This document shows positions 1 through 64,000 of a DNA stretch of 64,000 bases, in pieces (the first letter of the stretch is position 1; each line of letters opens with the position of its first letter). The DNA lies in assembly GCA_013297655.1 (NCBI GenBank), contig JAAFHV010000008.1:1-64000 (forward strand), given 5' to 3'. A program made the translations under genes and the position numbers. The notes below the pieces were generated by a model, which saw only the letters and a program-made list of their open reading frames with translations, did not search any database and was not told where the DNA came from. This DNA is from Myxococcales bacterium (GTDB taxonomy: Bacteria; Myxococcota_A; Polyangia; Polyangiales; Polyangiaceae).

Positions 1-1838
1 GTCGCCTTCGCGAGGGCCGCGCCGATCTCGGCCGATTTGACCTTGACTCCGCCGCGGGCTTTGATTTCCGCGCCTTGCACGACGCCGCGGTGAAGCGCCT
101 TCGTCCAGAGCTGCTCGAACGCGGGCTCACCACACGGCTTGCCGCCGTTGAGGGGCGTCGCGCGCAGGGTCGCGCGGACCTGGTCGTAGCCCTTGCGGCT
201 CGCTTCGCCGGCGAGGACGGCGAGCACTTCGATGTCGCTCTTGCCCGAGTGGAGCGGGAGGATGAGCGGCTGCTGAACGGCGAGGGTGCCGTCGATCGAG
301 CGCGCGTCGCCCCAGGTCTCGAGCTCGTGCGCGCGGGGGATGGCCCACGTGGACGCGAGCGCGGTCTCGCTCATGTGCGACGTGAAGGTGAACGACGAGA
401 GGACCGCGTGGATCTTCTCGCCGAGCTTCAAATCGGCCGGCGCGTCGTAGGCGGGGTTGCCGCCGAGCACGACGAGCATCCCGACCTTGTTGCCTTCCAT
501 GTCGGCAGCGAGGGTCTTGAGGTCTTCGAGGCTCTCGTTTTCGTCGGCGGTGGGGAAGAAGTTGACCGTGCGGCCGACGTTCCCGAGCGCGACGTTGAGG
601 GCGTAGACCGCGGCGTGGACGCGCGCGGGTTGACGAGCGCCGACGATGACGGCGCCCTTGCCACGGTTGGCGTAGAGCTCCTTTGCGACGACCTTGGTCC
701 ACTTCTCGGGGAGGCCCTTGACCTCGGCCTTGGCGGCTTCGGCGGCGATCGGGCCGAGCACGTCGGCGCCAGCCCCGAGGGCGGCCACTTCTTTCGCGAG
801 CGCGAGGACGTAGCCCTCGATGTCGCGCGCGGCGAGGCGGAGGCGGTGGTCCGCGTTGGTGCCGGTGGTGGTGAGCGCGGGCTCGACCACGTAGAGGCGG
901 TTCATCGGATCGGCGGGGGTACGCGGACGACGCCCGGCCGCGAAGCCGCGCGTGTGACGAACCGACCCGGTCTCGAGGGCGAGGAAGTCGGAGTCGACGG
1001 CCACGATCGTCTCGGCTTGCGCGAGGTCGTAGACGGCGGTGAGGGCCTCGCCGAACGCGAGCTTGGAGCCTTCGCGCGCGTTCGCGTCGCTGACGGGCTG
1101 GTAGGCCACGAGCTTCGCTTGCGGGAAACGGGTCTTCACCGCGTCGCGGAGGCGGATGAACGTGGGCGAGGTGTTCGCCTGGTAGAGGACGCGGAGCTTC
1201 GCGCCCATGTCGCCGCCCTGCTGACGAACCGCTTCTTCGAACGCGGTCTCGGCCTCGGCGAAGCCGACCGCGGCGTGGCCGATGTTGCGCGTGCCTTCGC
1301 GGTGCGCGTGCATCGGGGCGCGGATGCGATCGGGATCGTAGATGTCGAAGATCGTGGCCTGCGCGAACACGTCGGTGGTGCCGCGGCTGCCGGGGTGATC
1401 GGGGTTGCCCTCGACCTTGGTGGGCCGACCCTCGTGAGACTCGACGAGGAGACCAATCGCCTCACCGCGCTGCATACGCACGGTGGCGTAGTGCTGGGAG
1501 ACGTTCGGGAGGGCGTACTCCGGGGCCTTCGTGTACGGGAGGATCTTCTCGACGGGGCGACGCGCGCACCCTTCGGCGAAGAGCGCGGTCGTGAGGCCAG
1601 CGAAGAGCATGAAGCCGCGGCGACCGACCGTGTCCGTCGGCTCGACTTCTTTCACGGCTTGCGACGAGACGACGGGGAGGCGCTTGCCCGGGCCCTTCGC
1701 TTCGGCGATGCCGAGCGGGAACTCCGCCGTCGCGCGGACGTCGCGCGCTTCGGGGCTCTCTTTCGACTCGAGGCTCTTCCAGAAGAGCTTCGCGCCGTCT
1801 TGGGGTTTCGGGGATTCGTAAGGCTGACGGCGGCTCAT
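1..1838 (-). CDS. actB: ActB, molybdopterin-oxidoreductase-like subunit of alternative complex III (partial)
   Basis: Only the N-terminal 612 residues are present; the gene runs off the left edge. The ATG overlaps the stop of actA by 4 bp (ATGA), so the two are translationally coupled. In alternative complex III, ActB sits on the periplasmic side and passes electrons from quinol oxidation towards cytochrome c; the N-terminal half resembles a molybdopterin enzyme but is thought to lack the cofactor, and the C-terminal half carries Fe-S clusters. The visible part shows the hallmark internal twin-arginine segment (GRRGFM, about residues 72-77) followed by a hydrophobic stretch and a Cys near residue 91, after a cytoplasmic extension of about 70 residues. 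This is the arrangement of 'TAT-variant-translocated molybdopterin oxidoreductases'. The Fe-S domain lies outside the window. Confidence 0.93.
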   Translation of the reverse strand, partial: MSRRQPYESPKPQDGAKLFWKSLESKESPEARDVRATAEFPLGIAEAKGPGKRLPVVSSQAVKEVEPTDTVGRRGFMLFAGLTTALFAEGCARRPVEKILPYTKAPEYALPNVSQHYATVRMQRGEAIGLLVESHEGRPTKVEGNPDHPGSRGTTDVFAQATIFDIYDPDRIRAPMHAHREGTRNIGHAAVGFAEAETAFEEAVRQQGGDMGAKLRVLYQANTSPTFIRLRDAVKTRFPQAKLVAYQPVSDANAREGSKLAFGEALTAVYDLAQAETIVAVDSDFLALETGSVRHTRGFAAGRRPRTPADPMNRLYVVEPALTTTGTNADHRLRLAARDIEGYVLALAKEVAALGAGADVLGPIAAEAAKAEVKGLPEKWTKVVAKELYANRGKGAVIVGARQPARVHAAVYALNVALGNVGRTVNFFPTADENESLEDLKTLAADMEGNKVGMLVVLGGNPAYDAPADLKLGEKIHAVLSSFTFTSHMSETALASTWAIPRAHELETWGDARSIDGTLAVQQPLILPLHSGKSDIEVLAVLAGEASRKGYDQVRATLRATPLNGGKPCGEPAFEQLWTKALHRGVVQGAEIKARGGVKVKSAEIGAALAKA

Positions 1839-2461
1839 CGGTGGCACCCGGAGCAATGCGTGGGGGGATTCACGGCGGGAGGAGTCCAGTTCGCGGCGAG
1901 CGCGGGGGTCCACTCCATGTTGGTGACTTGGTCCTTCGGCCGGAGGTTCGGCGTCGGGTTGCGGTGGCAGTCGAGGCACCAGCCCATGTTGATGGGCTGG
2001 TCGCTACGCACGACTTCCATGCGGTCGATGCGGCCGTGGCAGGTTTGGCAACCCACGCCGACGGCGACGTGCACCGAGTGGTTGAAGTACGCGTGGTCGG
2101 GGAGGTGGTGAATCTTCACCCACTCCACCGCCGTGTTCTTCTCCCAGCTCTCGCGGATCGGCTTGAGCTTGGCGCTCTCCGTCTTCACGAGGGCGTGGCA
2201 GCCCATACAGGTCTGCGTGGGAGGGATCATGGCGTGGGCCGCGTTCTCCACGTTCGCGTGGCAGTAGCGGCAGTCCATGCCGAGCTGACCTACGTGAAGG
2301 CGGTGCGAGTAAGGCACCGGCTGGGTGGGCGCATAGCCGACCTGGAAGTTCTTCGGCGAGGCGTAATACCAGACGAAAAGAACCAGCACGGCCGGGACTA
2401 CGGCACCTACGGCGCCGAGAATCTGCGGGAGCTTGTTGAGCGATCGGGGGAAGATCTGCAT
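1835..2461 (-). CDS. actA: ActA, membrane-anchored pentahaem cytochrome c of alternative complex III
   Basis: The 208-residue protein has one N-terminal membrane segment (about residues 12-33) and then five CxxCH haem-binding motifs (CRYCH near 64, CMGCH near 85, then CQTCH, CLDCH and CSGCH at the extreme C-terminus), with several His residues as candidate distal ligands. Length and haem count fit ActA, which carries electrons in the quinol:electron acceptor complex replacing bc1 in many bacteria. It is the first gene of the visible operon, overlapping actB by 4 bp. A 308-bp non-coding stretch precedes it and contains a good sigma70-like promoter. Membrane orientation is inferred from the haem domain, which must be periplasmic. 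Confidence 0.95.
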   Translation of the reverse strand: MQIFPRSLNKLPQILGAVGAVVPAVLVLFVWYYASPKNFQVGYAPTQPVPYSHRLHVGQLGMDCRYCHANVENAAHAMIPPTQTCMGCHALVKTESAKLKPIRESWEKNTAVEWVKIHHLPDHAYFNHSVHVAVGVGCQTCHGRIDRMEVVRSDQPINMGWCLDCHRNPTPNLRPKDQVTNMEWTPALAANWTPPAVNPPTHCSGCHR

Positions 2462-2595
2462 GGGCGTCCGAGTACTGCGGGGGGGTCGAGCTCAGCTTGG
2501 TGGGCCGACACCCTGCTGCTGTGTCGCGCGTCGCGCACCGTGCATTCGGGCCGGCGAAAAGCCGGAACGAGCGCAAGGCGCCTTATGGCGGCGCT

Positions 2596-2625
2596 CTTAT
2601 AGAGGAGGCGAGGGTTTCGGTACAA
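2596..2625 (-). promoter_or_regulatory. Candidate sigma70-type promoter for actAB
   Basis: On the minus strand TTGTAC (2625-2620) and TATAAG (2601-2596) are separated by 18 bp, close to a housekeeping promoter. Transcription would start near 2589, leaving a leader of about 128 nt before the actA ATG at 2461. Within the 308-bp gap 2462-2769 this is the only element I can point to; no small ORF or RNA is evident. The TATAAG element stands out in this GC-rich region, but a chance match is possible. Confidence 0.45.
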
Positions 2626-2769
2626 GTCGGTTCCCGCGACTTTTCACGTCACGGGTAACTTCTCGAAAGCAAGGGTGGAAAGGCTTGGAAAAACAGGGGA
2701 ATTCGGCGGAACGGAACGCGAAAACTTTGCGCACGGGCACGTGATTCGCTGAACCGATCGTGGCGCGCT

Positions 2770-3201
2770 TCACGGGACACCCTTCACGAGGCGTTCGGCT
2801 TCGTCCTTGTGGGTGGGGCAGTCCCGCGAGAGCCAGGTGATGGTGGTGAAGTGGCTCCCCGACTTTTCGCGCGCGATGACGGCCCCCGGCGTCACCTCGC
2901 GGGGGAGCGCGGTGGCGGCGGGATCGTCGGAAGCGACCGTGGCGCGGATAGCGACGAGCATGCCCGAGTGAAACTCGAACCGAACCTTGGGGACGTCGCC
3001 GCTCGGGGGCGAGTAGTCGAGGAGCATTTCCTCGGCCTGGGTGGCCTTCCAAGTGCCACCCTTCGGCAGGTCGGTGCGCTCTCGCACGTCGCCTGCGGTC
3101 ATCCCGAGCTTCACGGAGTGAAAGTCGGTGGTGGGTTTGGCGCACGCGCCCACGCCGAGCAGCAGCCCGAGGGCGACCGAGGCGAGTGCGGGCCTAAACA
3201 T
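2770..3201 (-). CDS. Small lipoprotein, function unknown
   Basis: The 143-residue protein starts at an ATG (3201). A longer reading from a TTG at 3237 would only add residues in front of the signal peptide. Residues 1-20 form a type II signal peptide ending in a lipobox (LLGVGAC). The mature part (about 120 residues) begins with a 'KLGMTAGDVRE' segment of the kind found in SmpA/BamE-like small lipoproteins, in which a KxGMt turn precedes a short helix. The resemblance is short and I do not assign a BamE role. It stands alone between the actAB promoter region and the next lipoprotein gene on the same strand. Confidence 0.75.
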   Translation of the reverse strand: MFRPALASVALGLLLGVGACAKPTTDFHSVKLGMTAGDVRERTDLPKGGTWKATQAEEMLLDYSPPSGDVPKVRFEFHSGMLVAIRATVASDDPAATALPREVTPGAVIAREKSGSHFTTITWLSRDCPTHKDEAERLVKGVP

Positions 3202-3465
3202 GAACGGGCCGTTAGGCTCGATCGCCTGGTGCGTCAAGGGGCGGTCGGCACCGTCCCTCGTGCGCGCTCACGCTCCGCCACCGACCGCGCCGAGGGAGCG
3301 ACCCATTCGACGCCCGGCACACGGCGCCGAGCGGCTCGCCTCTCCGCGGCCAACGAGGACGCGCGCGCCACCGAACAGCCGCCCCCGCGCGACGTAGGCG
3401 CACTGAGCGCGAGGCGAGCGCGAGCAAAGGCAGACTCCTCGCGTCGCGTCGCGCCGAGCAGCGAG

Positions 3466-4800
3466 CTATTTACGGCTTTGGAGAATCCTGGACGTCTCGT
3501 TGCCTTCGACGCCCCCGTCGGGCAGCCGGTGAATGAAATCGAAGATCTCTCCTTCGTCCACCGTCACGCGGGCGCCAGGCTTCAGCTTGGGCACGTCGAA
3601 CGGCTCGTTCTGCAGAATGCCGTCGAGGGTCTTTCCGCGCCAACGGGTCACCTCGACCCACATCCACTCGACACCGCCCGAGGACGTGCGGAACGGGCCC
3701 TTGACCAGCAGTCCTTCGACGTCCGGCCCGTCGCGCCAACGCGGCTTCAAGGTCATGACCTTCGCCCTCGCGCGCTCGCGTGCGCGTTCGAGCTCTGCGT
3801 CGTCCGGGCGCGCCATCACCATCGGCCCCTCGCCCGAACCGAGGATCGTGGCGAGAGCCTTGGCCTGTCGCTCGTGGAGCGACTTTTCGGGGCCTGGGAA
3901 ATCGAGTCCAATCAATCGATTATCGGCATCGCCTTCTTCTGGCTTCGCCTGGACGAGATGGAGGGTCCCCTTCCCCGTTCCGGGCCTGCTCGCGCCGCCC
4001 GCGAATTCGTCTCTCTTGGGGTCCCCCGCGAGCGACGGAATGTCGAGCGCGAGCTTGCCCGCCTCCGGCAGCGCGGGGTGCTCGGCGAACGATTGCAGCG
4101 CGTAGGTCATGAGGCTCACCATCGCCTCGCTGTTCGAGTGCGAGACCTCCGAAACGGCCATATCGGGAAGTCCGAGCTTACGCATGCCGAGACTGACCGC
4201 TCGGAGCAACGAACCGCTCTTGTAAACGTGGACGACGACGTGCTCGCGAATCACCGGAACGGGGCCGGAGAAAGCCTCTGCCCGCGCGGTGAGCTTCTCG
4301 CGCGAGAACGTCTCCCGCGTCTCGTCGTCGAGAATCGCGCCGGGCCCTGCCTTCTCGATCGCGAGCAGCGCTCTCAGCGCCGCGCGATACGACGGAACCG
4401 CCTTCGCCGCGGGCCCTGAGATGCGCAATGCGGTTACGGCAGCGGGGTGCTGAAGCGCTTCCTTCGCGGCGTCGTCGAGACCGCGCGCCGAGTGGCGAAG
4501 GAAATCGAGGGAAGGTGGCGGCAGCTCCGAGACCGGGGGAGAGAGAATCACCGCGGTCGGCACCTTCGGGACGATCGTGAACGCGGTCTCGCCGACTGCG
4601 ATCGACGCCGCCGCGAACACGGCCTTCGCTTCGTCCTTCACGTTCGCGGGTGGCGGGGCAAAGTGGTAGACCGCGGCCTCGAACACGAAGCCCTCGCCGA
4701 GGAGCTCCCCCGCCGGCACGGGCGGCGCCGGCGGTTTCCGTTTGCAACCGGTGGAGAGCGCGCAGACGAGCAGCAGGAGAAGACCCAAAAGCCGACCCAC
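3466..4800 (-). CDS. Lipoprotein with C-terminal DUF2314-like domain
   Basis: From the GTG at 4800 the 444-residue protein begins with a compact lipoprotein signal (GRLLGLLLLLVCALSTGC; Cys at residue 19). An ATG at 4905 would add 35 residues of poorer codon usage before the signal, so the GTG is preferred. The central part has no recognisable motif. The last 90 or so residues contain the pattern of DUF2314: a 'GGVEWMWVEVTRW' strand, a 'LDGILQNEPFDVP' segment, then 'GARVTVDEGEIFDFIH'. That domain occurs in uncharacterised bacterial proteins. The protein is probably anchored in the outer or inner membrane facing the periplasm. Function is unknown. Confidence 0.8.
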   Translation of the reverse strand: MGRLLGLLLLLVCALSTGCKRKPPAPPVPAGELLGEGFVFEAAVYHFAPPPANVKDEAKAVFAAASIAVGETAFTIVPKVPTAVILSPPVSELPPPSLDFLRHSARGLDDAAKEALQHPAAVTALRISGPAAKAVPSYRAALRALLAIEKAGPGAILDDETRETFSREKLTARAEAFSGPVPVIREHVVVHVYKSGSLLRAVSLGMRKLGLPDMAVSEVSHSNSEAMVSLMTYALQSFAEHPALPEAGKLALDIPSLAGDPKRDEFAGGASRPGTGKGTLHLVQAKPEEGDADNRLIGLDFPGPEKSLHERQAKALATILGSGEGPMVMARPDDAELERARERARAKVMTLKPRWRDGPDVEGLLVKGPFRTSSGGVEWMWVEVTRWRGKTLDGILQNEPFDVPKLKPGARVTVDEGEIFDFIHRLPDGGVEGNETSRILQSRK

Positions 4801-5094
4801 CTGCGGGCCCACCGCGGCCTTCGAGCTCCACACGAGGGGAGCGGGGAACACCAGCTCGGAACGAGCGCTCGATATCTGATCTACGATCCGAAGATTCGAT
4901 TCCATGGGGGCTGGCGGAGGATATCCGAGAGCGCCTCCCGCTGCACGCGTGGCTTGCCGCGCGAAATCGTGTGAGCGCGAAGTGCGCTTGGCGGCGAGGG
5001 CGCGGCGACGTTCACGATGCGCGACGAAAGCGCAACCGAACGAGCCACGCCTCCGCCCGAGCCAATCGCCATGTCGCGACGAGCTACGCCCGAA

Positions 5095-5469
5095 TCACAC
5101 GGTCGGGACCGGTCCGCCGAGGTCGACGATCGGCCGCACCTCGATGCTCGCGAGCGTGCTCTTTCCTAGGAATCCAGCCGCGATCGCGATCGCCTCGTCG
5201 AGGTCGTCTGCCTCGATGATCGTGTATCCGCCGAGCTGTTCGCGCGTCTCCGCGAAGGGGCCGTCGGTCGTGAGGCGCTTACCCTGTTTGTCGTTGCGGA
5301 GCGTAGTCGCCGTCGTGGTCGGGTGAAGCGGCGCCCCAGCGAGGATCCTCTTTTTTGCCATCATCCTTTCGATGTGCGGCGCGCACTCGTCCATCGCCGC
5401 TTTCTGTTCCTCCGCCGACATCGCGAGCCAGACCTTCTCTTCGAGATACGTGAGCAGCATGTATTTCAT
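5095..5469 (-). CDS. DGPF/YCII-family protein (ECF42 partner)
   Basis: The 124-residue protein opens with MKYMLLTY and carries the family signature TDGPFAE (the DGPF motif) and a C-terminal GGYTIIEADDLDEAIAIA helix-strand pair, characteristic of YCII-related alpha/beta proteins. The ATG at 5469 is preceded by AAGGAG at a good distance. DGPF genes are typically transcribed by ECF42 sigma factors, and one is encoded divergently 134 bp away. The biochemical role of the family is unsettled. A candidate ECF42 promoter lies just upstream. Confidence 0.93.
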   Translation of the reverse strand: MKYMLLTYLEEKVWLAMSAEEQKAAMDECAPHIERMMAKKRILAGAPLHPTTTATTLRNDKQGKRLTTDGPFAETREQLGGYTIIEADDLDEAIAIAAGFLGKSTLASIEVRPIVDLGGPVPTV

Positions 5470-5492
5470 CTTGGTGTCTCCTTCTGCTCGGA

Positions 5493-5519
5493 ATCGAATG
5501 GGCCGCGCGCGGATCGACA
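5493..5519 (-). promoter_or_regulatory. Candidate ECF42-type promoter of the DGPF gene
   Basis: On the minus strand TGTCGA (5519-5514) and CGAT (5496-5493) are separated by 17 bp. This matches the reported ECF42 target pattern (TGTCGA in the -35 region, CGA-type -10) from work on Streptomyces. The start would fall near 5486, about 17 nt before the ATG, leaving just enough room for the AAGGAG site at 5483-5478. The link to the sigma factor encoded divergently is inference from family knowledge. Confidence 0.65.
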
Positions 5520-5551
5520 GGTGCCCGAAAGAAAACCGTCGAGCGGGCACC
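5520..5551. repeat. 8-bp inverted repeat upstream of the ECF42 promoter
   Basis: GGTGCCCG (5520-5527) and CGGGCACC (5544-5551) form a perfect inverted repeat with a 16-bp spacer, directly abutting the candidate -35 element of the DGPF promoter, and lie between the divergent genes. The position suggests an operator; a hairpin is also possible, since a TTTT run follows on the plus strand, but no gene ends there. Confidence 0.5.
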
Positions 5552-5603
5552 TTTTCTCGAAACTGCGCAGGATTCCAGGAAATTTGAGCGGTACCATCCC
5601 TCG

Positions 5604-6857
5604 ATGACCGAGAACGTCGAGGGCGCGGTCACGGCGCTGTATCACGCCGATTGGGGCAAGATCGTGGCGGCGATCATCCGTGCCGTGGGCGACTTCGACG
5701 TGGCGGAGGAGGCCGCGCAGAGCGCCTTCGAGGCCGCGATAGAACAATGGCCTACGAGCGGAGTGCCGGAGCACCCCCGCGCGTGGCTCGTCCAGACCGC
5801 ACGCCACCGCGCGATCGATCGCCTCCGCCGCGAGAAGGTCCTCGCGAAGAAGCTCGAAACCTACGCCCTCACAGAGGCGGAAGAAGGAGCCGACCCGCGC
5901 GACCTCGATCCCGATGCTATCCCCGACGATCGGCTCCGATTGCTCTTCACGTGCTGCCATCCTGCCCTCGCCCTCGAGTCGCAAGTCGCGCTCACACTCC
6001 GCACCCTCGGGGGCCTCGAGACGGACGAAATCGCGCGCGCCTTCCTCGTGCCCCCGGCGACGATGGCGCAGCGCCTCGTACGCGCGAAGAAGAAGATCGC
6101 GACCGCGAAGATTCCCTACTCCGTGCCCAACAGAGACGACATGCCGGAGCGCCTCGATGCCGTCCTCACCGTCGTGTACCTCGTCTTTACGGAAGGCTAT
6201 TCCGCCACCCGCGGAGCGCCGCTCCTTCGCACCGATCTCTGCAACGACGCGATCGCCCTCGCGCGCATGCTCCGGCACCTCCTTGCGCCTTCGCCTCCCG
6301 CGGAGGTCACGGGCCTCCTCGCGCTCATGCAGCTCCACCACGCACGTCGGAAAGCGCGCACGGACGAGCACGGCGATGTCGTGCTCCTCGAAGATCAGAA
6401 CCGCGCCATGTGGCACCGAAGCGAGATCGACGAGACGCTCCCTCTCGTCGACGAGGCGCTCCGAGGCGACGTAGGCCCCTATGTGCTCCAAGCCGCGATC
6501 GCCTCCGTGCATTGCCGCGCCACGACGAAAGAAGAGACCGATTGGCGGCGTATCCTTTCCCTTTACGACGCGCTCGAGCGTCTGCACCCGAGCCCCGTCG
6601 TCGCGTTGAACCGCGCGGTCGCGGTCGCGATGGCAGACGGCCCGCGCGCGGGCCTCGAGATCATCGACGCGCTCGCGACCTCGGGGGAGCTCGGCGAGTA
6701 CCACTTGCTCCACGCCGCACGAGCGGACCTGCTGCGGCGAATCGGCGACACGTCAGAAGCCAGCCGCAGCTACGAGCGCGCCCTCTCCCTCGTCGAAAAC
6801 GAGAGCGAACGCCGCTTCCTCGAGCGAAGGCTGCGCGAGATGCGCGCCGCGCGCTGA
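5604..6857 (+). CDS. ECF42-type RNA polymerase sigma factor with C-terminal TPR-like extension
   Basis: The 417-residue protein is more than twice the usual ECF length. Region 2 is at about residues 15-80 (FDVAEEAAQSAFEAA, then HPRAWLVQTARHRAIDRLRR). Region 4 is around residues 110-165 with the signature DDRLRLLFTCCHPAL and TDEIARAFLVPPATMAQRLVRAKKKI. The remaining 240 residues carry the DUF6596/TPR-like extension (HARRKARTDEHGDVVLLEDQ, LNRAVAVAMADGP, YHLLHAARADLLRRIGD). This layout defines ECF42, in which the extension replaces a classical anti-sigma factor. The gene is divergent from its DGPF partner. The short spacing and the inverted repeat between them suggest joint control. Confidence 0.94.
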   Translation: MTENVEGAVTALYHADWGKIVAAIIRAVGDFDVAEEAAQSAFEAAIEQWPTSGVPEHPRAWLVQTARHRAIDRLRREKVLAKKLETYALTEAEEGADPRDLDPDAIPDDRLRLLFTCCHPALALESQVALTLRTLGGLETDEIARAFLVPPATMAQRLVRAKKKIATAKIPYSVPNRDDMPERLDAVLTVVYLVFTEGYSATRGAPLLRTDLCNDAIALARMLRHLLAPSPPAEVTGLLALMQLHHARRKARTDEHGDVVLLEDQNRAMWHRSEIDETLPLVDEALRGDVGPYVLQAAIASVHCRATTKEETDWRRILSLYDALERLHPSPVVALNRAVAVAMADGPRAGLEIIDALATSGELGEYHLLHAARADLLRRIGDTSEASRSYERALSLVENESERRFLERRLREMRAAR

Positions 6858-6894
6858 TTGGCATTCCCGCGAGCCTCCGATGCCGCTGCGAAGA

Positions 6895-7545
6895 CTATGC
6901 CCGCCGCGGCCGCTTCACCGCGCGCAATTTGCCAGTCGCGCCGCCACCGCAGTAAAAGAGCGACTTCCCGTCGTATTCGAGACCGCTCACGTTCATGCCA
7001 TCGGGCATCACGAGCGCCTCGAGCACCTCACCCGTCTCCTGCGAGACGTGACGAAGCTCGCTTTCGTCGTTCTCCCACGTGCCGTGCCAAAGCTCGCCGT
7101 CGGCGAAGGTCACTCCGGTCACGAACCTCGTCGACGCGATCGTGCGGAGTACCGTTCCGGTGCCAGGATCGATCTGGAGAATCTTCCGCTCGCGGTGGTG
7201 GCCCACCCAAAGTGTGCCCTCTGCCCAAGTGAGCCCTGCGCTGCCCTCCGCCGCCGGAGAGGGTACTTTGGAGACGATAGCGCCCGTCGCGGGATCGATC
7301 TTTTGAATCACGCCGTCGGCGAGCTGGAACAAATACCGCCCGTCGAACGCGGTGCCGGCGTCGGCGGCAACGTCGAGCACGCGCGTCGAGGCTCCGCTCT
7401 CGGGTTCGAACGACTGGAGACGATCGCCGGTCGCGAGCCACACCGACTCGCCGTCGTAGGTGACGCCGTTGACCTTCCCGCCCTCGGAGAACGGGCCATA
7501 TTCGCGCACGACCTCGGCCTTCGCCTTCGCCCTTCTGTCCACCAC
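6895..7545 (-). CDS. Beta-propeller-like protein (glutamine-cyclotransferase-like fold)
   Basis: The 216-residue protein starts at GTG 7545, six bases after the stop of the upstream regulator, so the two form an operon. It consists of repeated units of about 45 residues of the form 'G(V/L)T(Y/W)..(G/E)..(L/V)W(L/V/H)(A/G)', alternating with 'I..IDP.TG.(I/V)' (for example VIQKIDPATGAIVSKV and ILQIDPGTGTVLRTI). These are propeller blades as in glutamine cyclotransferase or Vgb-like proteins. It is short for a complete propeller and has no signal peptide, so it is likely cytoplasmic. Catalytic residues of cyclotransferases are not identifiable. The substrate is unknown. Confidence 0.75.
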   Translation of the reverse strand: MVDRRAKAKAEVVREYGPFSEGGKVNGVTYDGESVWLATGDRLQSFEPESGASTRVLDVAADAGTAFDGRYLFQLADGVIQKIDPATGAIVSKVPSPAAEGSAGLTWAEGTLWVGHHRERKILQIDPGTGTVLRTIASTRFVTGVTFADGELWHGTWENDESELRHVSQETGEVLEALVMPDGMNVSGLEYDGKSLFYCGGGATGKLRAVKRPRRA

Positions 7546-7551
7546 AAAAAC

Positions 7552-8820
7552 CTACCTGCCCTGCCCTCGAACGACGAGTAACAATGTCGTCGCGAATCCC
7601 TCCGGCGGGCGCGCGACCCACCGCTGCGAGCGACCGCTCCCCGTACCTTCCACCCGGCCCTGGTCACGGAGCACCATCAACGCGCGCTGCACCGTTCGCT
7701 GGCTCGTCCCCATCGCAGACGCGAGGGCCGAGGTGGACCACGACTCCCCGCCCCGCAGCAAAGCCAAGAGTGCGCTCGCTTCGCCCTCCGCCGGCGGGAG
7801 CAACACGACCACCCCCGCGTCCCCCCGCGGGCGAAGCGCGTACCCTCCGCTCGTCACGACGCTCGTCGCGCAGTCCACTCCCAGGCTCGACGCACGCGCG
7901 AGCGGCACCAGGTCCGCGAGCGGTGCCATCGCGCGGCGAAGGCGCCCGATCTCGACACGCAGGCGCACACGCACCGACTCGGTCACGCGGCGCGCGCCGA
8001 ACGCCGCCGCGGCGAGTGACTCACGCGTCGCCGCCCCGGGCCACGCGCGCGCGAGCGTGACGGCGAGCGCGAGGAGCACCGGCCGTGTGACGAGCGAAAC
8101 GACCGCATCGCCCTCGCGGATCGTGCGACGGCACGCGTCGACGACGAGGCCGTCCGCGCGCAGGATCGCACCCACCCGATCGAGGTTCACGAGCTCCTCC
8201 TCGCCCGCCCGGAAGGCCCGCGCGACGGGGGAATCGAGCTCGCGCGCCGCGCGGTCGATCTCGTCTACGAGCGAAGGGATCGCGGCAACTCTCCCAAACT
8301 TCATTGCTCGTCCGAGCGCCGCTCTCGCCGCGCCGGGATCGAGCATCCTCACCGCGATGTCGGCGCCGATCAAGTCGGAGAGCGCTCGGATTCGGGGCGG
8401 CGCGCCGCCGAGGTCGAGCGTTCGATGCAACGTCGCCGCGTCGGCGATGGCGCCGACGAGCACGAGCCGACGAACCTGTTGGAGGCGTACGAAAGCGCCG
8501 TTCGGGCGATCGCCGTTCGCTTCGAGCGCGGCCAAGGCTTCCTCGAGCCAGCGCGCCACCTCTGCCAAGTCGCGGCGCGCGAGCGCGACCTCCCCGAGGG
8601 CCGCCAGGCACCGAGCGTGCCCCAACGTGTCGACACCTTCGAGCGCGCGCGAAGCACGCACGAGGAGCGATCGCGCCGCTCCGTAGTCGCCGAGCTGCGC
8701 CATCGCGACGCCACGAAGGGCGAGCGCGTGCGGCTCGTCGCGAAGCGCCACCAAGCGAAGCGCGCCGAGCGAATCGAACGCCGACAGCGCACGAGCGGCC
8801 GCTTCGAGGGCAGGATCCAT
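7552..8820 (-). CDS. TPR-containing transcriptional regulator with C-terminal winged helix
   Basis: From the ATG at 8820 the protein has about 422 residues; a GTG 18 bp upstream is also possible. The first 150 residues are alanine-rich helix pairs of TPR type (LALRGVAMAQLGDYGAARSLL, LAALGEVALARRDLAEVARW). The middle contains a predicted DNA-binding or effector region (ESVRVRLRVEIGRLRRAM). The C-terminus is a DeoR/ArsR-like winged helix (STSALASAMGTSQRTVQRAL followed by a VLRDQGRVEG wing). It is co-transcribed with the propeller gene and divergent from the DUF899 gene, 128 bp away. The regulated genes may be these neighbours. Helix-turn-helix placement is clear; the TPR call is moderate. Confidence 0.75.
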   Translation of the reverse strand: MDPALEAAARALSAFDSLGALRLVALRDEPHALALRGVAMAQLGDYGAARSLLVRASRALEGVDTLGHARCLAALGEVALARRDLAEVARWLEEALAALEANGDRPNGAFVRLQQVRRLVLVGAIADAATLHRTLDLGGAPPRIRALSDLIGADIAVRMLDPGAARAALGRAMKFGRVAAIPSLVDEIDRAARELDSPVARAFRAGEEELVNLDRVGAILRADGLVVDACRRTIREGDAVVSLVTRPVLLALAVTLARAWPGAATRESLAAAAFGARRVTESVRVRLRVEIGRLRRAMAPLADLVPLARASSLGVDCATSVVTSGGYALRPRGDAGVVVLLPPAEGEASALLALLRGGESWSTSALASAMGTSQRTVQRALMVLRDQGRVEGTGSGRSQRWVARPPEGFATTLLLVVRGQGR

Positions 8821-8948
8821 TCCCGTTCTATACGCCACGGCAACGGCCTGCGGCGATCGCGTCGAAGTTGTTACTCCCCGCCTTTCACGCGGTCGACCTA
8901 TCTGACAAGAGGCCGGCTAGGCGCCGAAGAAAACGAAAGGACTCAAAG

Positions 8949-9641
8949 ATGAAGCACGAGATCGTCGATTCCGCGACGTGGGAAAATGCGCGCAAGGACC
9001 TCCTCGCGAAAGAAAAGGAGCTCACGCGAATGCGCGACGCGCTCAGCGCCGCCCGCCGCGAGCTGCCCTGGGAGCGCGTGGAGAAGAGCTACGTGTTCGA
9101 CGGGGCGAACGGGCAAAAGTCCCTCGCCGAGGCGTTCGCAGGTCGGTCGCAGCTCCTCGTTTACCATTTCATGTTCGCGCCGGATTGGCAGGCGGGGTGC
9201 AAGAGCTGCTCGTTTTGGGCCGACAACTTCGAGCGGAACGTGCTTCACCTCGCCCACCGAGACGCCACGATGGTGGCGATCTCGCGCGCGCCGATCGAGA
9301 AGCTCCTCGCGTTCCAAAAGCGCTTCGGCTGGACGTTCGAGTGGCTCTCGTCCGGGCAAAACGACTTCAACTACGACTACCGAGTATCGTTCCAGCCCGG
9401 CAAACCACAAACCTACAACTACGCCCCGAAGACCTCCGCGATTACGGATCTGCCTGGAATCAGCGTATTTTATCGCGACTCGGACGGAGCCGTCTTTCGC
9501 ACCTACTCCACGTTCTCGCGCGGGGTCGAGGCGGCGAACGCGGCGTTCAGCTACCTCGATCTATTGCCGAAAGGTCGGGACGAAGGCACGAGCCCGATGG
9601 CCTGGCTCCGTCTGCGCGACGAGTACGATGTCGACGCGTGA
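8949..9641 (+). CDS. DUF899 family thioredoxin-like protein
   Basis: The 230-residue protein has an N-terminal helix typical of the family (LLAKEKELTRMRDALSAARRELPWERVEK), then YVFDG, LLVYHFMFAPDW, a CKSCSFWADNF cysteine pair and GWTFEWLSS with NDFNYDY near the middle. These are diagnostic of DUF899, a thioredoxin-fold group of unknown substrate found in soil bacteria. GAAAGGA precedes the ATG at 8949. The end overlaps the next gene by 14 bp, implying coupled translation. The CxxC pair may be redox active; that is inference. Confidence 0.92.
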   Translation: MKHEIVDSATWENARKDLLAKEKELTRMRDALSAARRELPWERVEKSYVFDGANGQKSLAEAFAGRSQLLVYHFMFAPDWQAGCKSCSFWADNFERNVLHLAHRDATMVAISRAPIEKLLAFQKRFGWTFEWLSSGQNDFNYDYRVSFQPGKPQTYNYAPKTSAITDLPGISVFYRDSDGAVFRTYSTFSRGVEAANAAFSYLDLLPKGRDEGTSPMAWLRLRDEYDVDA

Positions 9642-9921
9642 TGGCCTCCGACGCCTCACGAGAGGATCCGTGTCACTCGGCACGATCGTGCTCGCGGCGG
9701 TGATCCCGAAGTGCCCTATCTGCGTCGCCGCGGCGCTCGCGGCGGTCGGGGTGGGCACGAGCGTGGGCTTGTCCGTCGCGCCAATCGTGAGGCCGATCGG
9801 CGTCGCGGTGGCCATCGCCACCCTGGTCTTCGTCGTATGGAGCGAGTGGCAAAGACGCTCCCGCCGGTCGTGTGTCGCGGCCTGCGCGAAGGCCGGGGCG
9901 AACGACGCGGCGAACGACTGA
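9628..9921 (+). CDS. Small membrane protein with PKCPxC motif
   Basis: The 97-residue protein starts at an ATG inside the end of the DUF899 gene (14-bp overlap). It has two hydrophobic stretches, about residues 18-40 and 49-68, with the sequence PKCPICVAAAL in the first. That motif resembles the cysteine-bearing first helix of MerC-like and related small membrane proteins. The basic C-terminus contains two more cysteines. Codon usage fits its neighbours. The tight link with a thioredoxin-like protein suggests a membrane redox or metal role, but no function can be assigned. Confidence 0.7.
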   Translation: MSTRDGLRRLTRGSVSLGTIVLAAVIPKCPICVAAALAAVGVGTSVGLSVAPIVRPIGVAVAIATLVFVVWSEWQRRSRRSCVAACAKAGANDAAND

Positions 9922-10126
9922 GCCTCCGCGCCCGCCGCTCCACGTGTCGTTCGTGCACGGAAGCGACGCGCGGGGCGAGACGAACGAGGTCGGCATGGGA
10001 GTGTACCTGGCTCCGGCGCGCCGAACGCGCATTGCCACCCACGAAGCCGACGCGGCGTTAGAGAATCTTCGCGATCGACGGAAGCGGCGCTCGCGCGGGG
10101 CGCCGTCCCGGCGGAAGATCGCGGCG

Positions 10127-10646
10127 ATGGCTTTCCCCCCCCTCAACGCCCTAAACGCCTTCGTCGCCGTGCCGCCGAAGACATGGGGTTCCCACCTCCG
10201 CGCTGAGCCAGTCCGTTCGACAGCTCGAGGCGCGGCCAGCGGTCACCCTCCTCGCACGCACATCACGCAGCGTTGCGCTGACGGAGGCCGGGCAAAGGCT
10301 CCTCGCCGACGCGGGGCCGGCGGTCGACCAGGCGCTGGACTCGTTGAAAGCGGTAACCGCCAAAAAAGGAGAGATGACCGGTCGGATTCGTCTCACCGTG
10401 CCGGGCGCGTGGTCGCCATCGTGCTGGCCGCGTTGATCCCTCGCTTCGTCGGTGGAGGTGGACGTGCGGGTCGAAGACAGCCTCGTCGACGCGGTCGCGG
10501 GGGGCTTCGACGCGGGTATTCGCCTCATGGAGTCGATCGATCGCGACATGGTTCACGTGCGATTGACGCCGCCGACGCGGCTCGTGATGGTCGAGGTCCA
10601 CGGCGCGCGCTATCCGGAGCAACTCGAGCGCATGACCGGCCTTTGA
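10127..10646 (+). pseudogene. Decayed LysR-family regulator
   Basis: Pieces of one LysR-type protein are spread over different frames. The start reads MAFPPLNALNAFVAV. After a deletion that removed the first recognition helices, the reading continues in another frame as TSALSQSVRQLEA, then LLARTSRSVALTEAGQRLL and GEMTGRIRLTVPGA. A further shift gives LAALIPRF and VEVDVRVEDSLVDAVAGGFDAGIRL, and the effector domain ends abruptly near HGARYPEQLERMTGL. At least two frame changes and a missing second half make it non-functional. It lies 43 bp before the alcohol dehydrogenase in the same direction; LysR genes beside such dehydrogenases are common, so it may once have controlled it. Confidence 0.88.
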
Positions 10647-10689
10647 TCCAAGAGGCGCATCCGTCCGTTTTTCGACTAAGGAATACGAC

Positions 10690-11739
10690 ATGAAGAAGAT
10701 TCAAGCGTGGGGCACGACCGCCGCTGGCAAACCGCTCGCCCCGATGACCATCGACCGCCGCGCGCCCGGCGAAGGCGACGTCGTCATCCAGATTCTATTT
10801 TGCGGAGTTTGTCACTCCGACATCCACCAAGCGCGCGACGAGTGGTCGGGGGCCACGTTCCCGATGGTGCCCGGCCACGAGATCGTCGGCCGTGTCATCG
10901 AAGTGGGTAGTGGAGTGGGCAAGTTTCGCGTGGGCGACATGGCCGGGGTCGGCTGCATGGTCGACTCGTGCCGAAGCTGCCACCCGTGCGGCGATGGCGT
11001 CGAGCAGTTCTGCCTGAAGGGAAACGCGCCCACGTACAACGGCACCGAGATGGACCGCAAGACCCGCACGTTCGGCGGCTACTCCGCCGAAATCGTGGTG
11101 AACGAGGGATACGCGCTCCGGGTTCCCTCTGCCCTCGATCCCGCCAGCGCGGCGCCGCTCCTCTGCGCCGGGATTACTACCTATTCGCCGCTCCGCCAGC
11201 TCGGCTGCAAACCCGGCGATCGTGTCGGCGTCGTCGGACTCGGTGGCCTCGGGCACATGGCGGTCAAGCTCGCCGCCTCGATGGGCGCGAAGGTCACCGT
11301 CCTAAGCACTTCGAAATCGAAGGAGGCCGACGCCGTACGCCTCGGCGCCACCGATTTCATCGTCACCAGCGACGCTGTCGCGATGAAAAAGGCGGCCGGA
11401 TCGCTCGACATCGTGATCGACACGGTCTCCGCCCCGCACGACTACGACACTTACCTGTCGCTCCTCCGTGCGCGCGGCGCGATGGCGATCGTGGGCGCCC
11501 CCCCTACCCCGGTCACGCTCCACGCGTTCTCGCTGATCCTCGGGGGCAAGCGCCTCGTCGGCTCGCTCATCGGCGGCATCGCAGAGACGCAGGAGATGCT
11601 GGACCACTGCGCGAAGCACGGTATCGGCTCCGACATCGAGGTCATTCCAATTCAACAGATCAACGACGCCTACGAGCGCGTCTTGAAGAGCGACGTGCGA
11701 TACCGCTTCGTCATCGATCTCGAGAGCTTGAACCGTTGA
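10690..11739 (+). CDS. Zinc-dependent NAD(P)-linked alcohol dehydrogenase (YahK/CAD type)
   Basis: The 349-residue medium-chain dehydrogenase carries the catalytic-zinc signature GVCHSDIH (Cys in the first 40 residues) and GHEIVGRV. It has the structural-zinc cysteine cluster (CRSCHPCGDGVEQFC), and the Rossmann motif GVVGLGGLGHMAVKLA followed by VTVLSTSKSK, where the serine and lysine favour NADPH. CAGITTYSPLR is typical of the cinnamyl alcohol/YahK branch. These enzymes reduce aldehydes broadly. AAGGA precedes the ATG. A MITE-like element begins eight bases after the stop. Confidence 0.94.
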   Translation: MKKIQAWGTTAAGKPLAPMTIDRRAPGEGDVVIQILFCGVCHSDIHQARDEWSGATFPMVPGHEIVGRVIEVGSGVGKFRVGDMAGVGCMVDSCRSCHPCGDGVEQFCLKGNAPTYNGTEMDRKTRTFGGYSAEIVVNEGYALRVPSALDPASAAPLLCAGITTYSPLRQLGCKPGDRVGVVGLGGLGHMAVKLAASMGAKVTVLSTSKSKEADAVRLGATDFIVTSDAVAMKKAAGSLDIVIDTVSAPHDYDTYLSLLRARGAMAIVGAPPTPVTLHAFSLILGGKRLVGSLIGGIAETQEMLDHCAKHGIGSDIEVIPIQQINDAYERVLKSDVRYRFVIDLESLNR

Positions 11740-11746
11740 CTCCGAG

Positions 11747-11930
11747 CTAGTGCACCGAACCGCTTGATGACCGAGGATTTTCGCCGCGTTGCGAGCCGTG
11801 CGAGACGCGACGACGACCCTTGGAAGTCCCTGACGAGGGACGAGTCCTACTGCTGCTCGCCGAGGAGGAACGAAGCACGGCGACGCAAATCGGCGAAAAG
11901 CCGACCGAATTAAGCGGTTCGGTGCTCTAG
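11747..11930. mobile_element. 184-bp MITE-like element with 19-bp terminal inverted repeats
   Basis: The ends read CTAGTGCACCGAACCGCTT (left) and, on the opposite strand, CTAGAGCACCGAACCGCTT (right). This is a 19-bp terminal inverted repeat with one mismatch and CTAG at both outer edges, which could be part of the repeat or a duplicated CTAG target. The interior is partly self-complementary (TTTTCGCC near 11780 against GGCGAAAA near 11892), so a long stem-loop is possible. No coding frame is evident. Non-autonomous elements of this shape are moved by a transposase encoded elsewhere; none lies in the window. It is inserted between two convergent genes. Confidence 0.75.
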
Positions 11931-12007
11931 CCTTTGTGCCGGCGGGCGCTCACGCGGATGGTTCCGAGCATCGGTCCCGCCGGATCGGCACGAGCTCACG
12001 GATCGGC

Positions 12008-13450
12008 TCACTTGCGGATCGCCGCCTCCACGTCGTCGAGCTTCGTCGGATCGCCCACCAACACCGCCTGCACGTGCGCGCGCACGAGGTACTTTTCGGC
12101 GACATGACGCACGTCGTCCGCCCCCACCACGTCGATCGCTTGCGCGAGCTTTCCCCAGTGCGGTAGCCCGTGCTCTTCGAGCGCCATGACGTCGCGCATC
12201 GCGGCCCTCGGGCCCTCGTACCGCGTCGAGATGTCCATCAGCGCCGAGCGCTTCGCCGCCTCGAGCTCCGCGGTCGAGAGGCGCTCGGTGCGCACGTGCT
12301 CGAGCTCGGCGAACATCGCTCCGAGGGAAGCACCTGCGTCCTCGATCGCGATCGCGGCACGGATGACGAAGGTGCCCGTGGTGGTGGTGCTCTCCGTCGA
12401 CACTTGGATGCCATACGAGCTGCCGCGCTCGCGACGCACCTTCGTGTTCAGCCGTCCAGTGAGGGGCCCGCCCAGCGCCGCGGCCAGCACCCGGAGCGCG
12501 GGCAGGTCCGGCGAGCTCACCCCCACCGCAGGAAACCCGAGCAGAACCTTCGCTTGAAGCTCGTCACCTTCACGCGCGACCACGGCGACCCGACGGGCAG
12601 GTGACGCGAGCACGGCCGGCACCGGCCGCACCGGCGCGAGCCCATGATCGACGAGACCCACGAAGTCGTCTTTTGCCTCGAACATGACCTGCGCGAAGCT
12701 CACGTCGCCGGCCACCACGACGGTGAGGTTCGCCGGCGCGAAGGCACGATCGCGATAGGCAACGATCTGCGCACGCGTCAGGCCCTTGCAGCTCGGATCC
12801 GCCGGCACCGCGAAGGGGTGCGTCGGGCCATAAAGCATACGAACGAGCTGCGCCTCGGCCGTCGAGCGCGCCAGGTCGTGCTCACAAAGAACGAGGTCTC
12901 GCTCGAGGTCGTCCGCGTCGAAGCGCGGGTCCGAGAGCATCGCCGCCACACGGCGAAACGCAGTAATCCAGAGCGGCTCGAGGGTGTCGAAATACCACAC
13001 GATCGACTCGTCGTTCACCGCGTGGCCAACGCCGGTCGCCACGTAATTCAACGCGGAGAAGGACTCCTGTCGCGTCTTCGATCCGGTCGCGCCGAGCATC
13101 GCGCGCGCGAACAGCGAGCGGGTCGCGAACGTATCCGCCGGCGCCGGCGGGCGAGTGGCCACGAACGCGACCGAAACGACAGGCAACGACGCGTCCGGAT
13201 AGACGCGCACGCGCACTCCATTCGGCAGCACTCCCTCCTCCGACACGCCGACGAACGTCGGCCCCCGGCGCGCGACGGGTCGGGTCGTAGGGACTCCCGC
13301 CGCGCTCGGCGTCGGGTAACGACGCGGCGTCGCGGGCACGGGCGACGTGGCGGTCTCGGCTGGCGGCAAGTCGGCCTCCGCGCAAGCGACCAGCGCTGCA
13401 CACGAAAGGAACATGCAAGTGCTCCGCAGACGAACGACACGCGCGATCAT
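12008..13450 (-). CDS. M16-family peptidase subunit lacking the zinc site (lipoprotein)
   Basis: The 480-residue protein begins with a lipoprotein signal (MFLSCAALVAC near residue 20), then a Pro/Thr-rich linker and an M16 fold. The zinc motif HxxEH is absent; the equivalent position reads FATRSLFARAM. The C-terminal half keeps the RERGSSYGIQV motif, the R/Y substrate-binding pair of the non-catalytic partner in M16B heterodimers. The gene overlaps the stop of the catalytic subunit by 4 bp. Together they should form a periplasmic, membrane-anchored zinc protease of the pitrilysin family. Confidence 0.9.
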   Translation of the reverse strand: MIARVVRLRSTCMFLSCAALVACAEADLPPAETATSPVPATPRRYPTPSAAGVPTTRPVARRGPTFVGVSEEGVLPNGVRVRVYPDASLPVVSVAFVATRPPAPADTFATRSLFARAMLGATGSKTRQESFSALNYVATGVGHAVNDESIVWYFDTLEPLWITAFRRVAAMLSDPRFDADDLERDLVLCEHDLARSTAEAQLVRMLYGPTHPFAVPADPSCKGLTRAQIVAYRDRAFAPANLTVVVAGDVSFAQVMFEAKDDFVGLVDHGLAPVRPVPAVLASPARRVAVVAREGDELQAKVLLGFPAVGVSSPDLPALRVLAAALGGPLTGRLNTKVRRERGSSYGIQVSTESTTTTGTFVIRAAIAIEDAGASLGAMFAELEHVRTERLSTAELEAAKRSALMDISTRYEGPRAAMRDVMALEEHGLPHWGKLAQAIDVVGADDVRHVAEKYLVRAHVQAVLVGDPTKLDDVEAAIRK

Positions 13451-14808
13451 CGCTGTCCCTCCATCTTCACGATCACGCGCGGTCTCCCGGCGAGGTGCGT
13501 CGTCACGAAGGCCGCGACGTCGTCGGTGGTGACGACCTGCATCGCGCGGAGCTGGAGCTGCATCGTATCTGCTCGACCTGTCAGCGCGAGCGACCTTTGG
13601 AGCTCGGACGCACGCGCTTCGGGGTCCATCACGTTCTCCACCAAGCTCACCATCCTGGACGAACGAATTCGCCCGATCGGCCAAAGTCGCGCGCCATTCG
13701 CGGCGTTGCCGAGCGCCCCACCGATGGCGGCGAGTACCTTCGCGTCGTCCGTCGGGCGCGAACATTCCATCCATAGCTCGGTCGCGAGCTCGCGCTCGTC
13801 GAGGTCGAAATCGACTCCGTCACATAGCTTTTCTTCGCGCACGAGGGAGTCTTCCGCGAAGGCGCCCAGGTATCCGCGCGCGCCGCGGAGCACGGCGGGG
13901 TCCGTCACGCTCGCGGGCGGCAGTGGCCACACGACCAACAGCGCGGAGCTCGCGACCGACGGCACGGCTACGCGGGTCCTCGCGTCTGCGGCCAACACCC
14001 CCGGCACGGGAGGAACCCGCAGCGGCGGCGCGACGGTTCCGCGAGGAATCTTTGCAAAGTATCGAGCGATGGTATCCAGCGTCGCGGCGACGTCGACGTT
14101 GCCCGTCACGACGAGAGTGGCGTTCTCCGGGCGATAGTACCGCGCGGCGAACGCGCGAGCGTCTTCCCGCGTGAGGGAGTGAATACTCGCCGCACTTCCG
14201 ATGGTAGGGCGCCGGTAGGGATGCGATGGCGGATAAAGCGACTCGCGAACGAACGCGTGTACGACCTCGCCGCTACCGGAGTGGTTGAGCCGTCGTTCGT
14301 TCTCGACGACCGCACGTTCGGCGAGGTGCTCCTCTTCCGTGAGCTCGTAAAAGGGATACGCCAGCCGCTGCGCCTCGACGAAGAGCGCGGCAGGCACCTC
14401 TGCCGCGTCGACGTGCTGGTGATACTCGGTCGCGTCGGCCCACGTGCTCGCGTTGAAGCGGCCGCCAGTCGTCTCCTGGATCGCATCGTCGAACGCGCCG
14501 TGCGGCAAGTCCTTCGTTCCGCGGAACATCAAGTGCTCTACGTAGTGAGCGAGCCCCTCTTTGCCCGGCGGGTCTTCCCGGCTTCCTACACGATACCGTA
14601 CGTCGACGACGGCCGTTCTCCACGCCGGCTCGCGATTGACCACCACGCGGAGCCCGTTCTCGAGCACGACGTACTCGTTCCGAAGCTCCACCTTCAACGC
14701 TACCGGCGGTTGGGATCCCTCGCACGCCACCAGCGTCGGCGCCGCGATCGTGCCGAGTCCGAGGGTCATCGCAGACGACAGCAACCGGGGCAGCCAGCGT
14801 ATCCTCAT
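13447..14808 (-). CDS. Catalytic M16-family zinc peptidase (lipoprotein)
   Basis: From the ATG at 14808 the protein has 453 residues and a signal peptide ending in TLVAC, a plausible lipobox. The inverted zinc motif HYVEH is present (GLAHYVEHLMFRGT), with the third ligand in the downstream ERAVVENERR segment. It is followed by the usual FNASTWADATEYH and SHPYRRPTIGS strands. Upstream in-frame codons back to 14979 would only precede the signal peptide. It is the first gene of a two-gene operon with its inactive partner (ATGA overlap), as is common for bacterial M16B pairs. The substrate is unknown. Confidence 0.93.
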   Translation of the reverse strand: MRIRWLPRLLSSAMTLGLGTIAAPTLVACEGSQPPVALKVELRNEYVVLENGLRVVVNREPAWRTAVVDVRYRVGSREDPPGKEGLAHYVEHLMFRGTKDLPHGAFDDAIQETTGGRFNASTWADATEYHQHVDAAEVPAALFVEAQRLAYPFYELTEEEHLAERAVVENERRLNHSGSGEVVHAFVRESLYPPSHPYRRPTIGSAASIHSLTREDARAFAARYYRPENATLVVTGNVDVAATLDTIARYFAKIPRGTVAPPLRVPPVPGVLAADARTRVAVPSVASSALLVVWPLPPASVTDPAVLRGARGYLGAFAEDSLVREEKLCDGVDFDLDERELATELWMECSRPTDDAKVLAAIGGALGNAANGARLWPIGRIRSSRMVSLVENVMDPEARASELQRSLALTGRADTMQLQLRAMQVVTTDDVAAFVTTHLAGRPRVIVKMEGQR

Positions 14809-14994
14809 CGGTCTTGAACGATACTCTGCCGGCGCTGCGCGTGGTGAACCTTCCGTGCCAACGGGACGAGCGCAGCTCGGACCGGTGGCCCGATGGACGC
14901 GGGAACGAAGTCCGAAGGACCGACCGCGCTGCCGAATCGTTTTCGACAGGCGCGAGCACGAATCGCCTCCGCGCGACACGAATGGCGCGCACGC

Positions 14995-15714
14995 TCAGTG
15001 ATTTGCGCCTTCCGTGCCTACTTCCCTGTTCGCGCTCGCCTCCCTCGCGTCGCGGAGCCCGTAGGCGCGCGTGAAGACCGTCGCGAAGCTGAACCCCGCG
15101 ACTTGCCAGAACCAAACGCTCGTCACGAAGAAGGCGACCCCGAAGAACGCCAATCCCAAGAGCGAGAGCAGCAGGGCCGAGCCGGCGATCGACCACGCAA
15201 AGAGGTATTCCGGGAGCACCGCGCGAATGCGACGAATCGCGAGGAGCGGCGAGAACACCTCCGCGACCGAAAATTCTCGGCAGTAGTGGGTCATGTAACC
15301 CGGCACCGCGAACGTGCCACACGAGAACAGCACGATACCGGCGATCACGAGCGGCGCCGCATGAACGAAGCGCCCGATCGAAATCACCGCGACCCCCGGA
15401 GCGTGCCAATAAATCATCCCGAGGAGCGTCACGCAGCCGTGGCGAAACAAGGACTTCGGATCCGTCCACGCAGGCCACGCGGGCAATTCATGTTGCATGC
15501 GGTGCACCATTTGGATGCGATGCCCCATGTTCAAGATCCAGCCCACCCCGGGGAGCGCGACGAGCAAGAGCGCTCCGATCAACACCTCACGAATGGCCTC
15601 GCGGTGCTGGAGCGGGAAGCCGAACGACGTACGAAACGAGAGCGGCGTGTGGAGCCCTATCTTCTGGTTCGGCGCCCCCTTCGTGACTTCGCTGCCGTCC
15701 GGCCCGCTCCCCAT
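14995..15714 (-). CDS. DUF4013-type multi-pass membrane protein
   Basis: The 239-residue protein contains about five hydrophobic segments (VLIGALLLVALPGVGWILNM, CVTLLGMIYW, VIAGIVLFSCGTF, SIAGSALLLSLLGLAFF, FVTSVWFWQVAGFSF). It has the GHRIQMVHRM and PGYMTHY loops and a 'FSPLLAIRRIRAVLPEYL' amphipathic stretch that characterise DUF4013-like membrane proteins. It follows the acetyltransferase gene by nine bases in the same direction. Function unknown. Confidence 0.8.
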   Translation of the reverse strand: MGSGPDGSEVTKGAPNQKIGLHTPLSFRTSFGFPLQHREAIREVLIGALLLVALPGVGWILNMGHRIQMVHRMQHELPAWPAWTDPKSLFRHGCVTLLGMIYWHAPGVAVISIGRFVHAAPLVIAGIVLFSCGTFAVPGYMTHYCREFSVAEVFSPLLAIRRIRAVLPEYLFAWSIAGSALLLSLLGLAFFGVAFFVTSVWFWQVAGFSFATVFTRAYGLRDAREASANREVGTEGANH

Positions 15715-15723
15715 TCGGTCAGA

Positions 15724-16206
15724 CTATCGGAGATCTTTCCCGAGCCACACACTGAGCGGCGAGTGGGGGTAGTCGCCGAAGCGGTCTGTCTCCGTGTACC
15801 CGTGCCGTCGATAGAGCGCGATCGCCTCCGGCTGGCGCAGGCCCGTCTCGAGCACGATCCGCGTGCGACCGAGCGACCTCGCCTCCGCCTCGAGCGCCGC
15901 GAGCACACGACGCGCGACCCCGGTGCCTCGCGCCTCGGGCACCACGTACATGCGCTTCACCTCTACGCAGGTGTCGTCGAGTGCTCGAATCGCGCCGCAC
16001 CCCACCGGCCTGCCCTCGACATAGGCCACGAGGAAGACACCTCTGCCCTCGGTGACGTGCTCGGCGAGGAGCCCGAAGAAGCCGTCACCTTCGTCCGGAT
16101 AACGGCCGAGCAGCTCGCTATCGAGCGCCTCCACCAGCGCCTTCGCGCGCGGATCGTCGAAGCTCTCGCGACGAACCTCGAGCTCCGGCTCCGCGCCCAA
16201 GCTCAC
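15724..16206 (-). CDS. GNAT-family N-acetyltransferase
   Basis: The 160-residue protein starts at a GTG that overlaps the stop of the upstream membrane gene (GTGA). It shows the GNAT order: VEGRPVGCGAIR (beta 2-3), then CVEVKRMYVVPEARGTGVARRVLAAL with the acetyl-CoA loop (R)GxGxA, ETGLRQPEAIALYRRHGY, and a C-terminal strand. It resembles small-molecule or peptide acetyltransferases with the 'EVKRMYV' signature. The acceptor is unknown. Confidence 0.92.
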   Translation of the reverse strand: MSLGAEPELEVRRESFDDPRAKALVEALDSELLGRYPDEGDGFFGLLAEHVTEGRGVFLVAYVEGRPVGCGAIRALDDTCVEVKRMYVVPEARGTGVARRVLAALEAEARSLGRTRIVLETGLRQPEAIALYRRHGYTETDRFGDYPHSPLSVWLGKDLR

Positions 16207-16604
16207 GGCTTGATCTGGCCAGCGATCGCGAAGATGGGCCAGTAGATGCCATAGAGAAACGCAGCGACCGAGACGACACCGAGGCCCGCCGCACCGCCGA
16301 GGAGCGCGCGCTGACGCTTCGGTCCGACGCGAAGGCCCGCCACCAACAGTGCCGCGACGACGAGCCCGGCGATCACGGGCGAGTACCACCGCGCCGCGAT
16401 GCGGGTGAGCAGCGGGACGGTCGCCCCGAAGTCCTCGAACATGGCGCGGAAGCGATCGGTCACCAGCGAAAACCCGAGCAAAAACACGCCTGTATTGCCC
16501 GCGACCACCACGAGGACCCAATCGAGCGCGGCGAGCTTCGGTTGCACGGCGGGCTTCTTTTCTGCCTTCGTTTCCACCTCGAGGGGCGCGACCGATTCGC
16601 TCAT
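16203..16604 (-). CDS. Small membrane protein, function unknown
   Basis: The 133-residue protein has a charged N-terminal tail of about 25 residues and then three hydrophobic segments (DWVLVVVAGNTGVFLLGFSLV, SPVIAGLVVAALLVAGL, GGAAGLGVVSVAAFLYGIYW). The loop between the first two (RFRAMFEDFGATVPLLTRIA) resembles the 'FxxFGxxLPxxT' turn of GspF/PilC-type secretion proteins, but the protein is far too short for that family. It is the first gene of a three-gene run with the acetyltransferase and DUF4013 genes, divergent from an ECF sigma gene. Confidence 0.7.
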   Translation of the reverse strand: MSESVAPLEVETKAEKKPAVQPKLAALDWVLVVVAGNTGVFLLGFSLVTDRFRAMFEDFGATVPLLTRIAARWYSPVIAGLVVAALLVAGLRVGPKRQRALLGGAAGLGVVSVAAFLYGIYWPIFAIAGQIKP

Positions 16605-16774
16605 GGTCGCTCCTATACTCTTTCGTCAGCGCGGGCGAAACCGCGCGGGCGGCGCTGCGTAGACCACGCATGCCCCTGTCCGCTGGCGCGACCTTCGGAG
16701 CCCCGAGCGTGTTCCCTGCGCTGGGTCGTGCGTTTTCCTTCTTCGGCGGGGCAAGCGCGGCTACGGTCGCGAGC

Positions 16775-17347
16775 GTGTACGAAGAGGGCCCCCGATCGCG
16801 TGCGAGCCTGGCGATGGCGCGCTACGGCCGCGGGGACGACGCCGCCTTCGCGGAAGTCTACGACGAGCTCTCCCCGCGCCTCTTCCGCTATCTCGTGCGC
16901 CTCACCCGCGAAGAGGCCCGCGCGGAGGACTTGCTCCAACAAACGTTCCTGCAAATGCACGACGCGCGTGGTCGCTTCCTCCCCGGCGCCGACGTCGTGC
17001 CCTGGGCCTACGCGATCGCACGGCGGCTCTTCATCGACGGAACACGACGCCGAAAACGCGATCACCTACACGACGAGTACGAAGACGAGCGTTCCGCCGC
17101 ACAAAACACCGCACCATCGGGCGAAGCCGTGGCCTCCGCGAGGGAGCTCTCGGACGCGCTCCGCACCCGCCTCGACGCGCTCCCCGAGCTCCAACGCGAG
17201 GCGTTCCGTCTCGTCCGCGAGGAGGGCCTCAGCATCGCCGAGGCGGCCGAGATCCTCGGCGTCACGCAGGCGGCCGTAAAGCTGCGCGCGCACCGCGCCT
17301 ACGAGAGCCTGCGCGACGTGCTCGCCGAGCTCGGAGAAGAACGATGA
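16775..17347 (+). CDS. ECF-family RNA polymerase sigma factor
   Basis: The protein has region 2 (FAEVYDELSPRLFRYLVRLTR, EDLLQQTFLQMHDARGRF, then VVPWAYAIARRLFIDGTRR) and region 4 (LPELQREAFRLVREEGLSIAEAAEILGVTQAAVKLRAHRAYESLRD). The GTG at 16775 is chosen because the preceding codons, back to an ATG at 16670, have clearly lower third-position GC than the rest. An internal ATG at 16814 is also possible. The stop overlaps the start of the NrsF-like gene by 4 bp, so sigma and anti-sigma are coupled. The target regulon is unknown. Confidence 0.92.
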   Translation: MYEEGPRSRASLAMARYGRGDDAAFAEVYDELSPRLFRYLVRLTREEARAEDLLQQTFLQMHDARGRFLPGADVVPWAYAIARRLFIDGTRRRKRDHLHDEYEDERSAAQNTAPSGEAVASARELSDALRTRLDALPELQREAFRLVREEGLSIAEAAEILGVTQAAVKLRAHRAYESLRDVLAELGEER

Positions 17348-18015
17348 CCGCACCTCTACCGAGCGCCGAGCTGCGAGCCCGTATCCTCGCAAAGACCCGC
17401 GAAGCCCCTTCCCCTACCCGCGCGGAGGTCAGCAAGAAGCGCATACCTCTCGCTCTCGGCGCGCTCGTGCCCGCGATCGTGGTCGTCGCGCTCCTCGGCC
17501 TCGGTCCAAAAGGTCGTCCCGTCGAGCTCGCGGTCCTCGTCTCGTTAGGATGGGCCGCGGTCGCGATGGCGACCACGAGCCTCGCGCTCGGCTCGCGATC
17601 GCCGCTAGGTCCTTCGCGTCCGGTCCTCGGTCTCCTCGCCGCGAGCGCGCCGATCCTCCAGCTCTCTATCTCGGCGCTCGGAATGGCACTCTTTCCGGAC
17701 ACTTGGTCCGGAATTTTGGGGCCGAAGAACCACGCGACTTGCATGATGCTCTCCGCGTTCATGGGCGCCGCTCCCCTCGGCGCGATGCTCTTCCACCTTC
17801 GAGGGCTCGACCCCGTGAGCCCTCACGTGCGCGGCGCTGCGCTCGGCGCCACTGCAGGCGCGTGGGCTGGCACCGGAGCCATGCTCGTCTGTCCACACCA
17901 TGGTGCGATCCACGTCCTCGTGGGCCACGTGCTCCCGGTGGTGCTCTTCACGCTCGCGGGCCTCGTCGTCGGAGGTCGCGTGCTCGCCCTCCAGTCGCGG
18001 GCCAACGCCCGCTGA
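17344..18015 (+). CDS. NrsF-like (DUF1109) six-helix anti-sigma factor
   Basis: The 223-residue membrane protein has a cytoplasmic N-terminus of about 35 residues followed by roughly six membrane helices, with the C-terminal CPHHGAIHVLVGHVLPVVLF segment that marks NrsF/DUF1109 anti-sigma factors in myxobacteria and other proteobacteria. These proteins hold an ECF sigma factor at the membrane through the N-terminal region. The 4-bp overlap with the sigma gene supports this role. Cys residues in the third and last helices could sense metal or redox stress, as reported for relatives; that is inference. Confidence 0.88.
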   Translation: MTAPLPSAELRARILAKTREAPSPTRAEVSKKRIPLALGALVPAIVVVALLGLGPKGRPVELAVLVSLGWAAVAMATTSLALGSRSPLGPSRPVLGLLAASAPILQLSISALGMALFPDTWSGILGPKNHATCMMLSAFMGAAPLGAMLFHLRGLDPVSPHVRGAALGATAGAWAGTGAMLVCPHHGAIHVLVGHVLPVVLFTLAGLVVGGRVLALQSRANAR

Positions 18016-18110
18016 CTGCTCCGCCCGCGCGGCCGCGAAGACCGTGCATCCTACACGAAGGGTCGTCCGTGATTCGTGCATGATGCACGTTCGCTCCCGG
18101 GCGCGCGTGC

Positions 18111-18656
18111 TCACATCGTACCGGCGCTCGTCACGATGGCGACGACCACCGAGCCGACGCCGAAGGCGAACGCACAGAACCCGAAGAGAATCGCGGCGGG
18201 GCGATGCGGCGGCGGCGGGGTCGCCACGAGGGGGCGCGCGGTCGCGAGGAGGGCCATCGTCTCCTGGCATTTGCGCATCGAGACCTGCGTCTCGTCGAGC
18301 TCGCGGCGCTTTCGCTTCACGGGCGCCGGCACGAGGAGCGCGTCGTCGACCAACACCTTCGCGAGCACGGGCTCGTGGCGCGGTCGCGGCGGCGTGATCG
18401 CGGGCTTGGGGACCCGAAACGCGATCGGCACGGTCGGAATGTGAAGCTCCGGATCGTAGCCGTCGTCGGCCCGGCTCTCGAGCTCGGGAGCTGGGGTCTC
18501 GTCGAGGGAAGCGAGCAGCGCGTCGACCTCGTGGTCCTCGGCGTGCACGAACGGGAGCGATTCACGGGGAGACTTGCGCTCCGATTTTCGGAGAATGCGA
18601 GCGACGTTCTTCGGCGCCGCGAACACGATCGACCAAGACGAAGGGTGCCGTTTCAT
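18111..18656 (-). CDS. Hypothetical protein with C-terminal membrane anchor
   Basis: The 181-residue protein is hydrophilic, with many Pro, Arg and Glu residues over its first 150 positions, and ends in one hydrophobic segment (AAILFGFCAFAFGVGSVVVAIVT). This suggests a tail-anchored or single-pass protein with a cytoplasmic body. A short Cys-containing stretch (RKCQETMALLATARPL) lies before the anchor. No family is recognised. It is convergent with the NrsF gene and has a start ATG at 18656 with a purine-rich upstream region (GGATATTTCCC). Confidence 0.65.
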   Translation of the reverse strand: MKRHPSSWSIVFAAPKNVARILRKSERKSPRESLPFVHAEDHEVDALLASLDETPAPELESRADDGYDPELHIPTVPIAFRVPKPAITPPRPRHEPVLAKVLVDDALLVPAPVKRKRRELDETQVSMRKCQETMALLATARPLVATPPPPHRPAAILFGFCAFAFGVGSVVVAIVTSAGTM

Positions 18657-18730
18657 GGGAAATATCCTTTCCGAATCGGTGCGAGAGGGGCGCCCTCACG
18701 AAGAGCGCGCTCCCTCTCGCCGGTCCTCGA

Positions 18731-20263
18731 TCACAAGGCCTTCACGCCCACGCTCTCGCCCTCGGCGCTGGCGGGGAGGGTCCGCGTCCCACTCGAACGC
18801 GCCTCCACACCCGCGCCGCCGGCACCAGCCTCGGTCTTCGACTGCGTGAGCACCGGCGCGCCGCCCTGGTGCGCGATGGCGATCGAAGGACCACCGGCGC
18901 CGTTGCCGGACACACCCGCACGACCACCAGGCTCGCCAGCCTTGGAGTACATCTGCGCGGCGCCATCGCTGGCGCCCGCCGTCCCGTTCGACTCGCGGCT
19001 GCCGAAGGTTCCCTTGCCGCCTGCGCCGCCGGATGCGCTTACGGTCGTGACCGTGTCGAGACGAAGCTGGCTGCGAAGCGAGAGAATCCCGATGCTCGCT
19101 CCCCCTCCCTTCCCTGCGGTACCGGAAAGGCCCGGGCATCCACCGACGCCACCGCCTGCACGCGCGGCGCCATATGCATAGCCATAGACTTCGGTGTACC
19201 GCGGGGGAAGGTCATTGGAGAAGCCGCCCCAGCCGCCCATCCCGACGCTGCCCGACGTGCCTGCAGTGCCGTCCGCAGGGACGAATCCTTCGTCCACGAA
19301 GTTGCCGGCGCTTCCCGAAGTGCCATCGGTACCTTGAACGGCGCGCGTCGCGTAGGTGGGATTCGCACCGGGCCGAGGAGCCTCCATCAGCGTCCACGGG
19401 ACGTTCGTCGATACGCGAGTGTAGGTGCCGCTGCTGCAGCCGAATCCGCCACGCATATCCGCGAAGATGAAGCCATCCGAGCGAACGCACTGACCGATTT
19501 GGCCGCCACCTCCGAGCCTGTGTCCGGGCGGAGGCGAAGGAGCCGCCCCCCACTCAGTGCCGAGCTCCGCGGGCCACCCGAGCCGGAGCGAGAGCTGCTC
19601 ACCCTCCACGCCGTCGTCGCCCTTCATCCCCGCGCCGGCGGTGATGGTCCCGTTCGCGAACGTGAGGGCGTTCGAGTCGAGCACGATGACCGCGATCGAC
19701 GAGCCCGAGGGCGTGGTCGCGTCGGGGACCTTCACGTCGAAGCCGTCGATGCGCGTCGGCGTAGAGATCTTGTCGGCGTGGATCGCGGGGCTCTGCGCGC
19801 TGTCGAGCAGGCTCTTCTTGTTCGTCTGTTTCCACTCCGGCGCGGAGCAATCGAAGCCGCCGATGATCGAGACACCGTTCGCGATTTCGAGCGTCTCCTC
19901 GTAGGTGCCTTCGCAGACGAAGACGCTCTTTTTGTCGGACTTCGCCTTCGCGATCGCTTCGGTGATGCTCGCGAGCGGCGACTTGCGCGTGCCCGGGTTC
20001 TGCGCGGCGCCGTCCTTCGCCACGAAGACGCCGAACTGCTCGGTGATCTGGTCCGCCTTGGGAGCGGGAGCCGAAGGAGCGGGCTCGCGGCCCGGAAGGG
20101 CGCCGCCGTCCGACGTCGATGCGCCGGGGGACGGTCCTTCCGAACCGATGGGAGCGGGGCCACCGTCGGCGCCGAGCGAGGGCAGCGCCTCGGGAGCAGA
20201 GCCACAGGCAACCGAGGAAGAGACGGCGACGAGAGCGAGAACGGCAAAAACAGAGCGGCGCAT
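18731..20263 (-). CDS. Glycine-rich lipoprotein with DUF1565-like beta-helix region (paralogue A)
   Basis: The 510-residue protein starts at ATG 20263 behind a strong GGAGG site. A lipobox (VSSSVAC, Cys near 20) is followed by a 45-residue Pro/Gly/Asp linker. Next comes a domain that begins 'FGVFVAKDGAAQNPGTRKSPLASITEAIAKA' and includes VFVCEGTYEETLEIANGVSIIGGFDC. That is the DUF1565-like opening of right-handed beta-helix proteins. The second half is extremely Gly-rich with GGxGG and 'GTDGTSGSAG' runs. The downstream neighbour is a diverged copy. Probably surface-exposed; ligand unknown. Confidence 0.85.
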   Translation of the reverse strand: MRRSVFAVLALVAVSSSVACGSAPEALPSLGADGGPAPIGSEGPSPGASTSDGGALPGREPAPSAPAPKADQITEQFGVFVAKDGAAQNPGTRKSPLASITEAIAKAKSDKKSVFVCEGTYEETLEIANGVSIIGGFDCSAPEWKQTNKKSLLDSAQSPAIHADKISTPTRIDGFDVKVPDATTPSGSSIAVIVLDSNALTFANGTITAGAGMKGDDGVEGEQLSLRLGWPAELGTEWGAAPSPPPGHRLGGGGQIGQCVRSDGFIFADMRGGFGCSSGTYTRVSTNVPWTLMEAPRPGANPTYATRAVQGTDGTSGSAGNFVDEGFVPADGTAGTSGSVGMGGWGGFSNDLPPRYTEVYGYAYGAARAGGGVGGCPGLSGTAGKGGGASIGILSLRSQLRLDTVTTVSASGGAGGKGTFGSRESNGTAGASDGAAQMYSKAGEPGGRAGVSGNGAGGPSIAIAHQGGAPVLTQSKTEAGAGGAGVEARSSGTRTLPASAEGESVGVKAL

Positions 20264-20399
20264 GACAGCCTCCAAAGAATCGAATCGAACCCCGAGGCTG
20301 CGTGCGAACCGTTCGCCGCTCTGCCTTGGTGCAGCTCTCTCGACGCGGCTCTCGAACGTGTTGCGTGGGCGGTGTCTCTTTTTTCGATTCTCGAATTCA

Positions 20400-20444
20400 C
20401 GAACAAAATCAAAGCGCCACGACCTCGATGGAGGCCGTGGCGCT
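20400..20444 (-). terminator. Rho-independent terminator of paralogue B
   Basis: On the minus strand a stem of about 13 bp (AGCGCCACG and CCTC pairing with GAGG and CGTGGCGCT, one internal mismatch) is followed by a T-rich tract (TTTGATTTTG). It begins 22 bases after the stop of the paralogue B gene at 20466, separating it from paralogue A. Confidence 0.75.
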
Positions 20445-20465
20445 CGGGTGCGCGACGAGAAACGC

Positions 20466-22061
20466 TCAGAACGTCTTGGTCTCCAACGCCTCGCCGGCCG
20501 CCGCAGCGGGAAGCACACGCGCGATCCCCAGCACGGTGCGCTGTTGCTCGGCCCCGCCCGCGCCGCCGACGCCGATCGTCACGCGGGTCGTCGTCGTCAC
20601 GACCTCACCGGTGTGCGCGATCGCGATCGAGGGACCACCCGCGCCACCTCCCGAGTAGCCCGCGAAGCCGCCTCGCGCGCCGTCCTTCCCGGCATAGTCG
20701 ACGTTCTGCGCTTCGCCGGTGACGGAGCCCGCCGTCGCGTCGGAGCCGAGGGTCCCGCTGCCACCCGCGCCGCCCGCGCCGGTCGTGATCGACGAAGAGG
20801 TCACCTGGAGCGCGCTGCGGATCGCGAGCACACCGACGCTCGCGCCTCCACCGTGCCCCGCCGTCCCGGCGAGACCTTGGCATCCACCCGCCGCGCCGCC
20901 ACCGCCGAGGTTGCCCCACCAGAAATCCGTCTCGTACATCGCGGTCGGGATGCCGCCTCCGTCGCCGCCCGCGCCACCGCGGCCCACGTCGCCAGAGGTC
21001 CCCACGGTGCCACTTTCAGGGGTAAACCCGGCCTCCGAGAACGCGCCGCTGCCTCCGTTCGTCCCGTTCGTTCCGTCCGCGCCCGTGCCGATGCCCGCCG
21101 CACCGACGCTCGCGGCGTCACGAAGGGTCCATCGATCCAAAGAAGAGTTGCGCCAGTAAAGGCCCGAAGCGCCGCCGAGCCCCCCGCGCGAGACGCTCAC
21201 CTCGCGCCCGCCGGCCATGCAGCCCACTTGCCCCGGCAGCCGACGGTAGCGCTGCCAGTCGTTGGCCTCGGTGCAGCGAACGCCCTCCCAGAAGCACGCG
21301 GCGTAGCGCTCACCCTCCCCGCGAGGCCAACCGGTCGGCATCGCCACGAGCTGATCGCCCTCGATGCCATCGTCGCCCTTCATCCCGTCGCCGGCGGTGA
21401 GCCTCCCGTTCGAGAACGTGAGCCCGCTCGCGTCGACGGCGAGGAGCGCGATGGAGCTGCCCGAAGGGGTCGTCGCGGCAGGGGAATTCACGTGGAGCCC
21501 ATCGATGCGCGTCGCGCTCGGGATGTTCGTCGCGCGCACGGCGGGGCTCGACGGCGCGTCGAGGCTCACGTGCTTCGTCTCGTCGAGCTTCCACTCCGCC
21601 GGATCGGCGCAATCGAGGCGGCCCTCGATCGACACGCCATCGGCGAGCGTGATCGCCTCCGCGTAGGAGCCCTCGCACACGAAGACCTTCTTCTTGTTCT
21701 CGTCCTTCGCCCGCGCGATCGCGGCGTCGATGCTCGAGAGCGGCGCAGCGCGTGTCCCCGAAGCATTCGCGCGACCGGCCGTAGAGACGAAGACACCGAA
21801 CGCCTCCGTGATCTCGTTCGGCTTCGTGGGCGGAGGAGGGGGCACCGCGACGACGCCGCCATCGGGGCGAGGCTCTTGTCCGGGGAGCACCGCGCCGCCC
21901 TCGGGCGACGCAGACGAGGACGCTCCGGGTGGCGGGGCCGGCGCGAGGCCAGAGTCGCCTCCTGCGCCGACGGGCGGGAGCGCATCCCCTCCACCGCAGG
22001 CGACCTGAGCCGCAGTGAAGAAGGAGAAGAGAGCGACCAACGAGACGACCGAAGCGCGCAT
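20466..22061 (-). CDS. Glycine-rich lipoprotein with DUF1565-like beta-helix region (paralogue B)
   Basis: The 531-residue protein has the same architecture as its neighbour: lipobox AAQVAC near residue 22, a Pro/Ala/Asp linker, an opening 'FGVFVSTAGRANASGTRAAPLSSIDAAIARA', KVFVCEGSYAEAITLADGVSIEG, then 'TPSGSSIALLAVDASGLTFSNG' and a Gly-rich second half ending GGAGGPSIAIAHTGEV. The segments line up with paralogue A over the full length with moderate identity, so the pair arose by an old tandem duplication. A terminator follows, so it is transcribed separately from A. It is divergent from the GH44 gene. Confidence 0.85.
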   Translation of the reverse strand: MRASVVSLVALFSFFTAAQVACGGGDALPPVGAGGDSGLAPAPPPGASSSASPEGGAVLPGQEPRPDGGVVAVPPPPPTKPNEITEAFGVFVSTAGRANASGTRAAPLSSIDAAIARAKDENKKKVFVCEGSYAEAITLADGVSIEGRLDCADPAEWKLDETKHVSLDAPSSPAVRATNIPSATRIDGLHVNSPAATTPSGSSIALLAVDASGLTFSNGRLTAGDGMKGDDGIEGDQLVAMPTGWPRGEGERYAACFWEGVRCTEANDWQRYRRLPGQVGCMAGGREVSVSRGGLGGASGLYWRNSSLDRWTLRDAASVGAAGIGTGADGTNGTNGGSGAFSEAGFTPESGTVGTSGDVGRGGAGGDGGGIPTAMYETDFWWGNLGGGGAAGGCQGLAGTAGHGGGASVGVLAIRSALQVTSSSITTGAGGAGGSGTLGSDATAGSVTGEAQNVDYAGKDGARGGFAGYSGGGAGGPSIAIAHTGEVVTTTTRVTIGVGGAGGAEQQRTVLGIARVLPAAAAGEALETKTF

Positions 22062-22241
22062 GGGGACCACCGTTTTCGTGAGCGGGAGCGGCGATCGAGG
22101 CGGCGACATTGCCGTTCTCTCGCGCCGTGCCCTTCCTCGGCTGGCCGGTCGCGTTCGTTGCGCGCTCGCGAAACAAACTTTGCGAAGCTTAGGAGAAGCC
22201 GCCGAGAGCCCACACGAGCGCGGCCTGGTAGAGTGCCGCCC

Positions 22242-23984
22242 ATGCGAAAAACCGTGGTGGTTTCCATGGTCTGCGGGGCGATCCTCGTGGCCGCGTGCCG
22301 GCCGCGTGGGGGCAACCCCGTGTCCCAAGAGGCCGCGTCGCCGGTCCCGTCGTCGCCGGAGAAGCTCACGAGCGCCGCTCCGATCCCCACGCCGAAGCTC
22401 CCCTCGTCCGCGTCCGCGTCTGCTTCCGCGCAGCCGATCCCACGCCCGAGCCGCACCCTCAGCGCCGCGATCGACTGCAAAAAACCTGGCAAGGCGATCA
22501 GCGATCACGTCTACGGCATCGCGTGGGATCTCGGCGATCCCGCGCCGCAGAGCTTCCGCATGGGCGCCACGTCGCGACGCTGGGGCGGCAACGCGAGCTC
22601 TCGCTACAACATGGACATCGGGGCGTGGAACAGCGCCCACGATTGGTATTGGGAAAACCACGGCATCACGACCCACGACACGTTCTTCAAGCAGAACCGC
22701 GAAAACCAACTGACGTCCGCGTTCACGGTGCCGATGCTGGGCTGGGTCGCGAAGGACAAGACCTCGTACAGCTTCCCTGTCGCCAAGCACGGCGCGCAGA
22801 AGAAGGTCGACCCGCAAAAACCGGACGCAGGAAACGGCGAGGGCCCCGACGGCAAACCGCTCCCCTCGCCTCCCCCGGAGACCACCAGCGTCGCGGCTCC
22901 GCCGGAGCTCGTCGCCAAATGGGTGACCGCGCTCAAGGCCTCCCGCGAAGCTGGCCAGAACGACGTCGGCATCTACATCTTGGACAACGAGCCCGCGCTC
23001 TGGAACAGCACCCACCGCGACGTGCACCCCGACGCGCTCGGCTACGACGAGCTCATGGATCGCACGTTCAAATACGGCGACGCGGTCCGAAATGCCGATC
23101 CCAAACCTCGCATCGCGGGCCCCGCCGAGTGGGGCTGGCCTGGTTATTCGTTCTCGGCAAAAGACGCGGTCGCCGGCTTCCAAGTGAAGCCCGATAGGCT
23201 CGCCCATGGCGACGTGCCGCTCAGCGCGTACTACCTGAAGAAGATCCGCGAGCACGAGAAGAAGACCGGGAAAAAGCTCCTCGATCTGTTCGATCTGCAC
23301 GTTTATCCGCAGGGCGAAGGCGTGTTCAGCGACAAGGCCGAGCCCGCGGTGCAGGCGCTTCGTCTACGCCAAACGCGGGGCCTCTGGGACCCGTCCTACA
23401 AAGACGAGTCGTGGATCCGCGACACCGTGATGCTGCTCCCCCGGATGCAGAAGTGGGTCACCGAGAACGCCCCCGGCGTGGGCCTCATGATCGGCGAGTG
23501 GAACTTCGGCGGAGAGCTCGATCAGAGCGGGGCCCTCGCCGCCGCGGAGACCCTCGGCAAGCTCGGGGAGTACGGAGTCGCCGTCGCCTACTACTGGCGC
23601 GTGCCCAAAGATCTCTCCTCGGTGTACTGGGCGTTCCGCGCGTTCCGGAACTACGACGATCACGGCGCGCGCTTCCAAGACGAGCTCGTCGCCGTCGCCC
23701 ACGACGAGAGCTCGCGCATCTACGTGTCGCGTGATCCCTCCGGGAAGAAGCTCGTCGCCGTCTTGATCAACTTCTCGACCGACGCGGCCTTCGGCGCCGA
23801 TCTCGCGTTCACCGGATGCGACGGCCTCGTCCCCAAGAGCGCGCGCGTCTTCGACTACCGAAACGCGTCGCGCACCGGCCTCGTCCAGCGCGAGAACGGC
23901 GCGACCACGCGGCCGACCAGCGCGCACACCGACGTGCCCCCCTACAGCGTCACCGTGCTCGAGCTCGGCATGGGCGCTCCATAG
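22242..23984 (+). CDS. Glycoside hydrolase family 44 lipoprotein (endoglucanase/xyloglucanase type)
   Basis: The 580-residue protein has a lipobox near residue 19 (LVAAC) and a Pro/Ser/Ala linker to about residue 70, then one GH44 catalytic domain. Family landmarks are RMGATSRRWGGNASSRYN, NSAHDWYWEN, LDNEPALWNSTHRDVHP and LMIGEWNFGG. The likely acid/base is Glu250 (NEP) and the nucleophile Glu419 (GEW), by analogy with the two glutamates established in the family. The C-terminal beta-sandwich is present. GH44 enzymes cleave beta-1,4-glucans and xyloglucan. The lipid anchor suggests action at the cell surface. No carbohydrate-binding module is seen. Confidence 0.93.
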   Translation: MRKTVVVSMVCGAILVAACRPRGGNPVSQEAASPVPSSPEKLTSAAPIPTPKLPSSASASASAQPIPRPSRTLSAAIDCKKPGKAISDHVYGIAWDLGDPAPQSFRMGATSRRWGGNASSRYNMDIGAWNSAHDWYWENHGITTHDTFFKQNRENQLTSAFTVPMLGWVAKDKTSYSFPVAKHGAQKKVDPQKPDAGNGEGPDGKPLPSPPPETTSVAAPPELVAKWVTALKASREAGQNDVGIYILDNEPALWNSTHRDVHPDALGYDELMDRTFKYGDAVRNADPKPRIAGPAEWGWPGYSFSAKDAVAGFQVKPDRLAHGDVPLSAYYLKKIREHEKKTGKKLLDLFDLHVYPQGEGVFSDKAEPAVQALRLRQTRGLWDPSYKDESWIRDTVMLLPRMQKWVTENAPGVGLMIGEWNFGGELDQSGALAAAETLGKLGEYGVAVAYYWRVPKDLSSVYWAFRAFRNYDDHGARFQDELVAVAHDESSRIYVSRDPSGKKLVAVLINFSTDAAFGADLAFTGCDGLVPKSARVFDYRNASRTGLVQRENGATTRPTSAHTDVPPYSVTVLELGMGAP

Positions 23985-24060
23985 AGTGTAAACGCGCGTA
24001 ACCTCATGCGTATTTAGGGCACAAAGGAAGGTTTCCAAGGGCGACGCGTACGAGGGTGCG

Positions 24061-24726
24061 ATGCGGTTCTTCGGCAAGCTCGCTCCCCTCGTGGTGGTCA
24101 CCCTCTCCTTCGCGGCTTCGGCCTGCACGGTCGAGACGCTGGTTCCCGGGAGCGGCGAGCCCGAGACGAGCCGCCCGAACGACGACCCGGCGACGGGCAG
24201 CACGCCGAGCGCGGAGTCGCCTGCGAGCACCGCGCCGACGACGAACCCGGCCGACGCCCCGGGGGCGCAGGACGGATCCGCGCGAGTCGATCTCCGCGTC
24301 TCGGGCGACTGCGCTCCCGAGCTCCGCGACCTCGTCGTGTCCACCAACGTGCAGTCGTACGACTCGCTCGCGGTCACGAACGCGAGCGCTCCGAACGAAG
24401 GGAGCTTCCAGATTCAGCTCGTCTCCGCCAAACGGGACCTCACGCTCTCCACCGCGGAGCGCACCGAGGCGCGCGACGTGATCAACCTGACGGCCGGCGG
24501 CGTGGTCTACACGAACCTCTGCAACACGAGCGGCGGGTGCTCCTTCGACCCGCAGAGCAAGACCTGGCGCAACGATCCTGTCGCCGGCAAAGTCTCCATC
24601 AAGGCCTACGATCCTCGCAAAGGCACCCTCGACGTCACCCTCGACGGGGTCGTGCTCGCCTCCACCCGCGGGGCGGGCATTTGCAGACTACACGGAACTG
24701 TGAAGACGATGCGGCTCGGCCGCTGA
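24061..24726 (+). CDS. Lipoprotein, function unknown
   Basis: The 221-residue protein has a signal peptide ending FAASAC (Cys near 22) and a linker of Ser/Pro/Thr/Asp to about residue 75. It then has a mature domain of about 145 residues with four Cys (DCAPEL, LCNTSGGC, GICRLHG), likely two disulphides. A GAGGG site precedes the ATG. The gene is followed after four bases by the next ORF, so the two are likely co-transcribed. No family is recognised. Confidence 0.75.
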   Translation: MRFFGKLAPLVVVTLSFAASACTVETLVPGSGEPETSRPNDDPATGSTPSAESPASTAPTTNPADAPGAQDGSARVDLRVSGDCAPELRDLVVSTNVQSYDSLAVTNASAPNEGSFQIQLVSAKRDLTLSTAERTEARDVINLTAGGVVYTNLCNTSGGCSFDPQSKTWRNDPVAGKVSIKAYDPRKGTLDVTLDGVVLASTRGAGICRLHGTVKTMRLGR

Positions 24727-24730
24727 GCCG

Positions 24731-25099
24731 GTGGGAACCAACACGCGCAGGTGGCCCTCGGTCGTCGTCGTCGCGATCGTGCTCGCCGGCGGCGCGGGCG
24801 CGTCGTGGTGGTGGTACATCGCCGCCGACGACGAGTGCCGCGAGGCCGACCGCAACGCAGCCGATCTCTTCGATCGCCACGAGCTGGTGCAATCGTTGAA
24901 GCTCGTGGACGAGGTCGACGGCCGGTGCGACTGCGCCCGGTTCACTTCGGGAGACGCACCTCCGCAGTACGCCATCGCGTGGGCGTGCCTGCGTCAGCTC
25001 GACCGCGAGGGGCGAGGCAGCGAAGCGCGTGAGGTGCTCGCCAGCGCGCGGAGCCCGATGCTGAAGAACCTCGCGAAGGCGGCCGACGGGGGCTACTGA
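24731..25099 (+). CDS. Small membrane-anchored protein, function unknown
   Basis: The 122-residue protein starts at GTG 24731, four bases after the preceding stop. A single N-terminal membrane segment (SVVVVAIVLAGGAGASWWWYIA) is followed by an acidic helical domain with four Cys (DDECREAD, GRCDCARF, WACLRQL). The paired helices (NAADLFDRHELVQSLKLVDEV and LASARSPMLKNLAKAA) resemble a short tetratricopeptide-like unit. Probably periplasmic. No family is recognised. Confidence 0.65.
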   Translation: MGTNTRRWPSVVVVAIVLAGGAGASWWWYIAADDECREADRNAADLFDRHELVQSLKLVDEVDGRCDCARFTSGDAPPQYAIAWACLRQLDREGRGSEAREVLASARSPMLKNLAKAADGGY

Positions 25100-25109
25100 C
25101 GTCGCGCGA

Positions 25110-26246
25110 TCACGGACACGACGCCTCCCATGAGTCACCGCACGGGCGCGGCGCGGTGGGGGGAACGATGACATTCCCGAGCTGGGCCGGGCGCGCCGAA
25201 AATTCCATGATGAGGGAGAACGCGTCGCACGGTGTCTCGCGCCCGTCGACGGACGGATCGGTCGGGAGGTCGCGCGCCTTGCAGATGCGATCGCGCACGC
25301 TCAGGTAAATCAGGTCGTTCCCGCACAAGTGGCCCGTGGTCGTGGCCACGCCTTCGAGCGCGGTGAGGAACGCCCGCGCGTTCACGCGCACCGAGATCGA
25401 GCCCTCGGTGAACGTGTATCCGGTCGCGGTGCGGGTGAGGGTGGCGGTGAGGTACCCGTGCGAGACGGGGAAGCTCACGAAGCCGACCCGGAACGTGGAG
25501 CGGAGCTCGGCGACGACCTTGCCGCCGCTCACGTAGGCCCGCGTGTCCACGACGACCGGCAAGTAGGGCGTGCCGCCGAGGAGCGCGCGCGAGTCCACCG
25601 TCCAGCGATCGGTGCCGTCGTTCTTGAGCTTGCCCGGGTTCGAGCCCTGGCGAACCTCCGCCCCCATCGTGTCGAACAGCGCGACCTCGACCGCGTCGTC
25701 GTCGGCGAGGCCGTTGTAGTTGCGGACACGCACGAGGAGCCCGTTGTCCCCGTCGCTCGCGCCGGAGGCCTCTCCGCCGAGGAGCGTGAGCGCCTCGTGG
25801 AGGAGCTTGCCGCCCGCGTTGTCGATCCCACCCGCGACGTCGCAATCCGACGCGGTGCCGGCGAGCGAGCACGCGCGGCGCTCGGGGCAGGTGCAGAGAC
25901 CGTCGAGGTCGTAGCCACGGGTGGATGGGTTTCCCGGGCTGGTCGTCGACGCAAACGTGTACGACGCGAGCGCGCCGACGATCGTGTCGTTTCCGCCATC
26001 GACCACGGGCCCTGGCTGCGGACCAGGGCGCACAGGTGGGCGGGCGTGCACACACCCGAGCGTCGCGTCGGAGTCCGCCGAGGACGCGGCGTCGGGGTCG
26101 GGGACGGGAGGAAGCGCGGAGTCGATCGGCTCGGACCGGCCAGCGTCGGCGACGGTGCCGCCGGAGTAGCCGTCGAGGGAGCTCAAGAGCGAGCACCCGA
26201 CGAGGCCTGCGCCGAAGAGCGCGAGCCCGAGAATCCGCTTCGACAT
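25110..26246 (-). CDS. Lipoprotein, function unknown
   Basis: The 378-residue protein begins with a lipobox (GAGLVGC, Cys near 18), an Asp/Ser/Pro linker, and a mature domain of about 310 residues. The mature part has many Cys (LGCVHARP, LCTCPERRACSLAGTASDCD near the start; HLCGND, RICKARD, PCDAF, PCGDSWEASCP near the end) and several beta-rich segments. This pattern is typical of myxobacterial secreted lipoproteins of unknown role. It is convergent with the small membrane protein gene, ten bases away. Confidence 0.75.
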   Translation of the reverse strand: MSKRILGLALFGAGLVGCSLLSSLDGYSGGTVADAGRSEPIDSALPPVPDPDAASSADSDATLGCVHARPPVRPGPQPGPVVDGGNDTIVGALASYTFASTTSPGNPSTRGYDLDGLCTCPERRACSLAGTASDCDVAGGIDNAGGKLLHEALTLLGGEASGASDGDNGLLVRVRNYNGLADDDAVEVALFDTMGAEVRQGSNPGKLKNDGTDRWTVDSRALLGGTPYLPVVVDTRAYVSGGKVVAELRSTFRVGFVSFPVSHGYLTATLTRTATGYTFTEGSISVRVNARAFLTALEGVATTTGHLCGNDLIYLSVRDRICKARDLPTDPSVDGRETPCDAFSLIMEFSARPAQLGNVIVPPTAPRPCGDSWEASCP

Positions 26247-26304
26247 TCTTCCATCATACCGCGGAGATTTCCCGGAGCCCGCTCGATTCTCGCCGAACCT
26301 TGCT

Positions 26305-27690
26305 ATGGATCGACCCATGGCCCGAGCGCACCTTCTCGTCGTCGACGACGAGCCCGCGATCCTCACCACGCTCCAAAAAGCACTATCCCTAGAAGGGTAT
26401 GCCGTCGACGTCGCCGGCGGCGTGAAGATCGGGGAAGAGAAGCTCAAGAAGCGCTCGTACGACCTGTGCCTCTTCGACGTCATGCTGCCAGATGGCGACG
26501 GGATCGACCTGCTCCAGCGGGTTCGCGCCTCGGGGCTCGACGTCCCGGTGATCATGATGAGCGGGCACGGCACGATCGACACCGCCGTCCGGGCGACGCG
26601 GCACGGAGCGCTGAGCTTCCTCGAGAAGCCGCTCAACACGGACGCGCTCCTCATCGCGATCGAGACGGGCCTCCGCCTCGAGCGCGCCGAGAAAGAAGCG
26701 AACGAGCTCCGCGCCGCCACGTTCGGCGAGCTCGTGGGAGAGAGCGCGGCGATCAAGCGCCTCCTCGAACAAGTGGGCCGCGCGGCGAAGAGCTCCGCGA
26801 GCGTGCTCGTCACCGGCGAGCGCGGCACCGGGAAGGAGCTCGTGGCGCGCGCGATTCATCAAATGTCGCCCCGCGCGAAGGGCCCGCTCGAGAAGCTCAA
26901 CTGCGCCGCGCTCCCCAGTGAGCTCATCGAGAGTGAGCTCTTCGGCCACGAGATCGGCGCGTTCACCGGCGCCACGAAGCAGCGACGCGGAAAATTCGAG
27001 CGCGCCTCGGGAGGCACCCTCTTCCTCGACGAGGTCGGCGACATGCCCCTCGCGATGCAGGCCAAGCTGCTCCGTGTTCTCCAAGAGCGGGAGATCGAGC
27101 GCGTCGGCGGCAGCGAGACGATCAAGGTCGACGCGCGCGTGGTCGCGGCGACGAACCGCGACCTCCTCGCCGCGTGCGAAAAGGACCAATTTCGCCCCGA
27201 TTTGTACGATCGTTTGAACGTCGTGCCGCTCGCGATCCCGCCGCTGCGCTCACGACGGGAGGACATCCCCGTGCTCACGAAGCACTTCCTCGCCCTCGCC
27301 GCGAAGGCCAACGATCGGCGCGGGATCAAGATCGACCAGGGCGCGATCGACGCCCTCGCCGCGCACTCGTTCCCCGGCAACGTGCGCGAGCTCCGGAACC
27401 TCGTCGAACGGCTCGTCATCCTCACACCCGACGACGTCATCCGCGAGACCGACGTCCGCGACTGCCTCCACGGAGGCGCGTCGGCCAAATCGCAGAGCCT
27501 CTACCGCCCCGGCGTCCCCTTCCGTGTGCTCGTCGAAGAGGCGGAGCGGGTCATCTTGCAAGACGCGATGGCGCACCACGGGGGCCAGATGGCGGCGACC
27601 GCGCGCGCCCTCGATTTGGAGCGCAGCCACCTCTACAAGAAAGCGCGCGCCCTCGGCCTACGCAAGACCGAGAGCGACGAAGACGACTGA
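26305..27690 (+). CDS. NtrC-family sigma54-dependent response regulator
   Basis: The 461-residue protein has a receiver domain (VVDDEPAI, phospho-acceptor Asp in LCLFDVMLPDGDG, Thr/Ser in IMMSGHG, Lys in LEKPLN) and an AAA+ domain. The latter has Walker A-like GERGTGKELVARAIH, the sigma54 contact loop GAFTGA, Walker B GGTLFLDEVGDM, and sensor motifs ATNRDL and FPGNVRELRN. A Fis-type helix-turn-helix ends it (MAATARALDLERSHLYKKARALGL). All key residues are intact. No histidine kinase gene is adjacent, so its partner is elsewhere. A second ATG at 26317 is an alternative start. Confidence 0.97.
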   Translation: MDRPMARAHLLVVDDEPAILTTLQKALSLEGYAVDVAGGVKIGEEKLKKRSYDLCLFDVMLPDGDGIDLLQRVRASGLDVPVIMMSGHGTIDTAVRATRHGALSFLEKPLNTDALLIAIETGLRLERAEKEANELRAATFGELVGESAAIKRLLEQVGRAAKSSASVLVTGERGTGKELVARAIHQMSPRAKGPLEKLNCAALPSELIESELFGHEIGAFTGATKQRRGKFERASGGTLFLDEVGDMPLAMQAKLLRVLQEREIERVGGSETIKVDARVVAATNRDLLAACEKDQFRPDLYDRLNVVPLAIPPLRSRREDIPVLTKHFLALAAKANDRRGIKIDQGAIDALAAHSFPGNVRELRNLVERLVILTPDDVIRETDVRDCLHGGASAKSQSLYRPGVPFRVLVEEAERVILQDAMAHHGGQMAATARALDLERSHLYKKARALGLRKTESDEDD

Positions 27691-27720
27691 GCGCGACGCC
27701 GCGGATCCGCAGCCGCGATC

Positions 27721-28548
27721 TCAGAGCGCGTCCACCACCACGTCGTCCACGTGGACGAATCCACCTGTAATTCCGGGTCGATAGCTCGCACCAACGACGA
27801 GCGTGGCTTGATCGGACGTGGCCCCCTCGAGGGTGACCGCGATCGACGCGCCGTCGTCCACGCTCGCGGTCGCCTCGACCAGGCCCACGCGCGGAACGAC
27901 GACGACCTTGACCCGACGGGGGCCGGCGACGAACGGCGCGAGCGTGCGGCTGTTTCCACCGCCGCCTCCGTCCTCCAGGGACTGCGCAGACTGGATCGCT
28001 ACTCCGGCGCTCGACGCGAAGAAGTTGAAGTGACGAAACCTCGTGCCGACGGGGAGCGGCACCGAGACGAACATGAACCCGACCCCGCCGGTGCCCGTTT
28101 GCACGAGGCCCGTGAGCGTGACGGTCATGCTCACGGAGAGGCCCCCCGCCGGGAGCTTCAGCGTGCGGCGGAGGGACGCCTCATGCGCCGGATCGGGATC
28201 GAGGCGCGCACGCAGACAGCGCGAGCCGCGCGCGCACGCGGGAGAGGCCTCGAGTCCGAGCAACGTCGCGGCGTCGTCCACGCCGTCCCACGACTCACCG
28301 AGGCTCTTGTCCTCGAAGTCATCGCAGAAAAGATGCTTGCCCGCGCACGGCGAAGGCGGCGTGGCGTCCGACGGCGCGCTGTCCATCGAGCCATCCATCG
28401 GCGGCGTACCCGGCCCGGTGCCCGTGGGCACGGGCACCGCGGTGTCCTCGCTCGCGTCGACGCCCGCGCCTCCGGCGTACTTCCCCGAGCACGCGAGCGG
28501 CCACCCGAGCGCGAGGCCGACGAGCACGAGCGGGGCAACGGAGCGCAT
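27721..28548 (-). CDS. Lipoprotein with LamG/concanavalin-like features
   Basis: The 275-residue protein has a signal peptide ending GWPLAC (Cys near 20), a Gly/Thr/Pro/Asp linker to about residue 60, and a domain opening with 'LFCDDFEDKSLGESWD'. That opening, together with alternating beta strands and a final 'GGFVHVDDVVVDAL', resembles the jelly-roll of LamG/DUF1349-like secreted proteins, which often begin with 'DDFE/D..l...W' and end with 'iDdv.v'. The call is by pattern only. The ligand is unknown. Confidence 0.7.
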   Translation of the reverse strand: MRSVAPLVLVGLALGWPLACSGKYAGGAGVDASEDTAVPVPTGTGPGTPPMDGSMDSAPSDATPPSPCAGKHLFCDDFEDKSLGESWDGVDDAATLLGLEASPACARGSRCLRARLDPDPAHEASLRRTLKLPAGGLSVSMTVTLTGLVQTGTGGVGFMFVSVPLPVGTRFRHFNFFASSAGVAIQSAQSLEDGGGGGNSRTLAPFVAGPRRVKVVVVPRVGLVEATASVDDGASIAVTLEGATSDQATLVVGASYRPGITGGFVHVDDVVVDAL

Positions 28549-28696
28549 GGGTCTCAAAAGGGTATTTTTCCGCGAGCGCGGGTCAAACGCAGACGAGCAT
28601 CGAACGAAAGCAACCGCGTGGGCACCGGAAAACACGCGCTGCGACGCGCCCTCAGGATCACCCGTGCACCACCTCCAACATGGCCGAACGCGCGCT

Positions 28697-28724
28697 TTGC
28701 GATGGACGAGCGGCAGGCTATGGT
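28697..28724 (+). promoter_or_regulatory. Candidate sigma70-type promoter for the PP2C gene
   Basis: TTGCGA (28697-28702) and TATGGT (28719-28724), spaced by 16 bp, lie 175 bp before the ATG at 28899. This is the best element I can see in the 350-bp gap 28549-28898 between divergent genes; the rest of the gap holds no convincing ORF or RNA. Confidence 0.3.
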
Positions 28725-28898
28725 AGAGCGCCTTTCGCGTTGTTTTAGCTGGGTGTTTCGTTTCTCGGTCCCAGCATCGGATTCGTGTCCCGGAGTGGGC
28801 TCCCCTACTTAGGCACGGCCGCCTCCCTTTTCGGACGCCCGCACCGACCGCGCGGCCCGCACCGACCGCACCCGACCGTAGCCCCCCTCCTTCCCACG

Positions 28899-30233
<1,335 letters not shown>

Positions 30234-30252
30234 GATTCTCTTCGATTCGTTC

Positions 30253-31104
30253 GTGTCGATCGCACGCTCGAGCGCGGCCTTGTGCGCGGTCACGTGTCTC
30301 GCCGCGTGCGACGAGAAGAAGGCGCCGCCGCTGCCCGCGCAAGACGCCTCGACGGCCGCCGCGATCGTGCTCGCCGATGCTTCGGCGGTTCCACCCAGCA
30401 GCGTGAGCGCCACTCCGCCGCACACGCCGCCTCCGCCGCGGGTCGATGGTCCTTGTCGCATCCTCGAGGGCGGCGGTCCTTTGCATGCGCCCGGCGACGC
30501 CGGTGCTCCGTACCGCGCCGGCTCGCTCTTGAAAAAGGGCGAAGCGCTGGAGCTCGGGCCCGAGGCCGTCGCCACGATCAAAGATCCGGAGAGCGGACGC
30601 GAGCTTCGTTTCGAGGGTCCCGGCCTCGCGGTCCCGTGCGCTGCGACCGATGAGACGTGGCTGGTGCGAGGCACCCTCGTGATGCGCCCAGGCACCGCCG
30701 ATCAGCCGCTCGCGGAGCTCTCGGTCGTGGTCCGCGAGGGCGTCGTGCTGCTCACGAGCGGCGGCTCGATTCGCGTCGAGGCGCGCGCCGAGGGGACCCA
30801 CCTCCGTGCCTCGGGTCGAAGGCCCACCGTGTGGCTCTCGAAGGAAGCCACGATCGCGTGGACGCCGCGCGGCACGGGCGACGCGGGCAGCTCCGATCTC
30901 GCGCTCCTCACGCTGACCCCTGCCCTCGCCACGCCCGCGCGCGCCAAGGCCGAGTGCGACGCGCTCACGACCGAGAGCCGCGACCTCGCCGCGAAGATGC
31001 TCGACAAGGACGCGAGCCTCTCGGAGCTCTCTCCCAAGTCGATGCTCGCCGAGAAGAACGCCCGCTCCGCGTGTGCCGTCTCGCGCCTCCGCGCGTTCCG
31101 CTGA
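30253..31104 (+). CDS. Lipoprotein with FecR-like domain
   Basis: From the GTG at 30253 the protein has 283 residues and starts with a compact lipoprotein signal (ALCAVTCLAAC, Cys at about 19). An in-frame ATG at 30181 would overlap the phosphatase gene and put 24 residues before the signal. After a Pro-rich linker comes a beta-rich region with FecR-like strands (GSLLKKGEALELGPEAVATIKDP, ELRFEGPGLAVPC, LAELSVVVREGVVLL). FecR-type domains occur in envelope signalling proteins. The close linkage to the phosphatase suggests a shared pathway; that is inference. Confidence 0.75.
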   Translation: MSIARSSAALCAVTCLAACDEKKAPPLPAQDASTAAAIVLADASAVPPSSVSATPPHTPPPPRVDGPCRILEGGGPLHAPGDAGAPYRAGSLLKKGEALELGPEAVATIKDPESGRELRFEGPGLAVPCAATDETWLVRGTLVMRPGTADQPLAELSVVVREGVVLLTSGGSIRVEARAEGTHLRASGRRPTVWLSKEATIAWTPRGTGDAGSSDLALLTLTPALATPARAKAECDALTTESRDLAAKMLDKDASLSELSPKSMLAEKNARSACAVSRLRAFR

Positions 31105-31241
31105 TCGGCGAGCACGACGAGCACGTCGCGACGCGCGAGGGCACGATGCGCAACAGGTCGCCATGGCTGCGGTTTTTCTCGCGCGCGCGGCCCATTGGAA
31201 AGTTCACCGACGCGACCACACGCGCCGTCTACGATCGGGCC

Positions 31242-31529
31242 ATGAGCCAAGCATCCCTCCCGCCTCTGCGCTGCCCGGTGTGCTCCGGCACGAACGTGAG
31301 CGTCGCGACGCAGCTCACCAAACAAGGATCGAACGGCGGCGTGCAGTTGGCCTTCCAGGGTCCCGATGTCTCGTGGGCGTCGACGGGCCAGGAGGTGTTC
31401 GCCGCGAAGCGCGCGCGCGCCTGCCTCGACTGCGGCCACGTGATCGTCTTCCTCTCCGACACCAAGCTCCAAAAGCTCCGCGTCCGCATCGGCGCGCTCA
31501 CGTCGCTCCCGCCGGAGGACGAGGTCTAA
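31242..31529 (+). CDS. Small zinc-ribbon protein
   Basis: The 95-residue protein begins at ATG 31242 and has two CxxC pairs, CPVC near residue 11 and CLDC near residue 60, typical of a zinc ribbon. The intervening segment is beta-rich (NVSVATQLTKQGSNGGVQLAF), and a C-terminal helix (DTKLQKLRVRIGAL) follows. Similar short zinc-ribbon proteins are common in Myxococcota and have no assigned function. Confidence 0.7.
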   Translation: MSQASLPPLRCPVCSGTNVSVATQLTKQGSNGGVQLAFQGPDVSWASTGQEVFAAKRARACLDCGHVIVFLSDTKLQKLRVRIGALTSLPPEDEV

Positions 31530-31672
31530 GGGGCCCCGGGCAACCCCTCGTATTTACGCATCTTTTCGAGCTCACCCCCTCCGTCGCGGTCGCCGCGTGG
31601 CCCCTCGAAATGCGCCGTGCGCGACGTGCAGAGACGTCGCGCGCGAGCAGGAACGAAGCACCGCGAATCGGG

Positions 31673-33199
31673 TCAGCGGCAGATCATCGTCATCGCCGCG
31701 TCCTTCTCGATCCGCTCGCAGCGCTGGCCACCAGGGCAGGCTTGGTTCGCGACGACGAGCTGGTTCTTGCAAGTGACCGCGCCGTTCGCAGCGCTGTTGC
31801 ACACGCGTCCGTCGCGCTGTCCGAAGCACGAGGCGTCGACCTTCTTCGTCTTGCCCTTCTTGAGCGCGGCGGAGGCGACCCAACCGTAGCGCCCCTCGAC
31901 GCGGCCGTAGACGAACGTCATCGAGCGCTGCGGCACGGTGCCGTTCATGTTGAAGAGCGAGATGCGAAGAATGGTGCGCCGGTCGGAGTCGGTCGAGCGA
32001 ACGCGCTCGAAGCCGAGGGCGTCGGGGAGCGCGACGAAGGTGTCGGTCGCGGCGCCGCCGAGGAGCGGCGTCTGGTACGCGAGGTTCACCACGTTGCCGT
32101 CGCGGAGCATGTAGTCACGCGCCTTCTCGCTCACGTTCGCGCCGCTGCGGGGCCGAATTTTGAGCTGCGCCCAGTCCGGGAGGCATCGCGTGGAGTCGTA
32201 GTTGGCGAGGTCGCACCCGGAGTAGTCGGTCGCCGCCTTGAGCACGTAGTCGGTCTTCGCGAACTGCGCGTTGCCGCCCGAGCGCGGGGGCGTGTCGTAG
32301 CGCTTGAACGCGCTCTCGATCACGTTCGCGGCCAAAATCCAGCCGCTCGCGGCCTTGCCCCCCGCCGAAGCCGCGAACGCGTAGACGTAGTTTTTGCGGT
32401 CGTTCGAGCCCTCGACGGTCATCTTCTTGAGCTGGCCGAAGTTGATGCGCACGCACGGGTGGTTGCGATCGTCGCGCACGATCTTTCCGCCGGTGAAGTT
32501 GTAACAGCCGCCGCTCACGACCCCCCGCGCGTGGCCGGCGCCGTCGTACATCATCGTGTTGTTCTCGATCCCCCAGCGGCCCACGTTCTCGATGATCGCG
32601 CTGCGGGTCTTCTTGCCGGTGACGGTGCGCAGCGCACGAATCGCGGCCGGCGGGATGTAGCGGTTTCGCCCCGGCTGGTTGTTCGGGAACTGGCAATTGT
32701 ACATCGAGCCGCGGCACACGCAGCTCGCGCCGAGGGGGTTCCGCGCGCACGAATAATCTTTCGTCCACCACGCGCGGGCGCTTCCGATGACGGCCTTGTC
32801 GAGCAGGCTCACGCTCGAGAACTCGAGGCCCGTCTCTTCGCCGAGACCCGCCGGCGGCTCGGGAAGCTCGTCCGGGATGCTCGCGCCGATCTCGGCTTGG
32901 TCGAGGAGCGCTTGGTCGAGGAGGTCGTCCGCGAGCACACCTTCTTCGTCGGCCTCGGAGGCCTCGGGCCACGCGTATGCCTCGAGCTCCGCGTCGCTCC
33001 CCGCTTCGTCCGCCACGAGCTCGTCGGCGCCGACCTCGATCTCCGCGAGCTCCGGATCGGCAGAGAGGGGACCTGTGACCTCGCCCTCCTTGAACGCGCC
33101 CGGATCCTCGACCGAGGCGCTGGAGCAGCCCACGAGAGTGCCGGCGACGGCGAAGGAAGAGACGAGGACGGCGAGAGACACGGAGCGAGTGAAGCGCAT
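31673..33199 (-). CDS. Secreted lipoprotein, function unknown
   Basis: The 508-residue protein has a lipobox (GTLVGC, Cys near 25) and a strong GGAGG site before the ATG at 33199. Residues 26-130 are very acidic. The C-terminal 380 residues are a folded domain rich in Cys, Trp and Tyr (AWWTKDYSCARNPLGASCVC, SGGCYNFTGGKIV, NHPCVRINFGQLKKM, RCLPDWAQLKIRP), ending with a Cys-rich tail (CPGGQRCERIEKDAAMTMIC). It may act at the surface or in the matrix. No family is recognised. Confidence 0.75.
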   Translation of the reverse strand: MRFTRSVSLAVLVSSFAVAGTLVGCSSASVEDPGAFKEGEVTGPLSADPELAEIEVGADELVADEAGSDAELEAYAWPEASEADEEGVLADDLLDQALLDQAEIGASIPDELPEPPAGLGEETGLEFSSVSLLDKAVIGSARAWWTKDYSCARNPLGASCVCRGSMYNCQFPNNQPGRNRYIPPAAIRALRTVTGKKTRSAIIENVGRWGIENNTMMYDGAGHARGVVSGGCYNFTGGKIVRDDRNHPCVRINFGQLKKMTVEGSNDRKNYVYAFAASAGGKAASGWILAANVIESAFKRYDTPPRSGGNAQFAKTDYVLKAATDYSGCDLANYDSTRCLPDWAQLKIRPRSGANVSEKARDYMLRDGNVVNLAYQTPLLGGAATDTFVALPDALGFERVRSTDSDRRTILRISLFNMNGTVPQRSMTFVYGRVEGRYGWVASAALKKGKTKKVDASCFGQRDGRVCNSAANGAVTCKNQLVVANQACPGGQRCERIEKDAAMTMICR

Positions 33200-33399
33200 G
33201 CTCCCTCCACTGCAGCAGCCATGCCGAGCGAGATAGCCGCGCCAAGCCACGAATTACCGAAAGTTTCCGCTGTCGGCGGATGTAGGTGACTCCTTATTGA
33301 CCTTCAGTCGATCTCACCGACACACCATCACGATCGCTCCGATCGCCTGATCCCCAGGATCGTTCCGTGCCGTGGAGGCAGCTCGAACGGAGCTCGCTC

Positions 33400-34266
33400 T
33401 CAGGTGCCGACGGCGCGCGCGAACGCGTCGATCGCGGCGTCGTCGAGGCCCTTGTAGCGGCGTATCTCGGGGGGCATGTTCACGAGCGCGGTCGCGAGGG
33501 TGCGGCGCCGTTCGTCGCCGAGCTCCTCGACCGGGTAGACGAACGTGCGGATCACGAAGAGCGAAGCCTCGGCCTCCGGGAACGGCCACGTGAGCTGACG
33601 CTCGACGCGAAAATGGGTGATGCGGGTCTTCGGCGCACGGAGCCCGGCGTCGGGGTGATGATCGAGCACGTCGTCGGCGCAGACGGTCCACACGAAGCGC
33701 ACGTAGGGCCCGCGCTTCACCATCGCGTCCATCATGCTGCGCGAGGCAGCGTCGCGGATCTTCTCCGCGTCGTCCGCGCGGCCGGGGAACCCTGGGACCG
33801 GCCCGTGGATCGCGCGGAAGCTGGTACCTGCGACGTGCTCGGGGCGCCAGCCACTCGGGAAGCTCACGTGCACCACGATCGCGCGACCATCGCCCGAGGG
33901 CCCGCGATGCATGACCACGAGATCTTCTTGCAGCGCGCGCGCGAACGAATCCCACGGGCCGCGCGCTTCGGTGTCCGCGTCGGCTTCGGCGAGACGCTCG
34001 GGTGCCTCGATCGCGAGCCGGTCGCGCACGAACGTTCGCACCACTCGCTCGGCGCGGCGCTCCTCGTCGGTCGCGCACGTATCGAAGCCACGCTCGCGCG
34101 CGCACGTTTTTCGCTTCTCCGCGAGCGCGCGTGGGAGATCGTCGTCGACGAGGAACAAACGCGCGTCCGCCTCGCCGTTCCCGAAGTCGCACGGGAAACG
34201 AAGGAGCCCCGCCTTCATGGTGAGCGGAGCGGGATCGACAGGGAAAAAGAGCAGCTTCGGTCGCAA
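33400..34266 (-). CDS. DUF3445/haem-dependent oxidative N-demethylase-like protein
   Basis: The 288-residue protein fits DUF3445, the family of haem-dependent oxidative N-demethylase subunits. The N-terminal FPVDPAPLTMKAGLLRFPCDF, a DSFARALQEDLVVMHR segment, VVHVSFPSGWRPEHVAG, FXXIHGPVPG and the late RVERQLTWPFPEAEASLFVIRTF motif are in the family order. The start is a TTG at 34266; the ATG at 34218 would cut into the conserved N-terminus. No partner genes of known demethylases are adjacent. Confidence 0.88.
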   Translation of the reverse strand: MRPKLLFFPVDPAPLTMKAGLLRFPCDFGNGEADARLFLVDDDLPRALAEKRKTCARERGFDTCATDEERRAERVVRTFVRDRLAIEAPERLAEADADTEARGPWDSFARALQEDLVVMHRGPSGDGRAIVVHVSFPSGWRPEHVAGTSFRAIHGPVPGFPGRADDAEKIRDAASRSMMDAMVKRGPYVRFVWTVCADDVLDHHPDAGLRAPKTRITHFRVERQLTWPFPEAEASLFVIRTFVYPVEELGDERRRTLATALVNMPPEIRRYKGLDDAAIDAFARAVGT

Positions 34267-34420
34267 CGCGGGACGTGTCTTAGCAGAGAGTTACGGCCGC
34301 GAGACACACGACCGTGACGTCGACCTCGTGCAGCGTGGCCAACGCGTCGCGCCGTCACGATTTATTTCGGGAGGGTTTCGTACCGTCGCCTTAAGTGGTG
34401 CTAAGAACGGGCGCGTTCTT

Positions 34421-34472
34421 GGCTCCCTCGCTTCGCTCAATAGGCAAGCCGGTCGCCAGCGCTCCCTTGCAT
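34421..34472 (+). repeat. Dispersed repeat copy upstream of gdhA
   Basis: The 52-bp stretch contains GGCTCCCTCGCT-CGCTC, GCCGGTCGCC and GCTCCCTTGCAT in the same order as a segment on the minus strand at 54280-54222, inside the large inverted-repeat element. The blocks are 17 of 18, 10 of 10 and 12 of 12 identical, separated by diverged spacers of different length. It lies 60 bp before the gdhA start in the gap 34267-34531, which otherwise shows no gene. Confidence 0.5.
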
Positions 34473-34531
34473 GTTCGCGACAGTGGGCATTTGTCCCGCG
34501 CGAGCCGAACCCTCGACCACGAGCTCCAAAG

Positions 34532-35839
34532 ATGACGAATCCCGAAACTCCCAAAGAGTCCGTCGCCCCCACTCGCGCTCACAAAGAGTACGACTTCTTC
34601 AAAGTGGTCCAGGACTACCTCGATCGCGCCGCGAAGACGATCAAGCTCGAGCCCTACGTCCAAACGATCCTGAGCCAGCCGAAGAACGAGCTCATCATCA
34701 ACTTCCCCGTGAAGATGGACAACGGCGAAGTTCGCCTCTTCAAGGGCTACCGCGTCCAGCACAACAACCTCCTCGGGCCGTTCAAGGGCGGCATGCGCTT
34801 CCACCCGAGCGTCACCCTGGACGACGTGAAGGCGCTCGCGGCGATGATGACCTGGAAGTGCGCCCTCATGCGCATCCCCTACGGCGGCGGCAAGGGCGGC
34901 ATCAAGTTCGACCCGACCGCGGTCTCCAAGGCCGAGCTCCAGCGCATCACGCGCCGCTTCACCCACGCCCTCGGCGAGAACATCGGACCGGACTACGACA
35001 TCCCCGCGCCGGACGTCGGAACCAGCGGTCAGACGATGGCCTGGATGATGGACACCTACGCCAACATGGTGGGCTCCGGGAACAAGCAGAGCGTGAAGGG
35101 CGTCGTCACCGGCAAGCCCGTCGCCTCCGGCGGCACCCTCGGTCGCGCCAAGGCCACCGGCCAGGGCATGGTGTTTTGCATCGTCGAGTGGGCGAAGGCG
35201 AACAACTTCAACCTCGAAGGCAGCACGATGAGCGTGCAGGGCTTCGGAAACGTCGGCTCCAACTGCGCCGTCATCCTGTCCCGCCTCGGCGTGTCCACCA
35301 TCGCGGTCGGCGACCACACCGGTTACCTCTTGAACCCGGAAGGCTTCAACGCGCACAAGCTCCAGGAGCACGTCGCGAAGCACGGCAGCATCAAGGGCTA
35401 CCCCGGCGGCAAGCCGATCACGCGCGAGGAGTTCTTCTCCACCAAGGCCGACATCTTCGCGCCGAGCGCGCTCGAGAACCAAATCGGCGAGGCCGAGGCG
35501 AAGGCCCTCGACGTGAAGATCATCGTCGAAGGCGCGAACGGCCCCACGAACCCGGCCGGCGAGAAGATCCTCCTCGACCGCGGCGTCGTCATCCTCCCCG
35601 ACGTCCTCGCGAACTCCGGCGGCGTGACCGTCTCGTACTACGAGTGGGTCCAGAACAAGCGCTCGGAGAGCTGGACGGAAGAAGAAGTGGACGACAAGCT
35701 CGAGCGCGCGATGGTGCGTGCGTACCGCGAGGTCGCCGACTTCGCCCGCACCCACAAGGTCGACCTCCGCGTCGCCGCTTACGCGATCGCCCTCCAGCGC
35801 ATCGAGAGCGTCTACCGCGAGCGCGAAATCTTCCCCTGA
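34532..35839 (+). CDS. gdhA: Glutamate dehydrogenase
   Basis: The 435-residue protein is a full-length hexameric-type glutamate dehydrogenase. Landmarks are GGMRFHP, CALMRIPYGGGKGGI with the catalytic lysine, TRRFTHALGENIGPDYDIPAPDVGT with the conserved Asp, VTGKP, VQGFGNVGSNCAVIL for dinucleotide binding, EGANGPTNP and ANSGGVTVSYYEW. GDH of this length usually uses NAD or both cofactors; the residue after the GxGxxG strand is not decisive here. It interconverts glutamate and 2-oxoglutarate plus ammonia. A good terminator follows. Confidence 0.97.
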   Translation: MTNPETPKESVAPTRAHKEYDFFKVVQDYLDRAAKTIKLEPYVQTILSQPKNELIINFPVKMDNGEVRLFKGYRVQHNNLLGPFKGGMRFHPSVTLDDVKALAAMMTWKCALMRIPYGGGKGGIKFDPTAVSKAELQRITRRFTHALGENIGPDYDIPAPDVGTSGQTMAWMMDTYANMVGSGNKQSVKGVVTGKPVASGGTLGRAKATGQGMVFCIVEWAKANNFNLEGSTMSVQGFGNVGSNCAVILSRLGVSTIAVGDHTGYLLNPEGFNAHKLQEHVAKHGSIKGYPGGKPITREEFFSTKADIFAPSALENQIGEAEAKALDVKIIVEGANGPTNPAGEKILLDRGVVILPDVLANSGGVTVSYYEWVQNKRSESWTEEEVDDKLERAMVRAYREVADFARTHKVDLRVAAYAIALQRIESVYREREIFP

Positions 35840-35868
35840 GACGATCGACGTACGTGTGACTGCCAAGG

Positions 35869-35903
35869 AGGCGCTCGGGAGACCGGGCGCCTTCGTCATT
35901 TTG
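35869..35903 (+). terminator. Rho-independent terminator of gdhA
   Basis: AGGCGCTCGG pairs with CCGGGCGCCT around a GAGA loop (10 bp, one G-U pair; 35869-35892), followed by TCGTCATTTTG. It begins 30 bases after the gdhA stop. Confidence 0.72.
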
Positions 35904-36021
35904 TCGCGCGCGACCCGACCTCCGGAATGGCCCGCTAGCGCGCAGCCAAATTGGCAATCGACGAACGTCGGTGAATGCATCGGCCTGCTCGAAGCTTACG
36001 AGCCCGAAAGGAAGGTGCTCA

Positions 36022-36750
36022 TTGTCGATTGGCAAATACGTTACTCGGTTCACGGGGATCGCGATCGTTCTCCTCGCGCGGGAGGCCGCGGCGGAAGAGA
36101 AAACGGGGGAAACGACCGTACTCGGCAAGCGGGGAACGGTCGTCCTCGACAGACTCGTCGGAGTGTCGTTCGGATCGGCGACGCCCGGGCTCGCAGGTGG
36201 TGCGCTCGGTGGCGTACTTCAAGCAGGATTTCTCGATTTTTCGCATTCCGCATCATCGGCCGGCGGCGCATCGCTGACGTCGACGTCGGTCGCGGTTCGC
36301 CCCTCTCTCGACGTGTTCGTCACGCCTCGCGTAACCCTCGGTGGTGAGCTCGGGTTCGGCTACCAGTGGATGACCGAGCCGCTCTACGATCCTCGAGCAG
36401 AGGGCTCAGGCGACGTTCGGTCCCAATATTATCAGCTCTCGGCGATGGGCCGGATTGGCTATTATCTCCCGCTGTCCGAGTCTATTGCGTTTTGGCCACG
36501 CCTCGCCGCCGGTGGAACGTATCAGCGCGACACCCGGGGGAGAGAGGTGAGCGATATCCCGCCTTCGGAAGTCGCCCGCGTCGCATTTCGCGCGACCGCC
36601 GATCTCGATCTGGCGGTGCCAATCACGAAGCACCTCTTCCTCCTCGCCGGCCCACGCGTCTCGGCGACCCTCGCGTCGAACGTGGGCGACACGGTGACGT
36701 TCACGGCGGTGACGGCGTCGTTCCGGGGCGGCCTGTCGTACGCGTTCTGA
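36022..36750 (+). CDS. Outer-membrane beta-barrel protein, function unknown
   Basis: From a TTG at 36022, preceded by GGAAGG, the 242-residue protein starts with a Sec signal peptide (FTGIAIVLLAREAAA). An in-frame ATG at 35971 would add 17 charged residues before it. The mature part is a series of amphipathic strands with alternating hydrophobic residues (SVAVRPSLDVFVTPRVTLGG, ELGFGYQWM, LSAMGRIGYYLPL, IAFWPRLAAGGTYQR, VAFRATADLDLAV) and a final aromatic residue (GLSYAF), the signature of an outer-membrane barrel of about eight to ten strands. Confidence 0.8.
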   Translation: MSIGKYVTRFTGIAIVLLAREAAAEEKTGETTVLGKRGTVVLDRLVGVSFGSATPGLAGGALGGVLQAGFLDFSHSASSAGGASLTSTSVAVRPSLDVFVTPRVTLGGELGFGYQWMTEPLYDPRAEGSGDVRSQYYQLSAMGRIGYYLPLSESIAFWPRLAAGGTYQRDTRGREVSDIPPSEVARVAFRATADLDLAVPITKHLFLLAGPRVSATLASNVGDTVTFTAVTASFRGGLSYAF

Positions 36751-36790
36751 GCCTCCTCCCCGAGCAGGCTCGCGTGTACTCTCGGGCGCG

Positions 36791-37603
36791 ATGCCCTACG
36801 TGACGACCCGCCTCGGACGATGGTTCTACGACGAGCACGGCGACAAGACCGCGAAGACCGCGATCGTGTGCCAGCACGGGCTCCTGTTCGACGGCGGCCA
36901 GTGGGACGAGCAAGTGGCGCCGTTCGCCGAGATCGGTCGCACGATCGTGTTCGACGGGCCCGGCCACGGCAAGAGCGAGGTCCCCCCGATCTTCACCCTC
37001 GAGGATCACGCCGATGCCCTCGCCGACGCCTTGGCCGAGCTCGGGATCGAGAAAATCGTGCTCGTGGGGCTCTCGTGGGGCGGCATGCTCGCGATGCGCT
37101 TCGCCCTCCGGCACCGCGACAAACTGCTCGCGATGGCCCTCTTGGACACCAGCGCCGAGCGTGACTTGCCGCATCTGCGTGTAAAATACAGGGGGTTTTG
37201 CGTCTTCCACGAGTACGTCGGCATGCCCTACGCGCTCTACGAGAAGCAGATCGCACCGAAGCTCTTTTGCGCGAGCACGATCCGGAACAAGCCCGATCTG
37301 GTCGTGCGCACCGGCAAGGCGCTCCTCGGGTTCTCCCGCGTGGGCGTGGTGCGCGCGGCGATGGCGGTGGAGGTGAACCGCACCTCGGTGTTGGTCGCGC
37401 TCGGGAAGGTCCGCGTGAACGCGCTGGTGCTCTGCGGCGACGCCGACGCGGCCACTCCCCTCCCCAAGAGCCGCAACCTGGCCAACGCGCTCGGGGCCCG
37501 CCTCGTCGTCATCGCCGACTCGGGCCACATGTCGGCGATCGAGCGCCCCGCAGAGGTGAACGCCGCGCTCGTACCTTTTGTAAGGAACGCGTTGTCGGCC
37601 TAA
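36791..37603 (+). CDS. Alpha/beta-hydrolase
   Basis: The 270-residue protein has the order of an alpha/beta-hydrolase: oxyanion-type HGLLFDGGQWD, DGPGHGKSE, the nucleophile elbow GLSWGG (Ser), LVLCGDADAATPL for the acid Asp, and the final SGHMSAIERP with the catalytic His. It resembles 3-oxoadipate enol-lactonase-type or BioH-like esterases, but the substrate cannot be read from sequence. No signal peptide. Confidence 0.92.
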   Translation: MPYVTTRLGRWFYDEHGDKTAKTAIVCQHGLLFDGGQWDEQVAPFAEIGRTIVFDGPGHGKSEVPPIFTLEDHADALADALAELGIEKIVLVGLSWGGMLAMRFALRHRDKLLAMALLDTSAERDLPHLRVKYRGFCVFHEYVGMPYALYEKQIAPKLFCASTIRNKPDLVVRTGKALLGFSRVGVVRAAMAVEVNRTSVLVALGKVRVNALVLCGDADAATPLPKSRNLANALGARLVVIADSGHMSAIERPAEVNAALVPFVRNALSA

Positions 37604-37746
37604 GGCTTGAACATGCCGAGCGAGCCGAAGGCGAAAGGCACCAACGGCATCAACAGGAGCTTTTCACCACCCCGGTAGGGCTTGACGAACGGCCCGCGGC
37701 CCGCGAAAGATGCGCGCGAACCTTCCTAGTTTCCCTCGAGGCCATC

Positions 37747-38079
37747 GTGAACGCCAAATCGCTCGTCCGCTTCACCGCTCCCTTCTTCCTCCTCTCGCTC
37801 GTCGGCGTGCTCGCCGCTTGCGGAGGCAAGGTCGACTCCACCACCTGCGGCTCGATCCAGATCGGCAACTCGCGCGGCGACGTCGACAGCACGCTCGGCG
37901 ACGCGGTCAGTGTCACCAAGGGCGACGGCAACTTCGCGACCGCCCGCTACGAGACGGAGCGCGACGGAAAGACCGAGTGCTGCTTCGTGCGCTTCAACTC
38001 CGACTCGGAGACCGCCCTCGCCGTCACCGCCGCGCGCTACGACAACGCGTGCGCCGCTTCGACCGCTACCGCGGAGTGA
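37747..38079 (+). CDS. Small lipoprotein, function unknown
   Basis: The 110-residue protein starts at GTG 37747 and has a signal peptide with a clear lipobox (GVLAAC, Cys near 25). The mature 85 residues begin DSTTCGSIQIGNSRGDVDSTLGDA, a short 'IxxGxSRgdVxxtLG' motif like that of SmpA/BamE-type lipoproteins, and have a Cys pair (TECCF). The relation to the BamE fold is only suggestive. Alone in its neighbourhood. Confidence 0.7.
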   Translation: MNAKSLVRFTAPFFLLSLVGVLAACGGKVDSTTCGSIQIGNSRGDVDSTLGDAVSVTKGDGNFATARYETERDGKTECCFVRFNSDSETALAVTAARYDNACAASTATAE

Positions 38080-38271
38080 GACGCCGGCCTTCCTGGCCCG
38101 TGTAAAGTACACGTAGCGATCGGCGATTGCATCGCACGGGACGCTCGCGCGCAAAATGGCGATCGAGCGTCTCGTCGTTTGTCAGGTCGGACCCCTCGCA
38201 CGAAAGGCGAAGCGCCCGAGCCGTGAGGGCCTCGAGCGCTTGCGGGATGCTTGCGGCGCTGGGAGAGCCGG

Positions 38272-39837
38272 TCAGGCGCTCTTGCGGCGGCGGGACGAGG
38301 CGAGGACCGCGACGCCGAGCACACCGAGGAGGACGCTGGTCGAGCGCCCGCCCGCGTTGGTGCCGCCCGTGTTGCAGCCCGACGAGCCTTCCGACTTGCC
38401 GAGGTCGAGGTCGGGTCCTGCGCCGCTCGCGAGGTTGCTCGCGGACTCGTTGCGCTGGGGAGGCGGCGCGCTGTTCGAGACGGGCGAAGAGCCGCCCTCG
38501 AGATCCGGGTCCTCGGGCGAGGGGCCGGTGGGCTCGGTGGTGGGGCCTTCGGGCTCGGGCTCGGGCTCGGGCTCCGGCTCGACGCCCGCGTCGGCGGGGG
38601 GAGGCGTGGACGTATCGGGCACCGAGGCATCGACCGAAGCCGCGCCGCACGTGCCGATCGCGGTCGACGCGCTGGAGCAGGACTGCCCAGAAGGACAACG
38701 ATTTCCACCGCTTCCACGGCAACCGTCCTGGCAAACCTTGGACGTACCGCAGACGCGCCCGGAGGTGGCGATGCCACAATCGGTGTCCGAGTTGCAGCCG
38801 CACGTCTTGTTCGCGAGGCAGGCCGAGCCGGCGCCATCGACGTCGCAGTTGGCGGTCTTGCCGACGGTGCACTCGACGCACTTCTTGAGCGTGGTGTCGC
38901 AGACGTTGCCGCCGTCGCACTGGCTGTCTTGGAGGCAGCCCACGCACTGCATGGTGCTGGTGTCGCAGATGGGGAACGCGGGGTTGGTGCAGCCGCACGC
39001 GCCGCCGTCCCTGACCGGGCCCGCGTCGCGGGTGGGCGTGGGCGAGGCGTCGCGCGTAGGCGTGCCCGTGTCGGCGACGGGGGCCGAGGCGTCACCGGTG
39101 ATGCCGATCGCGATCTGGTGCGCGTCGGTGAAGCGCTTCAAGACCTTGAAGTAGAGGCTCGTGCCGCCGACGCCGGTCTTGCCGCCACCGGACTCGCCGA
39201 CCCACGGGGTATACGTGTAGAGTGCAGCGGTCGCGGCGTTCTCGGGGTTGATGTCGACCGCGTCTTGCGACTTCTTCGCGAGGCCTTTTTTCCAGCCCGA
39301 GATGGTGCTTTGGCCGCCGGACTGGCGGTCGAGGGAGCGACGGAGGGAGCCGGCCGCGCACGCGGCCTGGTTGGCGAGACCGAGGTACTTGGTGCCGCAC
39401 GACGCGCTATCGGGGCAGCCGCAGCCGTAGGCCTTGTCGACCACGCTCGTCGTGGCGGTGGTCTTCGAGATGAGCCCCTGCTCGGTCTGGATGCGGGCGA
39501 GCATGACGAGCGGGCTGATGTTGTACTTCACCGACTCGGCGTGAAGGATCTGAGCCGCCGTCTTGCCGTTCTCGGTGTACGAGGCGAGGCCCGACTTGCT
39601 GCCGTAAGGGGTCTTGTCCAAGAAGCGCTGCACCTGCGCGACCGTCATGGTGCTCGCTTGGAACTCGGCGTCGCTGACGACGTTGTTCTTGTTGAACTGC
39701 GCCTCGAGCGCATCGTCTTGGGAGGCCGAGCCGTCGTCCTCCGTGAGCGCGCTACAGGCGACGCCGCTCAACAAGAGCGAAGCCCCGACGACACGAGCCA
39801 GCGTTAGCGACCTAGGGAAAGCCATGGACGACCTCAT
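38272..39837 (-). CDS. Cysteine-rich surface protein with MYXO-CTERM-like tail
   Basis: The 521-residue protein has a signal peptide with a lipobox-like SGVAC near residue 28, then a domain of about 200 residues (FQASTMTVAQVQRFLDKTPYG, ISPLVMLARIQTEQGLISK) that looks like a helical, lysozyme-like or collagen-binding module. A linker and six or more Cys-rich repeats of the 'CxxDxxCxxGxxCxxxxxxC' type follow, then a Glu/Pro run (EPEPEPEPE). The end is GCNTGGTNAGGRSTSVLLGVLGVAVLASSRRRK, with a Cys, one membrane helix and a basic tail. That is the MYXO-CTERM sorting-signal layout. A second ATG at 39825 is possible. Confidence 0.85.
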   Translation of the reverse strand: MRSSMAFPRSLTLARVVGASLLLSGVACSALTEDDGSASQDDALEAQFNKNNVVSDAEFQASTMTVAQVQRFLDKTPYGSKSGLASYTENGKTAAQILHAESVKYNISPLVMLARIQTEQGLISKTTATTSVVDKAYGCGCPDSASCGTKYLGLANQAACAAGSLRRSLDRQSGGQSTISGWKKGLAKKSQDAVDINPENAATAALYTYTPWVGESGGGKTGVGGTSLYFKVLKRFTDAHQIAIGITGDASAPVADTGTPTRDASPTPTRDAGPVRDGGACGCTNPAFPICDTSTMQCVGCLQDSQCDGGNVCDTTLKKCVECTVGKTANCDVDGAGSACLANKTCGCNSDTDCGIATSGRVCGTSKVCQDGCRGSGGNRCPSGQSCSSASTAIGTCGAASVDASVPDTSTPPPADAGVEPEPEPEPEPEGPTTEPTGPSPEDPDLEGGSSPVSNSAPPPQRNESASNLASGAGPDLDLGKSEGSSGCNTGGTNAGGRSTSVLLGVLGVAVLASSRRRKSA

Positions 39838-40021
39838 GTACGTTGCGACATGTTGCCAGAAGCGTGCCGCGTCCGGAGACGGGAATCACTCGAACGATCT
39901 TGAATCCTACGAGATCGGCGAGCGCGAAAAAGGATCACCGTCGATCCACTCTTCGATGCCCCACCCACCCACATGGGCCCGTGCATGATCGCCGAGCGCA
40001 TGCCCCCGCCGGCGGCCGAAG

Positions 40022-40873
40022 TCAGCGTGCCCACACCGTGTAGAGATAGACGCACGTGGCGGTGAGCATGAGGGCGTCGACCCGGTCGAGGATGCCGCCG
40101 TGGCCGGGAACGATCGCGCCCGAGTCCTTGACGCCGGTAGAGCGCTTGAGGACGGACTCGCCGAGGTCCCCCGCTTGACCGATCGCGGTCGCGAAGATGG
40201 CGAGCGGGATGCCGTGCGCGAGGGGGAGGCTCTTCAAGAAGAAGTGCTGCGTGAACAGCATGCCGAGGAGCCCTCCGAGGAGCCCGCCGAACGCACCTTC
40301 CACGGTTTTTTTCGGGGAAACGGCCTCGTAGAGCTTTCGCTTGCCGAAGAAACGCCCGAAAAAATAGCCGCCCGTGTCGCTCATCCAGGAGAAGAAGAAC
40401 GCGAGCATGATGTAACCGGGGCCGTCGTCCCCGAGGTCGCGCTTCATCACCGCCATGAGGGACAGCGACGAGCCGACGAAGAGCGGCCCCATTCCCATCG
40501 CGGTGGCACGGAGCGCGGCGGTCTTGATGTCGCCGAGCCGGATCAGCGTGGAGAGCGGCCCGAAGAGCGGCACCACGAGCAACGTGGTGACGAGGAACCG
40601 CGGATCTTTCACGCCGAGGTACGTGCCGACCGAAGCGAGCAACGTGGCGACCACGCCCATGACCTGCGAGGCCCGGTCGTCGGGGTGGGTCATGTTGAAG
40701 AGCTCGTAGGCGCCGATGAGGGACGCCGGGAGCACCAACATGTAAAAGCCCCACGCTGGCCCCTTGAAAATCAGGAGCAAGATGAGCGGCACGCCGACCA
40801 GCGCCGTCGCCACGCGGACCGCCAAATTTCGGTTCGCGCTCTGGCCTTCGGTCTTCTGCACCGGCTCCGACAT
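40022..40873 (-). CDS. cdsA: Phosphatidate cytidylyltransferase
   Basis: The 283-residue membrane protein has about eight helices and ends with the CDP-alcohol family signature 'VKDSGAIVPGHGGILDRVDAL', in which the paired Asp residues bind Mg2+ and CTP. The enzyme makes CDP-diacylglycerol from phosphatidic acid and CTP, the branch point for phospholipids. UppS lies about 3 kb away on the same strand rather than directly beside it, unlike the usual uppS-cdsA pair. Confidence 0.96.
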   Translation of the reverse strand: MSEPVQKTEGQSANRNLAVRVATALVGVPLILLLIFKGPAWGFYMLVLPASLIGAYELFNMTHPDDRASQVMGVVATLLASVGTYLGVKDPRFLVTTLLVVPLFGPLSTLIRLGDIKTAALRATAMGMGPLFVGSSLSLMAVMKRDLGDDGPGYIMLAFFFSWMSDTGGYFFGRFFGKRKLYEAVSPKKTVEGAFGGLLGGLLGMLFTQHFFLKSLPLAHGIPLAIFATAIGQAGDLGESVLKRSTGVKDSGAIVPGHGGILDRVDALMLTATCVYLYTVWAR

Positions 40874-41005
40874 TCGACGCTGCGGCCTTAGCACGGATCG
40901 TGGAAACGAGCGTCGTGTCCTTGGGGAGACCTTTCGCGGTCCGGTTTCGACCGTTCGTGTCATCCGCGGTCGCGCCGAGCCCGCGCGGCACGAAGAGTCT
41001 CGTTC

Positions 41006-41455
41006 ATGCCCACCCTCGCGCGTCCCAAGTCTCGCTTCTTTCGGCCCTCGGTCGTCGGCCTCGCCATCGCGTTCCTCGGCATCGTGGCGCTGGTGCTGCT
41101 CGACGACACCGGGAACCTGCAATTTGCGGTGCGAATCGTGACCGCGATCCCCTTCGGCGACAAGGTGGGCCACTTTTGCGGCTTCGGGACCCTCGCCTTC
41201 TTCGCCGCGCGCGTGTTCCCGAATCCGAGGCTGATGAGGGTCCCCGTCGTGGTGCTCGTGCTGCTCGCGCTCACGGGCCTCGAGGAGCTCTCGCAGGCGT
41301 GGGTTCCGTGGCGTCACTGCGACATTTGGGACTTCGTCGCCGACACGCTCGGCATGCTGTCCATGTCCGCGCTCGCCCTCGCGATCCCCGATCGTGATCG
41401 TGATCGTGAGCGTGAGCGCGGTTCGGCGAAGGTCTTGCCCGTCGACGCCGTGTGA
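41006..41455 (+). CDS. VanZ-like membrane protein
   Basis: The 149-residue protein has four hydrophobic segments with the VanZ-type motif 'FGDKVGHFCGFGTLAFFAA' and 'EELSQAWVPWRHCDIWDFVADTLGM', where GDKxxHF and ExxQ...R..D..D..aN/DxxG are the family markers. VanZ-like proteins are linked to glycopeptide tolerance in some bacteria but are mostly of unknown role. The C-terminal tail contains a run of Asp-Arg-Glu residues (DRDRDRERERG) encoded by a short tandem repeat around 41392. Confidence 0.88.
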   Translation: MPTLARPKSRFFRPSVVGLAIAFLGIVALVLLDDTGNLQFAVRIVTAIPFGDKVGHFCGFGTLAFFAARVFPNPRLMRVPVVVLVLLALTGLEELSQAWVPWRHCDIWDFVADTLGMLSMSALALAIPDRDRDRERERGSAKVLPVDAV

Positions 41456-41514
41456 TCCGCGAGCGGCGCCAGGACGCGCTCGAATAACGCCAACCTAGCG
41501 GAACATCGAAAGAT

Positions 41515-41539
41515 TCGGCCACCCTCGTTAGGTGGCCGA
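41515..41539 (-). terminator. Hairpin at the 3' end of the thioredoxin-like gene
   Basis: TCGGCCACC (41515-41523) and GGTGGCCGA (41531-41539) form a perfect 9-bp stem with a 7-base loop; the TAA stop of the minus-strand gene lies in the loop. On the minus strand the stem is followed by ATCTTTC. It sits between convergent genes and could act on both. Confidence 0.5.
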
Positions 41540-41824
41540 GAGCGCACGTTGCAGCGCCTGCACCAGCGCGCCGAACGGCGTCACTTGCCGCAATCGAACG
41601 CCGCGGTACGTACGAGCGTCGCGGGAGCCCGTCGCGCCGACCGCGACGCCATCGATGAAGATCGTGGGAGAGGGATAATCGACGAGCCACGCCGGCGCCT
41701 GCAGACCGAGCGGGTATTCGACGATATCCGGGTTGATTCCCAAATAGTCGAACGCCTCACGGAGCCGCATCCGCGCGCTCTCCACGTAGGGACAGCCCTC
41801 TACCGACGCAAGCTCGACTCGCAC
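41528..41824 (-). CDS. Thioredoxin/glutaredoxin-like small protein
   Basis: The 98-residue protein starts at GTG 41824. It opens with 'VELASVEGCPYVESARMRLREAF', a strand followed by a Cys at the start of a helix, as in glutaredoxin-like folds with a single active Cys. 'YPSPTIFIDGVAVG' then supplies the cis-Pro loop (SPTIFIDG). It is like the thioredoxin-like proteins annotated near mercury or arsenic genes, though no such genes are here. The missing second Cys suggests a monothiol or degenerate active site. Confidence 0.75.
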   Translation of the reverse strand: MRVELASVEGCPYVESARMRLREAFDYLGINPDIVEYPLGLQAPAWLVDYPSPTIFIDGVAVGATGSRDARTYRGVRLRQVTPFGALVQALQRALSAT

Positions 41825-41936
41825 TTCGTATCGAGTAGCACGAGGGCGCGCGAGGATCGCGGGAAGCCGCGATTTTCCGCCATCCGCTTGCCGTCTGGGT
41901 CCTTCGTACGAAAACGTAAACGAGCGTCTCGTGTAT

Positions 41937-43949
41937 TCAATCGACGGGCCGGCTCGGCGTCGCGCGGCTCGCCCGCGCTTCGTCGAGGAGTGGCAAGTAG
42001 CTCCGCAGACGATGGGCGCGCGCGATCGATTTTCGCTCCGCGATCGCGAGCTCGTCGATCGAAGCGCCGAGGACGTTGATCGGGGTCTGGAGCGGCACGA
42101 CGGACATGACGACCAGCACGACCGTGGTCGCGAACGGCGAGAACGTGGCGATCATGGGGTGGACCACGAGCTGCCCGTGCTCGAAGCCATACGCCGAGGG
42201 AACGAGCTTCGCAGCCGCGAGCGCGAGGGGGAGCAGCACCGCGGAGATCGACGCGGCCGTCACGGCGAGGCGGCCACGTGGCCCGAGGCGCAAGGTGAAC
42301 ATCGCGTTCGTCGCCACCGCGAGGGCCGCTTGTGGAACCACCACCAGCGGCCCGAAGAAGAACCCGAACATGGCAATCAAGACGAAGTTCAATCCGTAAA
42401 TGCCATAGGCGACTTTGAGGCGCGGCTTTTCGGATCGTGACACCACGTTGAGGGCGACGACGAGGCCAACCCCGATCGCGGAGAGCATCACCATCGCCGG
42501 CACGCTACGAATCCCCATGAAATAAGCGCCGACGACGATGGCGAACCACGGCAGGTACGCGCGCGCCATGCGCCCGAACACGGCTTTCACCGCGTCACGC
42601 TGGCGACCGAGCACCTCGCGCTCCGCGGACAAGGGCACGGTGTCCGGCTCCTCGGTGAGCATCTCGAAGAGCGTGCTCTGCGCCGACGCGTGCATGGGCA
42701 CGAGCGCGAGCGCCGAGCCTAGCTCTCGCATCGCGCGCGCACGGAGGCGCTCGCCCTCCTCGGGTCTCGCCTTCGCGATGCGGACCCGAAGCGCGCGCGC
42801 GGCGTCGGTGTGGCGCTCGGCGAGCGTGTGGCGGTGCTCGAGATCGCGCTCGCCATCGAGGTGCGCCTCGATCGCTTCGTGGATGTCGCGCACGTCCCCG
42901 ATGCGCTCCTTCGGATCGAGGCGCGTCGCCGCGCGGCACACCCTATCGAGCGCGGGATCGACGTCGGACACCAGCGTACGCGGCTCACCGCCGTCGATCG
43001 CGAGGGTAGATTTCACGAGGTCCGAGCGCGTGCTGCCGTCGTGGAGGGGCCTCAACGTGAGCACCTCGTAGAGCACCACCCCGATCGAATAAATGTCCGC
43101 GCGGTGGTCGGCGAGGCGCGCCCAGCCACGCGCTTGTTCGGGCGACATGTACCCCGGTGACCCGAGCACCGAGCCCTCCATGGTCTGCTCGGAGCCGGGA
43201 TCGTCACGTATCCCGTTAGGCCGCTGCGACTCGGGGAGCTTCGGCTCCGCGCTCTCCGGGCTCGGCCCTGCTTCCGGGTCGGGGCGCGGCGACTCCACCT
43301 TCGCGATGCCCCAATCGATGAGGTACACCTCGCCGTAGTCACCGAACATGATGTTCGCCGGCTTGATGTCGCGGTGGACCACGCCACGCTCGTGCGCGAA
43401 CGCGAGGGCGAGGCTCACTTGGGAGAGCGCACCGAGCAGTTTTCGTTGTGTAAACCGCGATAAAGTCTCCTGATTTCCCTTCCGGAGCTCATCGAGGATG
43501 GTCGCGAGCGTCTGCCCCACGATCCGCTTCATGGTGAAGAACGGGTCGCCCTGCTCCGACACACCGAGGTCGTAGACGGGCACCACCACCGGGTGCTCGA
43601 GCTGCCCTTGCACGCGCGCCTCGCGGAGGAAGCGATCCTTCGCCCACGTCGCGTGCTTCGCGAGGTACTTGATCGCGATGTCGCGGCCGATCACCCCGTC
43701 GGTCGCGAGGTGGATCTTGCCCATTCCGCCTTCACCCAAGAGCGCGCCGAGGGAATAGCGGCTCGAGGCGATCGAAATAGGCACTTCGAGGATGCCGGCG
43801 CGATTGCCGGCGACGGGGACGTCCCCGCTGTTCCTCGGATCGTCCCCCGTCGTGTAGAGCGCAGGCAAATCGGCGAGCCGATCCTCGCCCTTCCCGTCTC
43901 TCGCATTCCCCATGGCGGCCAGCATGGCCTCCAGGCCATGAACGCGCAC
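41937..43949 (-). CDS. Ser/Thr protein kinase with C-terminal multi-pass membrane domain
   Basis: The protein has up to 670 residues from GTG 43949; ATG codons at 43925 and 43913 are alternative starts. The N-terminal kinase domain (about residues 60-385) has LGEGGMGKIHLA, catalytic Lys in IAIKYLAKH, HRDIKPANIMF, DWG in place of DFG (LIDWGIAKV), and GSPGYMSPEQARG. An acidic insert of about 50 residues lies between DWG and the activation segment. After a helical linker come roughly six hydrophobic segments (AYLPWFAIVVGAYFMG, AMVMLSAIGVGLVVAL, GLNFVLIAMFGFFFGPLVVV and others) and a cytoplasmic tail. The membrane part may sense signals. Confidence 0.93.
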   Translation of the reverse strand: MRVHGLEAMLAAMGNARDGKGEDRLADLPALYTTGDDPRNSGDVPVAGNRAGILEVPISIASSRYSLGALLGEGGMGKIHLATDGVIGRDIAIKYLAKHATWAKDRFLREARVQGQLEHPVVVPVYDLGVSEQGDPFFTMKRIVGQTLATILDELRKGNQETLSRFTQRKLLGALSQVSLALAFAHERGVVHRDIKPANIMFGDYGEVYLIDWGIAKVESPRPDPEAGPSPESAEPKLPESQRPNGIRDDPGSEQTMEGSVLGSPGYMSPEQARGWARLADHRADIYSIGVVLYEVLTLRPLHDGSTRSDLVKSTLAIDGGEPRTLVSDVDPALDRVCRAATRLDPKERIGDVRDIHEAIEAHLDGERDLEHRHTLAERHTDAARALRVRIAKARPEEGERLRARAMRELGSALALVPMHASAQSTLFEMLTEEPDTVPLSAEREVLGRQRDAVKAVFGRMARAYLPWFAIVVGAYFMGIRSVPAMVMLSAIGVGLVVALNVVSRSEKPRLKVAYGIYGLNFVLIAMFGFFFGPLVVVPQAALAVATNAMFTLRLGPRGRLAVTAASISAVLLPLALAAAKLVPSAYGFEHGQLVVHPMIATFSPFATTVVLVVMSVVPLQTPINVLGASIDELAIAERKSIARAHRLRSYLPLLDEARASRATPSRPVD

Positions 43950-44012
43950 GGATTTCTGCCTGACGCGGCAGGACGAATGCCGACGAGTGCCGACGACCGG
44001 CGGCGACCCGTG

Positions 44013-44795
44013 TCAGCCCGCGAGGCGGACGTCGTTCTTGGCGACGCCATCCACGAGCGGGGCGGCCGCTTTGCCTACGAGCCCGAACCGGCGCTCGCGC
44101 TGCTGATAGCTCTCGATCGCGGCGTAGAGATGCTCGGCGCCGTAGTCGGGCCACAGCGCGTCCTCGAAGTAGAGCTCTGCGTAGGCGAGCCCGTAGAGGA
44201 GGAAGTTCGAGATGCGCCGTTCGCCGCCGGTTCGGATCACGAGATCCGGATCACCTACACGGAGGCTCGGCATGAGCTCGCGAAGCGCATCGGCGGTGAC
44301 CTCTTCCGGCTTGCACTTGCCCTGCGCGACACGCACCGCCAGCTCTTGCGCGGCCTGCGCGATTTCTTCACGCCCGCCGTAGCTCAAGGCCAACGTGAGC
44401 GTCATCTCCGTCTTCTCGGAGCTCTCGCTGCGGAGAGGGTCGAGCACCGCGCGGACGATGCCGGGCAAGCGGCCCAAGTTGCCAATCGCGTTCAGGCGAA
44501 TCCCGTTGTCGAGGATCTCGTCGCGCTCGGAGAGGAGGAACTCGCGGAGGAGCACCATGAGCGCGTCGACCTCTTCGTCCGGCCGGGCCCAGTTTTGCTC
44601 GCTGAAGGCGTAGAGCGTGAGGGCGCGTAGACCGAGCTTTCGCGCGGCACGAACCACTCGCCGAACGGCCGCAGAGCCCTCCCGATGCCCGTCTACCCGG
44701 TCCTGGTTGCGCATCTGCGCCCAGCGACCGTTGCCGTCCATGATGATGCCGACGTGAGAAGGGAGATTTCGTGCTTCGACGACGATGGGGTTCAC
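44013..44795 (-). CDS. uppS: Isoprenyl transferase (undecaprenyl diphosphate synthase)
   Basis: The 260-residue cis-prenyltransferase has the pyrophosphate loop 'HVGIIMDGNGRWA' with the catalytic Asp, then GHREGSAAVRRVVRAARKLG, TLYAFSEQNW, RPDEEV, SYGGREEI and the C-terminal 'DLVIRTGGERRISNFLLYGLAYAELYF', all family landmarks. The start is a GTG at 44795. It makes the C55 carrier for peptidoglycan and O-antigen synthesis. The kinase gene follows 63 bases downstream on the same strand. Confidence 0.96.
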   Translation of the reverse strand: MNPIVVEARNLPSHVGIIMDGNGRWAQMRNQDRVDGHREGSAAVRRVVRAARKLGLRALTLYAFSEQNWARPDEEVDALMVLLREFLLSERDEILDNGIRLNAIGNLGRLPGIVRAVLDPLRSESSEKTEMTLTLALSYGGREEIAQAAQELAVRVAQGKCKPEEVTADALRELMPSLRVGDPDLVIRTGGERRISNFLLYGLAYAELYFEDALWPDYGAEHLYAAIESYQQRERRFGLVGKAAAPLVDGVAKNDVRLAG

Positions 44796-45059
44796 GGGTA
44801 AGGGGCCTTTCGCTACCACGGTCGCGTTTCCGCCGCAATGTGTCGTCGGTCGCGCCGCATGTACCAAGGTGACGCGAAACGAGGGGTTTCGGCCCGCCAC
44901 CCGAACGGGCATCACGACCGTTCGCGGAAGAAGTCCCGTTCGCGCGACCCGCGACGAGGTCGAAGCGCCCACGCGAGACGCGGAGACCGCGCACCGTGAA
45001 GGTAAAAAGACCTCAGCGCGGCTTGATTCGGCCCTCGATCGTTGTGGTACTCCGATCGC

Positions 45060-46340
45060 ATGAAGGTATCCCTCCGCCTGCGCCTCTCGGCCCACGATGC
45101 CCACTACGCCGGCGAGCTCGTCGACGGCGCGCGCATGCTCGGGCTCTTCGGCGACGTCGCGACCGAGCTCCTCATTCGGCTCGATGGCGACGAAGGCTTG
45201 TTTCGCGCCTACGAGAGCGTCGAGTTCCTCGCGCCTGTCTTCGCCGGTGACTACATCGAGGTCGAGGCCGAGCTGCTCTCCGTCGGCAACACGAGCCGGA
45301 AGATGCGCTTCGAGGCGCGGAAGGTCGTGACGAACGTGCGCGCGATGGGCGTGCCCCCGAGCGCGGCCGACGTGCTCGAGGCGCCGATCGTCGTGTGCCG
45401 CGCGATCGGCACCTGCGTCACGCCGAAGGAGCTCCAACGGAAGAAGGCGCTCCCCGGTCCGTCGCTCCCCGAAGCAAAAGGGCGCCCCGCGCTCGCCTCC
45501 GGATCCGCGGCGGTGGCCGAGGAGCTCGTGCTCGCCGCCGCGATCGTGGGCGCCGAGGTCACGCGCAAACAAACCCCGTATCTACCCATTACTGCACAGG
45601 AAATCGCCGACGAGGCGGCACGTTGTCGCGACGCTGGCGCGGCGATCGTGCACCTTCACGTGCGAAACCCGGACGGCTCGCCGACGCAGGCCGCCGATCG
45701 GTTCCTCGAGGCCATCGAGGCGATCGCGAAGAAGACCGACGTCATCGTGCAGACGAGCACCGGCGGGGCGGTCGGCATGAGCATCGCCGAGCGCGCGGGT
45801 CCCCTCGCCTGTCGCCCGGAGATGGCGACGCTGAACCTCGGCACGGTGAACTTCGGCGACGACATCTTCGTGAACACGCGCCCCGATATCCGCGCCCTCG
45901 CCGCCCGGATCCGCGAAGCCGGCAGCGTCCCGGAGCTCGAATGTTACGAGGTCGGCCACGTCGAAGAGGGCATCGCGCTCGCGAAGGAGGGGCTCCTCGT
46001 CGCGCCGTTCCATTTCCAGTTCGTGCTCGGGATCGCCGGCGCGATCGGGGCCTCCGAAGAGAACCTACGCACCCTCATCGCGCGTCTCCCGGAGGGCTCC
46101 ACCTGGGCGGTGGCCGCCGTCGGTCGTCACCAGAGGCCCATGACCGAGCTCGCGATGCGCCTCGGTGGGCACGCCCGCGTGGGCCTCGAGGACAACATCT
46201 ACCTCGAGAAAGGCGTGCTCGCGGAGGGCTCGGCCCCGCTCGTCGCACGCGCGGCGGCCTACGCTCGCTCGATCGGGCGAAAGCCGCTGTCTCCCGAAGC
46301 GGCGCGCGCCCACCTCGCGCTTCCTTCGAAGCGGGTCTGA
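45060..46340 (+). CDS. Fused 3-aminobutyryl-CoA ammonia-lyase/3-keto-5-aminohexanoate cleavage enzyme (Kal-Kce)
   Basis: The 426-residue protein joins two consecutive enzymes of the lysine fermentation route. Residues 1-125 are a hotdog domain with the Kal pattern ([68 protein letters not shown]). A 40-residue linker follows. Residues 155-426 are Kce: [26 protein letters not shown], zinc ligands in HLHVRN (198-200), TSTGGAVGM and [10 protein letters not shown] with the third ligand. Kce condenses 3-keto-5-aminohexanoate with acetyl-CoA to acetoacetate and 3-aminobutyryl-CoA; Kal removes ammonia from the latter. No other lysine pathway gene is in the window. trpE begins two bases after the stop. 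Confidence 0.93.
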
Positions 46341-46341
46341 A

Positions 46342-47769
46342 ATGGCGCTCTACACCGAGATCCTCCCGTCCGACGGCATCACCCCGGTCTCGGCCTACGC
46401 CGCGCTTCGTGCGCACGCGGGGGACGGCCCGTCGTTCTTGTTCGAGAGCGTCGTCTCGGGGGAGCGTTGGGGTCGCTACAGCATCCTCGGGTATCGCCCG
46501 CGCTACGAGCTCGTCCACGAGTGGGACGGCGTGGCCGCGCACGGCGAGCTGCCCGAAGGCGTGAGCCTCGCGTCGAGCGACGATCCACTCGCGGCGATCG
46601 CGCCGTTCTTCACGCCGAAGGAGGGACTCCGAACTCCGGCAGAGCGCTTCGCGTCCGGCCACGTCGGCTTCTTCGCGTGGGATCTCATCCATCGCATCGA
46701 GAAGGTCCCGCCCGGCGATCCTGCGACATGGAAGCAGCATTTTTTGCCTCTCTTTCGTCTCCTCGGGGGCTGCACCATCGTCGTGTTCGACGCCCTCACG
46801 CAGACGCTCTCCATCTGCGCGGACAGCAAAGAACGCGTCGACCGCGCCCGCACCGAGCTCGACACACGGGTCCCGCTTCGACCGATCGCGGTCCCCGATC
46901 GCAAGACGCTGCCAGAGCATCGGGTCGACGTCGACGACGCCACGTACGAGGCGCGGGTGCGCGAGGCGCAGGAGCTCATTCGCGCCGGCGACGCGTTCCA
47001 GGTCGTGCTCGCGCGCACGTTCGTGACCGAACAAGGCGGTCGCGACGCCTTCGACGTGTATCGCGCGATGCGCCTCGTGAACCCGTCGCCGTACATGTAT
47101 TACCTCGACTTTCCGCCGGCGAAGGGCGAGCGCACGCGGACTCAAATCGCCGGCGCGAGCCCCGAGACGTTGATCCGCACCGGCGACGGGAAGGTCACCG
47201 TGCGTCCGCTCGCCGGGACACGTCCGCGCGGAAAGACCGAGGCGGACGACCTCGAGCACGAGCGTGATCTCTTGGCCGACGAGAAGGAGCTCGCCGAGCA
47301 CGTCATGCTCGTCGACCTCGGTCGCAACGACGTGGGCCGCGTCTCCAAGCTCGGCACCGTGACGATCGAGAAGCGAATGGTGATCGAGCGCTACTCACAC
47401 GTGATGCACATCGTGAGCGAGGTCTCCGGCGAGCTCCGCGAGGACGCGACTCCCCTCGACGTGATGCGCGCCGGATTTCCCGCGGGCACATTGTCAGGCG
47501 CGCCGAAGGTCCGCGCGATGCAGATCGTGCGCGAGCTCGAGGCGCGCCCGAGGAACATCTACGGCGGCGCGATCGGCTACGCGTCCGGCACCGGCGACGT
47601 CGATTTTGCGATCGCGATCCGCACCGCCGTGTGCCGCAACGGCGCGTTCGAGGTCACCGCTGGCGCCGGCATCGTGGACGCGAGCGTCCCCGCGAGTGAA
47701 GCGGAAGAGACACGAAACAAGGCCCGCGGCGTACTGTGCGCGATCGCGGCTGTGCCCGAGCGCTCCTGA
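46342..47769 (+). CDS. trpE: Anthranilate synthase component I
   Basis: The 475-residue protein has the TrpE/chorismate-binding layout: an N-terminal region with FLFESVVSGERWGRYSILGY for tryptophan feedback binding, then the catalytic C-terminal half with IRAGDAFQVVLAR, NPSPYMYYL, GASPETLI, RPLAGTRPRG, DLGRNDVGRV, YSHVMHIVSEV and FPAGTLSGAPKVRAM. It makes anthranilate from chorismate with TrpG. Neither trpG nor trpD follows, so the tryptophan genes are dispersed or the partner subunit is elsewhere. It follows the Kal-Kce gene with one base between stop and start. Confidence 0.96.
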   Translation: MALYTEILPSDGITPVSAYAALRAHAGDGPSFLFESVVSGERWGRYSILGYRPRYELVHEWDGVAAHGELPEGVSLASSDDPLAAIAPFFTPKEGLRTPAERFASGHVGFFAWDLIHRIEKVPPGDPATWKQHFLPLFRLLGGCTIVVFDALTQTLSICADSKERVDRARTELDTRVPLRPIAVPDRKTLPEHRVDVDDATYEARVREAQELIRAGDAFQVVLARTFVTEQGGRDAFDVYRAMRLVNPSPYMYYLDFPPAKGERTRTQIAGASPETLIRTGDGKVTVRPLAGTRPRGKTEADDLEHERDLLADEKELAEHVMLVDLGRNDVGRVSKLGTVTIEKRMVIERYSHVMHIVSEVSGELREDATPLDVMRAGFPAGTLSGAPKVRAMQIVRELEARPRNIYGGAIGYASGTGDVDFAIAIRTAVCRNGAFEVTAGAGIVDASVPASEAEETRNKARGVLCAIAAVPERS

Positions 47770-47866
47770 GCCGAGCGGGCGCCAAGGCAGGCAGCTCTCA
47801 CGCGACCGAGGCCGGAGCGTGAAAAATCTGCGCGCTCGCTGGGCGGGCCCGCGCTACCTTCCAAGC

Positions 47867-48820
47867 ATGCGGATTCTCCTCGGAATTTTCACGGGGGCGG
47901 TCGTCGCGGGCTGTGGGCTGAGCCTCTCCGTCGACCCCGCTGGCGACGCGGGCCCCGCCCCATCAGCGCAACCCTCCACCACCGCGCCGGCACCGAGCGG
48001 CACCGGCACCACGCCTACGCCTCAGCCCACGGGCACCGCACCGATCGAGGCCGACGGCGCGACGTCGGATGCAGCTCCTCTCGTCGACAGCGGCACCGAC
48101 GCCCCGATCGTATCGGCTGACGCCGGCCGTGACGCCACCGCCCCGGGCCCGGTGAACGTGAACGTTTCCTATGCGCTAGGAAAGGACGCGAAGGTTTATC
48201 TCTTCGACCACGACGCAAAGACGTTCACCGCTGGCCTGTCGACCAACTGTCCGGCGGGCGAAGAGACGGCCGTGATGCAGGACGGCACCGTCTACGTCAC
48301 CTCGTCCGATAGCCGCAACCTCTACCGCTGGTCGGCGGCGACCGGCTGCACGTTCGTCGGCACGGCGAACCTGCCCTTCGCCCTCGGCACCGCGTTCATC
48401 GGCGGCGTCGAGCAGCTCGTCGGTTACCGCGACGCCGACTACGACATGGTCAGCACCACGAACGCGACTGTCACGCGATTGACCAACGGCGCCCTTGGCA
48501 CGTTGCGGCCCGCGGGCGACTACGCCAGAGTCGGCGCGCGCGCGTTCCTCTCCGTGCAAACGAACGAAGGAAGCTGTCCCGCTGGCGGCGATTGCATCGT
48601 CGAGATCGATCCTTCCAACGGGAGGCCGCTCACGGCGCCGAGACAATACGTCGGGCTTGGCATTTTCGGCCTCGCGCAGTCGCGCGGGAAGCTGCTCCTC
48701 TACGCGAACGCTCAAGTCTACGAGATGGCCGTCGCCACCCTCACCCTCGGGCCGTCGCTCAGGCAGTTCCCTACCGGAGCTTCGTTCTCCGGCGCGGGCG
48801 CTGCCGCGCTCGCCCCGTGA
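47867..48820 (+). CDS. Lipoprotein with possible propeller domain
   Basis: The 317-residue protein has a lipobox (AVVAGC, Cys near 16) and a long Thr/Pro/Ala/Asp linker to about residue 100. A beta-rich domain follows with short repeats (AKVYLFDHDAKTFTAGL, DGTVYVTSSDSRNLYRWS, VEQLVGYRDADYDMV, CIVEIDPSNGRPLTAP, GKLLLYANAQVYEM), suggestive of propeller blades. No catalytic motif is visible. Confidence 0.7.
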   Translation: MRILLGIFTGAVVAGCGLSLSVDPAGDAGPAPSAQPSTTAPAPSGTGTTPTPQPTGTAPIEADGATSDAAPLVDSGTDAPIVSADAGRDATAPGPVNVNVSYALGKDAKVYLFDHDAKTFTAGLSTNCPAGEETAVMQDGTVYVTSSDSRNLYRWSAATGCTFVGTANLPFALGTAFIGGVEQLVGYRDADYDMVSTTNATVTRLTNGALGTLRPAGDYARVGARAFLSVQTNEGSCPAGGDCIVEIDPSNGRPLTAPRQYVGLGIFGLAQSRGKLLLYANAQVYEMAVATLTLGPSLRQFPTGASFSGAGAAALAP

Positions 48821-48882
48821 CGACCGGTCGCGCCGTCCCGCTCCACGCGCATTCGGTCACGAGTTCGGCTAGCCTCTTCGTC

Positions 48883-49524
48883 GTGAAACGACGGGTCGCG
48901 GGGTGGCGGGCGATGGGGCTCTCGGTCGTGGCGTTCGCAGCGTGCGCCGAGCCCACGCGCGTCCGCACGCCTCCCGCGATGGAAAAGGTCGACGTGCCAG
49001 GGGCTTCGTCCTCCGCGCCAGAAGAACCCACGACCGATGTCCCGATCGGCGACGCAGGCGCGCGCGAAGGCGTCGGCACCGGTCCGACCAAGATCGGCGG
49101 TCAAGGTCCAGAGGTGGCTACCCCCACGACCGACGGTGGGGACGCCCCGTCGGCGCCATCGTCCCCTCCCGCGACGAAGGCGGCGCAGGTGCTCGCGGGC
49201 CCGCCGCAGGTATCGGGCGCCCTCGGCGCCGACGTCGTCGACCGCACGGTGCACGCGAGGCTGCCGCGCCTCAAGCTCTGCTACGAAGCGGCGCTGAAGC
49301 GCGCGTCCTCCCTCGAGGGCACCATATCGATCTCGTTCGTGGTGACGAAAGCCGGGGGCGTGCGGTCGCCGAACGTGGCGGGCGGCTCCGTCTCCGACAA
49401 GCCGCTCGGCGATTGTATGACACATCAATTTTCGGCCCTCGTATTCCCGCGCCCGAAGGCCGAGTCGACGGTGATCCTTCCGCTCACGCTCGTCGCTCCA
49501 CGGAGCGACGGGGGTCATCGCTGA
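48883..49524 (+). CDS. Lipoprotein with AgmX/PglI-type C-terminal domain
   Basis: The 213-residue protein starts at GTG 48883 and has a signal peptide ending VVAFAAC (lipobox Cys near 20). A Pro/Gly/Asp linker follows. The last 95 residues fit the AgmX/PglI C-terminal domain of myxobacteria: DRTVHARLPRLKLCYEAAL, a strand 'GTISISFVVTKAGGV', and 'LGDCMTHQFSALVFPRPK'. The two conserved Cys are present. Such domains occur in proteins linked to gliding and envelope functions and resemble TonB-type modules. The 3' end overlaps the histidine kinase gene on the other strand by 10 bp. Confidence 0.85.
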   Translation: MKRRVAGWRAMGLSVVAFAACAEPTRVRTPPAMEKVDVPGASSSAPEEPTTDVPIGDAGAREGVGTGPTKIGGQGPEVATPTTDGGDAPSAPSSPPATKAAQVLAGPPQVSGALGADVVDRTVHARLPRLKLCYEAALKRASSLEGTISISFVVTKAGGVRSPNVAGGSVSDKPLGDCMTHQFSALVFPRPKAESTVILPLTLVAPRSDGGHR

Positions 49525-51377
49525 GTCGGTCTCTCCGACCGCGAGGCGAGTGACTCCGGCGTCGGAATACGGAGCCGAAAGAGGGTGCCCTCCCCCTCTT
49601 CTGCCGCTTCGATTTCCAGGTCGCCGCCGTGCGCGCGCATCAACGTGCGCGCGAGGGTAAGGCCCAGTCCGAGACTGCCCAATACGCGCGCGCTCTCGGC
49701 GTTCTCGAAGGCGGCGAAGAGGGCGACCCGCTCTTCGGGCGACAGCCGATTTCCTGGCGCTTCGATGTCCACCGTGACTCCTTTACCGGCCTTCCGCGCG
49801 GCGCGGAGGAACACCCCTTTTCCTCCCAAACGAGCGCCGGCGAGCGCCACCAGCGTGATCGCCTGCGACACGCGCGCAGGATCGACGTGCACCTTCGGGA
49901 GGTTCGCCATCGCGCTCGCGGTGATGAGGGCGCCCTCGAGCTCGCGCGCGTCGAGCACCGCCGTCGTCACGACGTCCTCCACGCGCACGTCCTCCGTCGC
50001 CAAGTCGAGGGCGTCCGCGTCCGCACGCGAGGCGTCGAGGATCGTGCGCACGAGGTGGAGGAGCTCTTTTCCTCGTTGCTCGATGATCGCGAGGCTCTCG
50101 CGCTGGCCCTCGCTGAGCGGCTGGCGCTTCACGAGCTCGGCGAACCCGAGGACCGCGTTGAGCGGCGCCTTCAAGTCGTGGCTCATCGACGCGAGGAACA
50201 GCCCGCGTGTCTGCTCCACGCGGTGCTTCGCGACGATGGCCCGCTCCTGCGCGAACGCGAACTCACGGAAGATGCCCCCGAGCTTCTCGATCGCGGCGGT
50301 CAGCTCCCGCACGGGACGAAATGTCGCCTCTTTTCGCATACGTAGACCACGCCGCACGTCGCGCGCGCCCATCGCCTCCACTTGCAGGCGCGCGACCTCC
50401 ACGTCGTGCGACAGCGCGGACCCGAGGCGCCCCCCCAGCACCGCCGCGAACCCGATCCCGAGCCCGGCCACCGCGACGACGAGGGCGAGGCTCCCGCTCG
50501 GTGAGCCCGCGTCGAAGCGCACGACGACCGAGTGGTTGCCGAACGGCGCGTGGACCGTGATCTCGCCGCGCGAGTCGGCCTGCGAGCGCACCTCCGTCAC
50601 GGGCTCCTCCGCGATCGTCATCACGTAGCCGTGCTCGCGCGCGGCACGGGAGACCTCCTCGAACCCGAGCGGCTCTCCCTCGATAGGCTCGAGGGTCGCG
50701 CGGGTGAACGCGAGCGCGCTGTTCACGCGCGCCTCCATCGTCGCCGCACGTGCGTGCGCGTACACGAGGAGGAGCGCGCCGACCGCGATCAACGCCGCCG
50801 GCGCCGCGACCGCGAGCGTGATCCGGCCCTCGAGACGGCTCCCCCGCCGCGCCGCTCGGTCGCGCGCCAGCTCGAAGGCGTCGGCGTTCCCGCGAGGCGA
50901 CAATTGCTCCATAATTTCGCACGCTTGTGAGCGGAGCGCGGTAAAGATAGCGAGCGAGAGCGCGATGACGAGGGTGCTCGTGAGGGCCGCGAGCGCGAGG
51001 TGGGTCGAGAGATCCGCGCGCGCCGAGCGGGTCAGCGTAAAGAGCAGGATGAGCGTCGCGGCGGTGCCGACGTAAACGAACGTGAGGCGCGCAGGGGCGA
51101 CCTCGAGCGCGCGGACCTGCTCCGGCTCCACGTCGGTCCCGTCCTCTTGCGCTTGGAAGAGCGGCGCGAGCGGCGCCGTGATCGCGAACGTCCCGATCGC
51201 GATCGCGGTGCCGACGAGGACGAACAGCACGAGCCCGAGCGGGAGGAGCTCGTCGCGCAGCGAGGAGCCGAGGAGCAGCAGCGTCGGCGCGAGCACGGCC
51301 ACGATCGCCGCCGTGACGACGTGACCGGCGAGCGTGAGCGCGAGGAGTCGCACCGCGAAGCGGGTCGCGGGCTTCAT
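49515..51377 (-). CDS. Membrane histidine kinase-like protein with degenerate ATPase
   Basis: The 620-residue protein has about six hydrophobic segments in its first 340 residues, split by a periplasmic loop near residues 210-295, and a HAMP-like linker. A dimerisation domain follows with an intact H-box (SHDLKAPLNAVLGFAELV). The ATPase part departs from the family: the N-box reads SQAITLVALAGARL with no asparagine, and the DxGxG motif is replaced by IEAPGNRL, while GLGLTLA is kept. The start overlaps the stop of the upstream kinase by 4 bp. It may be an inactive partner of that kinase. Confidence 0.85.
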   Translation of the reverse strand: MKPATRFAVRLLALTLAGHVVTAAIVAVLAPTLLLLGSSLRDELLPLGLVLFVLVGTAIAIGTFAITAPLAPLFQAQEDGTDVEPEQVRALEVAPARLTFVYVGTAATLILLFTLTRSARADLSTHLALAALTSTLVIALSLAIFTALRSQACEIMEQLSPRGNADAFELARDRAARRGSRLEGRITLAVAAPAALIAVGALLLVYAHARAATMEARVNSALAFTRATLEPIEGEPLGFEEVSRAAREHGYVMTIAEEPVTEVRSQADSRGEITVHAPFGNHSVVVRFDAGSPSGSLALVVAVAGLGIGFAAVLGGRLGSALSHDVEVARLQVEAMGARDVRRGLRMRKEATFRPVRELTAAIEKLGGIFREFAFAQERAIVAKHRVEQTRGLFLASMSHDLKAPLNAVLGFAELVKRQPLSEGQRESLAIIEQRGKELLHLVRTILDASRADADALDLATEDVRVEDVVTTAVLDARELEGALITASAMANLPKVHVDPARVSQAITLVALAGARLGGKGVFLRAARKAGKGVTVDIEAPGNRLSPEERVALFAAFENAESARVLGSLGLGLTLARTLMRAHGGDLEIEAAEEGEGTLFRLRIPTPESLASRSERPTQR

Positions 51378-52990
51378 GCGTCCTCGTCTTTTGCGCGCGG
51401 AGGATCGCTCTCGGTCGGGATCGCAGCGGGGGCTTCGGATTCGAGCGCGGTGCGCGCGGCGGCGACACGGGCGCGGAGCTCGGAGGGCGGGCCCGAGTCG
51501 CGAATGGCGCGCGGGAGCGTCAGGAAAAACGTGGTCCCCTCACCGAGGGTGCTCTCGAGTCGCAGCGTCCCGCCGTGCGCGAGCACGAGCCTCCGCGCGA
51601 TGGCCAGACCGAGACCCGATCCGAGCGCCTTGCCTCTGCGCTCGCCCGCTTGTTTGTAGTCGTCGAACACCGTCGCCTGCTCCGCCTCCGCGATCCCCCT
51701 GCCGGTGTCGGCGACGGCGATCTCGACGTCGCGAGCGGCGGACGAGACGGTGACCGTGATCTTGCCGCGATCGGTGAACTTGACGGCGTTGCTCACGAGG
51801 TTCCCGAGCACCTGGCGCAGGCGACGCGGATCGGCGTGCGCGAACACCGGACCCTCGCTCTCGGACGGCCCGCGGACGTCGTTGCCGAGGGCGACCACCT
51901 CGAGCGTCACCGGCTTGCCGCCGAGCGAGAGCCTCGCCTCACGCAGCACGTCGGTCGAGACATGGACCACGTCGACCGCCGACACGGCGAGCTTGAGCTG
52001 CCCGCTCTCGATCGCGGAGAACTCCAAAATGTCGTTGATGAGCCCGAGCAAGTGCTGGCCACTCCCTCGAATTTGCTCCACTTCTTCGCGCGCTTCGGGA
52101 GAGAGCGGCCCGTCCACCTCTTGAACGAGGATGTCCGAGAATCCCAAAATGGCGTTGAGCGGGCTGCGGAGCTCGTGGCTGACGGCGGCGAGGAAGGCGG
52201 CGCGATCTTTGTCTGCCGCCCGCGCGCGGGAGAGGCTCAGGTGGTACTCGCGCTCGGCGGTCAGGAAGCGCTCGACGAGGCGGTTGAAGGCGACAGCGAG
52301 GCCGCCGATCTCGTCGATCGCGCGCACGGGCACGAGCTCTCCGGTGGGCTCCGAGCGCACGCGCGCCATTCCCTCGATTCGGCGGGTGACGAAGTCGATG
52401 TCACGGCCCGCGTCGCGGCTCACCCCGAAGGCCACCGCGGAGGCAGCGAACACGAGCAACGTCGTGAGCGCGACGAGGGCCTCCACGAGGTGCGTCTCGC
52501 TCTCCGTCGCGGGGGGCTTGCGCACCACGAGCACCAGGAACGGCCCGTGACGTACCCGCCGCGCGACGAAAAAAGCCGCTCCGAACCGTGTGTCGGTCTC
52601 GCCCGAGCCGCGCGCCAAGAACGTGGACACATCGACCCGCGACGCGCCTCCGATCGTCGCGTCGAGCACGACCGCGCCGTCGGCCTCGGCGAGCAGCCCT
52701 TCGCCGCCGGTGCGACGGACCGCGCGACGGACCGCCTCGGCGCGACCTTCCTCCGACAGCGGCCCGAGCTTGGCGACGAGCGTGTCGGCGAGGAGCTCCA
52801 CCCGCGCCTTCGCGTTCTCGTCCGAGGTGCGGCGCATGACACGCACGCCCAGCGCTCCGATCCCCACCGCCACGAGCAGCCCCAAGAAGCTCACGACGAA
52901 CGGCGCGAGCGCCGCGAGCGACAGAGGCGGCGTGGGCCTCCTCCGCTTCGGCATCGTCACCGCGCTCGTGTCGGAGAAGAGGTCGCTCAC
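51374..52990 (-). CDS. Membrane histidine kinase
   Basis: The 538-residue protein starts at GTG 52990 (an ATG at 52954 is an alternative). It has two membrane segments (FVVSFLGLLVAVGIGALGV and ALVALTTLLVFAASAVAFG) around a periplasmic sensor of about 110 residues, a HAMP domain, then HisKA with SHELRSPLNAILGFSDIL and a complete HATPase: N-box RQVLGNLVSNAVKFT, DTGRGI, GSGLGLAIAR and GEGTTFFLTLP. It lacks a receiver domain, and no response regulator gene is adjacent. It is first in a two-gene operon with a degenerate paralogue. Confidence 0.94.
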   Translation of the reverse strand: MSDLFSDTSAVTMPKRRRPTPPLSLAALAPFVVSFLGLLVAVGIGALGVRVMRRTSDENAKARVELLADTLVAKLGPLSEEGRAEAVRRAVRRTGGEGLLAEADGAVVLDATIGGASRVDVSTFLARGSGETDTRFGAAFFVARRVRHGPFLVLVVRKPPATESETHLVEALVALTTLLVFAASAVAFGVSRDAGRDIDFVTRRIEGMARVRSEPTGELVPVRAIDEIGGLAVAFNRLVERFLTAEREYHLSLSRARAADKDRAAFLAAVSHELRSPLNAILGFSDILVQEVDGPLSPEAREEVEQIRGSGQHLLGLINDILEFSAIESGQLKLAVSAVDVVHVSTDVLREARLSLGGKPVTLEVVALGNDVRGPSESEGPVFAHADPRRLRQVLGNLVSNAVKFTDRGKITVTVSSAARDVEIAVADTGRGIAEAEQATVFDDYKQAGERRGKALGSGLGLAIARRLVLAHGGTLRLESTLGEGTTFFLTLPRAIRDSGPPSELRARVAAARTALESEAPAAIPTESDPPRAKDEDA

Positions 52991-53290
52991 GTCCGTGCGC
53001 GAGCGTAGCAGCCCGCCCCTCGGGCCCCGTCGCGAGCTCGGTCCGAAAGGTTTTCGCCAGCGTCACGTGGGTCAGGAACAATCCGCTGCGTCACTTGCTG
53101 TGTTGGCAAGCCCGCGGAATCGTTTCCATACGGTCTCGTCCGATTGCGTCGAAGCACCGCGCACTCCCGTAAATACTCGACGCCATTGGGGAAATCTAAC
53201 ACGACGCGGCATCGATTTTATTCAGATTGTTCCTTTACGAATCTCCATTGTGAGTCAAAAGACGAAGAGTCACTCGGGGGAGAGACAAGC

Positions 53291-53740
53291 ATGACCCAAG
53301 CTGCACGCCGAACGCCGAACGCACCGCCCGCACCGCCACCTTCGTCGAGGCATTTCTCGGCGCGGGTCGACCGGGGGATCGTCGGCTCCGAGGGCGATCG
53401 CATGCGCGAGTCGGGCATCGTTCCGATCGCGCCGGTCTACTCACCCGCTCACGACGCGCCGGTGCACGACATCGGGGTAGCGCCGCTCCGCCCGCCGCGC
53501 GTGAAGCTGGTCGGCCCTGCGCGCGCCGCGATGCCCGCGGGCCGCGTCACGCTGTGCATCTACGGCTGGCAGAACGTGCAGCCTGGTCCGCTCTCGTGGG
53601 TGTTCCCGAGCTTGTCTGCCGCCGTCACTGCCGCGCAGGCGATGCGAAACGCGACGGATTGGATCGTTTTGGAGGGCCAGCATTCGCCCTCCGAGATCGC
53701 CTGGGCCCGGTCGCGCGCCCCCCTCCTAGCCTCCAGCTAG
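53291..53740 (+). CDS. Conserved hypothetical protein
   Basis: The 149-residue protein starts at ATG 53291 behind a GGGGGAG site. Its first 85 residues are Pro/Ala/Arg-rich and look disordered. The C-terminal part (RVTLCIYGWQNVQPGPLSWVFPSLSAAVTAAQAMRNATDWIVLEG) is a compact strand-helix-strand unit. No family is recognised. Of the 300 bases upstream (52991-53290), the last 100 are distinctly AT-richer than the region and probably hold the promoter. The gene ends at the left edge of the large inverted-repeat element. Confidence 0.65.
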   Translation: MTQAARRTPNAPPAPPPSSRHFSARVDRGIVGSEGDRMRESGIVPIAPVYSPAHDAPVHDIGVAPLRPPRVKLVGPARAAMPAGRVTLCIYGWQNVQPGPLSWVFPSLSAAVTAAQAMRNATDWIVLEGQHSPSEIAWARSRAPLLASS

Positions 53741-54356
53741 AAGGCGGCCTGCTTTTCGCCGATAGCTTCGCCCTGGCGTCGTCGGACGTCCTCACCGACA
53801 GGAGTCGGTTCCGGGCGATCCTCCTAGCCAGGGCTCGCTCCACCCCTTCGGGTGCTTTCAAGGATCGTCGACGAAAATCAGGCCACCTTCTCTCGTCCCA
53901 TGACGCTCGCGGACTCGCCGCGCGGGCTCGCGGACTCGCCGCGCGGGCTCGCAGACTCGCCGCTGGTGGGGACGCGACGCTCGCGGAGACCCGACGCTCG
54001 CGGGGACGCGTGGCTCGCGGAGACGCGTGGCTCGCGGAGACGCGTGGCTCGCGGGACGACGCGACGCTCGCGGAGACCCGACGCTCGCGGGGACGCGTGG
54101 CTCGCGGAGACGCGTGGCTCGCGGAGACGCGTGGCTCGGGGGGCGACGCCGAGGCCCCGCGAGGCGGAAGGTAGGTGGCATTTCGTCGAGAGCGAGCCCT
54201 GGCTAGGAGGATCGCCCGGTTATGCAAGGGAGCCGAAGGCGACCGGCATACGTTTGGCGACCGAGCGGAGCGAGGGAGCCATTCCACGAACTCCTGTCGG
54301 TGAGGACGTCCGACGACGCCAGGGCGAAGCTATCGGCGAAATGCCGCCTGCCTTCC
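53741..54356. repeat. Large inverted-repeat element with internal tandem repeats
   Basis: Two long arms are inverted copies. A 52-bp block (53754-53805) is repeated without mismatch in opposite orientation at 54290-54341. An inner 30-bp block (53811-53840) is repeated the same way at 54190-54219. The right arm carries an extra segment of about 70 bp (54220-54289) related to the repeat at 34421. The outer ends (53741-53753 against 54342-54356) match imperfectly. The interior (53841-54189) is occupied mostly by tandem repeats and has no convincing gene. It resembles a non-autonomous mobile element or a structured repeat cassette. Confidence 0.85.
53905..54144. repeat. 21-bp, 17-bp and 87-bp tandem repeats
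   Basis: Three 21-bp units beginning GCTCGCGGACTCGCC lie at 53905-53967. From 53971 the sequence is built of 17-bp units (consensus GACGCGTGGCTCGCGGA, about ten copies). These are organised in a higher-order 87-bp unit present twice, at 53971-54057 and 54058-54144, almost identical. Unit lengths of 17 and 87 show that the copies grew by slippage or unequal exchange rather than under coding constraint at the 17-bp level. Confidence 0.85.
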
Positions 54357-54357
54357 C

Positions 54358-54398
54358 ACAAAACGCGACGGGCGCGTCGTCGTTAGACGAAACGCCCG
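54358..54398 (-). terminator. Rho-independent terminator of the HU gene
   Basis: On the minus strand CGGGCG (54398-54393) pairs with CGCCCG (54374-54369), extended inward by CGTC/GACG-type pairs, and is followed by GTCGCGTTTTG. It lies 34 bases past the HU stop and at the edge of the inverted-repeat element. Confidence 0.6.
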
Positions 54399-54431
54399 CG
54401 CGGGATATCCCTCGAGAGGGACATCAAGCCG

Positions 54432-54746
54432 TCACTGGATGAGATCTTTGAGAGCCTTGAGAGCCGTGGCGCGGACCTTTTTCGAGGCCGGCTTGCCCTT
54501 GATGGTGATGTTCTCGCCCGTGAACGGGTTCTTGCCCGGACGGTCCTTCGTGGCGGGCTTCTTCACAGCCTTGAGCTTGAGAAGTCCGGGAATCACGAAC
54601 TCGCCCGGTCCGCGCGAGCCGAGCTGCTTCTTGATGAGCTCGGTGAGACCGTCGAACACGCGAGCGACGCTCTTCTTGTCGAGCTCTGCGCCCTCGGCAA
54701 TGTCGGAAATCACTTGGGCCTTGGTCAACCGCTTCGCTGCAGCCAT
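54432..54746 (-). CDS. HU-family DNA-binding protein
   Basis: The 104-residue protein starts at ATG 54746 behind a strong AGGAGGA site. It has the HU/IHF layout: helices LTKAQVISDIAEGAELDKKSVARVFDGLTELIKKQL, then strands FVIPGLLKLKAVKKPATKDRPGKNPFTGENITIKGKP with the DNA-intercalating GKNPFTGE arm, and a final helix ASKKVRATALKALKDLI. The first residues are Lys/Arg-rich (MAAAKR). It bends and compacts DNA. A terminator follows. Confidence 0.96.
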   Translation of the reverse strand: MAAAKRLTKAQVISDIAEGAELDKKSVARVFDGLTELIKKQLGSRGPGEFVIPGLLKLKAVKKPATKDRPGKNPFTGENITIKGKPASKKVRATALKALKDLIQ

Positions 54747-55007
54747 TTGCGCTTCCTCCTGTTTGGAACTTTGCGCTCAGTCACCGATTCTTTTCGGAAT
54801 TCGTGGCGAGAGAATCTTGAGATCTGACCCCGGAGGCCCCCGCTAAAAATCCGAGGCCCGCGCGGAGGAGGCTCAAAAAGGCTTCCAAACTCACGGGCTG
54901 GACACATGGCTAGCATCCGCCAATCGCCCCCCGCAAGGGAAATTCGAGGCTTTTGTACGTTTTCTTCTCCGGCGACCCGAGAAAAATCCTGCCAACGTCG
55001 CGCCGTG

Positions 55008-55577
55008 TCATGCGTTCAGGCGTGCGCGAGCGGTCTGAGAGGCCTTTCCTTTCGCTCTCGTAGGACGTTTGCCGGCGCCCGTAGTCTCTTCATTGTGAGA
55101 AGAAGCGGGCCGCTTCTTGGCGCGGGGCTTCGGGGCGGCCGCGAGATCGGCGAGGTCGGTGAGACGGGTGGTCTCCGCGCGCATGACGCGGTCCTCTTTC
55201 GCGGTGCGATGGTCGTAGCCGAGGAGGTGGAGCAGACCGTGCGCGAGGAGCATCGCGAGCTCGTCGACGAGCGGACGCTTCGCGGTTCGTGCCTGCCTCC
55301 GCGCCGTCTCGACGGAGACGATCACGTCACCGAGCAGGCCCTCAGAATTCGGCATCGGCTCTCCCTCCGAAAGCGCGAACGCCAGCACGTCGGTGGGTTT
55401 GTCGAAGCCGCGATATTCACGGTTTAATTTATGGATCTGTTTATCGTCCGTTAAAAGGAATGAAACTTCTTCTGTATCGAGATTGCGTGCGCGCATCATG
55501 GCCTCGATGCGAAGACGAAGGTCGCGACGGTCGACGCCGGCGTGAGGGCCGCGGACGATGCGGAGCTGGAAGGGCAA
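55008..55577 (-). CDS. ybeY: Endoribonuclease YbeY
   Basis: From the TTG at 55577, preceded by AAAGGA, the protein has 189 residues. It carries the YbeY zinc motif in HGLLHLLGYDH and the preceding strand NREYRGFDKPTDVLAFALSE, both diagnostic. YbeY acts in 16S rRNA maturation and ribosome quality control. The C-terminus has a basic extension of about 45 residues (AAAPKPRAKKRPASSHNEETTGAGKRPTRAKGK and beyond) not found in the short E. coli form. It is divergent from the glycosyltransferase. Confidence 0.92.
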   Translation of the reverse strand: MPFQLRIVRGPHAGVDRRDLRLRIEAMMRARNLDTEEVSFLLTDDKQIHKLNREYRGFDKPTDVLAFALSEGEPMPNSEGLLGDVIVSVETARRQARTAKRPLVDELAMLLAHGLLHLLGYDHRTAKEDRVMRAETTRLTDLADLAAAPKPRAKKRPASSHNEETTGAGKRPTRAKGKASQTARARLNA

Positions 55578-55903
55578 GGGAGGTCCTTTCGCGGAAAAAA
55601 CCGAGGCGCGCGTGAAGGCGATACGCCCACGAAGGCAGGTATTTTGCCGGGTTTCGCGCCAGAATGCCGCATGAAGCGAGCGACGACGCGCCTTTTTGCC
55701 CGAACGCGGAGCCGGCGGAAAGCCCGCGCGCGCCAAAGCCGCACGAACGGCGCGCTTTTTCCGCTACCCTGGAGGAGCCGGCCGCACCGACGATCACCCC
55801 GATCCTCGCCGAGTTTGGCCCTTTCTTCCCGAGAATCGTCGTGAAATCCGCCCGTTTTACTTCCGAAATAGCCGCCCGAAACGCCCCCGATTCCGAGAAC
55901 GAC

Positions 55904-56632
55904 GTGCCGGAGCCCACGCTGCCTTTTCGCGCGTGCACCCTCGTCCCCGCGTTCGACGCGGAAGCGAGCCTCCGTGACGTCGTCGAGGAGCTCCGTCGTG
56001 TCATCCCGGAGGCAGCCTCGGGTCGCCGGCTCGTCGTGATCGACGACGGCTCGCGCGACGGCACCGGACGCCTCGCCCACGAGCTCGGGTGCACCGTGGT
56101 GGCGCACGGCGAAAATCGCGGCAAAGGCGCCGCCCTCCGCTCCGGTCTCGCCACGGCGCGCGCGATGGGCTTTCAAGTCGCGCTCAGCGTCGACGCCGAT
56201 GGCCAGCATCCCGCCACGTCCGCGCGCGAGGTGCTTTACGCTTCCCGCGATCCGGAGGCGCTCGTGCTCGGGGTGCGCGATCTCGTGACGGCGGGCGCGC
56301 CCAAGAAGAACCGGATGTCGAACCGGATCTCGAATTTTTTCCTCTCTTTCTTCTCGGGCAAGGTCCTCGCGGACACCCAGTGCGGCCTCCGTCGTTACCC
56401 CGTCGTGTCGACCCTCGCGCTCGCAGGCCGGGCCCCCGGTTACGCCTACGAGTCGGAGCTCTTGCTCCGCGCCGTGCACGCGAGCATGCCCATGGTCGAG
56501 ACCACCGTGCCCGTGATCTACCCACCGGAGGAGCTGCGAGTCACGCACTTCGACAGCGTGCGAGATCCGGCGCGCATCATCGTCGCGGTGGTGAGCACGC
56601 TCCACGATTTGCGCTCCCGGAAGACCCCTTGA
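55904..56632 (+). CDS. Glycosyltransferase family 2 (dolichol-phosphate-mannose-synthase-like)
   Basis: The start is placed at GTG 55904, just before the conserved 'RACTLVPAFDAEASLRDVVEEL'; GTG 55841 and ATG 55664 are in-frame alternatives but the codons before 55904 have low third-position GC. The catalytic region has VIDDGSRDGTG, ENRGKGAALRSGLATA, SVDADGQHP (the DxD-type Asp pair) and LADTQCGLRRYP. This set is typical of DPM1/polyprenyl-phosphate sugar transferases of the GT2 family. No membrane anchor is present. The following gene overlaps it by 4 bp. Confidence 0.88.
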   Translation: MPEPTLPFRACTLVPAFDAEASLRDVVEELRRVIPEAASGRRLVVIDDGSRDGTGRLAHELGCTVVAHGENRGKGAALRSGLATARAMGFQVALSVDADGQHPATSAREVLYASRDPEALVLGVRDLVTAGAPKKNRMSNRISNFFLSFFSGKVLADTQCGLRRYPVVSTLALAGRAPGYAYESELLLRAVHASMPMVETTVPVIYPPEELRVTHFDSVRDPARIIVAVVSTLHDLRSRKTP

Positions 56633-58140
56633 GCGTCACCGTCGCGCCGCGGAAGGAAAAAGGCTTCCTCGCGCGGCACCCGAAGAAGCTCGGCGCGCTC
56701 GCGACCGTGCTCGTCGGGCCCTTCGTCGCTCACGCGTGCATTGGCGTGGTGGCGGCGGTTCCCCCTCCGGCGATCACGGTCCCGGTGCTCGCGAAGCGAA
56801 CCGAAGGGCCGCGCACGTTCGTCGGCGCCGGGTGGTCGTCACGCGAGCGCGACATCCTGGAGGCACACCTCGGCGGCACCCCGGAGGAGATCGGCACCCA
56901 ACACGGCACGCTGCTCTACGATCACATGGTCGCGAACGAGCGCGAGGTGTGGGAGGGCTTCTCTGCGATCGTGCCGTTCGCCCCCGCGCGGGTGCTCATG
57001 TTCGACATGGGCCGCCTCATGCACAGGAACGTCGCGGAGAATTTTCCCATCGCCCGCCGCAACGAGATCGCGGCCGAAGCGAAGGCATTTTCCCCCGATC
57101 CGTACGCCGATCGTCTGCCCACGTACGAGCGCATGATCTCGCTCCACGCGCTCTACGACATCTCGCTCGGGTTCGAGCACTCGCCGCTCCTCGGGTGCTC
57201 CGCGTTCGCGCTCTCCGGCAAGGCCACCGCCGATGGTCACACCCTCGTCGCGCGCGCGTTCGACTTCGACGCCGCCGACGTGTTCGATCGCGACAAGGCC
57301 GTGTTCTTCGTGAAGCCGAACGGCGCGATCCCCTTCGTGAGCGTCTCGTGGCCGGGGCTCGTGGGCGTGCTCACCGGCATGAACGCGGAGGGCGTGTTCG
57401 TCTCCGTGAACGGGGGCCGCGCGCGCGACAACGAGACCAAAGGCCTGCCCGTGATCGCCTCGCTCCGCGACACCCTCGAGCGCGCGCACGGCACCGCGGA
57501 GGCGACCGCGATTTTGGCCTCCCAGGACGTGATGGTCTCCCACATCGTGTTCGTCGCCGACGGCAAGGGAAACGTCGCGATCGTGGAGCGCGCGCCTCAC
57601 GAAAAAGCGAACGTTATCCAGAGCTTCGCCGACCCCTCGCGCGTGTCGCTGACGAACCACTTCGAAGGTCCGATGAAGGACGATCCGAAGAACCTCGCGG
57701 TTCGAAAGAGCTCCACGACGGTGGCTCGGAAGGCGCGCCTCGACGAGCTCTTGCCGATGGTGCAAGACGGCTCCGCGACGCCGTCGACGATGCTCGCGAT
57801 GCTGCGCGATCGCACGTGCGCGGCGGGAGAGAACGGCTGCGCGCTCGGCGACCGACGCACCATCGACGCCCTCATCGCCACGCACGGCGTCGTGGCGGAC
57901 ACCACCACGAGAATTTTGTGGGTAAGCGCGGGCCCGCACCTCGTCGGGAAGTTCGTAGGGTTCGACTTGCGACGCGAATTTGATACGACTGATCCACGCT
58001 CGCGAGCCGAGAACGTCGCGGACCTACCCGAAGATCCTCTCCTCCACGACACCAAGGCCTACGAAGAAGGCCGCAAACGCGCAGGAGGTCCGCTCCTCGC
58101 ACCGAAGCGTCCAGGAAATGATCCGAACCACTCGCCGTAG
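56629..58140 (+). CDS. C45-family peptidase (acyl-coenzyme A:6-aminopenicillanic acid acyltransferase type)
   Basis: The protein starts at a TTG at 56629 that overlaps the preceding stop (TTGA) and has 503 residues. The first 40 residues contain a short hydrophobic stretch (LGALATVLVGPFVAHACIGVVAAV), a probable membrane anchor or signal. The Ntn-hydrolase landmarks are HSPLLGCSAFALSGKATADGHTLVARAFDFD, where Cys190 is the expected self-processing nucleophile, plus PGLVGVLTGMNAEGVFVSVNG and HIVFVADGKGNVAIVE. The family cleaves or transfers amide bonds. It overlaps the LolA-like gene by 23 bp. The substrate is unknown. Confidence 0.9.
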   Translation: MSVTVAPRKEKGFLARHPKKLGALATVLVGPFVAHACIGVVAAVPPPAITVPVLAKRTEGPRTFVGAGWSSRERDILEAHLGGTPEEIGTQHGTLLYDHMVANEREVWEGFSAIVPFAPARVLMFDMGRLMHRNVAENFPIARRNEIAAEAKAFSPDPYADRLPTYERMISLHALYDISLGFEHSPLLGCSAFALSGKATADGHTLVARAFDFDAADVFDRDKAVFFVKPNGAIPFVSVSWPGLVGVLTGMNAEGVFVSVNGGRARDNETKGLPVIASLRDTLERAHGTAEATAILASQDVMVSHIVFVADGKGNVAIVERAPHEKANVIQSFADPSRVSLTNHFEGPMKDDPKNLAVRKSSTTVARKARLDELLPMVQDGSATPSTMLAMLRDRTCAAGENGCALGDRRTIDALIATHGVVADTTTRILWVSAGPHLVGKFVGFDLRREFDTTDPRSRAENVADLPEDPLLHDTKAYEEGRKRAGGPLLAPKRPGNDPNHSP

Positions 58141-58813
58141 CCTCCTCCTCGCCTCCGGCCTCCTCGTCTTGCCGCGCCTCGCGATCGCAGACGAGCCGGC
58201 CGCGGCTTCTTCTGCGGCGCCACCGCCTCCCGTAACGCCGCGTACGCCCATCGTCGGCCCCAAGCTCGACGAGCTCTTCCGCGAGATCGCCAAGGCGCGC
58301 CAGAGCGTGCGCTCGTTCGCGGGGCCCTTCACGCAGACCCGCAAAATGGGCCTCATGCGGACACAGATTCTGTCCCAAGGCCGCGTGTCGCTCGTCGTAC
58401 CCGATCGGCTGCGGTGGGATCTCCTCCCCCCCGACGAGGTCACCTATTGGGTCACCCCCGAAGGGCTCTCCTACCGGAACCGCTCGTCGCAGGGCGCGGT
58501 CCGCTCGAATGACGCAAAATCGCTGTCCGCGGGCCTCGAAGACCTCCGCGCGATGCTGGGTGGCGACCTCAGTGTGCTGCGTAAGCGCTACGACGTGAAA
58601 GCCTTCGCCGTCGGCGACGACGTCGAGTTCGAGGCCACCGCGCTCGCCAGCGCCGACGCGCGAGGCATGAAGGCCGTGCGCTTCGGCATCGCCAAAGACC
58701 GGGTCAGGCCCACGTTCACGCGCCTCGTGGAGAAGAACGGCGACACCAGCGACATCCGCTTCGGGGAGCTGCGGACCAACGTCCCCCTCGACCCGCAGAC
58801 CATGCACCTCTAA
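58118..58813 (+). CDS. LolA-like outer-membrane lipoprotein carrier
   Basis: The 231-residue protein has a signal peptide with a twin-arginine-like TTRRSLLLASGLLVLPRLAIA. A LolA-type half-barrel follows: 'VRSFAGPFTQTRKMGLMRTQILSQGRVSLVVPDRLRWDLLPPDEVTYWVTPEGLSY' is the hallmark ('f..F.Q....' then 'G...f..P..lrw'). The remainder has the expected alternation of strands ending 'DIRFGELRTNVPLD'. It overlaps the preceding C45 gene by 23 bp, so the two are translated together. Homologues of this kind often belong to envelope or polyketide-type clusters rather than being the main LolA. Confidence 0.85.
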   Translation: MIRTTRRSLLLASGLLVLPRLAIADEPAAASSAAPPPPVTPRTPIVGPKLDELFREIAKARQSVRSFAGPFTQTRKMGLMRTQILSQGRVSLVVPDRLRWDLLPPDEVTYWVTPEGLSYRNRSSQGAVRSNDAKSLSAGLEDLRAMLGGDLSVLRKRYDVKAFAVGDDVEFEATALASADARGMKAVRFGIAKDRVRPTFTRLVEKNGDTSDIRFGELRTNVPLDPQTMHL

Positions 58814-59458
58814 GCGCCTCGGCCTCTCGCTCTCGCGCAGCGTCGAGCCCCGGTCTTTGTGACCCGGAGCGGGTGTATTTTGCTATATCTTCAATGACTT
58901 AGGTGGCTCGCCCGGACGACACCGCGAACCGCCTCGGTCTCCTCGCGACGTTGACCTCGCGACGCTGACCTCGCCCCGTTGGCCGGCCAAGTTCGGCGGG
59001 CGCGACCTGAGCGCGCGCGCGTGCACGCTCACACTCGGCCGAGACCCGGGCGCGGTTCGAATGCGATTCGTGCGCGCGGGCGGTCATTCGTCGTCGATTC
59101 GAATGCGCGACATCGAGCGTTTTGCAGCGGCGAGCGCAGAGTCGAGCTCCGCCAACAAGGCGAGGTGCTCACCCTCGTTCGTGGGGCACGGGGTCGTGGC
59201 GCGTTCGCGCGAAGGGGTCTCGTCCCACACTTCGTCTTCGTGGAGCATCGTGCCTTCGCAAGCACGACGAATGCCAAATACGCACTTTGACGAGCTACGT
59301 CACGATCGCGCCGCAAAAGGCAGATTGCCGCAGTGCCCTATGCCGAGCTGACAAGTGAACGCGGTTCACATGTGAAAAGAACCGCACATCGCCTCGTGCA
59401 GGTTTGCACGCGCGCACAGAACTTGGCCGAGGGGGCACAATTTCCCGAAGGTGCGGCC
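58814..59458. other. Non-coding stretch of 645 bases
   Basis: No ORF here has convincing codon usage on either strand. Visible items are an imperfect hairpin near 58850-58880 (CCCCGGTC/GACCCGG), an AT-rich patch at 58870-58895 (TATTTTGCTATATC) that may be a promoter or terminator tail, and short 14-bp repeats near 58940-58970 (CCTCGCGACGTTGA, CCTCGCGACGCTGA). The rest shows nothing I can name. Confidence 0.5.
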
Positions 59459-59833
59459 ATGCACGCCGAGAACCGAGACCTTGCCCCTTCGCAGCCCGAG
59501 CGTCGTCGCCACCGGGTCTACGTAACCAAGAACACGGAGTATCACTTCCGTGACGGGTTTTGCGTGGCCGTCCGCGACCGCAAGACGCAAGACTTTTTGC
59601 TCGGACACCTTGCGCTCCGTCGCCGGATCCAAGGCTCGCTCCGGTTCCACCGCAACGGCGGCATCGTCCCGAGCGCGGGCGAGCCCGAGATCGGCGAGGC
59701 CCTCTGCTTCGCGCAGGGCGAACGCGACCTCGTCACGAGCCCGCTCTACGCGATCGAGCGCCCGAAGAAGGAGATCGTGCAGGCCTATCCCGAGCTGCCC
59801 TCTCAGCGGCCACGCGCGAAGAAGCCGCGCTGA
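59459..59833 (+). CDS. Conserved hypothetical protein
   Basis: The 124-residue protein starts at ATG 59459. It is basic with a beta-rich core (HRVYVTKNTEYHFRDGFCVAVRDRKTQDFLLGHLALRRRIQGSLRFHRNGGIVPSAGEPEIGEALCFAQGERDLVTSPLYAIERP) and a Lys/Arg tail. No enzyme motif is seen. The pattern 'G.l......G.......P.iGe.L.F....d..tSpl..IERP' suggests a PilZ-like or small beta-barrel protein, but this is weak. Upstream readings to 59333 have poor codon usage. Confidence 0.7.
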   Translation: MHAENRDLAPSQPERRRHRVYVTKNTEYHFRDGFCVAVRDRKTQDFLLGHLALRRRIQGSLRFHRNGGIVPSAGEPEIGEALCFAQGERDLVTSPLYAIERPKKEIVQAYPELPSQRPRAKKPR

Positions 59834-59902
59834 ATCGACGCGCTTTCGTCGACGCCGCGAGCTTTACGGTTCTCAGCGGGGCGCTTTTTTGGAACGCTGG
59901 GC

Positions 59903-60493
59903 ATGTCGATGCTCTCGGTTCCCACACGCGGCGAGGTCCGCGCGCGCCCCCTCGAGACCTCGCGCCTCGTCCTCGCGCCGCTCGAGACACAAGACGCGAG
60001 AGACATGTGGACGTGCGTGGAGGGGTGCCGCGCGCACCTCGAGCCGTGGCTCCCATGGGTGCCCTACGCGTTCGACTACGACTCGACGTACAGGTACGTC
60101 GACGCGAGCACGTCGGACTGGGACCTCGGGCGCGCGGCGCGATTCGCGATTCGTGAGCGGACCACGAAGCGCTTGGTCGGCGTGGTGGGGCTCGAGGCGT
60201 TCTCGCACATGCACGAGAGCGTCGACCTCGGGTACTGGCTGCGCCTCGACGCGGGCGGGCGAGGCTACATGACGGAGGCGGCGGGGCACCTCGTGACGTG
60301 GGCGTTCTCGCAGCTCCGCGTGCACCGCATTCGTGTCGCAGCGTCGACCGAAAATCACCCGTCCCTCGCCGTGATTCGTCGCCTCGGGTTCCGCTTCGAG
60401 GGCATGTCGCGCGAGGCGGAGCGTTGCCACGGGCGCTGGCTCGATCACGCCGTGTTCGCCCTTCTCGCGACCGACACCCGCACCGCTCGTTGA
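59903..60493 (+). CDS. GNAT acetyltransferase (RimJ/RimL type)
   Basis: The 196-residue protein has the RimJ/RimL layout: LETSRLVLAPLETQDARDMW, HLEPWLPWVPYAFD, FAIRERTTKRLVGVVGLEAF, VDLGYWLRLDAGGRGYMTEAAGHLVTWAFSQLRVHRIRVAAS with the acetyl-CoA loop (GGRGYMTEA), and ENHPSLAVIRRLGFRFEGMSREAERCHGRWLDHAVFAL. These enzymes acetylate ribosomal protein N-termini or small-molecule amines. The exact acceptor is unknown. Confidence 0.92.
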   Translation: MSMLSVPTRGEVRARPLETSRLVLAPLETQDARDMWTCVEGCRAHLEPWLPWVPYAFDYDSTYRYVDASTSDWDLGRAARFAIRERTTKRLVGVVGLEAFSHMHESVDLGYWLRLDAGGRGYMTEAAGHLVTWAFSQLRVHRIRVAASTENHPSLAVIRRLGFRFEGMSREAERCHGRWLDHAVFALLATDTRTAR

Positions 60494-60565
60494 GGAGCGG
60501 ACGGACGGCACCGAAGCGCGTGCGCGAATCGAGGTGAACGACGACCCTCGGCAGTCAGCGCACGA

Positions 60566-61483
60566 TCACGACCTCCACCCTTGGATCGTGGCGCGGAGGC
60601 GGGGAATGCCCTTGATCGCGCGAGAGCCGTACCAGGAGATGTCTTTCCCGGGCGTGCGTACTACCGCGCCACGTTTGGCGGCCTCGGTGCGCTGGGCGAG
60701 GAACACCTTCGCGTCTTCCTCCGAGAACGGGTGCGGCTCGTCTGGCAGGAGCACCAACTCCGGCGCGCGACTCTCTACCTCTTCCATGGTGACCCGCGGA
60801 TAGCGCGTGTCACGGCCCGCCACGTCGTCCGGGGGGAGCGGGTTCGCTTTGCCGAGATCGGCGGCGAGGGGATAGCGCCGCTCGCGGTCGGCGAACACGT
60901 TCTGCGCGCCGCACAAATCGAGAGTGTCACTCATGTAGGTTTTGCCGTTCATCGTCATGAGCGGGCTCATCCAGATGGGGCAGAAGGTGCGCAGCGGCAC
61001 GAGGGACTTTCGCGCCTCTTCTGCCTCGCGGAGCACGTCGTAGCCCTCTTTCACGAGCGCCTTCACGTCCGGATCGTTCTCGCGGTGGAAGATGCGGGCG
61101 AGCCGCGCGAGGTGCCCGATGCCCTCCGCCACCGTGCGAGGGAACCCGATGTAGACTCGGATGCCCATTTTCACGAGCTTTTCGAGATCGCTCTTCGTGT
61201 TCTCTTCTTTGTTCGCGAGGACCAAGTCGGGGGCGAGCGCCGCGATCGCTTCGACGCTCGCGTTCTTCGTGCCGCCGACGGACGTGAGCTTCGAGATCGC
61301 GTCCGGGGCGAGCCTGCCGACGTCGTCCGCGGGGAGCTCGCAGTAGTCGGTGCGCCCGATCAAGCTCTCGCCGCAGCCGAGCTCCACCAACGTGAGCGTG
61401 TCGCTCGGCACGAGGGAGACGACGCGACGCGGAGGCACGTTGAACACGTGCTCGCGCTCGAGGGTGTCGAAGAAGTTCCGCAT
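60566..61483 (-). CDS. BtuF-like helical-backbone metal-receptor protein without signal peptide
   Basis: The 305-residue protein matches the fold of BtuF/FecB periplasmic binding proteins: RRVVSLVPSDTLTLVELG, VGGTKNASVEAIAALAPDLVLA, a long backbone helix around AEGIGHLARLARIF, MTMNGKTYMSDTLDLCGAQNVFAD, and YPRVTMEEVESRAPELVLLPDEPHPF. It begins MRNFFDTLEREHVFNVPP and has no signal peptide or lipobox, and no ABC transporter genes are adjacent. Either it acts in the cytoplasm or an upstream start was lost; I see no earlier in-frame start with a signal. Confidence 0.88.
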   Translation of the reverse strand: MRNFFDTLEREHVFNVPPRRVVSLVPSDTLTLVELGCGESLIGRTDYCELPADDVGRLAPDAISKLTSVGGTKNASVEAIAALAPDLVLANKEENTKSDLEKLVKMGIRVYIGFPRTVAEGIGHLARLARIFHRENDPDVKALVKEGYDVLREAEEARKSLVPLRTFCPIWMSPLMTMNGKTYMSDTLDLCGAQNVFADRERRYPLAADLGKANPLPPDDVAGRDTRYPRVTMEEVESRAPELVLLPDEPHPFSEEDAKVFLAQRTEAAKRGAVVRTPGKDISWYGSRAIKGIPRLRATIQGWRS

Positions 61484-61562
61484 GGCGCGCTACATAGCCG
61501 AAAATCGCGGCCCTCGTGGCGGCGTTGCTATCTTGTGCAGGTTACACACACTCGGGATTCGG

Positions 61563-61907
61563 TCAGTCGTCGAGCGGATCGGGGGGCACGAGCGCGGGGG
61601 GCCCGCCGTCGGCGTGGGCACCCACCAGCGCGGCGCACTCGGCCCACGCCGTGTCGGTGCAGCGCCGACGCGACCTCGCCACGCAGGCGACGACACCGCT
61701 GCCCTCGCGCTCCACGAGGCGGTCGAGGATGAGCTCGCAGCCGCGGGTGCACTCGCCCTCCGAGCACGCCTTCCCCGCGACCTTCCCGCACTCCGCGACA
61801 CAAAGGTCGACCGGGGCCGGGGGGCGCTCTGCCGCGGGACAGCCGGCGAGCGGCACGAGGGCGAGACCGAGCGCGACGAGCGCGGCGCCGGCAAAGACGT
61901 CACGCAT
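61563..61907 (-). CDS. Small Cys-rich lipoprotein
   Basis: The 114-residue protein starts at ATG 61907, eight bases inside the end of folA. The signal peptide ends LVPLAGC (lipobox Cys near 23). The mature part is about 90 residues with eight Cys in a regular pattern (LCVAECGKVAGKACSEGECTRGCE, VACVARSRRRCTDTAWAEC), which suggests four disulphides. No family is recognised. It is the last gene of the thyA-folA run. Confidence 0.75.
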   Translation of the reverse strand: MRDVFAGAALVALGLALVPLAGCPAAERPPAPVDLCVAECGKVAGKACSEGECTRGCELILDRLVEREGSGVVACVARSRRRCTDTAWAECAALVGAHADGGPPALVPPDPLDD

Positions 61908-62391
61908 GGAGGCCTCGCGCGCGCTCGAGGATCTGCATCTCCACGTCCGGGGTCTCCGCTTTTCTGGTCTCTCGGAGGTCGAAGTCGGCGAGGGCATCGA
62001 GAGGGAAGAACGTGTCGCCCTCGACGTCGCGGTGGAGGCGCGTGAGGTAGATCCGCGTCGTCTGCGCGAGCGCCTCGGCGTAGAGCGACGACCCCCCGAT
62101 GATCCGCGGCTCGTCGTCGGTAGCTCGCGCGGCGGCGATCGCCTCGTCGAGCGAGCTGCACACGTCGCAGCCGGGAGCCGAGAAGCGGCGGTCGCGCGTG
62201 ACGACCAGGCTTCGCCTCCCGGGGAGCGCGCGGCCTATCGACGCGTACGTCTTGCGCCCCATGATCATCGCGTGCCCCATGGTGACGGCTTTGAAGTGAC
62301 GCAGATCTTCCGGCAGGTGCCACGGGAGCGTGCCGTCTTTGCCTATCGTGCCGCCGTTCGCGACACACACCACCATCGCGAGAGGCTTCAC
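61900..62391 (-). CDS. folA: Dihydrofolate reductase
   Basis: The 163-residue protein starts at a GTG that overlaps the stop of thyA (GTGA). It has the standard landmarks: [47 protein letters not shown] with the catalytic acid in the PWHLPED segment, [12 protein letters not shown], and [14 protein letters not shown] for NADPH binding. It regenerates tetrahydrofolate used by thymidylate synthase, hence the coupling. Confidence 0.96.
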
Positions 62392-63230
62392 ACGCTCACC
62401 TCGGCCTTGATGTGAGGGTGCGGGTCGTAGCCTTCGAGGCTCACGTCGGCCACGGTGTACTCCCACGGGGCTTTGGGTACGCCAGCGATGGAGAGGAGGG
62501 GCAGCTTCTTCGGGGCGCGCTCGAGCTGCAGCTTCGCTTGCTCCACGTGGTTCAGGTAGAGGTGCGCGTCGCCGAACGTGTGCACGAAATCGCCGACCCG
62601 AAGGCCCGTCGCGTGCGCCATCACGTGGGTGAGGAGCGCGTAGCTCGCGATGTTGAATGGCACTCCGAGGAACAGGTCCGCGCTCCGCTGGTAGAGCTGG
62701 CAAGAAAGCTCGCCTCCCTCCACGTAAAACTGAAAGAGCGTATGGCAAGGAGGGAGCGCGACGGCGTCGGCCTCGAGTGGATTCCAGCCCGTGATCACGT
62801 GACGACGGCTACTCGGCTTTTGACGGAGATCGGCGTAGACCTGGGCTATCTGATCTTTGCCGTCGGCGCGGTAGGTTCCGTCGGCGTTCTTCGTGGCGCC
62901 GAAGTTCCGCCACTGGTGGCCGTAGACGGGGCCGAGATCGCCCGCCGCACGGCCGAAGCGAGCGGTCTGCTCCTCGGTCGCCCACTCGTCCCAAATGCGG
63001 ACCCCCGCCTCGTTGAGCGAGCGGGTGTTCGTCTCCCCGCGGAGGAACCAGAAGAGCTCGGCGAAGATGGACTTCGTGTGGAGCTTCTTGGTGGTGAGGA
63101 GCGGGAAACCCTCGCGCAGGTCGAACCGGAGCTGGTGGCCGAAAATACCCAGTGTTCCCGTGCCCGTACGGTCTTCCCGCCGTTTGCCCTTTTCGAGGAC
63201 GAGCTGGAGAAGGTCGAGGTAGCCACGCAT
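62388..63230 (-). CDS. thyA: Thymidylate synthase
   Basis: The 280-residue protein begins at ATG 63230 (an upstream in-frame start at 63257 has no better support). Landmarks are [66 protein letters not shown] and [42 protein letters not shown], in which the Cys of PPCHTLFQF is the nucleophile. It converts dUMP to dTMP. The gene is followed by folA and a lipoprotein gene with 4- and 8-bp overlaps. Confidence 0.97.
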
Positions 63231-63501
63231 GCCCGACCCCTTACTAAGGATTCCCACGCCGCGCCACGCCCGACGTTCTCACGCGTCAGAACCGTGCCAC
63301 CCGCCGCGCACGATGGTAGTCTGCTTTCACCGTGACCGTCGGCACGCTCCACCGTTCGATCGTCGTCGCGAGCGCCGTCGAGCTCATCGCTTGTCGCGTT
63401 CGTCGCGCTCGTCGCGCTCGTCCCGTTCGTCCCGTTCGTCTCGCGCGTTCCTCCGAACGACGCTGGAACCAGGCGGCGCGGCCCCAGCGAGCGCGGCGCC
63501 G

Positions 63502-64000
<499 letters not shown>

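Follow-up and report, generated by a model that had tools for sequence, protein, structure and literature searches.

Two ERIC-like hairpin units, probably mobile, near the 3' ends of convergent genes in a Myxococcota genome

The locus

The window is the whole stretch of DNA that was analysed, 64,000 nucleotides of contig JAAFHV010000008.1 from a Myxococcota genome of 9.9 Mb, assembled as a draft of 546 contigs. The features that matter here lie between two convergent genes. Bit scores in the list are from R2, a covariance model built from 56 diverse matches with no enterobacterial sequence among them.

53291-53740, + strand: upstream ORF, 149 aa, stop codon TAG at 53738-53740, no Pfam match
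53739-53893, + strand: left ERIC-like hairpin unit (R2 74 bits over 53739-53860), with the apical core CTCACCGAC-AGGA-GTCGGTTCCG
53841-53867, + strand: optional 27-bp insert (CACCCCTTCGGGTG...) in the 3' strand of the left unit's stem
53894-54165, no strand: spacer between the units, with tandem arrays inside
53905-53963: tandem array, 21 bp x 2.8
53953-54138: tandem array, 17 bp x 10.8
53971-54149: tandem array, 87 bp x 2.1
54166-54356, - strand: right ERIC-like hairpin unit, facing the left unit (R2 76.8 bits)
54220-54289, - strand: the right unit's insert module of about 70 bp, close to its apical hairpin
54432-54746, - strand: convergent gene for an HU-family DNA-binding protein (PF00216)

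An earlier note on this DNA described a single cassette with perfect inverted arms around a rapidly changing core of about 350 bp of tandem repeats. The arms are there: 53811-53840 and 54190-54219 match over 30 nt at 100%, and the outer arms, 53740-53805 and 54290-54355, are 94% complementary over 66 nt, with their inner 52 nt perfect. The repeats between them are real as well (53905-54149), at a length of about 245 bp, so the earlier figure was slightly high. The extra segment of the right arm (54220-54289) is related, at 77%, to 34420-34472 (- strand), as had been noted; that stretch lies outside any hairpin unit. What the earlier reading missed is the hairpin nature of the arms. Alignment shows each arm to be self-complementary and about 125 nt long. 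Half of the cassette is thus what matters as a unit, and the window contains two of them, opposed. The picture of one cassette with a changing core does not survive this, and arrays of the same kind are also found at single copies.

An R2 scan of the window places these two units alone above noise. The first two bases of the left unit are the AG of the upstream ORF's TAG stop. The right unit is downstream of the HU-family gene, whose stop is 75 bp away. The inserts recur elsewhere: the 27-bp insert is common to the left unit and to units at L013, L014 and L019, and the module of about 70 bp is also present in units at L011, L012 and L015. At L042 (2070-2195) this module stands alone as two tandem copies. 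A third unit of the family lies 22 kb past the cassette on the same contig (76534-76686, - strand; L010 2035-2187); it carries a 29-bp insert, and a stop codon falls within its first bases.

Structure of the hairpin family

We describe the family with R1, a covariance model built from alignment A1 of 31 units from the host genome, 124-127 nt long and each forming one long hairpin. The unit is an imperfect palindrome of about 125 nt with fixed internal mismatches. Its apical core, TCAC-stem-n4-stem-YTCC, is conserved, while the outer stem changes rapidly between copies yet stays complementary. In A1, 28 of 40 pairs show double compensatory change and standard pairs fill 96% of cells, against 80% in shuffles; none of 500 shuffles reached the observed values of pairing and covariation, and sliding the structure by one column drops pairing below 50%. 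Some units carry inserts of 27 bp, 29 bp or about 70 bp at fixed places. In the host genome the units mostly start with AG or GA after the T of a stop codon and finish with a CCTCC or CCTTC type of end.

The same design holds among 149 matches from outside the host genome. Bases of the apex stem that the search left unconstrained are complementary in 137 of these, where 9 would be expected, and GCGTY upstream together with GCCTY downstream occurs in 29, against 1 with the sides swapped. No Rfam 15 family matched the units at its gathering score. A binding site for CsrA/RsmA (an ACAGGA loop) was considered and ruled out, since the tetraloop is unconserved outside some genomes.

One could read such a structure as a functional cis-regulatory 3'-UTR RNA under selection at each gene, the copies being old and their shared sequence reflecting a binding protein and not mobility. 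We regard this as a serious contender that we nevertheless lean against, and the structure itself speaks on both sides. Below the apical internal loop a T stands opposite G, T or C, and this non-Watson-Crick position is kept in 141 of the 149 units from other genomes, which favours this reading. The variable pairs of A1, however, include 28 G.U cells against 884 Watson-Crick cells. From this we infer fewer wobbles than a purely RNA-selected structure should have; such rare intermediates are unexpected if selection acts on RNA only.

Copy number and position

The arms are not confined to the cassette. A genome-wide sequence search gives 110 matches at about 40 loci, far beyond chance, and the covariance models give 61-70 matches (R1: 70), so the host genome holds about 55-70 copies. 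Positional statistics were compiled for 58 of these units from individual loci with GC3-based gene calls. A same-strand coding stop lies within -25 to 150 nt of the unit in 43 of the 58, and the unit starts no more than 15 nt from such a stop in 38. The modal offset is -2, so that the last bases of the stop codon are also the first bases of the unit. Only one of the 58 has a recorded convergent stop equally close to its 3' end. One unit in the genome lies directly 3' of a tRNA-Leu gene. At L036 (about 2011-2300) a second hairpin, with GCTTTTCGCCGAT-type ends of its own, splits a unit; apparently one hairpin element has inserted into another.

These positions bear on the idea that the whole locus is a single composite element, built like a transposon from long terminal inverted repeats around a variable core. 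Tail-to-tail pairs of units do occur at eight loci, 108-482 bp apart, as that idea would have it. Most units are single, however, each is a closed hairpin starting behind the stop codon of its own gene, and the spacers vary by locus and contain locus-specific repeats. We consider a composite cassette very improbable. The place of the units behind stop codons, often those of housekeeping genes (guaB, eno, argB, etfB), is also what a cis-regulatory RNA would show.

Tandem arrays 3' of the units

Within 220 bp flanks, and at a TRF score of at least 50, a tandem array lies 3' of the unit in 28 of 49 cases in the host genome and 5' of it in 0 of 52. Because the 5' side is usually coding, we added a comparison of intergenic gaps at a score of at least 60. 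Arrays are present in 14 of 27 gaps that bear a unit and in 8 of 76 that do not (Fisher p = 2.8e-5); some of the array-bearing gaps without a unit contain unit fragments. A relative in the same family, G028, gives 10 of 18 unit gaps against 0 of 17 without units, and the same gap comparison shows no association in G244 or G243. The periods are locus-specific (14-107 bp), and between the hairpin and the start of the array there are mostly 3-60 nt. The arrays are thus a lineage-specific feature of the 3' flank and not the interior of a cassette. The repeats between the two units of the window would be local expansions that accumulate in intergenic DNA 3' of hairpins.

Filled and empty sites

Evidence on movement comes from a genus whose gene content marks it as alphaproteobacterial; 61 of its genomes were examined. 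In the etfB-etfA gap 11 genomes have an element directly 3' of the etfB stop, and 19 other loci compared have a spacer of about 30 bp without it. At argB the site is filled in some genomes and empty in close ones; the clearest filled copy has CCCT on either side, in this one case alone. What differs at these sites is one exactly bounded unit, gained or lost, and the presence and absence at argB and etfB-etfA show insertion directly 3' of stop codons. The earlier note had offered a mobile element or a structured RNA. Its direction was right: the units are dispersed, they covary, and they are present or absent at orthologous sites of other genera.

Both sites argue against a cis-regulatory RNA held at each gene, as does the strong patchiness among related genomes. 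The guaB gene of another genus supports that reading: a hairpin of this kind stands behind the stop in 30 of 30 loci, with compensatory changes among the orthologues. Since it is conserved through the genus, some copies must be old and retained, and not all can be recent insertions. Yet the guaB-guaA gap within one genus (L281-L310) has several unrelated hairpin types, by outer stem, at the same position behind a single stop codon, which suggests repeated replacement or a hot spot and counts against a regulatory RNA held at each gene.

The same comparisons weigh on the proposal that the element inserts into terminator hairpins that were there before, the variable outer stem being target DNA. 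Such an origin would account for an outer stem that varies yet stays complementary, and the copies are located where terminators lie. The empty etfB-etfA and argB sites have no such hairpin, however, and in the alphaproteobacterial genus one outer stem is common to copies at different loci. We think it quite unlikely that terminators supplied the stems.

Probably the window contains two copies, independent of each other, of a short ERIC-like mobile hairpin that is non-autonomous; they lie near the 3' ends of convergent genes and would be transcribed in the 3' UTRs. The hairpin inserts directly behind stop codons, as its position and the filled and empty sites of other genera show, and would spread by insertion at the DNA level, with the machinery supplied in trans. 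An inserted copy would then be transcribed with the upstream gene as a 3'-UTR hairpin, and by analogy with ERIC in Yersinia, for which passages of PMC2229807 report an effect on upstream mRNA stability, it may change the stability or decay of that mRNA.

Distribution across bacteria

An R1 search of 59 genomes, the host's included, found units in 17 and none in most, with a patchy pattern among family relatives. Counts outside the host genome include 34 (G028), 21 (G024), 19 (G051), 15 (G003), 12 (G008) and 11 (G010). The apex pattern CTCACNNACAGGAGTNNGYTCCG was searched in GTDB genomes; among the matches listed it is mainly in Myxococcota, and also in Desulfovibrio-type genomes, Desulfospira, a Nitrospinota MAG, Mariprofundaceae, Bacteroidales and Pseudomonas segetis. 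The named carriers of the host genome's own subtype are mainly Polyangiaceae/Myxococcales MAGs among the matches listed. Allowing any tetraloop (CTCACNNACNNNNGTNNGYTCCG) gives matches in 36 of 398 Pseudomonadota genomes, where a reversed-pattern control is near zero, 13 copies in Desulfospira and 21 in the Nitrospinota MAG. The apical motif is thus present in Pseudomonadota, Desulfobacterota, Nitrospinota, Bacteroidota and Myxococcota.

Several single loci deserve mention. An Actinomycetota-binned MAG contig has a copy of the host genome's subtype at 134.8 bits (L095 1468-1591, - strand), which is either bin contamination or a transfer. Hairpins in direct tandem occur in Pseudomonas segetis (L118 1699-1814 and 1930-1962), and G422 has three copies in direct tandem with a 125-bp period (C7:364098-364370). 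Two different Desulfovibrio-type genomes share an identical 111-nt hairpin (L096 5468-5578 and L052 5178-5288); the next 70 bp or so on the 3' side are also nearly identical, and the upstream sequences differ.

What a wide family would mean

Strain typing has relied on ERIC repeats for a long time. Descriptions treat them as elements of enterobacteria, and their mode of movement is a matter not yet settled. We offer a wider reading of our data as possible and no firmer than that. ERIC would then be a single lineage within an ancient superfamily of hairpins that is spread through the bacteria and targets stop codons. Its members would be recognised by their apex and moved in trans by an enzyme of many phyla, with 3' tandem expansion promoted in some hosts. 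Recognition would probably be as single-stranded DNA, because G.U pairs are near absent. If the superfamily is so wide, comparison across many genera can fix the rule of insertion immediately behind stop codons, as well as the invariant apical structure and the 3'-UTR effect, and phyletic profiling can point to the mobilising enzyme. The family is missing from Rfam 15, so many 3' hairpins of this sort probably go without annotation. In mainly open-access literature we found no description of the apical sequence or of ERIC-like repeats in myxobacteria or alphaproteobacteria. ERIC itself is known; its wide host range is apparently undescribed there, as far as we could find.

Comparison with known systems

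REP elements are palindromic intergenic repeats that lie mostly downstream of coding regions (PMC3733652), and in these respects our units resemble them. It is nevertheless very doubtful that they belong to the REPs or REPINs and owe their movement to a RAYT (Y1) transposase. REPs are units of 20-40 bp with an unpaired 5' GTAG or CGTC tag and a short stem, 8-9 bp in the CGTC type; our unit is a long hairpin of about 125 nt, has neither tag, and is conserved at its apex. Y1_Tnp (PF01797) has 0 matches in the host genome (G000) and in the copy-rich G003, G008, G010 and G051. RAYT mobilisation was rejected for want of a Y1 transposase in these five genomes.

YPAL/RU-2 of Yersinia, about 168 bp, is closer in kind: a miniature insertion with a long hairpin, found at filled and empty sites, for which passages of PMC2229807 describe a possible influence on upstream transcript stability. 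It differs in that the printed RU-2 (PMC2759123), compared by eye, does not have the TCAC...GCTCC core, and YPAL has target duplications of 3-26 bp. As for integron attC sites, with their R'/R'' boxes, we noticed no conserved terminal box in our units.

The closest system is ERIC (also IRU or RU-1, 127 bp). A 44-mer composed of the two ERIC primers is present in 5375 of the 5426 E. coli genomes searched, and the ybhI and cusC copies of E. coli start directly 3' of the stop codon in the orientation of the window's units. R1, built from the host genome alone, ranks four E. coli ERIC records (representing two loci) first, at 14-19 bits, three of them matched over a 127-bp span. R2 recovers 4 of 4 at 26.8-35 bits (E 3e-5 to 3e-7), with no other match within those records. 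On this ranking the units match ERIC-like elements, and the earlier view that they fit no known class has to be given up. The printed ERIC consensus (PMC2759123) is TCACTTAC-TTAT-GTAAGCTCC with GCGTT upstream and GCCTT downstream, and the features TCACTTAC-n4-GTAAGCTCC and GCGTT/GCCTT fall at places that match our family.

The likeness to ERIC thus takes in length, imperfect palindromy, multiple copies, variable presence, an apical TCAC-stem-n4-stem-GCTCC core with GCGTT/GCCTT flanks, and an intergenic place directly 3' of stop codons. The differences are also clear. ERIC has 5' TA 3' at both termini and a TIR of 7 bp (PMC2229807, Table 1), whereas TA termini are absent from the host genome's units; the pair beside the apical loop is in another register; the outer-stem sequence is unrelated and identity is low outside the core. 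Our family's hosts are Myxococcota and other phyla and not enterobacteria, and it has insert modules of 27, 29 and 70 bp and 3' tandem arrays. The match is one of motif and structure, not of simple sequence identity. Judged from sequence comparison, the family looks homologous to ERIC at the level of the core, and the two appear to belong to one superfamily with relatives in many phyla. Since it has no TA termini, we file the family as ERIC-like and not as ERIC proper.
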